Shown here: piece after piece, positions 1 to 64,000 of the stretch | Position numbering within the stretch: the stretch's first letter is position 1 | Layout: every line of letters begins with the position of its first letter | DNA from: Erodium maritimum | Taxonomy: Eukaryota > Streptophyta > Magnoliopsida > Geraniales > Geraniaceae | NCBI GenBank assembly: GCA_963921825.1 | Contig: OY997588.1 | Span: forward strand, 120,785,329-120,849,328 | Direction of reading: 5' to 3' | Length of the DNA stretch: 64,000 nucleotides | Translations under genes and position numbers: made by a program | Notes under the pieces: generated by a model | Told to the model about the DNA's origin: nothing | Databases searched by the model: none | What the model saw: only the letters and a program-made list of their open reading frames with translations

Positions 1-1890
1 ACAGATGTACTCGAGGTGCTTCAGCCACACAAAAATGTAAAGCAACTTGTGATCGAAGACTATGGAGGGACAAGGTTTCCTATTTGGATTTCCTCTCCTA
101 TGTTCTCTCGAATAGTACTTCTAAAACTCAGTAACTGCAGAAGGTGTACATGCTTACCTTCACTTGGGCAGCTTCCCTCTCTCAAAGACCTAACTGTTGA
201 AGGAATGGAAAGAGTAACAAAGGTGGGCTCTGAGTTCTATGGAGATAGGCATTCCCCGGTTCTGCCTTTTCCATCATTGGAGAATTTAAGGATTGATGGC
301 ATGTCAAAATGGGTTGAATGGTCCCCAGGAGTTAACTTTCATCACCTGCAAAAGCTTGAAATAGAGAATTGTCCTAAGCTAAAAAAGTTCTCCCATTCGT
401 TCCCAGCCTTGACAAAAATGAGCATTAATGGGTGTGAAGAACTGGCAGCTCTCCATGAGTCAGCTAATGGAAGCATAGGCATTGAATACCCTTCCCTCTT
501 GGAGCTCTCTATAAGGGCATGTCCAAACCTGATGGAACTACCCAGCCTATTCCCTTCCCTTGAAACGCTTGAGATGAATGGATGTGAAGGTTTGGCAGAG
601 CTTCCAAGGCTTCCGTTGATCCGTGAGTTAGAACTAAACAAGTGCAGCAAGGAGGTCTTACAAAGTATAGTTGGACTAGCCTCGCTTACCTACTTGCGCC
701 TTTGTCAAATCTCCCAGCTCAACTATCTGGATGAAGGCTTCTTTGAACAACTGACAGGTCTCGAAGAGTTACAGTTAGCTCAGATTGGAGAGCTATTGTC
801 TTTGTCCGATGAAAGTGGGTTGCAAGAACTCACTTGTCTTCAGAGGTTGGAAATTTCAGGCTGTCCCTGTTTAAAAGAACTGCCACAAAGCTGGCACAAG
901 CTCTCATCACTTAAGGAGCTGAGGGTTTGGGATTGTCCTTCTCTGGTATGCTTCCCTGTATCAGGCTTGCCATCCACAGTTTCTAGTCTTGAGATCAAGG
1001 ACTGTGAGCTTCTTAAGTTTCTACCTGAGTGGCTGACATATAACAATAAAAAGCCTACCTCGCTCGAATGCTTGGTTATTGAGAACTGCTCGTCTCTCAA
1101 GTCATTGCCAACAGGAGAGCTGCCCAACACCCTGAAAGTACTTCAAATCCAGAACTGTGCCAATATGGAGTCCCTTCCAGTGGCAATGATACCCATTAAT
1201 ACATCTCTTGAAGTCTTCAAATTTTCAGGGTGTCATTCTATTGTGTCCTTCCCAAAAGTTATGTTTCAGCTGCCTGCAGTCCTGAAGATCAAGCAACTTA
1301 TTATCTGTGATTTTTTGAACCTCGTGTCCTTACCCAAAGGCCTACACAACCTCGTGTATTTGGATCACTTGGAAGTAGCTGACTGCCCGATTCTTCAGTC
1401 TTTTCCAAGACCTGGCCTTCCCAAGTCGATGAAATCACTCAGAATATCAAACTGTGTGAATCTGAAGCTCCTTCCGGATGAAATGTACAGCCTCACATCT
1501 CTTGAAGAACTCTGCATTGATGGTTGCACCAACCTTATGTCATTTCCAGAGGGAGGGTTACCTACCAATATAGTTTCACTGTCGGTTTTGGATTGTGAGA
1601 ATCTAAGGCCCTCGTACGAGTGGGGGATGCACAGACTCACTTCTCTCGCAGACTTTTGTTATGGTGGGTGTGTGGGGTTAGTCTCGTTTCCTGATGAGTG
1701 GCTGCTGCCAACCAGCTTGTCTTCTTTCCGTCTTCAGCGTTTGCCAAATCTTGAAGCCCTACCCAAGGGACTCAAAAATCTTGTGTCTAGTGAAAGTCTG
1801 GAGATATGGGAATGTGACCGCCTCCAGATCTTGCCTGAAAATGAACAGCCTCAGTTTCTCCAGCCTCTTACGTTCTGGAATGTTCTCTGA
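1..1890 (+). CDS. NLR (CC-NBS-LRR) disease resistance protein, C-terminal LRR part only
   Basis: The frame is open from the first base of the window to a TGA at 1888-1890, about 629 residues, so the true start and the coiled-coil and NB-ARC domains lie to the left. The visible protein is a long run of irregular leucine-rich repeats with the CPxLxxLP and CxxLxxLP pattern typical of RPP13-like/At3g14460-type plant NLRs. An early segment reading GTRFPxW and LxNCRRCTCLPxLGQLPSLKDL is a hallmark of the first LRRs of this class. LRR domains of NLRs work in the cytoplasm in effector recognition and autoinhibition. I see no frameshift or stop in this part. The last residues after the final repeat are short and hydrophobic. 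The identity as an NLR LRR domain is firm; the exact subfamily and any recognised effector are unknown. Confidence 0.92.
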   Translation, partial: TDVLEVLQPHKNVKQLVIEDYGGTRFPIWISSPMFSRIVLLKLSNCRRCTCLPSLGQLPSLKDLTVEGMERVTKVGSEFYGDRHSPVLPFPSLENLRIDGMSKWVEWSPGVNFHHLQKLEIENCPKLKKFSHSFPALTKMSINGCEELAALHESANGSIGIEYPSLLELSIRACPNLMELPSLFPSLETLEMNGCEGLAELPRLPLIRELELNKCSKEVLQSIVGLASLTYLRLCQISQLNYLDEGFFEQLTGLEELQLAQIGELLSLSDESGLQELTCLQRLEISGCPCLKELPQSWHKLSSLKELRVWDCPSLVCFPVSGLPSTVSSLEIKDCELLKFLPEWLTYNNKKPTSLECLVIENCSSLKSLPTGELPNTLKVLQIQNCANMESLPVAMIPINTSLEVFKFSGCHSIVSFPKVMFQLPAVLKIKQLIICDFLNLVSLPKGLHNLVYLDHLEVADCPILQSFPRPGLPKSMKSLRISNCVNLKLLPDEMYSLTSLEELCIDGCTNLMSFPEGGLPTNIVSLSVLDCENLRPSYEWGMHRLTSLADFCYGGCVGLVSFPDEWLLPTSLSSFRLQRLPNLEALPKGLKNLVSSESLEIWECDRLQILPENEQPQFLQPLTFWNVL

Positions 1891-3541
1891 GGTCATGTAG
1901 TTTTCATGAATGGTGAGATTATTTCCTTCTTTTCTGATTCTTAAACGTGGTTCAGAAATGGCACTCTCATGAGAATCAGCTGATGGATCTTTTTAGGTTT
2001 GCTCTGTCCAAGTCTAGCTTCCTTTTCTTGTGGTGGGTAAATGTTGTATAGATATGATGTGATGAGAGTCGGATTGGATGAAGATGGGTCGCTTTCTATG
2101 TGCATTTGGCAATTCTCTTCACTTGAATCATCCTGCAAGGAGTAGTCAGTTCCAAGTCAAAGTGGGATCTTTACCTTTGGCACAAAACAAAGTTGTCATA
2201 TATATTCATGGTCGCTTTGTTGGTTCTACAGGTTCTGTAAAGACATTATATACTGTAAATCTTGATGCTTATGAATCAGGTATTGAATATATTCGGTCTT
2301 GGAAAGAATTGATTCTAGTGTTGACTTTCAGATCAACTCTTTTTCTAGATGTTCAAAACGGCGATCAACACCGTAATATCTTCTTAGAAAGAAATGCAGG
2401 AACTTGTAATCTGCTGCACAGAAATTAACAAACGTTGTGTTATGGACCTAAGCTAAATAATGGTTATCTTTTGTAGTAAGGAAAAAAACAATGAAAATCC
2501 ACTTTGATGAGATATAGGTGCATCCAAAAGGATTGGTTTCCTTGTTTGATTTAGGACATTGAACTCAGTCATCCAACACAAGAGGAAGAGGAAATGAACA
2601 CTACATAATAGTTTCTGGGTTTGAGTTGAGACCAAATATGGCACTGAGGTTGAGAGTGGTGCTTTTGGTGGGCAGCGTCATGTGGAAGCTACTTGGAGCT
2701 TGCCTCTTTGCTTGTTTTCTATTGGCTGATGACATTGCTCAAACTACTCATCGGTATCTTTTCATTCTTCTTCACTTCTTATTGTAGAGTGTTCAATTCT
2801 AGACGCTTGGATCAAGTTAAGTTGGCTTCTCTGTGTTCTGTGTAGAATTACGACGATGCCTGTTGCTGTGCCTCTGATTGGTTTGGTTTAACTTCGATAG
2901 TCTGACCTGCAACAGCCTAACTATTTCCAATCTGCAAAAGAGGAATTCATACAAGTGGTAGAGGAATTTGAAAAATGTCTTCGCTTTACAAATATTTAGC
3001 ACAACAATTGTAAATAATCAAGCATCAAATGTCAGATTAGTTAACAATATTTTCTTGTAACATGCAAGGCCTCCAATACATCTACAATTTGTATTTATAC
3101 CACGGTGCCGATAAATTATGCATGGAACACAGGGCAGTATGTGCAACTTACGAATCTAATTAAGAACAATAATGTTTCCATAAGCAAACATTATCACTTT
3201 CATAGTTTTACAAGAAAAATTCCACTCAACGATATCCATGTCCGACGTGCTGCTCATTAGGATGCAACAATGATAATGATTCCATGTCTTTGTTCCAAAA
3301 CATCAAGGTAAATGACATACAGGGTAAAATTACAGGATACATTTCCTTCAATCATTTCTGTATAACTCATTAACTGAACCTCTTGATGGAAATATGCAAC
3401 TACATCCATGCAAAAAAGTAAAGGCTGAAATAAAAGGATGCACACATTATGAGTTTACAATGTGGGGCATTACTTTTCCCTTGTCCTGAAAGGCATCCCT
3501 CTCTGATGAAGCCAAGTCTTGTACAAGAGTGCTTGGTCGGT
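1891..3541. other. Intergenic space between the NLR and FY 3' ends
   Basis: The two flanking genes converge here, so this stretch should hold both 3' UTRs. The first few hundred bases are probably NLR 3' UTR and roughly 3050-3541 is probably FY 3' UTR. A reading frame at 2078-2428 (116 residues) shows no recognisable domain and has the base composition of non-coding DNA, so I do not call it a gene. I see no RNA gene or transposon here. Confidence 0.5.
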
Positions 3542-6500
3542 TTATTGTTGGGCATGTGGCGGTGGACCTGGTGGAGGTGGAGGCATACCGGGTTGACCCC
3601 CAGACTGCAACAATCCAAAGGACAAGTAATCAGCTTCTGCTCAACTAAAACAATTGAGTTTGAAGATCATATTATTCGATTCCACTAGTTTATATCATAT
3701 GTTCCTCTTTCAACAGCACAAATACCATCCTCAGCTTGCTAAATCTCTTCCAATCAAATTAACTTAACGACTGTCAAACTCATCATATTATCCTAGATAA
3801 TAATAAGTGGAGATTTGTGAATAAATAAGTAAATGGTTAATAGCAGAAAGAAAGGACGTGTTACCTGGTATGGATTAAACCCCGGCATCATTTGCATCCC
3901 ACCTTGTGGTCGGTTGAAAGCACCGCCCTGCATATACATGTGCCCCCCACCAGTATTTGGTGGGCCCTGCATATTTTGCATCCCATTTGGGTATCCTCCA
4001 ACTGGAGGAGGCCCACCACTTGGGTGCATTTGGTTCATGCCCATAAACTGACCTTGTGGCAATGGAGGAGCCATCTGATTACCTGTGCCTTGCAGCCCCT
4101 GTACCGACAAGTTGATAATTATTATTATAAGCACAAGAGAAAATGAACTCAGAATCACTCACAAAGTTAGTTTCCTTAGAAAAAACATCCAATTCAAAGG
4201 AGCAATTCTTAACTTTTTCACAAGGAAAGTCAACTGACTTCAGCACTTTGTTTCTGGGAATAGGACAACAATAACCATGCTTTTTTCCCAAACAATGTTG
4301 GGAGCTAACTACATGAATCATTGAACAGCACTTCTTGGGTTCCACGGCTAGTATTGTCTAACTCAACTGCATCCTATATAAAGTTATCATCCCCATTATC
4401 CTCATCGCTCTCGGGTCTTCTCTTATTGCTTCTATTCCATAAGGATTGGACCCACATTAACCTTTGAATTTTGGCATTAACATCACCAAACTATATTCAA
4501 ATCACACCGGCTTATTCTAGAAGATGAACGATAGCTTATAAGTGGAACACAACTGAGGCATACTCTAGGTTAGGAAACCAAGAAAAAAATGTAAAGAGTT
4601 TTAAATAAACTCATACCATTGGACCAGGCATTGACATCGGATGTGATGTAGGCACTGACGAAGGCATAGATCCCTGCATGCCATGTGGGGGCATTTGGGG
4701 TGGACGAGATAAATGATGAGGATGTTGGAGCATCGGTAAGTGGGAAGGAGGCTGTAGCTGCTGCATATTTGGAGGTGGCATAGGTAACCGCGGGAGTCCT
4801 TGTTGATGCTGGTGTTGTGGCATCTGTCCCTGGTTTTGTTGATAACCTTGCTGCTGATTGGCAGCAAGAAGAGAAGGATGTGGGCCAGGAGGTAGAGGAG
4901 GAGCCCCCAAGGGCATTGATGCGGGATGAGACTGCTTCTGCTCTCCCTGAGCTGATGGATCAAGGGATGGAATGGACAGTGGCATTGCAGCACCTACACC
5001 TGGAATGGTTCCCTCATTTCGAGCTAATCCCGGAGCGAATGGTCCTGGAGTTGTTGGTGCTTCAGCTACTGGGAAATTACCAGGCATGCGACTAGCAAAG
5101 CCGGGATTTTGCTCTCCATAACCTGATATAGATTAAAGATGTCATAGAAAGTTCGGCGATTGATTTTATAAAGCTTTCAAGGATTTTATAGAGGAATGAA
5201 AAGCATATATGGGAAAGGTAGACAAGAACTACAATATAAATGTTGCATCCATCGATCCAAATAAAAAGAACTGTATCCCCATATGTGGGAACTAGGGAGA
5301 AAATACCAACCTTGGTTCTGGCCCATATTAAATTTATCACGAGCAGTGTCTCCTGGCCTATTCCGGCACCAAAATTTTGTCGTATGATCATTGCTACCAC
5401 TGCATGAAAAAGATCATACAAGTAAACAATCATGGGCAAACAAAGGCTAACAAAACATAGAAGTTGATAAACCTGACTCAAATTGTGAACTGACATGCAG
5501 TGTACTATTGATCTGGGTGTGGACAACAAAAATATCATTATATCATGAAAGCACTTGAACTTGACCCAACAAGAGTTGGGTCATGTGGGAAAAATAGGGC
5601 TCCATTCTCCATAAGGGATGGTCTTGAGCCCAATACATTTAAAAGCTGATAAAAATATATACAGAATTTTAGACTCAACTGTAGCCAAATTTCTACGAAA
5701 CAGCATTTATGACATAATTCACAACTTGGACTATCAATGTTTTCAAGGCAATACACAGTTTACAAGTGGACATCATAGTAACTACCATTTACTATAAAAA
5801 AAAATATATATTCCACACATGTATTGAATGACTCAGTTCTTTAAACTCAGATATCCTCAAGTGTTAAGCAGGGGAAAACAGAGCACTGCTTCTACTACAC
5901 ACAAATTCACACACATGAAAGAACATGTAGGTTACCTGCAAAGGAGATACCCAATAGGATGCCATGCTAGGTCCCACACACTATTATCATGAGCATTGAG
6001 AATTTCAACCTGGGGAGTCTCATGCCTGTGGATTAGAGAATAAGTTTTAAACTATCATATAAGATGCTGGGAAGGAATGGTGTAAACGGAATTTAACTGA
6101 AATCCAATAACCCAATAAATAACTATCGGACATGATGCTTTGCGGATAAACCAATTAGAGGTGTAATGTAATCATATCATTTTATTATCAGTAATACAGG
6201 GCTAATACCTGTGGAACATAGAGTTCTTTTGAAGAGACAGATTAAGTTGTATAAGATCCAGTTCTAAATCCAAATCCTTCAATAATATAAATTTCATGCC
6301 TAGAACTTGAGAACCCCAATCGAATCCAGTTCAAGGTATATCCTATGCCTAGTTCTAACACTAGATGGATATCAGAGATAATTAAATCAAGCCTCATTTA
6401 TGTATTAAGAACCCTGGGGCACTGAAGGAATTAACAAAGATGAATGACAAAATACAGAATAATGTGGCCTAGCAAAAAGATCTTTAAATCAAGAATAGAA

Positions 6501-9500
6501 CTTACCCAACTAGCCAATGAAAAATGGATCCATCAAAACTCCCGCTGACAAAGTACTCTTCATGGAATGGATGCCAAGCCAAAGCTATCACAATAGAGAC
6601 AAGAAATACACCATTAGTAATGGAAAATATAAGAAAATACTAGTTTTACTTCACCCTTTTAACACAACTATTAAAAACCCATTTTAAACATTTGATGGAA
6701 ATATTAATTATCCAAAGCTTTAATTACATCGCTCGGGGTTAAGGTGCATGTGTATTAATACGTAGTTCTTTGTTCCTTACTTTTTATGTATTAAATTCAA
6801 ATAAATGAGTTTTCCATATCTATTTTCAAATTCATTACAATTACTACAACAAAAAAGGTCAACATTTATTGACTAGTTCATGGTAAAATGAAATAGGAAT
6901 TAAAGAAAAGCTAATAGTGTATTCCATTTTTTAATAAAATTGCATATTCATCACTCAGTATAACTCCACAAGCTTGAGTTAATTTTGACCTTCAGAAACG
7001 CTTTCCTGTGAGCGTGAAAATAACAGTCCATAGTACATATCAACATGAGTGAGGCATGAAGTGTGCATTAAGGAAGAGTTGCCACTAACCAGTCACGTCC
7101 TTCCGGTGTCCACGGAAAGATTCAAGTTCCTTCATTGCCCTTATGTCATAAAGCTACAAATGTGGAAGTTTACAGTTAAATCTCCCACTCGACGGAAATA
7201 TGAAACAGAGAAGGAGGATAAAAATAAAGAAACCAAATACAGCATTATCAACTTAGTTGATAAGAAGGCAGGAAAAAAAGAATTCATCCACCTTAATGAT
7301 TTGATCCTTTGAAGCAGTTAGCACCCAGTTACCGTTTTGGTTCCATTTGACACATAGCACTGTATTCTTGTGACCATGACTGCAAAGTAAGTGGATGAAA
7401 AATATAAGATAAATCAACTATTCTCTCTACCCCACTACAACCGACCGCTACACTAAATTTGGTTGCCTTGCATTAAATATCCACATTCCTTTTCAGTAGA
7501 AGGCCCAATTATTATTTTATACTCTTAACAACTATTATATTTCATTTTCAAATAGCATCCTTCAATTAATTCAAGTTAAAAGAAGTTAACAACTTCGAAT
7601 TTGTTACAAAGAAGAGCGCATGCGAACAAACCATTAACTACAAACCATTCGCATCCTTGCACAAATCAAAATAGGACAGGTATGTGGAATAGAGGAAGTA
7701 TAAGTTTCATAATTAAGAAAATTATACTCACAAGGAAGCAAGCTCTTTCCCTGACTTTGCATCCCAAAGTTTTACAAGGTTATCCTTCCCTCCTAAATTA
7801 GGAAAATAAAAAAGACAACAAGTACGGCAGTAAGAACTTATAAGAAGAAAATTTTCATTGGAGAAGTTCATTGAGGAATGAAGAATGCACCTGAAACCAG
7901 AAGAGATTTTGTAGGGTGCCAATCAACACTCTTCACATCCCAACCATGGCCTGCCTGAGTTCAAACCACACGGGAAATCCCCAGGTAAGTTCACACACCC
8001 TTCACGAATATGTAGCACCAATAAAAGCAATACTTAATCTCTTAAAGGCTAAGACATAAAATTTTGTTAAGAAATTTTTACAGTATTGATAAGTGACATT
8101 ATCAAATTATTCACATTGTAAAATGAGCACCCATTAACCAAAAACAAGAGAAAGTTGTCAGATTAAGATCTGAAAATTTAATGAGTTTTTAACAAAAAAT
8201 GGAAAAAATATGCTAGAAGAATAAACAAACATAGTTTGAATCAAATCCAGGATAACAAGATCAGGCTGAACAAAGAGAAACCTCTGAGGGATCCATTCTT
8301 CAAACCTTTAAGTGGAAACCCCAAGTGTCATGCAGAACAGTGATACAATGATAGATAAATTAATTCAATACAACATTGTTGGTGCTCAGACTGGCCTATA
8401 TTAGAAGTTCCATTCTTACATGTTTGAGAAACTAAAGCACATTACCAGTTAATGAACGTTCTTCTTGACATCTGGCAAAGTCCCAAACTTTAACAGTAGT
8501 ATCATCAGAGCAGGAACAAAACTTCAAATCTGTCCTACAGAAACTGTTAAGAAAATTTAATTATAAGATGCTTCATGGACACTAAAGAGGGTGGCCTAGT
8601 GCATGAAACTCCGATTGTTGGAGGCCGCATGAAGGTTATATATGTAGCATGCATACCCTGCTATAGCAAAGGAGCGGCTAACTGGCTACCATGACCTGAA
8701 GGTCACAGGGAAACGCACATACCATTGCACCAAATATCACCCTCTTCAAGAAAAACAAGCAAACTAAAAAAATTGTAAGCCTACCTTAAGTCACGCACTG
8801 ATTCCTTGTGAGCCGACTTATTGGCCTTCACGTTGTTCATGTTGTTCTGCCAGTACCTGAGAAGGTCCCCCATATGTACAGTCAAACCAAGTATAAGAGA
8901 TCCTATTGACCATCACATGAACACAATAATATCACTACTGCTAACTTGCACCATGTAATTTATGCTAGTGGGGATATTTACTTTATTGCACCTCCATCAT
9001 CACCAGAGACCATCCAATTGTCATTATGACTCCAAACCATAGACCTGATTGCTTGATCATGGGCCTGTACATTACAAAGTGCTCACTCTAATGATAGTGT
9101 ATATACTACGCAAAAAGGATGAGCACCTCACTAACTACAACAACGCACCTGAAGAATCATTTCAAAATTAAATGATTGTCCATTCCATAAAGTGAATTCC
9201 CCACTCTGTGAGCCTGTAATAAGTCGCCTCCCAGTAGGAGTCCACTGGAAAAAGGCAAGAGCAAGCCCATAAAAAAAGGGAAAGAATCTTAACAAATGCA
9301 CACAAATACATACAGACAAAACTATATGGGAATCAGCAGAAATAGAAAAATATACATGACAGGTATAAAAATTAATTCTCAATCGCATAATATAAGCTAT
9401 TCGCGTGCACAGAAAGAAATATGTCAATCCCCCATGTTGATTTCTGACCCGCTTGTATAGCCATGCTCAATTTTAAAATGATCAATATAGTGATGTTAAT

Positions 9501-12204
9501 TCTAACAAATACACACACACACATATATAAACCAAAAATGAGATGGTCATACAGTGAATTCAACCAGTTTGTAAGTGCATTCTCATGTCCTCACTCTTTA
9601 TTTATCTTGAGTATTTTTCTTCTTGTGCAGAGAAAGACAGAAAGGAGCTACTGATTCTTGGATGCTTCAATGTATTTGGAGAATGTTGATTTTTTATGGC
9701 TTACAGAAAACGAGAATAATGAGACGGCGAGCCATCTATACTTTCTTTACAACACTATTCTCTAAACTCCCCCTTGCATCACATGGGACAAGAAACCCAG
9801 CACCTTTGAATAAAATAAAAGCTCAATTGCAGTGATCAATGCAGAGACTAGGTAGTTATCAGGATAACCTTTTAACATGTTTTATGGAAAATGCTAATGC
9901 AAATGCATGTTAGATGTGTATGGCTGGAAATGGTGATAAAGCTTTTCAATTGATTTGACGTTGCCATGTAGGACACACCATCTTACTAGCATAAACTAAG
10001 AGATCCTAACACACGTCACAGACAACAGGTAAAAGCAAAAAGAATATTCATTGTAATAAAATCTTCACTACAATCATAATATCTCAAATCATTACTTGTA
10101 TTGCAAATGAACTATAACAGGCTAACTTAATAATAAACACCATAAATAAGAACTATTTCCAAAGGAATATAAGTGAGATGTTAATTACAATCTAACTTAC
10201 CAGAACTCGGTTAATTGAGCAACGATTTTTGTTTAATGATGTATGAACAAACTTTGCAGCAAAGCTTGTAGATGGGTTATCTGTATAAGCATTTGTTGGC
10301 AACATCTGCATTAAAAAATAATATAGGATGAACATTAAATTCTAAGAGAATGAGAACCGAGTTTGGATCCAACAATCTTATAACTAAACTACTATCTTTT
10401 ATCTTTTATTTGTAGACCATAGTAGAAATTGCAAGGAAAAAATGATAGCAATGTTCACTGACATCAATAGCTGCAGCAGGAGTAGGTTGTAACATTGTTC
10501 TGTCCCTTGAATCCCGCTGCCACATACGATTCTGCAAAGACACCCAATATAAATTCGCAAGTTACCCAATCATGAAATGAGAAAGTTAAGGAACAAGAAA
10601 ACATCCCTACAAAAGCAGGCGTGTCTGAGCAGCGAAAGATAAACAGTGATAGGAGTGAGAAATCATAAGGCTTAACATAATCACCATATGACAATAGCGA
10701 AATTAGTTACCATTTAAACTTGTAAATATACATATGCCACGACCACAAATGGAAGCAGATGAATTACTTGCAAGCATATTTTAAAACAGAAAACCACCAT
10801 TTTCAGGAACACAGGGAAACATAAACGTGATCCATGCCACTCTACAATACTGAGGTACAAGATCCCATTCAAACACTTTCAAATTATAAAGTCAAATCCC
10901 AATCAGAGAAACAAACTATTGCAATACAAATCTGATCTATGATCTAAGAACTCTTGCAACTTAATACTATGTCAGATAATATGTCAAGCAAAGCTGGGTG
11001 CATATCATATGTAGTAACAAAGACACCAAGTGAACACGTTTGGAATAATTAGCGAAATGGCAAGTATGTAGTAGCTCAAGTAGATGAACAAATGCAGGAT
11101 AGAAATATTATTGCCAGAACACTGAAAGAAAGATATTTGAAATGACCAATATTACCTGGACATACCGCACAACAGTGCTAGTATAATCAACTGCCCTCCT
11201 TTGTGTAAGCTTCCTCATTCTTTTTGCAGCGAAATTATCAGTGTGTGCTGTAAAAAGTAAAAACATTTTATTAGAAATAACTAGAATCCGGGCAAATGCT
11301 ATTATAATCTAGACCATGAAAGTTCACCCATTATCCTAAAACACATAACATGAAATGAAAAATATCTTGTACAAGCATAAAAGCACACAACTTTATACCC
11401 CAATTTTTCCTGTTCTCAGTATCATACACTAACTGACCTCAATCTGACGTGAGTACTAAATGGAAATTTTATTATAACTAAACTTAATCCATATAAAACC
11501 TAGACCAAACACAAAAGGCTTTCAATCATATTTTATTTCTGAAAGGAAAGGAAGGCTATATGTAAATCTAACACTTACATGTAAGGGTGTCCCAAGTCCT
11601 AGCCACTTACTCTTCTAACGAATTCTAATTTATTGTTCAGCTTACACCAAATTCATTAGCTTATAAATCCAATAAAACAATATGTGTAAAAAAATAAACA
11701 AAATATATGTTATACTAGGCTAGGGCACAATTTTTGAAACAAAAAAAAAATAACTACAAATCTTGCAATTACAACCATCTAAAGACTTGACAAGAAATTT
11801 TTCGTTTTGGAATAAAAAACATCATATGAAACTTCAATTCCCTTCTCCTTTCCGAGGTTTTCTCCACAGCCAAACAGAAAAGTGAAAATGCAAGTGCCTA
11901 CACTGATTACACACAAGAATACAGGCATACCATCGTATTGAGGTGGAGCAGGGCCGGAGGGGTGGTGGTACTCCGGGGCGAGTGTACTGGAGGAGGCAGA
12001 CGGCTGGCGCATCATCATGGGGGGCGGCGGCATGGGCGGTCCCCGGTGGAATTCACCACCCTGCGGCTGGTGTGGGTGCTGATGCTGTGAGTGCTGCTGC
12101 GGCTGGTGCTGTTGTGGCTGGTGCATCTGCGGTTGGTGTTGCTGGTGCGGGTGTTGTTGTTGTTGTTGCTGCTGCTGCTGCTGTTGGGGATCACCGTACA
12201 TCAT
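3542..12204 (-). CDS. FY: Flowering-time control protein FY (WDR33/Pfs2-type polyadenylation factor)
   Basis: This is a WD40 subunit of the nuclear cleavage/polyadenylation machinery. In Arabidopsis FY works with FCA to repress FLC. I resolved 18 coding exons with consistent phases: 12204-11931, 11247-11156, 10531-10463, 10305-10201, 9244-9149, 9064-8982, 8856-8785, 8534-8446, 7950-7891, 7792-7732, 7379-7292, 7153-7090, 6584-6506, 6025-5936, 5399-5311, 5122-4617, 4098-3865 and 3604-3542 (TAA). The product is 737 residues; Arabidopsis FY is about 650. Residues 1-50 are rich in Gln and His. The block [20 protein letters not shown] precedes the WD40 propeller (about 175-460; e.g. [13 protein letters not shown]). 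The C-terminal half is rich in Pro, Gln and His. A PPLPP motif at about 545-549, the FCA WW-domain ligand in Arabidopsis, is kept. The start was chosen at MMYGDP because the upstream in-frame ATG lies in what looks like 5' UTR. It appears intact. Confidence 0.93.
12154..12186 (-). repeat. CAG/CAA polyglutamine tract in FY exon 1
   Basis: An imperfect run of CAG and CAA codons encodes eleven consecutive Gln near the N-terminus of FY, followed by further Gln/His/Pro-rich sequence. The CAG part is a pure trinucleotide run and so a likely length-polymorphic microsatellite within coding sequence. Arabidopsis FY as I recall it lacks this tract. Confidence 0.85.
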
Positions 12205-12305
12205 CTTTGCCGGAAGAGATTGACGATCGACCCCAATGCAGAGGGGGAAAAATCCTAGCCTCTGAGGGAGGAAGAGACCGAAATCGATTCCGACAATGGC
12301 GGATA

Positions 12306-12315
12306 AAACCCTAAA
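12306..12315. promoter_or_regulatory. Telo-box-like AAACCCTAAA in the FY 5' leader
   Basis: The sequence AAACCCTAAA lies about 100 bases upstream of the FY start codon. Telo boxes near the transcription start are common in plant genes for RNA processing and translation and often co-occur with TGGGCC (site II) elements, as here. The function is inferred from motif and position only. Confidence 0.45.
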
Positions 12316-12440
12316 CCCCCAATCTGTGCCGATGTAGAAGAAGCGGGAATTGAATGTGTGCACTGGGTTACTGACTACAGAAGCACAGAGAGGATGAGAA
12401 TGATGAAATGGACCAAACGAAAACCTGACTTGAGCTTCTT

Positions 12441-12480
12441 TTCGGGCCTATGGCCCAACCTAACGTACAAATTGGGCCTA
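12441..12480 (-). promoter_or_regulatory. Cluster of TGGGCC (site II type) motifs upstream of FY
   Basis: Two TTGGGCC motifs and one overlapping palindromic GGGCCTATGGCCC occur in about 40 bases, roughly 240-275 bases upstream of the FY start. Site II motifs bind TCP factors and mark broadly expressed genes, which fits a core polyadenylation factor. This is a motif-based inference. Confidence 0.5.
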
Positions 12481-12738
12481 TGTAAGCAGATGTTTTTGAC
12501 CCAGTGCAGATTATTTTTTTGATCAGCAATTTATTTGTTTATTACCAAGTTTTCAAATTGAAAACAAGACTTAAGCAAAACCCCTCATGTTATAAATCTG
12601 AATTCTGATAGGCACCTCAAACTAGAACAACAATTTTAACTAATGGGTATAATACAGGTCTATAAATCCAGATTTTGTTAACATGAAGAGAACTACACAT
12701 GACTACCACAACAATGATCAGGTGCAGATTCAAATTAG

Positions 12739-14334
12739 TGTTGGGTCTCGAGGTAGGGTTGGAGATGAACCAACTCGCAGCGGAAAATCAATGAAAACCA
12801 AGAGACGATTAAAATCATGAAACAACTAACAAAGAATGGATTCACAAGAGAAAAATTCAGCACTAGTTCTTACCAAAACAAGAACACCAGTTAACGAATG
12901 ATTGGCTTGAGTCTCCAAGACGCCTACGTATCCACATGGGAATCAAAGCCACGTAGTTCTTCTCTTTGAGGACTCAAGAACACAAACATGGAGGTGGAAA
13001 CTAGCCAAACCCGAAATGGCCATGGAAGAGGGAGAGAAAATGTGTTTCCTATTCTTGTCTTGAGTTTGTTATGTTGGAAAAAGATGACTTAAACATAACA
13101 AAACTCATACTTGTCCAACTAAAGGCATGGGACAAGTATGGTGTCAAGTAAGGTGTAAATAGGACAAAGTATGGCAAGACAAGATTGGGTTAGGTGGTGA
13201 ATCACCAACACCTTAATCTTTGTCTTGCTTACTTAGTACTAATTAATCAAGACTTGATTAATTAGTTCCATGGGCCTTGGTTGCATGGGCCTTTCATGGG
13301 CCTCTTGGAACATGTCCCGTGGCCATTTCCAACGAGGTCCCGTGATTCGCTCATCGCCTCCAAGCCTTTCATACCGGAAATGTCCAACATTATCCGACGC
13401 GATCAATCCCAAGACTCCAAGCCTTGTCTCGATCCGTAAAGTCCTATTCACTTACGGGCACATGACCCAAAACCCAGTTTTGGTCATGTCCCGAGACAAC
13501 TCCCTTTTGGCCATTCTCCATAAATGTGTCAATGAGTTTCATCCTCCGGTGTGACCTTTAGGTTTATGCATGTCAATAGATCAACGTAAAATCCCATTTT
13601 ACTTGATCCTATTTAAGTGGAAACTAACGAGACTTTAGTATTGCCTGACACTGCATAGCGAATCGACCATGTCGATTCTAACCTTTCCGTCGTCCCTGTC
13701 ATTATCCTTTTATCTCCGATATCCTGATTGAGATAAGGCATAGAGCCGTCATCCTTATTATTCTCAATCACTGTTCCTTGGTATGTGAGATGACTGAAGA
13801 TATGATACCCAGTATCATGTGCATGGCCATGCTATTCTTTCAGTCACTCTTGATCAAGCGGCCGAGAACCGATATCTTTCCCATACCTCAGTATGAGGGA
13901 TAAATCCCTTAGCCGCCTTTCGTGTCACTCATGTAGCCCGTCCCCAAGCCAATCCTGGCCGTTATGGAAGCCCTGTTACGGACAACGTTAGGCTCAGGTC
14001 AAACTCAGTTGTTGACTACATAGCGATCACAAAGACTCCTTGGTCTAAGGATACATGACAAGCTACAACACTGAATATGTTCATGACTTAATCTATGGCA
14101 CATATTCAGGGCGGGTCGTCCAATATCATGTCCCACATGATATCTATGATCAGACTCCGGAATCCCATTCCAATGACTAACAGAACGTAAGCCATAAAGA
14201 GCCATCTTTCATACTAGTCGCTTCTAGTGAAGCTTTGTTGACTAGGGACCCATCGAGTGTGATCTATCTCGATCTATGGTTCTATTCGCATGGTGGGCAT
14301 AGATCAGAGCACACATCGATATATTACTCCAACA
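12739..14334. mobile_element. Large LTR-like repeat, probably solo LTR
   Basis: The stretch starts TGTTGGG and ends CTCCAACA, the inverted TG..CA ends expected of a plant LTR, and is about 1.6 kb long with no coding sequence. The text resembles long LTRs of plant retroelements, but no primer-binding site, polypurine tract or internal coding region follows. I found no clean 5-bp target duplication: the flanks attag and cataa do not match, and shifting the right end by one base gives attag/ataag. It is best read as an old solo LTR or LTR fragment; family uncertain. Confidence 0.45.
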
Positions 14335-14443
14335 CATAAGTAATATAAAGCCGCTTTAATTTTATTGCTAACGATGATATATACATTTGGACATTTAGGA
14401 TTGAACTACGGACACTAAGACTAACAATTAGTTCAACCATCTA

Positions 14444-15465
14444 GTTATACCAAGACAAAAAAGAAGTAGAATTCTCTTTCTTCGACTGCCATTGTGGTGG
14501 TCTTGCTAGTCATCACCTCTGGTCTTGTTCTTGTAGGATGCTTCCGTTAGGCTTTACAGTAAGTTATCGTCTTCTCATCTTTCATCATATGAAGTTTCAA
14601 TTTGTTGTCGTCTACAGCCTTCTCTTTCGGGCTTCATCCCGTCCACCACATCCGCCAATGCAACAATCTCCTCCAACCTCTCTACTTCCCCGACAGGTCC
14701 GGTACGGATCGCCCTTGCCGACAACACCGCCGATCAGTTCGCCTATGGTGACACTACTTTCTCCTCTGTTAACCCTTTTCCTCCCTGATGCAGAGAGGGA
14801 CGTCCAACCATGGTCCGCTTAGGGAAACGGGGACCGTGTGTTCGTCAAGTAAACGACGCCCTCCTCTTAGGCCAGATCAGTTGCCACCCCTACTTCTGCG
14901 AGTCGATCACAGAAGTAGAGGATCTCATGCCTCCAACCCCGATGACCGCCCCCGTACAACGGGACTGACCCGTCGCTATCGCCGCTCTAAAAAATCATGG
15001 TCGGTCCTCTTCCGGGCGCCCATTAATTCCCCTCTAAATAGGCAAGGGGAACCTTGGAATGCCCCCCCCCCCCCCCCCCCCCCGCCCCAGAAGGGAGAGG
15101 GCTCCGATGGGGCGAAAGCGGGGCTCGCTCAATGACCTCGCTGGTCTCCATGAGTCCGTTGGGGCAGCCACACCCGGCCCCTAGGGGACGAACACTATCT
15201 ATACCCTAGCCTTCTCATTTCCTAGCATTCTCCTTGAACGATTGTTACGATGAAAGCTTCATGGATCCACGCCGCCGAGCATAGCTCGAATATGGAACCA
15301 CCCCTAACCTCTTCCTTTATTTTCCCGGGCATTTAATTATAGGATCAGTGTTTGGCCCGTCACCAAAACTATATCTCATCATATTAGATTATTTACACTA
15401 TTGTACGGTCTTTGTGACCTTTTTATTCCTATATCAATAAAAGTTTCACTTGTATGCTAAAAAAA
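14444..15465 (+). mobile_element. LINE-derived insertion carrying ORF1-like sequence, no ORF2
   Basis: A 1.0-kb insertion ends in a short A run after AATAAAAGTTTCACTTG, a typical LINE 3' end. It is bounded by a 14-bp target duplication with one mismatch: AGTTCAACCATCTA at 14430-14443 and AGTTCAATCATCTA at 15466-15479. The GC-rich body reads as fragments of the Pro-rich ORF1 tail of plant L1 elements, including NRQGEPWNAPPPPP, in shifting frames. No endonuclease or reverse transcriptase is present. It may be a non-autonomous LINE derivative or a 5'-truncated, internally deleted copy. The target duplication makes retrotransposition by a LINE machinery likely. Confidence 0.62.
15062..15083 (+). 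repeat. Homopolymer run of about 22 C
   Basis: An uninterrupted C run lies inside the LINE-derived insertion. It is G-rich on the other strand. Its exact length is unreliable in any sequencing technology. Confidence 0.9.
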
Positions 15466-15479
15466 AGTTCAATCATCTA

Positions 15480-16346
15480 TTACACAATTAAGGCAAAACT
15501 CTAGTTTCCTATATTTTTTATTATATAATTTTGGGATTATTTCACGAAAGTATGGCGATTTTAACACATTTTTCATTTTAAAACACCAACCTTTAACCTT
15601 TCTCATTTAACTACACTAAATTTTCAAATTTTCTCATAGTAAACTTTCAAATAGTCTCTAGTTACTCTATTTTAATAAGAAATTACAAAAATACTCACAT
15701 TTAGTGGGGTTTTTCACCTTCAACTTGATCGCCATTTACAACGTTGAAGATGGTTTGAATGATGGCCTTCAGCCAGATGCTTCCGGTCTTCATTTAAGAG
15801 GTTATGATCTCACCGTCTTTTGAGCTCTAAATTAGGGTAAAAAACTAAAGTACCTTGAAGATGAGGAACAAGATACCAAACCCTTGACATCAGGGCACAT
15901 TATTGTAACACCTCCATTTCTCTTTCGGTAGACCATGCAACAATAAAGATGATGAGCTAAAGATAAAAGAAGTAGTTGCTGGTTTAACTATGAGTTGCAT
16001 GGGATAGTAAATTCACCTTACTATAAGGTTTATGCTCTATTTAATCAACAAAACAATGATTGTTATATATATTGTTTTATGTACAATAATCTACATCAAC
16101 ATCTATCATTATCACACGTAATTACTTACAAAATAAAACAAGGTTCTTTGGGTTGAGTTAACCTCTGGACACACTCTAACCGTTAAACATTTCAATTATT
16201 CTAGTACTTGAATAGAAACATTGTTTGAGGATGATTTGGAGAACTAAACATGAAGGAACATGGGCCTTCACAATTTCTAATAATAACAATGCACAAGCGT
16301 ATCTCATAAACATTATAAGAGAACATATATTCAAATGGAAATATTT
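15480..16346. other. AT-rich spacer with no recognisable gene
   Basis: This stretch is AT-rich, with stops in every frame and no clear repeat ends. I see nothing that can be supported here. Confidence 0.5.
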
Positions 16347-17586
16347 TGGGTTATATGCCCTAAGACAAGCCACACCATGAAAGATGTCATTTGTAAGTTA
16401 ATAGTAGTTGTAAATGTTTTATTGATAATTAAGTTGTAATGTTGAAGAAATTGTGAATGCACTACTTTTTATAAGGTATTGGGGAACATTTCCCCAATAA
16501 TAGAACACTTGTAAAAAAAAAGGAGTTAGTCCATTCACTCGTCCTTAGCCTAAATCGATAGTTAGAGCTAGTGCGATTTTCGACTATAAGATCATGTTTT
16601 ACAGATCATGCACATAAAGATATGAGTTAAAGCCACATATACTAAAGCGTTTGACATTGGATGACCCCCTCGAGAATACTTCATCTAAACAGAGACATGA
16701 GTATCTCTCAACTACCAAAGTAGTTCTTAGTCATATGACCATGACACCAATATATGATCTACATGATGTTGATTCATACCCTGACATAACTAAACGCTAG
16801 TCCTAAACAGATGACAATAAAGGTTATGCTCATATATGGTTACACACATGTGAGACACATAGGTGATGGTCATAGAGACTTATCACGTGTATTCATACAA
16901 GTCATATGTCATTAAGGGACACTCTTGATGAGTAGGAGCATTGTAAAATAGGCATGACCATGCGTGTGATTTGTCACCTACAATCCTCACTCACGATCAA
17001 GAGAACTTGTAGACTGAATTGAAAATGATGATTATTCTATTCCTTTGTTCAGTCATGACAATCATCAAACGACAAGAGGATAAAACTAGTTATGGTAACA
17101 AGATTTGAAAAATGATATAGTCATTAATTCTATGACTTGGGTGGTCATGGGTCTTGCTAGGAGTTACCCATGACTTATGAAGGAAATGGTTATTTCCATT
17201 CCACTACCAGTGTCATATGAATCTTGAAGGGTCACACACTCAAAGAGAGAAACTACAACGAAGTTAACAATATATATTGTCGATTAAATAAATTGGTAAG
17301 AGAATATATTATGATATAATGCATCCTCTTTATTTAATCCAATACTCATAAGACAAGACTGTTACTTGTACTTAGTTACTATAGAGTATAGTAATTCAGT
17401 TGAACAAATAAAATGCCAAATATATATAAACTATAGGGCTTGGCCGAACACCTTATTGGATATAAGGGGTTCGACCAACCCGTTAGAAAAAAAAAATATA
17501 TTTGTAGTGTTTATTTATCAAATAGAATTAAAAGAAAGTCCTAAATACTCTAGAATGTCTAGACTTAAAAGGGATCCTAGTTGGAC

Positions 17587-17658
17587 TAGGTCATAAGGAA
17601 ACAAGACACTTCCTTATGTAAGGCTTCCTAATTCTACTTGGATTGGTTTAAGGGAAAT
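17587..17658 (+). repeat. 72-bp direct repeat, left copy
   Basis: This 72-bp segment recurs without a visible difference at 18576-18647. The two copies bracket the nested LTR-type insert at 17659-18575. In the uninterrupted host LTR only one copy would be expected, since the right copy continues into the TATAAATAC region. Confidence 0.9.
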
Positions 17659-18575
17659 TGTCATTCAATGTAATCCCTTGTCATATTAGGCATTGTCATT
17701 GCCAATATATAATACATGAAGAGTTACAATGGTTCATAAATCTAACTTAACATAACTACAAATAACTTATCCTAACCATAATCATAACTGATAATAATAA
17801 CTGCTAATACTCCCCCGCAGTCGAAGCGGGAGAAAGGCGGACGCTTTGACTGGAGTGACTGAGATGTGGAAAGGGCTTCTTGAGCAGAGTTCATGCCTCG
17901 TAGGCAGAGGATCTGATTTTCGGATTGGACACCGGGACTCGTAGTCCATTCTTCAGCGGTGTCGTGTCGTTGACATGAAGGATGAGCGAGCAATCGATCT
18001 CTTGGAACGTTGCTGAACGACGAACACATTTGAGAAAATTCTGAAAATAACCATTTTGCTTGTTGCGAAGCGGCATCATATTGATACATCCATCAAGAGG
18101 CGGGAGTGGAGGAGAAAATTTTAAGAGTGGTGGTGGATACATATGGTTTAATATAATCATGGTGTAAACTTGCTAGAGCAAGAAAGTAAAACAAAATAAA
18201 GGAGAAAATTGAAAACAATTGGGTGGCATGGGGTGGAAATGGTGTGTGTTGGCACATCCATCATCTTGTTGTAACAAGGAATCAAACATAATAAAAAGAA
18301 AGTAAAAGAAATATAGTGGATTGGGTGGTGGTGTTTGGGTAGAAAAAAAAATGAAAAGCTGGTTTGTGGTTTTTATTAAACCATGAGAAGAAAAGAAATG
18401 AAAAAGAAAAATAATTGAAGGAATTACAGGTCCTCAGATTCTTGCTCTGATACCACGTCAGTAGTTGTAATCCCTTGCCTTCATATGGCAGAGAGTATGA
18501 TATATATAGATTGTGAATAGGTACAACTATTGATAATAACTTAATCTAACTGAAACTATAACTAATACAAATAAT
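17659..18575 (-). mobile_element. Short, internally deleted LTR-type element (minus strand), nested
   Basis: Read on the minus strand, a primer-binding site TGGTATCAGAGC lies at 18455-18444 next to a right-hand terminal repeat. A GCGGGGGAG polypurine tract lies at about 17812-17820 next to a left-hand terminal repeat. The two terminal repeats (about 120-150 bp) share blocks such as GTAATCCCTTG and a string of AACTTAATCTAAC-like words but are well diverged. The 0.6-kb internal part has only fragmentary frames. It is best read as a small, broken Copia-like or TRIM-like fossil. Confidence 0.5.
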
Positions 18576-18647
18576 TAGGTCATAAGGAAACAAGACACTT
18601 CCTTATGTAAGGCTTCCTAATTCTACTTGGATTGGTTTAAGGGAAAT
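18576..18647 (+). repeat. 72-bp direct repeat, right copy
   Basis: This is identical to 17587-17658 as far as I can read. It runs straight into the downstream part of the host LTR. Confidence 0.9.
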
Positions 18648-19006
18648 CAACTCCTATAAATACAACACTAGTGGGGGCGAAATTTACCTGCTATATAGCT
18701 GAAAATTTCGGCTACCCCGAGAGAATTTGTGAGTTTTGTTCAAGGCTTCTAGTACTTCGAGTTGTGAAGTAATATTTCTCGTGTGGATACCATTAGAAGG
18801 CGAACGCTTGGGATCCTACGACTACTCTTTTAAAGGCCTCCATCTCAAACAAGTTACTCAAAAGTTTCATATATTTAGGTAATTTCTATTTACATAATGC
18901 ATAGATTAGTATTACATGATACATGTTGATCTAGGCTATATTGGGATTAAACCAACAAAAGTTAAGATTTATTTTCCAACGTGTTAACGTAACACATAAT
19001 CCTACA

Positions 19007-19682
19007 ATGATATCAGATCCTTCATGTATCATTTATTGTCTATCTTGAATTACATGATGTTTTAATACGATTGAATTAAGAAAAATCAAATCAATTTTTT
19101 TTGTCCCATGCCCTAAAAGTTGACTTCAGCATAAGGGTAGCAAAAAAAATTCTAAATTTCATTTAACATTTATATATGAATAATGGTTGTTCATACTAAC
19201 TTCCAAAATAAAAAAAAATGAATTTTTGATGTCGGAAGTCAAGTTTTTCGCAAAAACACTAAACTAGATCTAGTACTTTGATTGTCTTCATGCTACATCT
19301 AAAAACTTTAATAAAAAATAAAATATTTATTTTCAATAATATTATATGTATATATAATTATCTAGAGGTTCATGATTTTATCACGTTCTTATACAAAATT
19401 ACGATTTTTACAAACTACGAGCAACCGAGAAAGTTACCATGAATTTTCGAAATTCATAGAGGGAACTTGAGATTTTGAAAAAAAATCTAATTCTTTTTAA
19501 TATGCATAATTTTTATTTTTAGGAATTTTAAAAAAAATCATAAGTTTCAAACTTGTATCATAGGTTTCCCCGAAACCCTAATTTTCTCTGACCGCGGAGC
19601 AAATGGGATTTTTGAAATTCATGTAAGATGATGCACATGTTGAAGTTTCCTAATTTTGGCACTCCATGTTATTTTAATTTAT
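19007..19682 (+). other. AT-rich leader remnant downstream of the long LTR
   Basis: After the degenerate primer-binding site the sequence is AT-rich and non-coding, with repeated phrases such as GAATTTTNGAAATTCAT. It is probably untranslated leader of the decayed LTR element. No gag is visible. Confidence 0.4.
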
Positions 19683-20258
19683 ATTTATTTTTAAAATTAA
19701 AAAATTGGACTTTTCGAAATCAAATCATGGGTTTTCTAAAAAATCTAACTTTTCTCTAATCGGTAGAGTAAACTGAATTTTAGAAATTCATGGAAGATGT
19801 TGTATTTATAAATTCTATAATCTTTTGAAATATGAATAAATGTTATTTATAGTTATTTAAAAAAATAAATAATTGGAAATTTCTAAATTGGATCATAATT
19901 TTTCTTAAACCCCTTATTTTGGCTTTGGGTAAACTACAAATGCATACCCTGAAGTTGGCACGGTTAACCGATTTATTTTTAAAATTAAAAAATTGGATTT
20001 TTCGAAATCAGATCATGGGTTTTCTAAAAACTCTAACTTTTCTCTAATCGGTAGAGTAAATTGAATTTTAGAAATTCATGGAAGATGTTGTATTTATAAA
20101 TTCTATAATCTTTTGAAATATGAATAAATGTTATTTATAGTTATTTTAAAAAATACATAATTGGAAATTTCTAAATTGGATCATAATTTTTCTTAAACCC
20201 CTTATTTTGGCTTTGGGTAAACTACAAATGCATACCCTGAAGTTGACACGTTTAACCG
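19683..20258 (+). repeat. 288-bp tandem duplication (two copies)
   Basis: Copy 1 (19683-19970) and copy 2 (19971-20258) are about 95% identical by eye. Each ends with the first 50 or so bases of the foldback MITE that starts at 20215, together with its flank. Only copy 2 continues into the complete MITE, so the duplication followed the MITE insertion. Confidence 0.85.
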
Positions 20259-20417
20259 ATGATTACCCTGAAGTTCAAAAACTACTGATGCATACCCTGA
20301 AGTTACAACTTGTAACTAGAAACCCCTTTTGTCAGCTAAAATGACGAAAATACCCTCAATGATTTTTTAAATAAAACTGAAGTGATTTTTTAAATGAAAA
20401 TGAAGTCATTTAATAAG

Positions 20418-20456
<39 letters not shown>

Positions 20457-20633
20457 CAAAGTGATTTTAAAATAATTATTGAAGTGTAGTTTAGGGTATT
20501 TTCGTCATTTTAACTAACGAATGGGTTTCTAGTTACAAGTTGTAACTTCAGGGTATGCATCAGTAGTTTTTGAACTTTAGAGTAAGCATCCGTTAAACGT
20601 GTCAACTTAAGGGTAGTGATTTGTAGTTTTTCC
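20215..20633. mobile_element. MULE-type foldback MITE (419 bp)
   Basis: Long terminal inverted repeats run from GGGTAAACTACAAATGC at the left to the reverse complement of GGAAAAACTACAAATC at the right, with arms of about 150 bp. They contain the phrase AAATGACGAAAATACCCT. A TA microsatellite lies in the centre (about 20420-20454). Flanks TTTGGCTTT (20206-20214) and TTTGCCTTT (20634-20642) are a 9-bp target duplication with one mismatch, as expected for Mutator-like elements. It has no coding capacity and would be mobilised in trans. Confidence 0.78.
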
Positions 20634-21050
20634 TTTGCCTTTATCAAAAAGATTGAATGCGTACTTATTAAAATTAGTTGGTTCATCCTATACTGTATAA
20701 AATACTCATACATGTTAATTAGATTGCCATACATGTTTGATTTTAAGCAAAGGAATAGGAACGAGACGATGATCTCGAATTTTCATAAAGTTACACTCAT
20801 GATTCATGTGTCTTATTACTTAATTGTACAACATATTCCTGTATATGACCAATGTATTGTATGACACCCGTTTTAGGAATGCTCAAGCTAAGAGTGACTT
20901 AGATGGAATGTGGTATTGTGTATTTACTTCAGAAATTTAGATTATGCATGATTGATTGGCTTATAACATGACGATGTTTGCGTTATTTAACATGAATGGT
21001 ACATAGTATAAGCTCATATATGACCAATGTATTGTATGACACCGCTTTAG
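20634..21050. repeat. Spacer with a ~30-bp direct repeat
   Basis: The phrase TATGACCAATGTATTGTATG with the following ACACC and TTTAG appears at about 20844 and again at about 21027, roughly 183 bp apart. Otherwise the stretch is AT-rich without a gene. Confidence 0.6.
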
Positions 21051-24000
21051 TTACACGTGTATGTACCCCGAGTATTACGAGTCTAGTACCACATATCCAT
21101 TTGACCCATCATTGGGGGAAGAACATGCAGAACCTCCACAATCAGTTTCGGTGGTAATAGTTCCTCCAAGATTGACGTGTTCCAGGACCACCCCCTATCA
21201 CAGCCAACTCCTTGACTTTCAATCCTGGTACCCCATTTATAGTGATAGGAATACAAAGAGAGTTCCCCAATAACCATGGGACCCCTCCTACCAGCGTGGT
21301 ACTACCATCCCCAATCGTCCTCCGGAGACCTTAGCGTAACAACTCTTGTGTCGCCACGACCCCCGATCAAATGTAGCCCGAGTTTTGCCTCCCCTCAGTT
21401 GTAAAAAAAATATCCCTATGGTAAATACATGGTCTTAAAGACTCGTGCCACCATGCCATCTAGTTCTAAGAGAAACCGCCACCACATCTTGGCCAATAGG
21501 ACACGTTTATATCGTACATGTCCCGAAAACTTAGTCCTCCCTCAACCATTGTACGACACATCTTTGACCAGTCTTGCATAATAATCTCCTTTGTCGCCTA
21601 AGGGGTACCCGCCCACCAATATCTGGAAAGGGCCATAGGTATTTTCGCAACCACCCCTTTTGGAAAAAGGAACACACTCATCACATAGATCGGGAGGGCA
21701 TGTAAGACCAATCACACAATCACCTCCTTACCCACTATTGATATGAGCTGACCTTCCTTGCTCGCAATATTGCTAAGTAGACGGTCATAGATAAATTGCA
21801 TGCTTTGTCCTCGACTCCTTCCCAGCATGTTGGGGACTCTCAAATACATCGACCCCTAGGAGATCTCTTGTATACCAAGTGTAGCACAATAAACCAAGTG
21901 AGTAGCATGCGGGGTATTGTATCGAAAAAGATAAACGATTTAGCCTTGTTGGTTACTTGACTTGATATATTGTCGAAATGGAGAGGATGTGATGTAGGTG
22001 TTCGGTCTCATAATAGTTCGCCTGACAGAAAATATAACAGTCATTGGCGAAGAATATTTGGGAGATCACCATGGCTCCCCGAGCCACGGTGAAACCATGG
22101 AATTTTACGTCCCTTTCCGTTTGTTTCAGCATCCAAGACAACCCTTCCATACAAAAGAGGAAGAGGTAGGGGGATAAAAGGTCCCCTAGGCGGATCCCTT
22201 GGCTAGTAGTAAAAGACTCATCCTCTTCCCTCTCGAGCTGACTAAGTACTAGATGGATTGGAGACATGCCAAAATGAACGCCCTCCAATGTGGGCTAAAA
22301 CCGAAAGAACCCATCATGGCTAAGATAAATGACCACTCCACTCTATCATAAGTCTTGCTCATGTCCAACTTTAAGGCCATAAAGCCATTCAACTCCTCAG
22401 TACGACGCCGAAAAGAGTGAATGATCTCACCAAAGATGAATATATTATCGTGTATTACTCTATCGAGCACAACGCCCCATTGATTCACTACAATCAGAGG
22501 GTCAATGAGGGGCTTCAAGCGGTTGGCTAACATCTTGGATAAGATCTAAAATATAACATTGTATAGAACAATCGATTGAAGGTCTGTGACCTTTGGGTCG
22601 ACTTTTTTGGTATCATCACTAGAGTGGTGGTATTGTCGTCTCCATCTATCGACCTAGTATCAACCACCTCCCTCACAAAAGCGATAACCTCCTTTTGCAG
22701 CATGGGCTAGTAAAGCTGATAAAAAAAAAGGGTTTACACTATCTGGACCCAGGGCTTTGTTGGGACCCATCTGAAATACTATGTAGTTAACCTCGTCATC
22801 TAGCACCCTCGTAGTAAGTAGCGGTTCTGCTCCTCATTAATCAGTGATGGGACCAGCGTGGGAAGGTCATGCAAATACACATCCCCTACCGTGAATATAG
22901 CCTGAAAGTATTGTATCAACATCTCCTTCATACGCGTGTTCCATGTCACCTCCACTTTATCATTAAATCTTAGTCGTAATGACATGGAGGAATTTCATAT
23001 TTTGGTCCCCATTTACCAATCAGTGCTTCCCGTTGTTTCTAGTAGCCATCATAGCGAGATAGAGCCTCCTCATATTGTTTATGTATAGTCAGTCGTTGTC
23101 TAATCCCCGCCCGGTCCATCGGCCCATTGAGTTCTCCTAGTAGCCTCTAACATCGCCAGAATTTGTTGATTGTTTCTCGGTACACTAATTTTCCCCCACG
23201 CATCCAAGGATCGATCTAGACGGCGAATGTGGTGTTTAATGTGTTGGCCACCCGGATTACCCCATTCCTGTTGAAATAGCTGACCACATCATAGGTCCTC
23301 AATCCATCCTTTTTCAAACCTGAACTATCTCTCTGAATGTTTGGACGACACTTCCACCAATTGAAACAAAACTGTCATATGATCCGAGGTGGTGTATCCC
23401 ACATTTCAAAGTCGTGCATGCAGGCACCTTGCTCTCACGGTCGAGGACATCAGTACTCTATCCAGTCTTATCTCCATCCGAGTGTTTGGATCCTTTCCTC
23501 TCATCCATGTAAACTGGTGGCCCTCCGTCGGAAGATCCTCAACCCCTATATTTTAGGGCATGTCGGAAATCCTGAATGAGTGAAACTGGGTACGACTATA
23601 CCCCTATCTTCTCCTGATTATCCAAAATATCGTTAAAGTCGCCCATTGATATCCATTCCCGGATCAGATGAGTCCCAACCATTCGATGAAGTGGTGCCTT
23701 GGTTCGGTGACGTTGTGCCCGTGTTGGTTCGCCATACACTCCGATGAAACGCATCACCTGAACCTACCTGATCCAAATATGAATGTCAATGTGGGTTTGT
23801 TCTTGTTCCTCAACTACAAGCCAACATTTAGTTGTCCAAAACAATGCGATTCCCTCCTTCCGTCCCATCTACGGTAGTCCCCCCTATAAAATCCAAGGTT
23901 CCGTCGGAGAAGAGCCAACTTGGACGCGGAGTAGAGAGAGTCTGAGTGGTACGTCTCAGTGAGAAACACCACATCCATCTTATGTTTCCCGATCAAGTCC

Positions 24001-24062
24001 TTGAGTTGTCTCCTGTTCTTATCAGTCCCTAGGCGTCAATAAATCCATGTCATAAAAGTATC
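21050..24062 (-). pseudogene. L1-type LINE ORF2 (endonuclease and reverse transcriptase), degenerate, 3' end missing
   Basis: On the minus strand the order is that of plant L1 ORF2. The endonuclease (about 24060-23300) has DVVFLTET and later DLPTEGHQFTWMRG, RLDRVL and a trailing SDH. The reverse transcriptase follows (about 22560-21900), with ALKLDMSKTYDRVEW, QGIRLGDLLSPYLFLFCMEG and a catalytic box that reads FAND instead of FADD. The post-RT region (about 21900-21060) has ALPIYVMSVFLFPKG and EGGLSFRDMY. Many stops and frameshifts interrupt it. The copy ends near 21050 inside the region before the zinc finger and RNase H, with no A tail, so its 3' end was lost, which is unusual for LINEs. 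It cannot encode an active protein. Confidence 0.82.
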
Positions 24063-24426
24063 CATCAAAATCTCACTCCCGTAACCAACCAGACAAAAAA
24101 TGAAGGAGGGCGCAAAGAGCTACTGAAAAACAATCAAAACGAAACTTGAAAAAAGAAACAACCACATAATTGATCACGTAGAAGATGACAGAACAATTAG
24201 ACGGAGCCGAAATCCCAGTTATCGATGAAAAAACCTCGTCGACGGCGTATAAACCCTAGTCATTTAATCCCTAATTTCTTAGACTTCTTCGCTTTCTGAA
24301 ATACTAGTCTATTAATTTCTAATAGAAGTTTCTCCATACCATTTTGTTTGTTTGTAGAGCATGCACTTTCTAAGCCAAACACATGACTCAAACCTTAAAT
24401 CAAGTTCTCATTAAGATTATATAATT

Positions 24427-25620
24427 AATTTTTTTGAGAATAAAAAGTAGTTAAAAACAGAGTCATTATACTGGCCATTATCCTTATAGGGATAATGATC
24501 TAATAACCCTTATAAATGAACCGGTCCAATAGAAAGCGGTTATAACAATCAGAACTACAACAAGAAATATAATAAGATCAAGAATTTAAACCAAAACTAG
24601 AATAGATTTAAAATCCAAAATGTGTCAACTGCCATGAATCGCTCAAAGTAGGGCCTAAACGCTGCTTGGTCCCTATTTTTCAAGGACTTGTTTTTTCAAA
24701 TGAGATACCGAACTTGAACCTGAGAGACTAACTGGGAGTGGCGGCTTGTCCTAGGGACTCCTCCCGGAGTAGGTCCCCGGAGCTCAGATTGCCTATCATC
24801 CCTCATGGCGGGGCTACTTCCCAGCCCTCACCTGATCCTCCCATGGCTCCCCCGCTGTATCTCTCTTCTGGCCCATCGGGCCCTACAAATTCCCAGATGG
24901 GACAAACTCAGGAAGGCTTATCTTTGAACACCCAAGGAGGTCTATCACTAAAGATTGACCAGGACCTCGAGGGTAAGGCATCGTCCTAGACCCAACCTAG
25001 AATCCGAGACATGGGTTATGTACTATGTCCGAGGTTACGAGGAGATCCTTCCCTCGAGACAAACCGATCTTAGGTAGCGTGTTCGAGGTCAACGCTGCAA
25101 ACCCCGATAGTGGTGGCGGTGCTTCCCGTCCCCAATCTGTGGCATACGACCTGTCCACCTTGGCAGTCTTGAATTCTAGGATCGAGTCATTAAAGCGAGG
25201 CACCCGTGGCACCTCCCAGTCACAGTCTTGGACCATATGACCGATCCTCCCAGAATTGAAGTAAAAGGAAGGGAGTCGTTCATATGTCATTCTGACCCTC
25301 GTCGGGTCCGGGTACTCCCGGAACCACATGATCATGGTTCAATGGAGGGGTCGGTGAATGTCTATCCATAACCAGACCCTAACCGTACCACCCCAGCATA
25401 GCCCCCATTAATCATACAGGGTTTCCATGTGCTCTCCTAGGGTAGCCTTTATGATTTCCCCAGTCGCCCCTTGTCCGGACGAGGGGCGGTATCCCCCGAG
25501 TATGCACCCATAGTTGTAGGTGGTCATTGAGTTGTTAACCACCCAATAGAACCCTTTACAAACCCAATCTGATATTATCGTTTTGACACATCTTGGAACG
25601 AGCCCCAACCCAAAAATCAA
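24427..25620 (-). mobile_element. LINE derivative with ORF1 zinc-knuckle part and short 3' tail (copy A)
   Basis: On the minus strand an ORF1-like frame (about 25620-25000) includes YERLPSFYFNSGRIGHMVQDC, a degenerate CCHC knuckle of the DUF4283/zf-CCHC proteins of plant L1 ORF1. It runs directly into a non-coding tail that ends TTATTCTCAAAAAAA at about 24430. The same ORF1 part plus the same tail recurs on the plus strand at 30009-31214 (copy B), including shared words such as GGGACCAAGCA, CGTTTAGGCCCTA and TGGACCGGTTCAT. There is no ORF2 between the ORF1 part and the A tail in either copy, so this is a family of shortened LINEs. Copy A is 5' truncated and has several stops. No clear target duplication was found. 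Confidence 0.65.
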
Positions 25621-26095
25621 TTTTTCACTGTAAAACCAACCAGTTCACTGACCGGTTGATTAGTGGTTTTAACCAACCAATCACTTTACTACATGTAAAT
25701 ACAAATTTAGATACCAATAACCATACACATATTTCTATTTCAAGCCAAAATATATTACTACATTCTCCAAAACAAAAGAAAAATTACATATAATTCATCG
25801 TGTTCTATGTTAGCAATCCGTGTGACACAGAAGAGTGCTCATGACCCATTCATATATATCCAATCAGTGGCTATTATGAAGTCACATGTATATGATGAAC
25901 AATACCAGTTTGATTGGTTAACCAATGGTTTTGGCGTTTCAAGAACCAACAACCAACCGTTAACTTTTCGGTTCGATCGTCAAGAACCAACAATCAACCG
26001 TTACCTTTCCGGTTTCATGTTTTCCGGTGCAGTTTCCGGATGGTAATGGTTGATTTTAGCGGTTTCGGATTTTTCTGCTCACCCGTAGTCTCACC
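25621..26095. repeat. hAT-MITE-like repeat rich in AACCGGTT words
   Basis: The stretch holds many CCGGTT/AACCAA words, including a 40-bp tandem duplication at about 25957-26020 (CAAGAACCAACAA motif twice). It ends in TTTTTCTGCTCACCC, a common end of plant hAT-type MITEs. I could not define the left end or a target duplication. Confidence 0.35.
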
Positions 26096-26634
26096 CTTCA
26101 AAACGTCAGTTTGATGTCATTCCTAACCTTTGGGATGAAATCATTTGTTTGATGAGATGACAAGAAATGCTTGTACGCGCTAACATGGCCGTTGACAAGG
26201 AAATAGAGAATATTGAAGGTGAACTAATCTCTTATAAAGAATACTAACAAGCACCAAGTAATTTCGTTGGTCTTTCTTAAATGAAACAAGTAGTTGCAGA
26301 ATTATCAATTACTCATTAATATATGACTTCAACTTCTTCCGAATCATACATGATGTCAAAGGTGGATAATTTTCGTAAGTAGCAGGTGAAGTGTGTACTA
26401 GTTAATTAATCTCTACCTGATATATGGTTTTCAGAAGAACATGTTTTTAGTAAGAAGTTACTTACAAATAGTCATATGCATATCCATTATTTCATACAAC
26501 TCATTGGAAAAAAAATACTCTTGTAGTCTTGTGAATTTGTTAAACTTAGTCTTATATATTTTTTAGGAATAATTTATATAATGAAAGAAAATTTACGTTA
26601 TTTTACCTAACTTTACACTACTTGATTAAAAAAC
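26096..26634. other. AT-rich spacer
   Basis: There is no gene, RNA or repeat end that I can support in this AT-rich stretch. Confidence 0.5.
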
Positions 26635-26647
26635 AATTCGTTCACGG

Positions 26648-29600
26648 GATAATTAATGCTGATGAATAAGATAACCTCGGTACTTGCACCGCTACCCTAG
26701 AGGGAGCTCTAGCCCTAATTCTTGTCATGTCTGCGCCCTTTCGACTGCCGCGTCGCCGCTGTCCACCGCCGATGTGTCCCTATCCATGGGTGTTCCACCA
26801 CTTCCCCACCACTTGTTATGCCCCTAAAGACCCCTCGTGGCTTCGTCAAACCGATGACGGAAAGGAAGAAGCGAAGGCCGAAGTATCTTCCCTCAATCAT
26901 GTTGTCATTTCCTTCTATCGAGCTTCTGCAACCTCCATTGTTAAGGGACCAGACCTTGGTGGTTTTCTCGCAAGGAGAGACCACACCAGCAAAAACTCCG
27001 ACCAAGGCGAAGAGGGGACGACCAATCAAATTAATTGATCCGGCCCTATCACTTGTTCCCATGGGATCTCCGCAGGCTCTTGTGGCTACCTCGGAGACGG
27101 TCCTCCCCATTAGGGTTCCGACTACTCATCCGGTGAACCCAGCGGTGGCAATCCATGCTAGGGTTCCGGCTCCTCCTGTTATGCCGTCTCTAATGGGGGG
27201 ACCTCCAAGCCACCTTTTCTACCTACTTTCTCACTAAGGAAGAGGTGCTGGAGTTCGTGGTACCCTATAATCCACTGGGCCCTAAATTCTGGCACGCCTC
27301 CATTTTAGTATGGTGGGTCGCCTTGCTTCCCCCAACCCTCCCCGAAAGGAGGTGCTGCTACCGATCATCACGCGTGCATAAGGTCGCGCCGGCGTGGGTG
27401 TGATGGTTAAGGATCTCGAACCAGACACGTTCGCTTTCTACTTTGTGTAAAACCCACTTCGTGTAAAAGTGTAGTAAAGTGCAAGCCGAAACGTGAGGGT
27501 AGAAGTCTGCAACAAGCTTTTATTTAAAGAGAAAGAAATAAAAAAAAAACAAAGAGGAGAAGAAACTTGGGCTGAGATGGGATTTTTGAGCTGTCAGGTT
27601 CGAGTTGGGCTGGACCAGCACAAGCCCAAACCGCACCCAAACACCCTCCAAACCCTAACTCTTTATACCCCAGCGCCGTTTCTTGTGTTCAGAAGACACG
27701 CACGAAAACCGAGGAGCGAGTCCTCCCTCTCGCGTCTCCTCCTTCTTTTCTCGCGAACCAGAACGGGTCCGGCGTCGAGCTCGTCCTTCGGCCACTCTCC
27801 TCCACTCTCACCTCCTTCTGCTTCTTCTCGACCAAGCCCCACACCAGAAAGACCCTCCGGCCGTCCTTCATCTTCTTCGAACCAGGCGTACCAGCGCCGC
27901 CGACGCGAGTCTCGAACCGCCGTGTGCACCAGAGGCGGTGGCTGCCCGTCTCGACCCTCCTCTCGAGGTCTCTCTTCCTCCCCGACCTCATATCGACCAG
28001 GATTCGTCCTTTTCCGTGCTCGATTCGGGTGTTTCGAGTCGGTACCTTCGCTGGCGAGCGTTTCCCGTCAGATCCGTTGCGAGGAAGATCGGGGCAGCAC
28101 TTTCGAGCACCCACAGCCCACCCTCGGCGTCACCAGAAGCCCCACGACCTCCTCCATCGCCCTTTCTTCTCCCCTCTAGCTCCCTGACGCCGTGGACGAC
28201 GGCCGGAGCAACCTTTGCTCGCCGGCGTCGTGTCCAGCTCAGGCCGAGCTTAGCAGGCCAGTTTGGGCAGGGTAGAACGGGCCTTGGGCCTGGGGGAAGT
28301 TCGGGCCAGACAGATGGGAAGTTCGGGCCAGACAGATGAGAAGACGGGCCTTGGCCCACTGTGGACTCGGGCCTTGGGCCCAGTTGGACTTCACGACCGG
28401 ATCTGGACCGGGTTCGGATCCGGGTCAACCGGACTTTAATGGAAACCGTTTTAAAATCAGATTTAATTAACCGGTTTAACGAACTCAAGGTGAGATTTTG
28501 GACTGGGTAATTTGTGGTTAAATCAGAGGACTTCGGACTTTTATCGTTTGTTTGATTGGACTTTTCTTTGTCAAATCTAGACGGGACTTCGCCCGAGATC
28601 AAGGGCTTGGACCCGAGCTAGAAGAGCAAAGATCACGCCGGGACCCGAGTGAAGAACGGAGTGGTGACCACCGGGCTTCATCAGAGTGTTGAGAGGAAGA
28701 CCTCGAGGTAGGGAAAGCCTTAACCTCTCGTTTACGATGCTTAGTATGCATGTTAGGCTAATAAAATTGGAAAGGTCCTAGATATGCATATAGGATGCGA
28801 ATCACTAGCATAACCGTCTTCCAATTACTAATAATCGGAAATGTCTAGTTGTGAACGTTTAGGATGCCAATCACTAGTGTAACTCGCTTTCAATATTTGG
28901 GAATTGATTGTCTGGTAGAGGAGCCTTGGCAAAGCCCTCGGATTAGTTGCGTGTTAGGATCACATGCTTGGTTGTTGGTTGCTTAGTGGATAGGCTAAGG
29001 AGTCTAACGGAACTAGTTAAATTGCATGTGTGAGTGCTCGTTTGAAGGTTTATATGATTAGTTGATTACGCTCGTACTTGCTCGTTGATTGTAGTCGAAT
29101 GATTACTTGATTTACCTAAATGGCTGTTTGGAGCATCGAGTATGACTGGTTGTACCGAGCGGTGCAATCAGGTGATCGATGCCCTGGTGGTTCGAAACTG
29201 GTAAGTGAACGGTAAGTTGGGATTGTGTGACTGGTGTGCTATGATTACGTGATTCGTGTACTGCGTGTTGTGGTGATTTTGTGATGTGTGAGCTATGTGT
29301 GGAAATGAATTGGTGGTTGTTGAGATTGGATTATTTCGGGTTTCGGTTGAGTGCGTTATTCAATTATTAACTGCTTATTATTAAATTGTCCAAGTGTATG
29401 CTCCCTATGGGAGTAATACCTTGGTTCCCGAGGACATAAAATCCCTTGGAGACGTTTCTGAGAATCCCGATGATAAGCGCCCCGGAGGGTTGTTTCCGGT
29501 CGCCTCAATGTTATGCGTCTCCTCTGGATTTGAGGGAAAATCCGAGAGGACACATCATGTGGATCGGAGGGTGGAGACTTCATGTGCCACGGCATTGGCT

Positions 29601-31214
29601 GGTTTATCTATTACCCGTGTTTGTTAAGATGTATTTTGTTGACTTTTTTGTTGATCTTATTCAGTTGAAGGTCCATCTTGTTATGTGTTTTCCCTACTGA
29701 GCGTAAGCTCACCCCTACGAGTTTATTGTTGTGTTTACAGGCTTGATAGAGGAGTAGAGGCCCGGGAGCTTCTCGGTGTGGGTGTCCATAGAGACTTCGA
29801 GTTTATCTTTATTTCTGTTGAACTAGATTTTGTGGAGACTTGTTATTACACCCCTGGAGGGTTACTCTTGTTTTAAACTAAATTTTGTGGATTAAGTTTC
29901 TTATTGGGGATTTTCAGGAATTAAATGTTGAATTATTATTTTATTGTCTTTTATTACTAGTCATGCCTCGAGTCCGGGCAAGAACCGGATTTGGGGCGTG
30001 ACACTTTGTGTCACAAGAGGCTCGGGTCTGGGTGCGTCACAATGAGCTGTGGTGTTTCCAAGGTCATCCACTACTACTCGAGGAAATGGCCAACCTAATA
30101 GATCGGGAACTCCCTCATCTGGATTGCCTTCATTTATGGGTGCATGCTTGGGGGATACCGCCCCTCGTCCGAACAAGGGCGACTAAGGAAACCATATGGG
30201 AAACCCTAGGTGAGCACTTGGAAACTCCGTGTGATCAATATGGCCTTTGTTGGGGGTGGTACGGTGAGGGTTCATTTTTGGATGGACGTTCACCGGCCTC
30301 TCCAGCGAACCATGATCATGCGGTTTCGAGAGTACCTGGACCCGGTTAGGGTCAGTTTGACATATGAATGACTCCCCGCCTTTTGCTTCAATTGCGAGAG
30401 GATCGTTCATATGGTCCAAGACTACGAATGGGAGGTACCGCGGGTGCCACGCTTTGATTACTCGATTCTAGAGTTCAAGACTGATATGGTTGACATGTCG
30501 TACGCCACATATTGGGGACGGGAAGCACCTCCACTACCATCGGGGTTTGCAACGTTAACCTCGGACATGCTACTTAAGATCTAGTCATTTTGAGGGAAGG
30601 ACATAACCTTGGACACCGTACCTAACCCGGTTCTCGGGTCCTGGGTCTGATCTGGGGTGGCACCTTACCCTCAAGGTCCTGGTCAATCTTTAAAGATAGA
30701 CCACCCTAGCTGTTTAGAGATAAGATTCCTCGGGTTTGTCCCATCTAGTAAGTTGTAGGGCCCGACATGCCAGAAGAAGAATACAACGGGAGAGCCGTTA
30801 GAGGATCAGGGGAGAGCTGGGAAGCAGCCCCGCCATGAGGGATGAAAGGAATCATGGGCTCAAGGGACCTACACCTGGAGGAGCCCATGAGACGAGCCAT
30901 CACTCTCAACCAAATTGTCAAATTAAAGTTCGGTAACTCGACAAAACGAGTCCTTGGAGAGCAGGGACCAAGCAACGTTTAGGCCCTAATTTGAGCTGTT
31001 CTTGGTCGTTGGCACCTTTTGGATTATATTTCTGTTCTATTTTTGGTTTCAATTCTTGTTTTAATTATATTTATTACTTTAATTTTGATCGCTATAATCG
31101 TTTTCTTTTGGACCGGTTCATTGCCAAGGGTTATTTGATCCTTATTCCTCCAAGTTTAATGGCCAGTGTAATGACTATGTTTTACTATTAATGAAATTAT
31201 TTCTTATTCTAAAA
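26648..31214 (+). mobile_element. Half-LINE (ORF1-type only, copy B), interrupted by a solo LTR
   Basis: A 13-bp target duplication with one mismatch (AATTCGTTCACGG 26635-26647; AATCCGTTCACGG 31215-31227) brackets this element. Without the nested solo LTR (27446-30003 plus 5 bp) it is about 2.0 kb. The 5' half (26722-27237) encodes a Pro/Ser-rich region with an AKRGRPIK basic patch. A DUF4283-like part follows across the LTR insertion (...PDTFAFYF / VSQEARVWVRHNELWCFQG...) and then a degenerate zinc knuckle (FCFNCERIVHMVQDYEW). A non-coding tail ending in TTATTCTAAAAAA completes it. No endonuclease or reverse transcriptase is present. Stops interrupt the frame, so the copy is dead, but it entered as an ORF1-only unit. 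Confidence 0.72.
27446..30003 (+). mobile_element. Solo LTR, probably Gypsy family (copy 1)
   Basis: The repeat starts TGTAAAACCCACTTCGTG and ends TTGGGGCGTGACA. It is flanked by a perfect 5-bp target duplication, CTTTG at 27441-27445 and 30004-30008. Its length is 2558 bp. A second, diverged member with the same ends lies at 34429-36442. A TATA box candidate (TTTATACC) lies near 27661. GC-rich open frames at 27493-28339 are inside the LTR and match no protein I recognise. No internal region is present, so this is the product of LTR-LTR recombination. Confidence 0.85.
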
Positions 31215-31227
31215 AATCCGTTCACGG

Positions 31228-31300
31228 TACCCTAAGATGTTTTTTTTACTTTACTCTTTTTTGGTACTTTTTTAACGGAAATTGATCGTAGTTTTTTAGC
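31228..31300. other. Short AT-rich spacer
   Basis: This is T-rich DNA between two LINE-derived blocks; no feature was seen. Confidence 0.4.
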
Positions 31301-33000
31301 GATTACTCAAAGTGTGTAATGACAATAAGGTTCATCAGAGACTCTTTGACCACGAATAACAGGGCAAGAACATTTAAGAATGTTCATTATTCTTTTCACA
31401 GTTGACGATTTTAAATTGGTGCCCCATTGGCAAGGATAGAATATGGGTGAGGGGAATGGGGTATCGGAGATCCGGAGGGACCTCGGCAGTAATGGTGATG
31501 GTGGGAGGCAAAGCATGTTCTGAGGACCCTCCCAGAGACAGTCCTCGATGCTCCGATGATGCCTCATTCCTCCCGGTGGGGCTTTTTCCCTGCAATTGAT
31601 GAGTCGTCCCACTCAACGCCAGATGCAGCCATCTTTAGATCTCTAGCAGCCGTTCCCCCCACTGATCATGAGAGTTGGAACTTCAACAATTCGCTCGGCT
31701 GTCTGGGTGCGTCCCCCACCTCCAAACCCACCCTGTTGAAAGGGTGGAGGGTCATGAGTCCAGTCAGCAAGCTGACCAAATCCCGACCCCCTGATCTTCC
31801 CGTACAGGAGGGGGTGGCCTTGTACGAGCAATAGGCTAGTATCCCAACCTGGCATTTGGGGACCCAACTTAGGTATCGGGTCCAGTGTTAGCAATCGCGG
31901 TGTAGTGGCCACCGGTTCTCTACCCCGATCAATGCCTGCTCCATCTTGGGCCTCTGATAGACGTCTGCTTTTACGAGGTCGAGGTCCCCCCACCGGGAGA
32001 GCCGTAGCAGGCCCTTCCGGTATGTCGGATATGACTTTGCGGGTAACGTCTCGAGGGAACCGATCTAACCGGCCTCCTAACCGGATCCACTGCTGGTATC
32101 ACAACCGTCTTCCTCGCAACCTGGGGCGGAGAACCGTCTAGTCGTTGAGCAGACCCGCCGAGTCGTTGAGCAGCTCCAGATGTAGCCCCGCCGGAGGGAA
32201 GCCATGCTCTTGTCCATCTCCACATCCAGCGCTGGGTGATCCGTTGCGACGAATCTCCACCATGCTCCAGCGCACCCCGTAGCCGTCACGAGTCCAAGAC
32301 CGGGCCTTCACCGTCATGATCGCGACAGACGCCGAATACTCTGTCACGTCTCTCACCCTCCTACTGGAAGGCGAGAACCTTAGTGGGACCGACGTTGGTT
32401 GAGCCGTAGACCGATCGACAGACAACCCAGACGCTAGAGAAAGGTCATTGCGGGCCCCGTCCGATGGACCTCGATTCAGGCGAGGGGGATCCCACTGTCC
32501 AGGGCATAGGCCGAAACCCTAAACCCGATGTTAGACCCTCAGACACAAGAGCAAGGTCGTGGTGATGATGGGCGTGGTACTAATGGTAGAGCCCTGAGGG
32601 GCGGGTTAGGGTTCTGTCCATGTGGAGAGGACTTGTAGCTTGGAGCAAAAGTCTTTGAGAGCCGCCGCTCGCAGCGCCGACTCTCCCAATGATGTCGAAG
32701 ATAACCGCATCAAGGGGGTTGGGGGGTAACCCTAGCGGGCCAAAGTACCATGTCGGTCCCAAAGAATCCGTTGAGGCCGCTAGCAAAGAAGGCAAGGCCG
32801 AGGCATGTGAGAGGGGAGAACATGATGGTGGTGGGAATTGCATACCACCCGGGGTAGAGGGGACAAGTAGCACCAGCATAAAGGGAGGAGGGTTCACGGT
32901 GATCGGACAAAGAGTCGACGAAGTCATCAAAGAGACGGTATGGGAGAGAGACATCGAGGGTTGTGGAATAGACATCCACTTCCATCCACTTACATCATGA
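31300..33000 (-). pseudogene. Degenerate LINE ORF1-like block (minus strand)
   Basis: On the minus strand GC-rich frames read as a Pro/Ser-rich N-terminal part (about 33000-32580, starting MEVDVYSTTLDVSLPYRLF), an Arg-rich middle (about 32425-32000) and a C-terminal tail (about 31993-31300, with GLLRLSRWGDLDLVK and PFNRVGLEVGDAP). The style and composition match plant L1 ORF1 proteins and the other LINE blocks nearby, but no single diagnostic domain is clear. It is broken by several frameshifts. The alternative is a decayed host gene fragment. Confidence 0.4.
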
Positions 33001-33071
33001 TACTTTTTAGGATTAATTATAAAGTTGGGTAGAGTAATTTATAATTAATCCTAAAAAAGTATCATGATGTA
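32991..33071. repeat. Near-perfect 81-bp hairpin
   Basis: The left arm 32991-33023 and right arm 33038-33071 are inverted copies differing only by one T in a T run, with a 14-base loop. The arms begin TACATCATGATAC. The hairpin sits exactly where minus-strand LINE sequence stops and AT-rich DNA before a plus-strand LINE begins. Confidence 0.9.
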
Positions 33072-35199
33072 CCTTGTTTTCGTAAGTTCTTTGCTAATGG
33101 TAACAATGTATATTGAATTTATCTTTTCATTGTATTGTGTAAATTTGTTTTATATGGCAATAAAACTTTAGAAAATAAATGCAGAGAAATTTCATCTCCC
33201 GCGATATATTAGTCCATCGGCTATTAGTAATTTTTGTTACCTAATAAAATTTATTGATTATCAATATATACTAACACAATCAATCACTTAAGGGTAAATA
33301 AACTTTGGGAGCCGGCCCTAGTCTCAGGAAAGCTGAGCCAGACGAAGAAAGCGCATGACTGCTAGTGGGTCCGGAGCAGCGACTCCGTCCGGTGGGTGGT
33401 GGAGGTAAGTCCTTGTCTCCTTCTTGTGTTTCCTGGTTGTTGTTGGGTTCGGTGGTGAGATCTCACGGCTCCGGCGTGAGAAGTCTTGCTGGGTTGCCCC
33501 GCGTTCGACGTCGTAGACACCGGTGTGGTTGGTGGTGGTACGGGTAAGACGGGGGGGTGAGGCCGGTGGTGACGAGGACGTTGGACTGCTGGTTGACAGA
33601 TCCCGTCGAGAGTGGGGAATTGTCTGGTTAGGGACGTCTCTGTGGTGGATCTGGTGGTGTGCCGAGCCGATCGGGCAACGATTGGTCCGAGTTGCGTCAA
33701 GGGTAGTGTTTGGCTCACGTTGGGTTGTTCGGTGTTGTGTTGGACGGGGGTGACTGTGTGTCGAAGGTAAGGTGTTGCGGAGGAGACGAGGGGGCCAACG
33801 GTCGGGGTATCGGCGGGTTCTCGAATGAAGTTTCCGTCGTGGAATTGTAGGGGATTTGGGAAATGACGACTGTGGAGTATCTGAAAGGGGTGATCCGGCG
33901 TCGGAAACCGCATGTTATTTTCCTTAGTGAGACTCTGGCTAAGAAAGGGGAAGTGGATATCCTGAAGCTGAAGACGGGATTTCCTGGTGGGTGTGAGGTT
34001 CCAGCGGTGGGCCACAAAGGGGGAATGATTCTCTTGTGGACTGCAGAGTTGTCGGTCACGCCATATCCGAGTGAAGAGACGTGCATCGATGTGGAAATTA
34101 AAGGCCCGCTTGGGAATAGCTTCCGATTTATTGGGGTGTACGGAGAGGCGAATCGGGAATTGAGGTGACAGACGTGGGAGATGATTCGATCCCTAAGAGC
34201 GAGGGCGGGGGAGTCACGGAAATGGCTCATGATGGGGGATTTTAATGGTATTCTGAGAAATAAGGAGAAACGGAGTGGTCGCCGATATCTGAAACGCCTG
34301 ATTGCTGGGTTCCGAGGTGCAATGCGGGATGTGGGCGTGCAGGATCTCCCGCTTCAGGGATATGGGGTCACCTGGCACAGTGGGAGTGAACCAGAGACGA
34401 GAATGGCGGTGCAGTTGGACAGAGCATTTGTAAAACCCACTTCGCTTCAAAAGGGTATTAAATTGCAATCCGGAAACCTTAAGGTAGGTTTTTAAAACAA
34501 GTGCAAAAAAAAAAAAAAATTATATTTTAAAGGGCTGGACCGGGCGGGCCAGACCCGGCCCAAACCAGCAGACCCGGCCCAAGCCCAGGGTATAAAGACC
34601 TTTTTTAGGGTTTCAACCCATTAATCGGATTTGGGAACGACTCTGGAACTCTGGGTAAAATGGACTGCTATTGGGTTTAAAAAGGAACAAAAGCGGACCG
34701 CTGAGTCGGACCTCGGGATTCGTGCATTGGGACCGTGCCTCGCATGCACCGGTTTCGGTGCTCGGGTACTCAAACTGATCCGTCGTAACCCGACTTTTAT
34801 CCCGCTCGAGTTTAAGGGACAACTGTCGGTTTTAAACTGGAGAAATCTTGACCGTTAAATTAACCTTTAACTTACCGGCAGAACCGTTATTAATCTATGG
34901 CTTTCGTGTTTCTTTTAGCGTCCGGCTTCGATCGAAGTGAAGCTCGGAGGTAGCGAGCCAGAACGTCAGCAGCTAGGAAGCGTAGCGGTTGCTCTTCAGT
35001 TGAGGTAGGGAAAAGTAGCCGGATCTCGGCCCTGACTAGGGAAAGTTAACTGTAGAATTGCATGTGGCACCGGGGTGTCGTGGGTTATTTAGGTTATCGA
35101 ATGTTAGAAATGCATGATACGGGAACGTAGCGAATACAGGAAATGCATGTGACACTTAGTAGTGTCGTAGGAGCAGAGAACTTAGCGTTAACAGATTTA

Positions 35200-35305
35200 C
35201 TGGAGGCATATGACCATGCCCGGAGGTTGTTTGTGAACTAGTTGATGTTAGGAGTACTGGAGGCATATGACCGTGCCCGGAGGTTGTTTGTGGAACTAGT
35301 GATCT
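35200..35305 (+). repeat. Short tandem repeat in solo LTR copy 2
   Basis: A unit of the form ACTGGAGGCATATGACC with GTGCCCGGAGGTTGTTTGTG is repeated twice, with a third degenerate copy to about 35340. Confidence 0.7.
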
Positions 35306-35649
35306 TAGGACTGTTGGAGGCATCGTTTATGCCAGAGGTTGTTGTGCGTTATTTGTTGTTGAGTTTGGTGGCCTTGAGTGTCCGTGTTAATTGTTGTTGA
35401 GTTGGGTGGCCTTGAGTGCCCGTGTTAATTGTTGTCGAGTTTGAGTGGCAGTGAGTGTCGTGGGGTTGTTGAACCCGAGTCTTGATCGTTGGTGTGTCTT
35501 GAGTGGCAGTGAGTGCCCGTGGGGTTGTTGAACCCGAGTCTTGATTGTTGAGGTGTCTTGAGCGGCCTTGAGTGCCTGTATTGTTAAACTTGCTTGTGAT
35601 TGTGTTTGTGATTGTGACTGTGATTGTGGTTGCCTGAGTGAGAGAGGTG

Positions 35650-35865
35650 AGTGAGACAGGTCGACCGCCTAGCCTGAGTGGTTCGGCAAAGTGCATGAGT
35701 TAGACAGGTCGACCGCCTGGCCTGAGTGGTTCGGCAAAGTGCGTGAGTGAGACAGGTCGACCGCCTGGCCTGAGTGGTTCGGCAAAGTGCGTGAGTAAGA
35801 GAGGTTATTGAAACAGGTCGACCGCCTGGCCTGAGTGGTTCGGCAAAGCGCATGAGCGAAGGAGG
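35650..35865 (+). repeat. Tandem array of ~52-bp units in solo LTR copy 2
   Basis: Four units contain GACAGGTCGACCGCCTGGCC followed by TGAGTGGTTCGGCAAAG, spaced about 52-60 bp. They are nearly identical, so the array is recent. A related GAGTGGCAGTGAGTG repeat lies just upstream (about 35370-35580). Confidence 0.9.
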
Positions 35866-38800
35866 TTACTGAGCAGCTGGTTTGCGATCCTTTGTGATCT
35901 TGTTTGGTGTGCGATCCCTTGTGATCTTGTTTGGTGTTGCGTAGTTCCTTTGAGTCCTTGGAAGAGGTCGTGATCGTTGTGTCGTGTCTACTTACGTGTT
36001 TGAGTGTCGAGTCGTTCGAGGAAGGTCACCGTGGGTGTTTGTCAGTCGGAGTACTTGGGTTGGGGACAGTGGTCCCCGGGGTTGAGTTTGTTTTTGGTGT
36101 TACCGGCATTGTCTGCTAATTATGCCGTAGTCAGTCTGTTATCCGTGGTGGTGAGCGAACGCTCACCCCTAGCTGCTTTTCCTACAGGTACTGTTCGTGG
36201 GACGGACTAGGTGAGCTCTCGAAGCTTGTGGAGCTAGGAGCGGAGTCCGGGTTTTTACTTTTGGTCTAGCGACGGATACCTCGCCCTTTTGTCCGCTTGT
36301 TGGGACGTGTTTTGAATTGTAATTATCCTTTTGTTGAACTAAACTGTTATTGCAAAGTGTTTTAATGGAAATGTTTTCAAAGTGTTTTCTTATTCTAAAC
36401 GTTCGCGTCCCGAGTTCGGTTTACTGAAATTGGGGCGTGACAGCATTGATGTCCTCGACACTGAGAGTAATGTGGCCAGAGGCGCACTTGGCCAATATGG
36501 GTATTTCAACGTCTGACCACCTACCTATTCTGGTGGACTCGGACAGGCGTGTGGACCCATTTGGGTCAAGATAATTCCGGTTCGAGAACATCTGGGCAGA
36601 GGACCCGAAATGTGGCCATTTGATTCAGGCGAGGTGGGGTGCTCCGGGGGATAGAGATATTGGCACAAAGATACGGGAGACGGGCACTGAGTTGGAGGCT
36701 TGGGGGCAAAGAGGTGTACAATGCCTTAGCAAGGAAGATCGCAAGATATGAGAAGGATATGTTGTGGTTGAATGGCAGAGAGGATCGAATGAGTATTCGA
36801 CGATGCAGGGCTCTGCAGAAACTGTATGTCAAGGCCTTGGAGCACAAGGGTGAGTTTTGGAGACAACGGACTAAACAGCACTGGCTCACGGATAGTGATT
36901 AGAACACGAAATTCTTCCAGGCCTCAGCATCGCAGAGGAAGAGTATCAACAAGGTGTCAGAGTTACGGGATGGTGATGGAAACGTCCTAGCCTGGGAGTC
37001 GGGATTGGGGGACCATATTCTAGAGTTCTATAAAACTCTATCTCGGAGGACAAGGGGGGATGGGGCTAATTTCCCGAGATTCCGCCAACAACTGGCGGAG
37101 GCGCAAAACAGAGCTTTGATGGGGCAGGTGACATCGGACGAAGTGCGGGAAGCGACTTTTTCTATGGGACCTAATAAATCGCCGGGACCAGATGGTCTCA
37201 ATCCCTTCTTCTACTAGAAGTATTGGGGGACGGTGGGGGAAGACGTGACTCGGTGGGTACGAAGGATCTTTGCAGGGGAGGATATACCAAGGGATCTGAA
37301 TAAGACAACGTTAGTTCTGATTCCGAAGGTAGAGTGGTCGACGTCGCTGAAGGACCTCCGCCCTATTGCGCTTTGTAACGTGGTGTTTAAAGTGGTATCG
37401 AAGGTGGCCGCGAATAGGCTAAATGGTCTACTGGATGGGCTAATTTCATAATCCCAAGGGGCGTTTGTGCCTGGCAGATCAATACAGGATAACATCATCC
37501 TGGCTTACGAAACCTTACACTACCTCAGGAATAAGCGACAAGGGAAGAAGGGGTGGGTGGTGCTGAAACTGGATATGAGCAAGGCCTACGATAGGGTGGA
37601 GTAGGGATTTTTGTGGGATATAATAAGGGGATTTGGTTTTGGCGAGGAGTGGATATCACTCATTCGCCGCTGTACGTACTCGGTGACGTATAATATTGTT
37701 GTAGGGGGACAGCATGCGGGGTTTGTCCAACCAGAGAGGGGAATCAGGCAGGGAGATCCGCTATCTCCATACTTGTTCCTCTTTTGTATGGAGGGCTTCT
37801 CCCAGCTACTCCAAGGAGCTGAAAGTGCAGGGGAGATACATGGAGTACATGTGGCTAACGGAGCGCCAGTGCTAACACATCTATTATTTGCCGATGATTG
37901 CTACGTATATTGCAAGGCGACACCGGATGAGATCATACGTCTGAGGAACTTCCTCCGGATGTTTGAGAAGGCGTCGGGACAGGTAGTGAATCAAATTAAA
38001 TCGTCGCTTTTCTTTAGTCATAATACTCCAGAGCATATGAGGTTGGAAGGAGTGCAGATCCTAGGGATACCAGAGTTGGAGATCCCGTCTCCCTATTTGG
38101 GAATCCCGAACATGATGGGACGAAGTAGAAAGCAGGGACTGCAGTATGTGCTGGATAGGGTTCTTCGGAGCTTCTAGAGGTGGGATGAGAAGTTACTAAA
38201 TGGAGTGGGGAAGGAGGTGTTGGTCAAATCAGTGTTACAAGCAATCCCCACCTATACGATGAGTGTTATAAGGATACCTAGGGGGATCCTAGACAAGATG
38301 AATGTGGCACTTGCTCGGTTCTGGTGGAAGTCGGCAGGACCGGAGGAGAAAGGTGTTATTTGGCAGTCCTGGACGACTATGTCGCGGCCGAAGGAGGAAG
38401 GAGGGTTGGGCTTCAAGAACTTGTACACTTTTAATTCAGCCTTCCTCGGTAAACAGTTGTGGAAACTGGTAACGGAGGAAGACAACTTAGTAGCTCGGGT
38501 ACAGAAGGCTAAGTACTATCCGAGGTCCTCGGTGTTGGAAGCAGTTCGAAAACTGAATCAGAGCTATGTCTGGCAAAGTATCATGTCCGCACATGAGATG
38601 ATCAAGAGTGGGGTTCAGAGGTCAATTGGGCCTAGAACGGATAAGTCTATCTGCGACCACCCTTGGTTCACAGGGGTGGTGGCACGGGTGCAGTCGTCGG
38701 GCCCTGGAATTGATGGGAAGCTAGTGTTGGATCTTATGAGACCTAACGAGAGGAGATGGGACTCAGAGACAATTGGTACACTGTTTAGTCCGGTGGATCA

Positions 38801-39943
38801 GAGGGCTATAATGGCGGTCCCGATAAGTAAGACAGTCGCAAGGGATTCCTGGTACTGGGCGAGGGACTACTTGGGCCAATACACGGTGAAGTCGGCATAT
38901 AGTCTGGGCCACCAAGACCAGGCGACCTTCCGAGCCCAACCAGAAATCAGGTCTGCTATTTTGAAGATGGAAGTGATGCCGAAGGTCAGATCGTTTCTTT
39001 GGCGCACTTGTTCAGGATGTTTACAGGTGGCAGTTAATCTGAGGCGACGACATATGGACATGACGGCGACTTGCCCGGTCTATGCTGGGGCGGAGGAATC
39101 GGCTCTCCACCTGCTAGTTCATTGCCCGGTGGCGGCAAAGTGTTGGGCCAAGTCGGGACTGAATATACCACAAGAGGCCCAGACAATAAATGAATGGGTG
39201 CCGGGAACGCTTAACATCAATCCCCCAGGAAGCGGGGGACTGATAGGATGTATCTTGTGGGAGGTGTGGAAGGCTAGGGACAAAGTGGTCTGGGAGAATA
39301 TAGCTCAACCAGCAGCCAGTATCTTCCAGACAACATTCCATCTACAGATAGGGTGGATGGAAGCTAGGAGGAGGAAGTTACAAGCACAAGCTTCTCCCCG
39401 CCAGTCAAAGGTACAGGTTGCGGAGGTGTGGGAACATCCCACTCAGGGCACGTGGGCCATAAATACAGATGGAGCTCTTTTTGCGGCGACAGATAAAATG
39501 GGAACATGATGGATATGCAGAGATGACAGGGGCCAACTTAGGGGAGCCCGGTCCACATCATTCCATAGAGCTCAGAACCCGGGGTTAGTGGAATCCTATG
39601 CGATCCGGGAAGCGCTAACGTGGCTACAACAATATCCTCGCCAAAGGGCAGTAGTTTGGAGCAACTGCAAGGTCATAGTGGATATGATCAGACGAGGAGG
39701 GCGGTTGCTCTCTCCTCTGGGAACAATCGTCACAGATTGTACTTCCTTTTATCTACACTCGAGTGCGTGCAACTCGAATTTGTAAAACGGACAGCGAACA
39801 AAGCATCTCATTGGCTTGCCAGGGCGGCTTGTTCTAACCCTGTCTGGAATTGGCAATGGGGTCATGTCCCCGAGCCTCTTCAAAACATCATCATTGCCGA
39901 TATTTAAATAAAATCTCATATTATCTCAAAAAAACACAATCAA

Positions 39944-40429
39944 ATTATTCATTTTTTATTGATTATCTATTAATAAAAAAATTCTCATTAATTTGATTAG
40001 TTCAATTTGTATAATGAAAAAAAAATCAATAATGTTAGTAAGATTTATTGATCCATAATTTCTATTAGTTTGCAAAAATAATTAATAGTCGACCAATGAG
40101 TCAAATACACACTCCATATAAAGAAGAATAAAACAAAGAGGTAAAATTCTTGATTTTGTGTTTTTTTATATTTAAATTTTCAAAGTGTAAAATTAACACT
40201 TAGAAATAAATTTAATAAAAGTACAACAAAATGACAAGTTCATGACATTTTTCGTCACTATCAAATAATAAACTATGATGTACAAAATATGAATACCTTA
40301 TATTAATCTTTACATCTTATTATGAGATTTTTTTATTTAGACTTATGTTAAATTAATTTATTGCAAGAAATCTTTCTCTCTAATGTAAGAGGTTAAATCT
40401 ACTGAGAACCATCTTTAACCCTAGGAACC
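39944..40429. other. AT-rich spacer
   Basis: The stretch is very AT-rich with no reading frame or repeat structure of note. Confidence 0.5.
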
Positions 40430-43170
40430 ATCCAAATCAACCAAGCAATAGAACGGATCTGACCATGCCAATATCACTTTGCTCAACGTTTTGTTGTGCC
40501 TATGGGGCAAAGGGTCATTCTTCCAGTATTGTCGTTCAAACGTTTGTCCTTGATTCAAAGTGAGGGCCTGGAAGCTCGAGTCTTGTAGAAAGAAATTCTC
40601 CAAGCGGTGTTGGATTGTGGGGGAGACAAAGTACCAGGTCCCGACGAGTTTTCAATGAATTTCTTCAAAAAATGTTGGAGCTTCGTGGGATCATATGTAA
40701 TGGACTTCATATCCGAATTTTAGGGATTGTCTGTTGTGGGCAAAGGCCTAAACTCTTCATTTGTTGTTCTTATTCCTAAGACGTCAAACCCAAGCAAGAT
40801 TTCTGACTTCAGACCGATTGGCCTGATTACTGCTCCATATAAGATGTTGACTAAATTTCTCACGAACAGGTTGAAGCAAGTGATAGCTGACATCATTAGT
40901 GATTGCCAGAGCGGGTTTGTTGCGGGAAGACAATTGGTAGATGGGGTCTTGATTGCTTCTGAAATTGTTCAGTTGATTAAGAGGTCGAAACAGGAAGCTA
41001 TTTTTCTCAAATTTGACTTTGAGAAGGCATATGATAAGGTGTTGTGGGTGTATTTGGATGAAGTAATACATGCCATGGGGTTTAGCATCATGTGGAGATC
41101 GTGGATGAAAGGTTGTTTTCAGGCGTTCGGTTCGGTTCTTGTAAATGGTTCTTCGAGTGTAGAGTTTACAATAACAAACAGGTTGAGACAAGGGTGCCCT
41201 CTATCTCCTTTCATCTTTTTGATAGCTGCAGAGGGGTTACACCAAGTTTTGGAGGAGTGATCGCGGGCTGGGAATTTCAGGGGCATCATTTTGGGGAGTT
41301 TGGGACCAACTGTGTCTCATTTGCAGTTTGCAGACGATACAATCTTGTTCATCAAAGGAGGATAAGAGGACTTGAGAAGTTTAAAGAATATTTTTGAAGG
41401 CTTTCAGAACACTTTAGTTCTCAAGGTTAATTTCCATAAATCGAAAGCAGTCATTCTCAACTCCAAACCCTATCGGCAGATGTGGTTGAATCGGCTTTGG
41501 AATGCAAGGTGGTGAGTTTTCCGATGAGATATTTGGGGTTCAGCCTGGGCCTAAACCCGCAAAATTCTATCTTTTGGGAACCGGTTTTGGATAAGTTCAA
41601 AGCTTCTCTAAATTTGTGGAAATGTAAGCATCAAAGCTTGGCGGGGAGAATTGTTCTGATAAAATCAACTCTGGAAGCTCTTCCCATCTTTTATATGTCC
41701 CTTTTCCGAGTACCAAAGAAGGTCATCAGGTCCATGGAAGCGTGGCAACACAAATTCCTTTGGCAAAACAGTGTAGCTAAGAGAGTCATTCACAAATTAA
41801 AGTCGGCGGATGTGTGTAAATTGAGAGCTGAAGGGGATCATGGTATTAGAAGGTTGGGAGAGGTGAATGAAAGCTTACAGGCTAAATGGCGGTGGCGATT
41901 TTTGGAGGATGTTGATAGCCTTTGAAAGAGAGTCATATGTGCGATTTATGGTTGAGATCCTAATGAGTGGGATTTGTCTAAACTGGACAAACCGGGTAAT
42001 TCTTTCTTGATTCATCAGTTTGTAGGCATTTCCTCTTATCTGAGGTTTGAAAGTATTTTTGGAGGGCAAAATGTTCATTGGCAGGTGAGGGATGGGGGCG
42101 AGCTAAATTCTGGGAGGAGAGGTGGATAGGAGACTGACTCTTATGCTTCAAATACCCTCGCCTATATCGGGTGGCTCAGCACAAACACAAACCTGTAGCT
42201 TTCTATTGGGTAAATGGGTACTGGAAGGCTGAGTATAGATGTGTTCTATGGCATGGGGAGAAGATCTTGGTTAAAGAGTTGGTGGCCGGTTTGTATCAGG
42301 CTCGCCTGCAGGAGGGTGTCAAGGACAAACTTATTTGGTCTAAATTTCCTAAGGACCCGAGTTCTGCAACCACTTACCAGCTCATTGTAGGGTCTTCCAA
42401 TGTGGCTCCAACATGGACTCGTCTCCTGTGGGTTAAAGGTGTTCTGCCCAATTATTGCACGTTTGTATGGCTATTGATGTACAAAGCAGTTCCGACGCTC
42501 TCTTTCCTAGAAAACAGGGGCTGCAGGATATCCTTGAATGTTATGCGGCGTTACTTTTGCAAGGACAAGTTTGAAGACCAAGAGCATTTATTTTTACACT
42601 GTGATTATGCGCGGTTTCTCTGGTGTAAGATATACAGGTGGTGGAATGCGATTTGGATAATGCCAAAGGAGGAGATAAATTGCTTATTGATGTGGGAAGG
42701 GCTGAGTCCAAAATGCTGGTGGAAGGGATGGGTCATTATCGGGTATTCTACTATGTGGAGCATCTGGATATGCCGAAATAATACTGCCTATCACGCTAAA
42801 GTTGACGCCATTGACAAGGTATTTTTAAATCTACAACAACATTACTTCGGTCTTGCGAGGTTTGGCGGGTCTGCTGATATCGGAGGCTCGGTGGGAAGTT
42901 TGGGTGCATTATCCGGATCGTTGTTTGGTGGGTGGCCGAAATCCTGTAGTGGCAGGTACTCTCGCACGCATTGAGGGACACTCATTTTAATCGAGTGGTT
43001 TGCAGGGTGTGCAAGAGTTCAAAGCGGGAGAGTGAGGATGGTTATTTGTACCTCTCTTTTTCCCCCCTTTTTTTCAGTTATGTGTCTAATCCCCTCGAAT
43101 TGATTGGACCCTCTTTTGTATATGAGCTCCATATATCAAGATAATAAAATCCTTGCTTATCAAAAAAAAA
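40430..43170 (+). pseudogene. 5'-truncated L1-type LINE, ORF2 part, broken
   Basis: The copy starts within ORF2, just before the reverse transcriptase (GDKVPGPDEFSMNFFKKCW at about 40617). The RT (about 40727-41350) has FVVLIPKT, ISDFRPIGLI, SGFVAGRQLVDGVLIASEI, KFDFEKAYDKV and LRQGCPLSPFIFLIAAEG, then FADDTI in another frame at about 41330. The post-RT region (41482-41925) has FPMRYLGFSLGL and WKCKHQSLAGRIVLIKSTL. A zinc-finger-like part (42171-42974) has KDKFEDQEHLFLHCDYARFLW. Non-coding sequence then runs to AATCCTTGCTTATC and an A tail at 43162-43170. There are several frameshifts. I found no target duplication. The SFIFLIAAEG type of RT differs from the SPYLFLFCMEG type at 33-39 kb, so this is a second LINE lineage. 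Confidence 0.85.
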
Positions 43171-44118
43171 CATATGCTTATTTCTTCTTAGTAAAGGTTG
43201 CATTGTATTTTCGCACCTAGTACTTATTTTAGACAAATTCAAAATGTCTCAGATCGTGAGCTTCAAAAAAGAGCATTACTTCTTCACTACAAAATAACTG
43301 AATTCTCTAATAATCAAGCTGAAAAATATATATTAAATTATCACTTTCTTATTTATTCGATCATCGCAAATACAGATCCGAGATCAAAAATAAATTATAT
43401 TTGTTCTTCGAGTTTTGAATCTTCATGTTCTATTTAATGATTTTATCAACTGATTATCATGATTCAATAAAATTTTCTTCAATCGTTGTTGATAAACTCA
43501 TTTTCGATACTGATCGATACATATTTAGCTGCAAATCACATTAATATAGGATTCTAGAGTTCAATTCCGGTGATAATTGTTGAGTATCAAGTTTAGAGCA
43601 TCCAAATACATTGGGAGACCTCGAACACGTTTTTTTATATACTGGAGACCTCGAACACATTGGTTATCAAAATGTTATCACATTGATGCAAAACATTCAT
43701 CAACTTAGAACACTAAGTTTATCACCTATCAGGGAGAGTAGTCCATGGAAGGAGATCCTTATTAAGCTTTCAAAATTTAAGGGTCGACAATCGAAGTAAG
43801 ATCTATCTCGAGCTTCAAATCGTCAAAGTCGACCTCCCAAGTATTTCATGGATTATTACACTGCTGAAATCAAATCATGGATTTTTGAAAATTCATCTTT
43901 CTCCTATTTTCCAAAATAATATAAAACCATTGAACTCTTGCAAAACCCAATAAATACTTACACAATTCACCAATTCAATCAAATCAACGATTGAACTACG
44001 CTGTAACCAACACATCAGCTTCAATTCCATAATTTCATAATCATCATCTAATTGACAATTATCATATTACCTGATAAAAAATTAAACAATTATTCATCAT
44101 TTCATCTAATGACTAATC
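43171..44118. other. AT-rich spacer with a small internal duplication
   Basis: There is no recognisable gene. The phrase GGAGACCTCGAACAC occurs twice, about 38 bp apart near 43605-43660. A 79-residue frame at 43198 and a 62-residue frame at 43611 match nothing I know. Confidence 0.45.
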
Positions 44119-44132
44119 AATAATAGTCGAAA

Positions 44133-46209
44133 GTAAATCTATTCTACCTATTGGGAAAAAAATAATAATAAACCCTAAGGTTTCTTCTCCGCCGCACACC
44201 AGTCGCCACGCCTCCGGCACAGTCTTCTCCGGCTTGGTATGCCTCTCTGTTTCCTGACCTGCTTCGGTTGGGTTGTTGTCGATTGTTGTAGGCTGACAAA
44301 GGGGATCAGATCGGTGAAGGCGTGTTGCTGCATTCGATGTGGTGTGTTACATCTCGGATCCGGCCCGTGGTACATGTTTTGATTCTGGTCCGACCGACAT
44401 TGTGTCGCTGTGGAGTGCTGCATCATCACATATCTGTGAATAAGAGGTGGGCGAAGGTGTGGATTACTACAGCCGTATTTGGTCGGTGTGCTTTGCAGGT
44501 TCGTTATGTGGTTTTGTAGCAAAGTGGCGGGTTGTTGCACTGTCCTTTGATCGGTGAATCAAAGCAATGTCATTGGGTTGCTGCAGTGCGTGATCAAAAA
44601 GTAAGGGCTCCAACAATCATCCCCTATCTCTATGAAGCCTCCTTCTCTCTCGTCGCCACGACTTCGCCGGAGACCCAAACCTGTCAATGGGCTTTTGGCG
44701 GAGGTGACTGTGGCGTTGGGATCAAACGTTCCAAGGTTAAGATCCGAAAGGTCTCGACAGAGAAGAAGAAACGTGAAGTAGAGAAAATTGATCATGTTTC
44801 AGATCATGGCCCTGTTCATCGTAAGAGGAGGCGACTGTTTGCAACATCTTCTGGTTCTGCAGATGCGGCATAAGCCAATATTGCACGGGACAAGTCATCT
44901 TCAATTCTTCGTGTTGGTACCGAGTCGTAGAGGGTTTCGGTTGTGAAGCAATAGGTACAAAGGGATGTTCGTCGACCTTGGGCAATGAGCGGCAATTACA
45001 TTGAATTAGAGGATGAGGTTTTTGTGAACAGCTTACCGCTTGAAGCGTCAGAGGAATGGACCCGAAATGTGTTTAGTCCTTTCGGTACGATCGTGTCCAT
45101 AAGCGTTCCAAAACGGCCAAGCCGAAGCAATCATTACTTCGGTTTTATTCGTTTTAACTCAAAAGACGCATCGGCTAAGGCGATAGAGGCCTTGAACGAG
45201 TTTAAGATCAATGGTTATACTCTTTTTGTTGCCAAGGCGTGGCGTCGCCGGACGACTACATGCTCTGTTTCTAGAGTTCCGAAAAAAAGCATCATGTAGC
45301 CTTCAGAATCTCGGGTACAATGTGAGGAAGGCCAGGGCGTTCTGGAGATCGATTTGGGATTGCAAGAGTCCGGTGTGGTGACTGTAGGCGTCGGAGTCTC
45401 GCCGGAGTTGGTCGTTCAAGGTGAGGAGAATTCAAAATCATCGTCTGTTACGGATGAGGAGAGTTCAAAATCACCTTCTGTTGCGGATGAGTTTGGATTG
45501 GATCTCACTCGGGATTCTCTCGACCTCTCCAGGGATTCTGTTCGACTCGAGGAAGACGAGGTTGAAGACGTCGATGCTGGTGGGCCGTCTGGGCCTAAGA
45601 GCAGGCCTACTCAGATCATTTCAGACGGGCCTGCACATGCCATTTTGGACGGGCCTTATTCCGGGCTTGTTCAATGTTTTGGATCAGAGCCCATTTCAGC
45701 TTTGTCAAGAGAACCAGTTGCTCTTGTTTACGTTTCCACGGGTCAATCCTCCCCGTGAATGGATGCCCTCGTACAGTCAAAACGTGTGAGCCACCCCCCT
45801 AAACACTTGACAAAATTTTATACTCTACAGTGTAAACCAAAGGTTTCTTTGGATCGCGAAAGGTATATCCGTCCCGTCGATATTAGGAAACAGGTTGAGC
45901 AAGTCCGAATCGGAAAAACTCAGGTCGTGGCATCGTCACAGGGCACTAACGCATGGAATTCAATTCATGAGTTGGCTGCCAAGAAGGATGCGAAGATTAG
46001 GTGTTGACCTCGGGTGTCAAGGATTGGCGGGGTTTCTTCTGTTTTTTTCAGCTCCTTGTTTTTCCTTTTTTAAAAGGTTAGGCCTTTTGGCTCATTTGAT
46101 GGTGCCCCTTTGTAATTGTTGGTTCCCACCCTGTTTCTTTTTGAAGCAGGACATTCTGATTCCTATTTGGAATTAGTCTTAATAATAAATTTTTGAGCTT
46201 ATCAAAAAA
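44133..46209 (+). mobile_element. Half-LINE with RRM-type ORF1 (BNR-like), no ORF2
   Basis: A perfect 14-bp target duplication (AATAATAGTCGAAA at 44119-44132 and 46210-46223) brackets a 2.08-kb element ending GAGCTTATC plus an A tail. The terminal GCTTATC-A(n) motif is the same as in the LINE at 40430-43170. The content is ORF1-like only: a Lys/Arg-rich stretch (about 44700-44870), an RRM (44985-45299), an acidic Ser/Glu/Asp-rich linker (45354-45758) and a basic end (to 46007). RRM-bearing ORF1 proteins are known from the BNR-type L1 LINEs of plants. No endonuclease or reverse transcriptase occurs between the ORF1 end and the A tail, only about 200 bases of UTR. It is thus a non-autonomous unit that inserted by LINE-type retrotransposition. 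Confidence 0.78.
44985..45299 (+). CDS. RRM-domain protein of LINE ORF1 type (fragment)
   Basis: The 104-residue frame reads as one RNA-recognition motif. The RNP2-like strand is EVFVNSLP (about residues 10-17), the loop has FSPFGTIVSISVPK, and the RNP1-like strand is NHYFGFIRFNS (about 47-57), followed by ASAKAIEALNEF. The end of the frame is Arg-rich. In plant BNR-type LINEs such a domain replaces the DUF4283/zinc-knuckle type of ORF1 and binds element RNA. The acidic and basic parts of the same protein continue downstream in other frames, so the ORF1 is broken by at least one frameshift. A host SR-type splicing factor is the alternative, but the position inside a target-duplicated element argues against it. 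Confidence 0.65.
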   Translation: MSGNYIELEDEVFVNSLPLEASEEWTRNVFSPFGTIVSISVPKRPSRSNHYFGFIRFNSKDASAKAIEALNEFKINGYTLFVAKAWRRRTTTCSVSRVPKKSIM

Positions 46210-46223
46210 AATAATAGTCGAAA

Positions 46224-46804
46224 TTCCAAATAATATCCAAACAATTAATTATTTATGTAATCTTCAATGATTATAACCAAATAATCCAGTTAGTTGCCTA
46301 GTTATCTCTATTATATATACAATAATGAACCAAATACTACAACTAATTAACAACATTATACAATTCCAAAAGTAACTTTAACAATCGAAAATTCATCTAA
46401 TTAAGAAAATCATACATTTGAAGCCTAGATAGTGCGCGATAATGGAAAATAAATAATGCAAATCGAATTGGGGGAAGAGTGGAAGATCAGATTTCTCAAA
46501 AAATTGTGAAAATAAACTCCCGAGCTCTCGTTTGAACTTAAGAAGCCGACCCATTTAGAATTTGCAACATTTTATATTTAGATCTCCCAAATGAGTAAAT
46601 CAACCATTACATTCAATTGTGTCAATCAATCTCTAACCACAGTATTTTGCGTCGTTTAAACCCACTCAGACGACGTAACATCAAGTTACGTCACCCAGGT
46701 ACAATAACAAATGTCAAAACAACACTACATCTCCTAAATGGCATCAATGACACAACATGTTGCTTAGGTTGCTCTGGTGACCACTTGAACGTGTAACCAT
46801 GATA
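46224..46804. other. AT-rich spacer
   Basis: There is no gene. A small palindrome, GACGTAAC...GTTACGTC, lies at about 46673-46693; it contains ACGT cores but no neighbouring gene start lies close by. Confidence 0.45.
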
Positions 46805-46812
46805 CATCGTCC

Positions 46813-47508
46813 CAGAGGCGGATTGAGGGGGGTTTAGGGTATGCCAGGACATACCATGTCCAAGAAAACTAGATGTAATTGTACAACTTTCAGGTATATT
46901 TGATTTGATGTTTTGCGGGACTAAATCAGAGTTCATATGAAGAAGTTATGGTCATTTGAAGATCTGATGCGTATATAACCTCATTTTACTTGAAAATGCT
47001 CACTCCAAATCTCTATTACACTTTACAAAAATCTTATTCACAGTTTTTTGTACGTTGCATTTGAAGATGTAAGACACAACAGTTCAGTGATATGCATTTA
47101 TAAGTATTTATAGTCATTGATAATTTAATAGTTTTGGTTCATTTTGAAAAGAAATCATGTCTCAGATTATATCATCTATTTCTCATATACGTCGTATGAC
47201 TGATTATATGTTTTTTCCAGAGTGCTCTGCCCATGGCGGACCAAACAACGTATGATTGACCGTTTGACTTGCACGACCTGTATGGGTTTATGTATTGTAT
47301 TTTCTAGCTGAATTTTTTTCGTGAAAATTGTAGATATCTGATTTCCATTCGATTTGATATATTACGAGCCCAAATCGGAACTCGTATGAGAAATTTATGT
47401 CATTTGAAAAACCGATCAAACTCTAACACTTCTTAAACCAAATTTGATTTTTTTATACATTTCACCACTATCAGTTACACCTAAATTAACTTTCTGTATC
47501 CGCCTCTT
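46813..47508. mobile_element. hAT-type non-autonomous DNA transposon (696 bp)
   Basis: Short terminal inverted repeats, CAGAGGCGGAT at the left and ATCCGCCTCTT at the right, match over ten bases. Perfect 8-bp target duplications, CATCGTCC at 46805-46812 and 47509-47516, are the signature of the hAT superfamily. There is no transposase. The internal text has the phrases TATGAGAAATTTATG and GAAGAAGTTATGG seen in many plant MITEs. Confidence 0.87.
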
Positions 47509-47516
47509 CATCGTCC

Positions 47517-47957
47517 TAATAACCGATCACCAAGACTACATAACAAATGAATACTACACCACACCAGTGACTTACCCATGAATAATACGTAACGATAATA
47601 GAAACCAACAAATGAAATAAACCAAACTACTCGCCACTAGCAACTTAAGGAATAAACCCTACTAGTCATGGCATAAGTCAAGACGTACGAACAGACTAGC
47701 TCTAGGTACGAAGACGAAATGCAAAAATGATATCAATAAAAGACTTGGGTTTCTATGATATTCGGAGACATATTTTAATGCATACTTACCACCTATTATA
47801 ATTCACCCGTTGTTTGTTGGACTTTTGGATATCTAATATGTCTGTACGCGAGATTCGTTTTACTAATTAAATGTTCTCAACCTGTATTAATGAGTCAATT
47901 AATGTATGATAATTGATACACAATACGTTATACCAAATAAAATACCATAAAAGTTCC
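47517..47957 (+). other. Upstream region of the CYP79-type gene
   Basis: The 440 bases between the hAT MITE and the TATA box are AT-rich. No gene is present. It is the likely promoter region of the P450, and the MITE end lies only about 520 bases from the start codon. Confidence 0.5.
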
Positions 47958-47966
47958 CTATTTAAG
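47958..47966 (+). promoter_or_regulatory. TATA-like box CTATTTAAG of the CYP79-type gene
   Basis: The motif lies 64 bases before the ATG at 48030, which leaves room for a short leader of about 35 bases. It is assigned by motif and spacing only. Confidence 0.5.
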
Positions 47967-48029
47967 AAGAACAGGAACATACAACCCTGTGCATAACATA
48001 TCTCACGTACTACAGCAACTATTTCAATC

Positions 48030-51000
48030 ATGTGTCCTTCTTCTTTGATCTGTGATTTAAAAGAAACTTCATCATTTCATCCGATCATAACCCTTCTGTT
48101 AGGGCTTGTTATTGTTATTGTTTCGGCCATGAAAGTGAAGCACTATTTGTTCACGCCAAGAAAGGCGGAAGAAGATGATTATAAGCTTCCTCCGGGCCCG
48201 AAACCATGGCCCGTAGTAGGCAACCTTCCGGAGATGCTATGGTACACGATGAGGCAGAAGCAGCCGGCGTACAGATGGATCCACGAGCTCATGAACCAGC
48301 TCCGGACGGACATCGCGTGCATCCGTCTAGGCAGCGTCCACGTCATCACGGTGAGGTCGCCGGAGCTGGCTCTGGAGTTCCTCCGGGACCACGACTCGGT
48401 GTTCTCCTCGAGGCCCGCCACCCTGAGCACGGGGATCACCAGCCACGGGTTTCTGTCGACGGTGGTGACGCCAGAGGGCCACCAGTGGAAGAAGATGAGG
48501 AACATGGTCAGCGGGCACATGATCAACCCCGCCATGAGACTCGAATGGCTGCGCCGGAAGAGAGACCAAGAAGCCGACAACCTAGTACGCTTCGTTTACA
48601 ACTGTTGTCGGACAAAAGTGAGTGTTGCACAAATTCTTTAATTACTGAGATTTTGTTCTTCCTCTTACTCCGTGTAGTTCTAGTATTTTAATTAAAGGGT
48701 AAAATCGGGAATCAACTATTGTTGAGTTGTACCGCTCAAGAACATGCTGCTAATTTGTTAGCCGGTCAGATTTGCACGGATGACTTTATGTATTTATTAA
48801 AAAGTAACGTTTTCCGTTAGAAACTTACATTTTCTATTTTCCGTTAAAACTGACGGAAAACGTTAGGAAAAACTCCAAAAAGTAACAAGTCTACAATTAG
48901 TTTTTGAGTTCAATAGTCATATGACAGTTAGTTCTTGAAGTTTTTCCTAATGTTTTATATCACTTATAACGGAAAATGTTAGTTTGTGTAATTACGATAA
49001 GTCAAGAGGCCTGATCTGATCGACAAATAAGTCAGCAGCAAGTTTTTGAGATGTACAAGTCGAGGATAGTTGGTATCTTGATTTTTTTTCCTTTAAATTA
49101 ACAATATTTATCTGTTTATTATTATTTATGGACTAACCCGTCGGACAACAATTAGTACGGAAGCAACAACGGTGTGGTGAACGTTAGAGTGGCGGCGTCG
49201 CACTTCTTCGGGAATGTGATGAGGAGGATGTTGTTCGACCGGAGGTATTTCGGGTCAGGAAGGGAAGACGGAGGTCCTGGTGTTGAGGAGGAGGAGCAGA
49301 TGGAAGCGGCTCTTAAGGTGATCGACCACATTTATTCTCTCTCTCCTTCGGATTACAATGCGATCTTCAGAATGCTGGATTTGGACGGGCATGGGAAGGT
49401 TGTGAGGGAGTCTATGAGAAGCATTAGCAAGCACCAAGACCCCATAATAGAGGACAGAGTGAAGCAGTGGAGAGGTGGGAACAAGGCTGAGCCTACGGAC
49501 TTGCTTGATCTCTTGATTCTTGCCAAGGATTCAACCGGTCAGCCCTTGTCCACACAAGAGATCAAAGCCCAATGTGGGGTGAGTGAGTACTTAATCTTCC
49601 TTTAACTTGTCTAGGAAGTGTTTGTGTCTCATACAATATACAATCACTTGATAAAGAAAAAAAGTGAAAGCTTTTGGTTTCATTTAGGTTGTGAGGAAAA
49701 TATCACTTCTATACAGACTTTGCTTGGAAAGTTTATGACCTACAAAATCCGATTTGGTCTCATATTAGGATGGTCATCAAATTCTCTGGTTGGGTTCTTA
49801 ATTCCTTCAGTTTTAGACTACTACACAACATTTTTGGTCTTAAAGGTATCTTGAGAAGCTTGTGAGAATTTAAGCAATTTATGTTAACTTGGATAACAAG
49901 CATAAAGTTTTTGTTGGGTAGTCAATAGACTCGGGTAGACTCTGTAACCCCTTTTTCACCTCAAAAAGGCTTAATTTAAATAGACTTGGGCAGATGTATG
50001 AAGGGCACAAGGAATACATCCCTCAATCTTTTTTTTTCTTTCTAAAATTAGTATTTAATTTCTGAATTATATTTTATTTAAACTTTTTTAGTTATATTCT
50101 CTTCAACTTCTAGATTTTACGTTTTACCATATTTTTTAATTTTGTTATTATTTCATACTTTTTATGATTCTATTTAAGTCATTGCTTAGAGTTCGAGGCT
50201 ACTATCAACTTGAGTTGAGTATTTATCTACAAACTTACTATAGTCCAAAGAGGTACGTCAACAAAAATCACTCTAACAACCCTGATAATAAAAAAGAAGA
50301 AATCGAATAAAAGACGATAAATGAGTGATAATATGATCGTTCACATACATCATTTTTTTATTGTATTGATAATCGATATAACATTTTGTAATAAATAGCT
50401 ATTATTATATTTTATGTGATATTAATATTTTAAGATGACTTTACATAATTAATCTTACTTCATCTATTATTACAAAAAAAAAAATCGGTGTTCCTCTCAT
50501 TGAAAAAATTTAGATCCACCATTTAGTTCATAAGTAAGTAAAGCTAATTACCTTTAGTACCTCTTATGTATTGGTAACATATATTTATTACATCTTATAT
50601 ATCTATTGGAAACGTACTTAACACAAATTTTGTCAAGGTTACATTATTTTGATGATTTGTGATCAATTCATAAGACATTAATTATTCAGGAACTAGTATT
50701 TGCGACCGTCCATAACGCTTCCAACACGGTGGAGTGGGCGATGGCAGAAATGATGAGACAACCTGACATTCTCCGAAAGGCGGTAGAGGAAATAGACAAA
50801 CTGGTCGGAAAAGAACGATGGGTTCAAGAGTCCGATCTGTCGTCGCTACGTTACCTCAAGGCATGTGTGAGGGAGTCCTTCAGGCTCCATCCCATATCCC
50901 CCTTCCTTCCTCCTCACGTCTCCACTGCCGACGCCGTCGTTTCGAATTACTTCATACCCAAAGGAAGTCACGTTCTATTGAGTCGTATAGACCTCGGCCG

Positions 51001-51322
51001 GAACCCTAAAGTCTGGTCGGAGCCGCTTCGATTCGATCCCGAACGTCATTTGAAGGATGATGGTGCGCGAGTGGAGATTAATGAGCCGGGCTTGAAATTT
51101 ATTTCATTCGGTAGAGGAAGGCGTGGATGCACTGCCGTTGCTCTGGGATCTTCCATGATGCTCATGTTGTTGGCAAGGCTTCTTCAAGGATTTTCATGGA
51201 ATGTCCCACCGGAGAAGACAAACATTGATCTCACTAAACTAAGGAATACTACTATGTTTTTGGATCAACCACTGCAAGCACTCGTGGGTCTTCGCTTAGA
51301 CGAAGCAGCATACATAGGCTGA
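48030..51322 (+). CDS. Cytochrome P450, CYP79 family type (amino acid N-monooxygenase)
   Basis: CYP79 enzymes sit on the ER and convert an amino acid to its aldoxime, the first step to cyanogenic glucosides, glucosinolates or volatile aldoximes. Three exons (48030-48617, 49156-49578, 50690-51322) with GT/AG borders join in phase 0 to 547 residues, normal for CYP79. A membrane anchor spans about 18-36 and the hinge LPPGPKPWPVVGN starts at 53. The I-helix reads ELVFATVHNASNTVEWA (338-354), the CYP79 form in which Asn replaces the usual Thr. ESFR (399-402), LGRNPKVWSEPLRFDPERH and the haem loop SFGRGRRGC with Cys484 are present. In the I-helix, family members usually have VDNPSN; here it is VHNASN, so activity or substrate may differ. 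No stop or frameshift is seen. Substrate is unknown and no pathway partner lies in the window. Confidence 0.88.
48697..49091. mobile_element. Foldback MITE in intron 1 of the CYP79-type gene
   Basis: The left arm begins GGGTAAAATCGGGAATCAAC and continues ...CAAGAACATGCTGCTAA. The right arm read in reverse begins GGAAAAAAAATCAAGATACC and continues ...CAAAAACTTGCTGCTGA. The arms are long (over 100 bp) but diverged. The ends GGGTAAA and GGAAAAA are the same as those of the MULE-type MITE at 20215-20633. Flanks are AT-rich and show no convincing 9-bp duplication. Confidence 0.6.
49579..50689 (+). other. Intron 2 of the CYP79-type gene
   Basis: This is a 1.1-kb AT-rich intron with a GTGAGT donor and a TTATTCAG acceptor. 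I see no nested gene or clear transposon end in it. Confidence 0.8.
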
Positions 51323-51545
51323 ATTGGTTCAAATGTTTTTCTTTGTACACAAGTATTTGAATTGGTGTGGAGTTAAAATCGTGTACGTTAAGATGTAACA
51401 TGTACTTTCATTTGTGTTTGCAAATATCGTCCTCTTTTAAGTAAAATGTATTTGAAATTTAAAATTGAACTTGAAATAATATATAGGTTTTGTCAGTTTG
51501 AATTTCCATAAATTATTTGATAATAATCAATTGTTTAACGCTAAT
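51323..51545 (+). other. 3' flank of the CYP79-type gene
   Basis: This is AT-rich sequence that probably holds the 3' UTR. AATAAT-like signals are present but none can be chosen. Confidence 0.4.
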
Positions 51546-52155
51546 CAGTTGTCAGTTTGAGCCACTCTCCTGAGCCGACCTCATCAGTACGGACCACCGT
51601 ACAACCTCAGCTCTCTAACCCGAGCGAGGACGGTCGGGGCAGTGGCAGTTTCCGACAAGAAGGTTTTCAGGCTTTCTCTTTTGTGGTAGATAAGGCTGGA
51701 GAGTACCAACCAGATTTGGGACCTCAGTGTTCCATGTTACCAATATCGTCCTACCTTCCTGATGCGTCGACGTACTCCATCGTCATTGTCGTATCGTCTA
51801 GGGATATATGTGGCCGCCTCCATGTGAGCCGAATTTCTTCCACCACCTCTCCGAGAGACTTAGATCACGCTCTCATGTGCGCGCCTCTCCCTGTTTCCTA
51901 TCTTCTCCATCCATACTTATCATTCTCGGTCGACTTTGCTCTCCCCCTCTAGTCTATCGGTGTTGCGCTCCCCATCGGCCTTCTTGTCGACGTCATGGTG
52001 TCTCGGGTCTACCAGGAATTAGGGATCCTTGTTTGTCTTTGCCTGCCCGATAATATTGACGAGGACCCGAACTCTCTGAAGCGAGGCCCCAAAACCCATT
52101 GGGCCCGGAAACAAACGGATCGCCTCTGCCTCTCTTCCTAAGATTTGGACACATA
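51546..52155 (+). pseudogene. LINE ORF1-tail-like fragment, left part (split by the Copia element)
   Basis: The sequence turns GC-rich and reads in pieces as a Ser/Pro-rich region, then NIDEDPNSLKRGPKTHWARK, in the style of plant LINE ORF1 tails. It continues after the Copia element at 58739-58980, which ends in a LINE-like 3' UTR. No diagnostic domain is seen, so this is a low-confidence call. Confidence 0.35.
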
Positions 52156-53150
52156 TGTAGTATATTGGCTCCAAATGGGCCTGTTTTTGGCCCATAACTA
52201 AAAGCCCTCTCAACAAATCACTTAAGCCCATATCCTCTTCTCATATGATGCTACAAGGGGAACAGTAGGGCACAGTGATTAGAAGCGAGACGAGACGAGG
52301 GGGCTGGCGGCTTCATTGAGCAGAGACAAGAGGGAGAGGACTAACCACAAAGGAGAGCTAATCTTGATTGTGGTTTGACTGCAAGGAATATCAAGAATCA
52401 ATTCTTGGTGGTTGTGGTCTGTGCTGCAGAAATCAAGCTCTTGGAGGTTCTTACTTCTTAATTCTTCTTGTGTGGTTGGCTGTCAAAAGAAAAAGAAAGG
52501 GAGTGAATGGTTTTGAACAAAACCGTGTGAAACATCACCAAAGGTCTGTATTTCCTCTTGTTTCATTTGGTTGATGTAAAAAGAGCATTAAATGCTCTTT
52601 ATATTCACATGGAGAAGCAAGGGCATGGTGGCATGAGTGGCGGGACAGAGAAGGGAAAATAAGGTTTATTTCTCCTTTTATTTGTTTGGTGCTATATGAA
52701 TCCAATAATGCTCTGTTGATGTGTGGATATGTCTCCGATAGAAGATTGATATTGGAGTTATGGGATGGATCTCATATTTACAGCAAGACATGAATTAGCC
52801 TCGGGTTGTAATTTGTATTGAGAAGTAGGGAATTAGGATTGTAATTCTCGGATTATTTCTCGGATAATACAAGGAGCTCGTCGTTGTCCCGTGGATGTAG
52901 GCACATTGCCGAACCACGTAAAATTGCTTGGGTTCTCTGTTTTATTTTCTGCAACTTTATTATTTGTTCCGGTAATTTTCGCTTATCAGACATTTTAGTA
53001 TTTATCGACTATGTCCTAGGATCGGGGGTTGGAAAATCAAGGTTGTCGATGTCCGTGTGGATTGAGTCGCGTCGGTTCTTTTTCCACGGATCCGATTGAT
53101 TTTCTGGGTGAGTCTCGTATTCCGTTTTCGGGGGTACTAGATTTACTACA
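52156..53150 (+). repeat. 5' LTR of the Copia element
   Basis: It starts TGTAGTATATTGG and ends TTTACTACA. Short frames inside it occur again in the 3' LTR and are not genes. Confidence 0.93.
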
Positions 53151-53152
53151 AG

Positions 53153-53164
53153 TGGTATCAGAGC
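53153..53164 (+). other. Primer-binding site TGGTATCAGAGC
   Basis: It matches the 3' end of initiator tRNA-Met and lies two bases after the 5' LTR, the normal spacing for plant Copia elements. Confidence 0.9.
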
Positions 53165-56100
53165 CCGGTTGAGCTACTAGTGTCAGAGCATCCTGGTTAT
53201 TTGGCTAGTTGATTGGTTATTGCTGTGTTTGCAAATATGTCTGATAGAGCGTCCACATCTCGGGATGAGGGTTATGTGAAGGTCCATGGGTTCGATATTC
53301 TTCGATTTAATGGACGGAACAATTTTAAAGCTTGGCAGATGGATTGTAAGGATATTCTGGTTAGTTTGGATCAGTTTGATGCATTGGTAGATAAACCATC
53401 AGAGGGTGATCAATTGGTTAGATGGAACAAGATGGATCAGAAGGCTTGTAGTACGATCCGTTTGTGTCTTTCTCGGAATGTGGCTTACAATTTTGCAGAT
53501 GAGACGACCGCCAACGGTATTTGGGAAAAGCTTCAGGCTATGTATCTTCAAAATGATCAAATGAGTGTGATGTACCTGCAGAAGAAGCTCTTCACTTTTA
53601 GGCTACAGTCAGGTAAACTTATGACTGATCATATTACTGAGTTTGAGTGCTTGTACTCGGATTGTGTTAGCTTGGGAGCTAAGTTTGAAGATAGTCAGAA
53701 AGCTTTATTCTTGTTAATTTCTCTGTTGCTGGAATGAGAGTCGTTTGTTGATCAGATGACTATGATGAACAAAGAGAAGTTTGTGTATGGTGACATTGTT
53801 CAATCTATACTAGCAAAGGCTTCTAGGAAGAGTGCTGTGAGCGAGGACGTTCTAGCACACGGTCTCTCGGTTTCAAGGGGGAGAAATTCAAACAAGAAGT
53901 ACAACAACAATAGAAGAAGTCGATCTCAGTCGAGGGGTAGAGATTTGTCTAAAGTTGAATGTTACAAATGTAAGCTTAAAGGCCATTACAAGAAGGATTG
54001 TCCAGAGTTGAAGGACAATCGCACCAAACAAGATAAGGGAAAAGGCGTGGCAAATGTGGTTGAGGTACCGGAGATAGTTGAGGATATTCATATCGACGGT
54101 GACCTAGCGCATGCCTTGACAGCGGGTTCTAGTGATCATTTGTATGATGGTTGGTTGTTGGATACAGGGGCTTCTTATCACTTGTGTCCGGTTCGGGACT
54201 GGTTCACCACCTATCGTGAGGTGGAGGGTCGCTCAGTGTATATGGGTGATTCTCGACCCTGCAGGATGTTAGGTGTTGGCACAGTCAGATTCCAGCTAGC
54301 AGACGGGTCATGTAGACAGCTTACCGAGGTACGCCATATTCCGGATCTTGCAAGAGGGTTGATTTCTCTTGGGGTACTTGAGGCTCAGGGTTACAGGTAT
54401 GTTGGTGAGAATGGCTATTGCAACGTTTATCATGGTGACAGGTTGCTATTATCGGCAATTAGGCATGCCAATCTCTATTTTCTTCAGGGTAATGTTGTTG
54501 AGGGTGGAGCTATGGTCTCCACGGTTATTGATGAGAAGAGCTTGGCTCGCACTCAGTTATGGCACATGTGTCTAGGGCATGTAGGTGAGAGTGGACTGAA
54601 GACTTTGAGCAGGCGTGGCTTGCTTGGCGGTGACAAGATGGAGAAGCTTGATTTCTGTGAGCATTTTGTTTATGGGAAGCAGTGTAGGGTCACTTTTGGT
54701 GACGGTATTCACAACACCGCGGGTATTGTGGATTATATACACACTGATGTTTGGGGACCCTCGAGAGTTGCATCGAAGGGTGGGTCCCGGTATTTTGTGT
54801 CTTTTATCGACGACTTCAGCCGGAGAGTATGGATCTATACCATGAAGCATAAAGATGAAGTCAGGGATATTTTCAAGAAGTGGAGGGCTATGGTTGAGAA
54901 GCAGACAGGTAGGGTGATCAAGGTTTTGAGATCTGACAATGGCGGTGAGTACACCGAGGATCCCCTTAAGGAGTTCTGTGCAGAACATGGCATCAAGAGA
55001 CACTTCACAGTGAGAAAGACACCACAACAGAATGGGGTAGCAGAGCGGATGAATCGTACCCTATTAGAGAGAGCACGGTGCATGTTGTCCAATGCAGGTT
55101 TGGGCAGAATATGGTGGGCTGAGGCAGTAAATACGGCGTGCTACTTGATTAACCGCTCTCCTTCATCAGCTATTGAGTCCAAGGTTCCTATGGAGGTATG
55201 GTCCGGTAATCCTTCTAATTATTCTAACTTGAGAGCATTTGGTTGTCCGGCTTACTATCAAGTTAAAGAGGATAAGATTGGAGTGAGGGCCAAGAAGGCT
55301 ATATTTCTCGGTTATCCTGAGAATGTGAAGGGGTACAAGTTATGGTACCCAGAAACTCAGAAGTTTGTGATTAGCCGGGATGTTACATTCCATGAGGAGG
55401 CTTTGCTACAGGAAAAGTGAGAGAGATGCAAGGACGGTTCTCCTATTTGGAGAGGTGATAGCTATGATGAAGACAAAGAAGATAATCATCAGGTGGAGCT
55501 TGGAGCTCCTAGTTCTATTTCTCAAGCAGGTAGTTCTTCACAGATTGTACCTGATGAGACTGTTATTGATGATGATGTTCCTATTGATGGGAACGAGGCC
55601 CTTGCACAACAACAGGTTCAGCAGATTGAGACACCGTCTTTGGTAGCGGGTAGAGAACCTAGGGTCAGACGTGCACCTCGGAGATTCGGCTATGAGGATG
55701 GGGTAGCTTGTGCTTTCCCGGTTACTGATTATGATGTTCCTAACACATACAAGCAGGCTTTGCGTGATGATCGCAAAAGGGAGTGGAAGGACGCCATGGA
55801 TGAGGAGATGTCATCTCTTTATAAAAATCAGACTTGGGAACTTGTTACACTTCCTAAGGGAAAGAGGTCGATTGGGTGCAAGTGGATCTTTACAGTGAAA
55901 GACGGGATTCCAAATTCCAAGGATAATTGTACGGGTATAAGGTACAAGGCAAGATTGGTGGCTAAGGGATATGCACAACAAGAAGGTGTGGACTATAATG
56001 AGGTATTCTCTCCGGTGGTAAAGCACACTAGTATCCGAGTCCTATTAGCATTGGCTACGCAGTTTGATTTAGAGCTCGAACAACTTGATGTTAAAACTGC

Positions 56101-57186
56101 ATTCTTGCATGGAGATTTGGAGGACATATATATGTCGCAGCCCGATGGTTATTATGTTGTTGGTGAGGAAGGGAAAGTATGCAAACTGAAGAAATCATTG
56201 TATGGGTTGAAACAGGCCTCGAGGCAGTGGTACAAAAAGTTTGATACTTTTATGATTGAGCAGGGGTATGTAAGGAGCGAGTATGATCCTTGTGTATTTA
56301 CTAGGAATCTCAATGATGGATCTTTTGTATTTCTTTTACTCTATGTTGATGATATGCTCATTGCTGCAAAGAGCATGGTAGAAATTGATAAGCTGAAGTC
56401 ACAACTTAGCATTGAGTTTGAGATGAAAGATCTTGGTCCGGTGAAGAAGATTCTTGGGATGGAGATTATTCGGGATAGGAAGTTGGGCAAGTTGACATTG
56501 TCACAACGAAAGTACTTAGAGAAGGTTATGAGCCGTTTTGACATGGATTCGGCAAAACCGGTTAGTATTCCTTTAGCTGCTCACTTTAAACTCTCGAGTA
56601 TGTTATCTCCTATCACTGAGGATGAGAGGGAATATATGGCTAAGGTTCCCTATGCGAGTGCAGTTGGTAGTCTTATGTATGTCATGGTTTGCACGCGTCC
56701 AGATATTGCTTATCCAGTTAGTGTTGTTAGTCGGTTCATATCGAACCCGGGGAAGCGACATTGGAAAGCAGTGAAGTGGATTTTGAGGTATCTTCGGGGT
56801 ACACTGGATGTCGGTTTGGTTTATGAGAGATCGTCAGTTTTAGCTGTATTGGGGTATGTTGACTCAGACTATGCTGGAGATATGGACAAGCGCCGATCGA
56901 CTACAGGTTATTGTTTTACATTGGCAATGAGTCTTATATCTTGGAGGTCCATGTTACAGTCAGTGGTTGCTTTGTCTACAACAGAAGCAGAGTACATGGC
57001 AGTGACAGAGGCAGTGACAGAGGCTATATGGATTCGAGGATTGGTTCGAGATTTGGGTGTTGCTGAGAGGGATGTCACGGTTCTTTGTGATAGTCAGAGC
57101 GCCATCCATTTGGCAAAGAATCAGGTATTTCACTCTAGAACCAAGCATATAGATGTCATGTTTCATTTTATCAGGGATATTATTAA

Positions 57187-57846
57187 GGATAAACTGGTAA
57201 TGTTGGAAAAAGTCGATACCAAGGAAAACGCAGCTGATATGTTGACGAAGGTGATTCCGGTGATCAAGTTAGAGCATTATCTCAACTTGATCAAGATTTC
57301 TCGATGTTGATGCCCCTCGGAGGCATCAACCCTTCGGGGTGGGGTCTTTCCGACCCGGTGGAGGACGACGAGCAGGTGGAGCTTTTTATGGGTTTTGTCG
57401 CCAAGGTGGAGATTGTAGTATATTGGCTCCAAATGGGCCTGTTTTTGGCCCATAACTAAAAGCCCTCTCAACAAATCACTTAAGCCCATATCCTCTTCTC
57501 ATATGATGCTACAAGGGGATAAACTGGTAATGTTGGAAAAAGTCAATATCAAGGAAAACGCAGCTGATATGTTGACGAAGGTGATTCCGGTGATCAAGTT
57601 AGAGCATTGTCTCAACTTGATCAAGATTTATCGATGTTGATGCCCCTCAGGGGCATCAACCCTTCGGGGTGGGGTCTTTCCGACCCGGTGGAGGACGACG
57701 AGCAGGTGGAGCTTTTTATGGGTTTTGTCGCCAAGGTGGAGATTATAGTATATTGGCTCCAAATGGGCCTGTTTTTGGCCCATAACTAAAAGCCCTCTCA
57801 ACAAATCACTTAAGCCCATATCCTCTTCTCATATGATGCTACAAGG
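57187..57846 (+). repeat. 330-bp tandem duplication at the 3' end of the Copia element
   Basis: Copies 57187-57516 and 57517-57846 each hold the end of the RNase H coding part, the purine-rich tract and about the first 103 bases of the LTR. The copies differ at about seven sites (2%), more than the two full LTRs differ from each other (about 0.3%). Confidence 0.9.
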
Positions 57847-58738
57847 GGAACAGTAGGGCACAGTGATTAGAAGCGAGACGAGACGAGGGGGCTGGCGGCT
57901 TCATTGAGCAGAGACAAGAGGGAGAGGACTAACCACAAAGGAGAGCTAATCTTGATTGTGGTTTGACTGCAAGGAATATCAAGAATCAATTCTTGGTGGT
58001 TGTGGTCTGTGCTGCAGAAATCAAGCTCTTGGAGGTTCTTACTTCTTAATTCTTCTTGTGTGGTTGGCTGTCAAAAGAAAAAGAAAGGGAGTGAATGGTT
58101 TTGAACAAAACCGTGTGAAACATCACCAAAGGTCTGTATTTCCTCTTGTTTCATTTGGTTGATGTAAAAAGAGCATTAAATGCTCTTTATATTCACATGG
58201 AGAAGCAAGGGCATGGTGGCATGAGTGGCGGGACAGAGAAGGGAAAATAAGGTTTATTTCTCCTTTTATTTGTTTGGTGCTATATGAATCCAATAATGCT
58301 CTGTTGATGTGTGGATATGTCTCCGATAGAAGATTGATATTGGAGTTATGGGATGGATCTCATATTTACAGCAAGACATGAATTAGCCTCGGGTTGTAAT
58401 TTGTATTGAGAAGTAGGGAATTAGGATTGTAATTCTCGGATTATTTCTCGGATAATACAAGGAGCTCGTCGTTGTCCCGTGGATGTAGGCACATTGCCGA
58501 ACCACGTAAAATTGCTTGGGTTCTCTGTTTTATTTTCTGCAACTTTATTATTTGTTCCGATAATTTTCGCTTATCAGACATTTTAGTATTTATCGACTAT
58601 GTCCTAGGATCGGGGGTTGGAAAATCAAGGTTGTCGATGTCCGTGTGGATTGAGTCGCGTCGGTTCTTTTTCAACGGATCCGATTGATTTTCTGGGTGAG
58701 TCTCGTATTCCGTTTTCGGGGGTACTAGATTTACTACA
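57744..58738 (+). repeat. 3' LTR of the Copia element
   Basis: It has the same length as the 5' LTR and about 99.7% identity by eye. It ends TTTACTACA. Confidence 0.93.
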
Positions 58739-58980
58739 ACATCATCCAGCAAGCCAAGACAACCACCCGATCATGTATTTAGAACCTTGGTATTGTATAT
58801 TTGTGCTTATCTCCAGTCGCCGTCTCTCTTCTATTACGTTTTATAGAAGTTCTGGTTGGTTTTATTCTAGTATGTTGGATCACCTATTTTTACAAACGGG
58901 GGATACCGGCCTATATCTCTGCTTGTTTTGGGTTTTATCCCTTGTTCTCGTTGCTGTTATGGTTTGGATATAATTGAATG
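58739..58980 (+). pseudogene. LINE-like fragment, right part with 3' UTR-like end
   Basis: It follows directly on the 3' LTR and ends in GTTTGGATATAATTGAATG, resembling LINE 3' UTRs, with an A-rich stretch shortly after. It is taken as the continuation of 51546-52155. Confidence 0.35.
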
Positions 58981-59190
58981 AAGCGTACTAATTTCAAACA
59001 AAAAGTTTCAAAATCAAATAACAGTCGAAAGAATACTTTTAGGATTTACCAGTTTTTTAAAAGAAAAACTAGGTTTTATTACATAGAATCACGTACTCGA
59101 TAATATCCAAAGTCTTGTATCCCAGTCCTAAATAGAATGGAAACGAAAAATATGTGCTCAATTATGTCTCACTTCATTCATTGTTAACAT
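58981..59190. other. AT-rich spacer
   Basis: No feature was seen. Confidence 0.4.
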
Positions 59191-59841
59191 CACTTAGAAC
59201 TTATAACAAGGACCAAATATTGTCCGAGATAATACCATCCAAATCCCCGAACAACCACTTGTTGATGACCGGTACCGTAGTAGAAGCATTGTTTTCACCA
59301 TAAGCACATACCATCCCATATCTACACGCGACTCCAACGTCCACCCCTCCCTCATCGCCCTACATCCAGTCATATGAGGTAGGAAATGTTGATTGGTGTT
59401 ATGAATGCAATATCTTTGTATCATCCCAGTTACATATGCAACTGTACGTGACCAAAGTAATTTATTTATAATGGTAACTCCATTTTTACAGCATTTCTTG
59501 ACCAAAGGATCGATACATATTACATCTATCAAGTTCAACTGCTTACCGACGTCGTGAGTATTTGTCGGTCAAGTGTCATACTGTCCTCCGTGTCCGCGGG
59601 GGAGAACATACTGTTGACGACTTAGAGTTCCACGTCCTATAGTCTGGTCTCGTTATCCGAACAATCATCTAGTTCACAACCTCTCTCGGATCGTCTCGGA
59701 GATGACCTGAGCCTGACACTAGTCATGGCTCAACCGTGATCGTGGTGTATGTCCCATCTGGTATCCTCTTTCTATCTCACTCACGAACTATACCTTGAGT
59801 CGTCATCATACGTCTCCAGACATAACTTGTAGAGGATTCCG
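59191..59841 (-). pseudogene. Probable 3' remnant of the minus-strand LINE, left of the foldback element
   Basis: The minus-strand frame just left of the foldback element (NPLQVMSGDV) would follow on from YFLKG at its right side, as expected for the post-RT NPSYxW region of an L1 ORF2. Beyond that the sequence is too decayed to align by eye. A 114-residue minus-strand frame at 59194-59538 has no recognisable domain. Confidence 0.35.
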
Positions 59842-61030
59842 TTATTTACGATAAGGTACCCTAATTTTCGTCCATGAACGATAAGGTACCCTAATGAATT
59901 TTGTGTCCGATAAGGTACCCTAATGATTCGTCCACGAACGATTTGGTTTAATGCTGTTAAAAAACTAACAGAATTATGTAGAATGACTATTTTGCCCTTT
60001 AACATTTCAGTTGACTTTTGACTTAAGAGTGAAATGACCATTATACCCTCATTATTATTTTTCCTTAATTTATATTTTCTAATTAATTTTAATTTTCAAA
60101 ATAAAATAAATAAATTATATATATATTTTTAAAGTTATATTTTTAAAAAACTGAATTTTTTTTTTCAAAAATCTGTTTTTTTAAATCATATTTTTATATT
60201 TTAAAATCAGATTTTGTATTTAATTAGTTTTATTTTTTTAATAATTAGTTTTTTTATATATAAATATATTTTTATTAAAAAAATTTATAAATAAAAAAAT
60301 CATTTTTAAAAAAAAAAATCGCATAACTGTTCTTCTTCTCCGGCGTCGTCTCCGGCCATCCCCTCCTCCGCCGTTGTCGTCCCCGGCCACCCCCACCTCC
60401 GCCACCTCCTCCCTCTTCCACCTCCCACCGTCCTCATCTTCCTCGCAGAGCTGAAGCTCGCGATTTGGTTTAGATCTGAACCAAATCGCGAGCTTCAGCT
60501 CTGCGAGGAAGGTGAGGACGGTGGGAGGTGGAAGAGGGAGGAGGCAGCGGGGGTGGGGGTGGCCGGGGACGACGACGGCGGAGGAGGGGCTGGCCAGAGA
60601 CGACGCCGGAGAAGACGAACATTTCTGCGAATTTTTTTTAATAAAATTAATTTTTTAAAAAAATAAAAATGATTTTTTAATTTTTTTAATTTTTTAATAT
60701 TTTATTTAATTATTTTAAATAATTTAATTTTAAAATTTAAATTTATTTATTTATTTTATTTTTATTGTATTATATAATTAAGGGTATAATGGTAATTTTG
60801 TCTATAAAATTTATAAGCTTAAAATAAGAAAGGGTAAAATCGTCATTTCACACCCCACTTAACTGCAAATGTCTAATTTAGAGGAATATTCCGTTAGTTT
60901 TTAACGGAATATGCCAATTTTAAACCAAATCGTTCGTGGACGAATCATTAGGGTACCTTATCGGACACAAAATTCATTAGGGTACCTTATCGTTCGTGGA
61001 CGAAACATTAGGGTACCTTATTGTAAATAA
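59842..61030. mobile_element. 1.2-kb palindromic foldback element
   Basis: The whole element is an imperfect palindrome centred at about 60473 (AGATCT). The outer arms carry repeated GATAAGGTACCCTAATGA units, then CGTCCACGAACGATTTGG, then the phrase AATGACTATTTTGCCC. The middle is AT-rich. The innermost arms are a GC-rich stretch (about 60335-60465 and its inverse to about 60615) full of CCGGCC and CTCCTCC. The style is that of MULE-type MITEs, including the TAxCCCT-type phrase shared with 20215-20633, but no clear 9-bp target duplication was found. The GC-rich core may be captured host sequence. It has no coding capacity. Confidence 0.8.
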
Positions 61031-64000
61031 TCCTTTCAAGAAATAAGATCTTGGAAGATAATTAGCTCTCGTCATTCTAGCAACTAGACTCTCCAGATTT
61101 TGTAGTAATCTCCAACCTTGTTTGTCCAGCAAGGCTAAATTAAAATCGTACAAATGATTAAAACCCAACCCTCCTTTGAGTTCATGATCACATATTAATT
61201 CCCAACGCTTACAATGAATCCCCTTCATCGTTCTAGTACCACCGGTATCTTTTCATTGTCGTTTATACTTCTCGAGTAGGATTTTAAGGCAAAAAGTAAA
61301 TGTCTATAATATAGGTTGGCATTGCTTGGATAACGGCTTTGAGCAGTCTTTTTCCTGGCCTTACTGAGAAATAAATCATCCCACCTCCTTAGCTTCTTCA
61401 ACATTTGCTCCTTTATAAAGTCCAAAACTTATATTTGTTGTGGTTTAATATTGCTTGCAATCCCAGGTATAGTCTTGTCTCCTCTACCATCCGCATGCCG
61501 AGAATCCTTGTTATTCTACCCTTGTGTTGATATCTATGTTAGGATTAAAATGGATGAAGGACTTTTGGATGTTGATTTGTTGTTGGGAGGCCGACTCTTA
61601 CCGACCCAACAATGATCATGCCAAGCCTCTATTTTCGACGTCCAAGAAAAGAAAAAACTATCGTCAGTAAAAAAAAGCGAGATATGGATGGAGCTCCTTT
61701 GATATTTTGCTAACTCAATAAGCCTTTGAGTTTCGAACGAATTGATGAGCCGAGATAACCCTTCGGTGCATATGATGAACATGTAAGGGACAAAGGGTAC
61801 CCCTATCTAATGTCTCTGATAAGAGTTATAGGGCCAGTTTTCCTACCTTCAATCGTCATCCACGGTTTAGAAGACTGAACACAATTCATTATCAGCTTAA
61901 CCCATTTCTTGGAAAATCCCATTTTGATCATTACCCTCTCCAAATATCCTTATTCCACATGATCATAGGCTTTGTCATGTCTACCTTCATTTTCATGGAT
62001 CCAACACGTCCTTGACTCCTTGTTTTCTGGTGGTAGAGAATATCCCTGGATAAACGATGTCAAATATCATTCTGTCTTGGACAAAAGCGCTTTGAGACTA
62101 TGATATGACTAGATGCACAAGTCCTTTCATCTTTTTTATCAACACATTTATGACGATTTCGCAGAAGCACTGCAAAGGGAAATGTGGTGAAATTCACTAA
62201 TTACTTGAGGATTCCTACTCTTTAGGGTTAGAATCAAGTTAATATCATTAAGGGTGTGCAGAAAACCCCCTTGTTGAAATACCTCATGGAAAAATTATAC
62301 CACTTTAGTCCTGACTATGTGACATAATCTCTTATAGAACCTCGGGTTGAAAGCATTATGCCCAAAGTACTTGAAAGGGTACATACTAAATAACACCATT
62401 CTCAATTCCTCTTCTCTGATCGTTTGTGTAATTTGACATTATGCTCCCCCGTGATGGATTCTGGGATAAGAGCACTTACTTCTTCCACTCATTGTTCTTC
62501 TAATCTGAACAACCCAACCGAGTACAGTCCTATGTCCTAACCGATTGCTGGCCTCGTTTTTTCAACTCAATATTTTGGTTATGGTGATAGTATGTCAAAG
62601 CCTTCACATAAAAGTATATGGTGTTGGAGCACCCTTCCCTCAGTTAATGTTGTTTTTTCCCTCTGACACCATAAGTATTTTTTTTGGTCCAACAATCTAT
62701 TCATTATCTCCCTGAATTCATACACTCTTTCCCAACTGGATCTATCCCATCTGAATGCCAAAAAATTCATTTATCTCTGACACCCCTATAATTGCTTCTA
62801 TAGTTCTTTAGTGACGTTACACTTGTTGGATATTTCCCCTTGTCTCGATCAATCTATCCAAAATGGAGCCCTCTATTTTTGAATCCCATACTCTACATAT
62901 TACATCTCCACAATTCAACTCCCTCATCCATGCTACCTCTAACCTGAAAACCCATTGTCTTCTTTTGAAAATTTATGTCTTCTCTACACCAAGATCGGAT
63001 CATTTTTAGAGGATGATAGCCCGTTGTGGATAGCCCTAGTGTCTGGGTATAACGTTGACCATTCAGGACTGATTATTGATATGTCCAATTGTGATTCTGT
63101 TCTTCCTAGCCCGTGTCTGCCCCGCTCTCAAGTATATTTATGCCCACTAATCTCTACGTCCCTCAGCCCACTATCTTTCAATGTTGTGCTGAATCTGTTT
63201 AGTAGGTCTCGGGGATATGGTAGCCCACCTCTTGTGTCCAGCTTACTCGGGATGTTATTCAAACCACTCACCATTATCTATGCTTTGTCCTTCTTGTTCG
63301 CTAATTGTTTGATGAGGCCTCATGTCATTTATCTTATGTCACGTCTGGGTTCTCCATATGACCTTGTCACCCAAACTACCTTACTCTATGATTTTGTAAT
63401 CTCCATATCAATGTGGTTTTGTGAGAGTGTTATGAGCTTTCCGTCACTTTTACATTTCTAAAACATGATTATCCCCCGCTAACATTCTAGCTGTCTACTG
63501 TCATTGTTCCTTCCATATGGACCCCATATTTTAGTTTTGTGATAACCTCTCCTCTACACTTCATTTCATTTGTGAAAATGAGATCAAGTTTCTTTCCAGC
63601 CACTAGCTCTTTAAGGAACTTTTGCGTTCAAAGATTTCCAAGCTCTCAGAGTTCCATGCTAGGATATTCATTGGAACTAGCGGGTTTCTTAGCAACCCTC
63701 GCCAAATATAACAATGATTTGTCTAATTGAGCATGGATAATAACCATAAAACCCACCATTTGATCATCGAAATCTTCTTTGGATTTACTCGATACCTTTC
63801 TTTCTATAGCTCGTTTGCCATCCTGGTTCTGAACATCCTTCATTCTAGCTTGAGCTTTCCATCTCTTGTCTGTTTTATTTGTTTTTGATCCCACTTTGTG
63901 CACCCTCCGAACTTTGTATCGTGTAGCTTCTCTCTGTCCCATTACCTTGGTTTATCTTGTTATTGAGTACTTCTGTTCTCCATGGCCCGAGTCTCTTTTC
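61031..64000 (-). pseudogene. L1-type LINE (minus strand), broken; runs off the right edge
   Basis: Read from right to left: a Lys/Arg-rich ORF1 tail (about 63942-63700), the ORF2 start with SMELGRLGNL-like text matching the WNxRGLGN signature (about 63650), endonuclease remnants (to about 62950), pre-RT text with RLLDQKKYLWCQREK (about 62690), reverse transcriptase remnants with MFIICTEGLS and the catalytic box decayed to FTDDSFFF (61782-61600), then GGLGFNHLYDFNLALLDKQGWRLL and SLVARMTRANYLPRSYFLKG (61200-61035). At that point the foldback element interrupts it. Many frameshifts and stops make it inactive and fairly old. Confidence 0.78.

Follow-up and report, generated by a model that had tools for sequence, protein, structure and literature searches.

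What kind of insertion occupies positions 44133 to 46209 of this stretch, where an A-tailed unit with an RRM-type ORF1 lies between two flanks that carry the same 14 bp? An earlier note had taken it for a half-LINE mobilised in trans. We analyzed the surrounding window (here, the whole stretch of 64,000 nucleotides), which by look is plant nuclear DNA, with a plant-type LRR region at 1-1887 and a cytochrome P450 exon at 47997-48638. The insertion, referred to below as element A, has the following parts:

44133 to 46209, plus strand: element A, without ORF2 (delimited by the duplication and Pfam scans)
44119 to 44132: left copy of the 14-bp target-site duplication (exact repeat, with chance control)
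44133 to 44984, plus strand: 5' region up to the first in-frame ATG, with in-frame stops at 44871, 44928 and 44952
44985 to 46007, plus strand: RRM-type ORF1, with internal stops at 45297 (TAG) and 45756 (TGA)
45018 to 45224, plus strand: RRM_1 domain match (Pfam E=1.1e-14; solved RRM proteins)
46008 to 46203, plus strand: 3' untranslated region ending in GCTTATC
46204 to 46209, plus strand: A tail (8 A including two that overlap the duplication)
46210 to 46223: right copy of the 14-bp target-site duplication (exact repeat, with chance control)

On the plus strand the 14-mer AATAATAGTCGAAA is present at two places and no more, 44119-44132 and 46210-46223; the identity extends no further on either side, and the right copy directly adjoins the A tail. 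When 60-bp stretches lying 1.5-3 kb apart in the 64-kb window were paired at random 5000 times, the longest word in common was 12, and the perfect duplication described in the earlier note is thereby borne out. Its length agrees with the range reported for the poplar LINE Celine, whose duplications span 10-30 bp and average 15 (PMC11288735). The GCTTATC-A(n) end that had been read from the letters was likewise recovered: GCTTATC lies at 46197-46203 and 8 consecutive A come after it, the last two of these being counted in the duplication.

The ORF1 frame runs from the ATG at 44985 to the TGA at 46005-46007; its 340 codons are interrupted by two internal stops, while the alternative frames carry 10 and 21. 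Shuffles averaged 13.5 stops and none of 1000 had two or fewer, which argues that the frame was open when this copy arose, or shortly before. Because of its two internal stops, the present copy is non-coding and dead, so that the retained ORF1 proposed earlier stands as an RRM frame and falls as an intact gene. The RRM matched 176 distinct solved sequences at E<=0.01, including ordinary proteins such as PABP and PUF60. Upstream, the 5' UTR had been called short, a description that has to be abandoned: about 850 nt precede the first in-frame ATG, and the three in-frame stops there may lie within a 5' UTR. For Celine a 5' UTR of 635 bp is reported, together with a 3' UTR of 189 bp (PMC11288735), and the latter agrees with the roughly 196 nt between the ORF1 stop and the tail of element A. 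A candidate coding stretch upstream of 44985 was rejected, an open run of at least 117 codons being found in 202 of 1000 shuffles.

That element A carries ORF1 without ORF2 was confirmed. Pfam matched no endonuclease (EN) or reverse transcriptase (RT) family in its three plus-strand frames, where the only hit besides RRM_1 was a sub-cut-off match to DUF5345 (E=0.22), and the RT, middle and C-terminal proteins of the neighboring LINE described below gave zero tblastn matches to it. A LINE ORF2 can start with an MKIxxWN-like sequence; a hidden endonuclease start at "...AKIRC", before the TGA at 46005, was considered and rejected, as several indels would have to be assumed for it and Pfam is blank there. 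An RRM-type (BNR-like) LINE has an RRM in ORF1 and an ORF2 with EN and RT: element A has the RRM, and since the EN/RT ORF2 is missing it can at most have derived from such a LINE. Searches of non-plant collections, which carry little weight here, gave zero matches for the RRM query in viral contigs and in plasmids, for the 340-aa ORF1 in prokaryote genome contigs and for the RT query in phages, while the RT of the neighboring LINE matched four loci in viral contigs at 27-31% identity. As no homologous LINE ORF1 was retrieved from these non-plant collections, the LINE identity of element A rests on its 3' end and its architecture.

The 3' end leads to a second element, LINE B, which the earlier note had proposed as a partner and which is considered here with the predicted hairpins of both elements:

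40430 to 43170, plus strand: LINE B, with RT and zf-RVT, 5'-truncated and decayed (5' limit from the earlier note)
43084 to 43109: predicted hairpin of LINE B (8 bp, 10-nt loop)
43114 to 43141: predicted hairpin of LINE B (11 bp, 5-nt loop)
46130 to 46150, plus strand: predicted hairpin 1 of element A (8 bp, 5-nt loop)
46156 to 46176, plus strand: predicted hairpin 2 of element A (8 bp, 5-nt loop)

LINE B does contain the RT attributed to it (Pfam RVT_1, E=1.1e-34; zf-RVT, E=6.1e-13), and it ends with GCTTATC at 43155-43161 followed by A(9). The two strands of the window together have 57 A7+ runs, and this motif directly precedes two of them, the tails of elements A and B, out of nine occurrences in total with both strands counted; a third LINE end, ...TTATCTC-A(7) at 39927, is related yet different. 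Besides the 7-base motif the two 3' ends have an AATAAA-like stretch in common, and their likeness is confined to about the last 23 nt: the local alignment score was matched by 31 of 1000 shuffles for the last 30 nt, by 328 for the last 100 nt and by 393 for the last 180 nt. Homology of the whole 3' UTRs was accordingly rejected (best local score equalled by 222 of 500 shuffles). Nor does the A tail alone name a partner, since 224 of 233 flowering-plant L1 families are reported to terminate in (A)n (PMC3747384).

LINE B begins just before its RT, holds several stops and frame breaks, and shows no convincing target-site duplication. Its observed/expected CpG ratio is 0.58, against 0.93 in element A, where it is near expectation despite the stops. 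On these grounds LINE B is probably older or more heavily methylated than element A. As an active partner this copy is ruled out, although a relative could serve, and of the proposed partnership the terminal motif survives while a likeness of the 3' UTRs beyond about 23 nt does not. Based on a short motif and on a structural resemblance noticed post hoc, the partner claim is weaker than it had been made.

That resemblance lies in the 80 nt that precede the tail, where both elements have two predicted hairpins in tandem. The folding energy of this segment was reached by 3 of 5000 shuffles for element A and 130 of 5000 for LINE B, and two hairpins of at least 7 bp appeared in 79 and 51 of 5000 shuffles, respectively. 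Across the window, the double hairpin was present at 3 of the 57 A7+ runs; among 800 stretches taken as background it appeared in 10, and a z of -4.3 or lower in 6. The rule defining it was fixed post hoc, after the folds had been inspected, and the signal is seen at 80 nt only: in terminal segments of 45 or 60 nt the folds of both elements are unremarkable (z -0.65 to -1.25). The double hairpin is not exclusive to LINE ends, since the third A7+ run lies inside the ORF1 of element A (45282) and another case adjoins a run of 6 A in AT-repeat sequence (20368, minus strand). We therefore treat the predicted double hairpin as a lead. A conserved 3' stem-loop has been reported for one plant L1 lineage (PMC3747384), and if the hairpins recur in other copies they would bear on whether plant L1 elements recognize RNA structure or only poly(A).

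We think it probable that 44133-46209 is the target-primed insertion of an ORF2-less RNA from an RRM-type, L1-clade plant LINE. The donor RNA would have retained its 5' region along with ORF1 and its 3' end; the bottom strand would have been nicked by L1-type machinery at CTATTATT/GATTAG, the A tail would have primed, and copying of the RNA would have left the 14-bp duplication. ORF2 would have been lost before or during copying: the donor element may have carried a deletion, the LINE RNA may have been spliced, or copying may have jumped between templates. We infer the route of this loss, as well as the supply of the insertion machinery in trans and the assignment of the ORF1 to a LINE. Because target-primed copying begins at the 3' end, ORF1 is the first part to go missing from ordinary LINE debris, and LINE B, starting just before its RT, is an example of such 5' truncation. 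Element A kept its 5' region, ORF1 and 3' end and lost ORF2, and is thus no ordinary 5' truncation. Argued from this mode of insertion, an RNA already without ORF2 is the simplest source and deletion in place the main alternative. Against our explanation count the match of the RRM to ordinary RRM proteins and the failure of the non-plant collections to yield a homologous LINE ORF1; nor did we see any full-length relative in which ORF2 follows this ORF1.

A full-length LINE that inserted and later had its ORF2 deleted in place would look identical, its duplication and both ends unchanged, but the loss would have to fall precisely between the ORF1 stop and the 3' UTR and to have taken every ORF2 family match from the plus-strand frames, and we consider this course improbable. 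We give similarly little credence to a processed pseudogene, the LINE-copied mRNA of a host RRM protein. Such an origin would suit the many cellular RRM proteins matched by element A and the lack of a LINE ORF1 relative in the non-plant collections, and many pseudogenes of this kind are reported in flowering plants (PMC3747384); however, neither GCTTATC before the tail, as in LINE B, nor a double hairpin is expected at the end of a host mRNA.

Insertion of an ORF2-less RNA, the explanation we favor, has as a special case, not as an alternative, that element A belongs to an ORF1-only plant family comparable to mammalian HAL1, which would have many copies with one ORF1-to-3'UTR junction throughout and would depend on a full-length RRM-type LINE for copying in trans. 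The layout looks complete, from 5' region through ORF1 to 3' end with zero trace of ORF2, the ORF1 frame is still mostly open, and the terminal motif and double hairpin recur in the RT-bearing LINE B. On the other hand, the 64-kb window holds no second copy of element A and the one copy has two stops in its ORF1, so that we regard such a family as possible but on the unlikely side; a one-off, whether from a spliced or deleted RNA or by loss in place afterwards, is no less likely. More doubtful still is the fuller model of a parasitic plant half-LINE, in which the RRM protein of a plant ORF1-only family would bind its own RNA and the RT of a partner RRM-type LINE would read the double hairpin and GCTTATC-A(n), not only poly(A).

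Two further modules in the window provide a second lead:

25520 to 24436, minus strand: module M, with zf-CCHC_4 (E=2.4e-6, just above cut-off)
30127 to 31216, plus strand: module P, with DUF4283 (E=7e-8) and a zinc knuckle below the Pfam cut-off

They are 79% identical over 1070 aligned positions and carry what is left of the second kind of plant LINE ORF1 (DUF4283 / zf-CCHC_4); conservation of the DUF4283 ORF1 of Celine is reported for LINEs from a variety of plants (PMC11288735). Both terminate in TTATTCT(C)A(6-7) and then diverge, and neither holds an ORF2 within the module, so that they look like two insertions of a unit made of ORF1 and a 3' end. Against that reading, module M is followed on the same strand by an endonuclease, starting about 390 bp on, and an RT, and for this reason M and its neighbor could be one LINE. 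Downstream of P, on the same strand and after 2.6 kb, lies another ORF2; the ORF2s that follow M and P match each other in short pieces only, and no convincing target-site duplications were found for either module. The ORF2 beyond P (about 33842-39927, plus strand) encodes endonuclease, RT, zf-RVT and RNase H and contains tandem repeats around 35.2-35.9 kb. Elsewhere in the window we noted an LTR retrotransposon with 994-bp LTRs (52158-53151 and 57746-58739) and an integrase at 53738-55417, which is young, as its LTRs are 99.8% identical; a 333-bp duplication (98%) overlaps the start of its 3' LTR. An inverted repeat at 60292-60657 consists of two 183-nt arms, 91% complementary, with zero spacer.

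Among known systems, Drosophila HeT-A is a non-LTR element with ORF1 only that obtains its RT from elsewhere; it resembles element A in this organization and is itself telomeric, with a gag-like ORF1. A LINE with an RRM in ORF1 (BNR, from Beta vulgaris) is said, by the title of a 2009 article by Heitkam and Schmidt, to exist; likened by that description, element A has the same domain in ORF1 and lacks ORF2. HAL1 encodes ORF1 alone, has poly(A) and duplications, and needs the RT and EN of a full-length LINE (PMC5322556, PMC4859970). Element A has the same features, an ORF1 kept without ORF2, an A tail and a target-site duplication, but HAL1 is a population that in human numbers nearly 2,100 copies (PMC5322556), whereas here there is one plant copy with an RRM-type ORF1. 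Human SpIREs, reported to be spliced L1 RNAs that can be inserted, are similar in that LINE machinery inserts an internally shortened LINE RNA; those described lose the 5'UTR or 5'UTR/ORF1, not ORF2 (PMC5860796). No plant half-LINE appeared among the matches listed in titles and abstract openings of open-licence PMC articles, which is no proof that none has been described.

Element A thus fits an ORF2-less LINE insertion, and we do not assign it to a HAL1-like family. Taken by itself, as one decayed copy, it is a commonplace accident of retrotransposition. If it does belong to a family, ORF1-only LINEs would have arisen in plants too, with an RRM ORF1 protein, and they would offer a natural system in which to ask whether keeping the ORF1 protein aids the copying of ORF2-less RNA.
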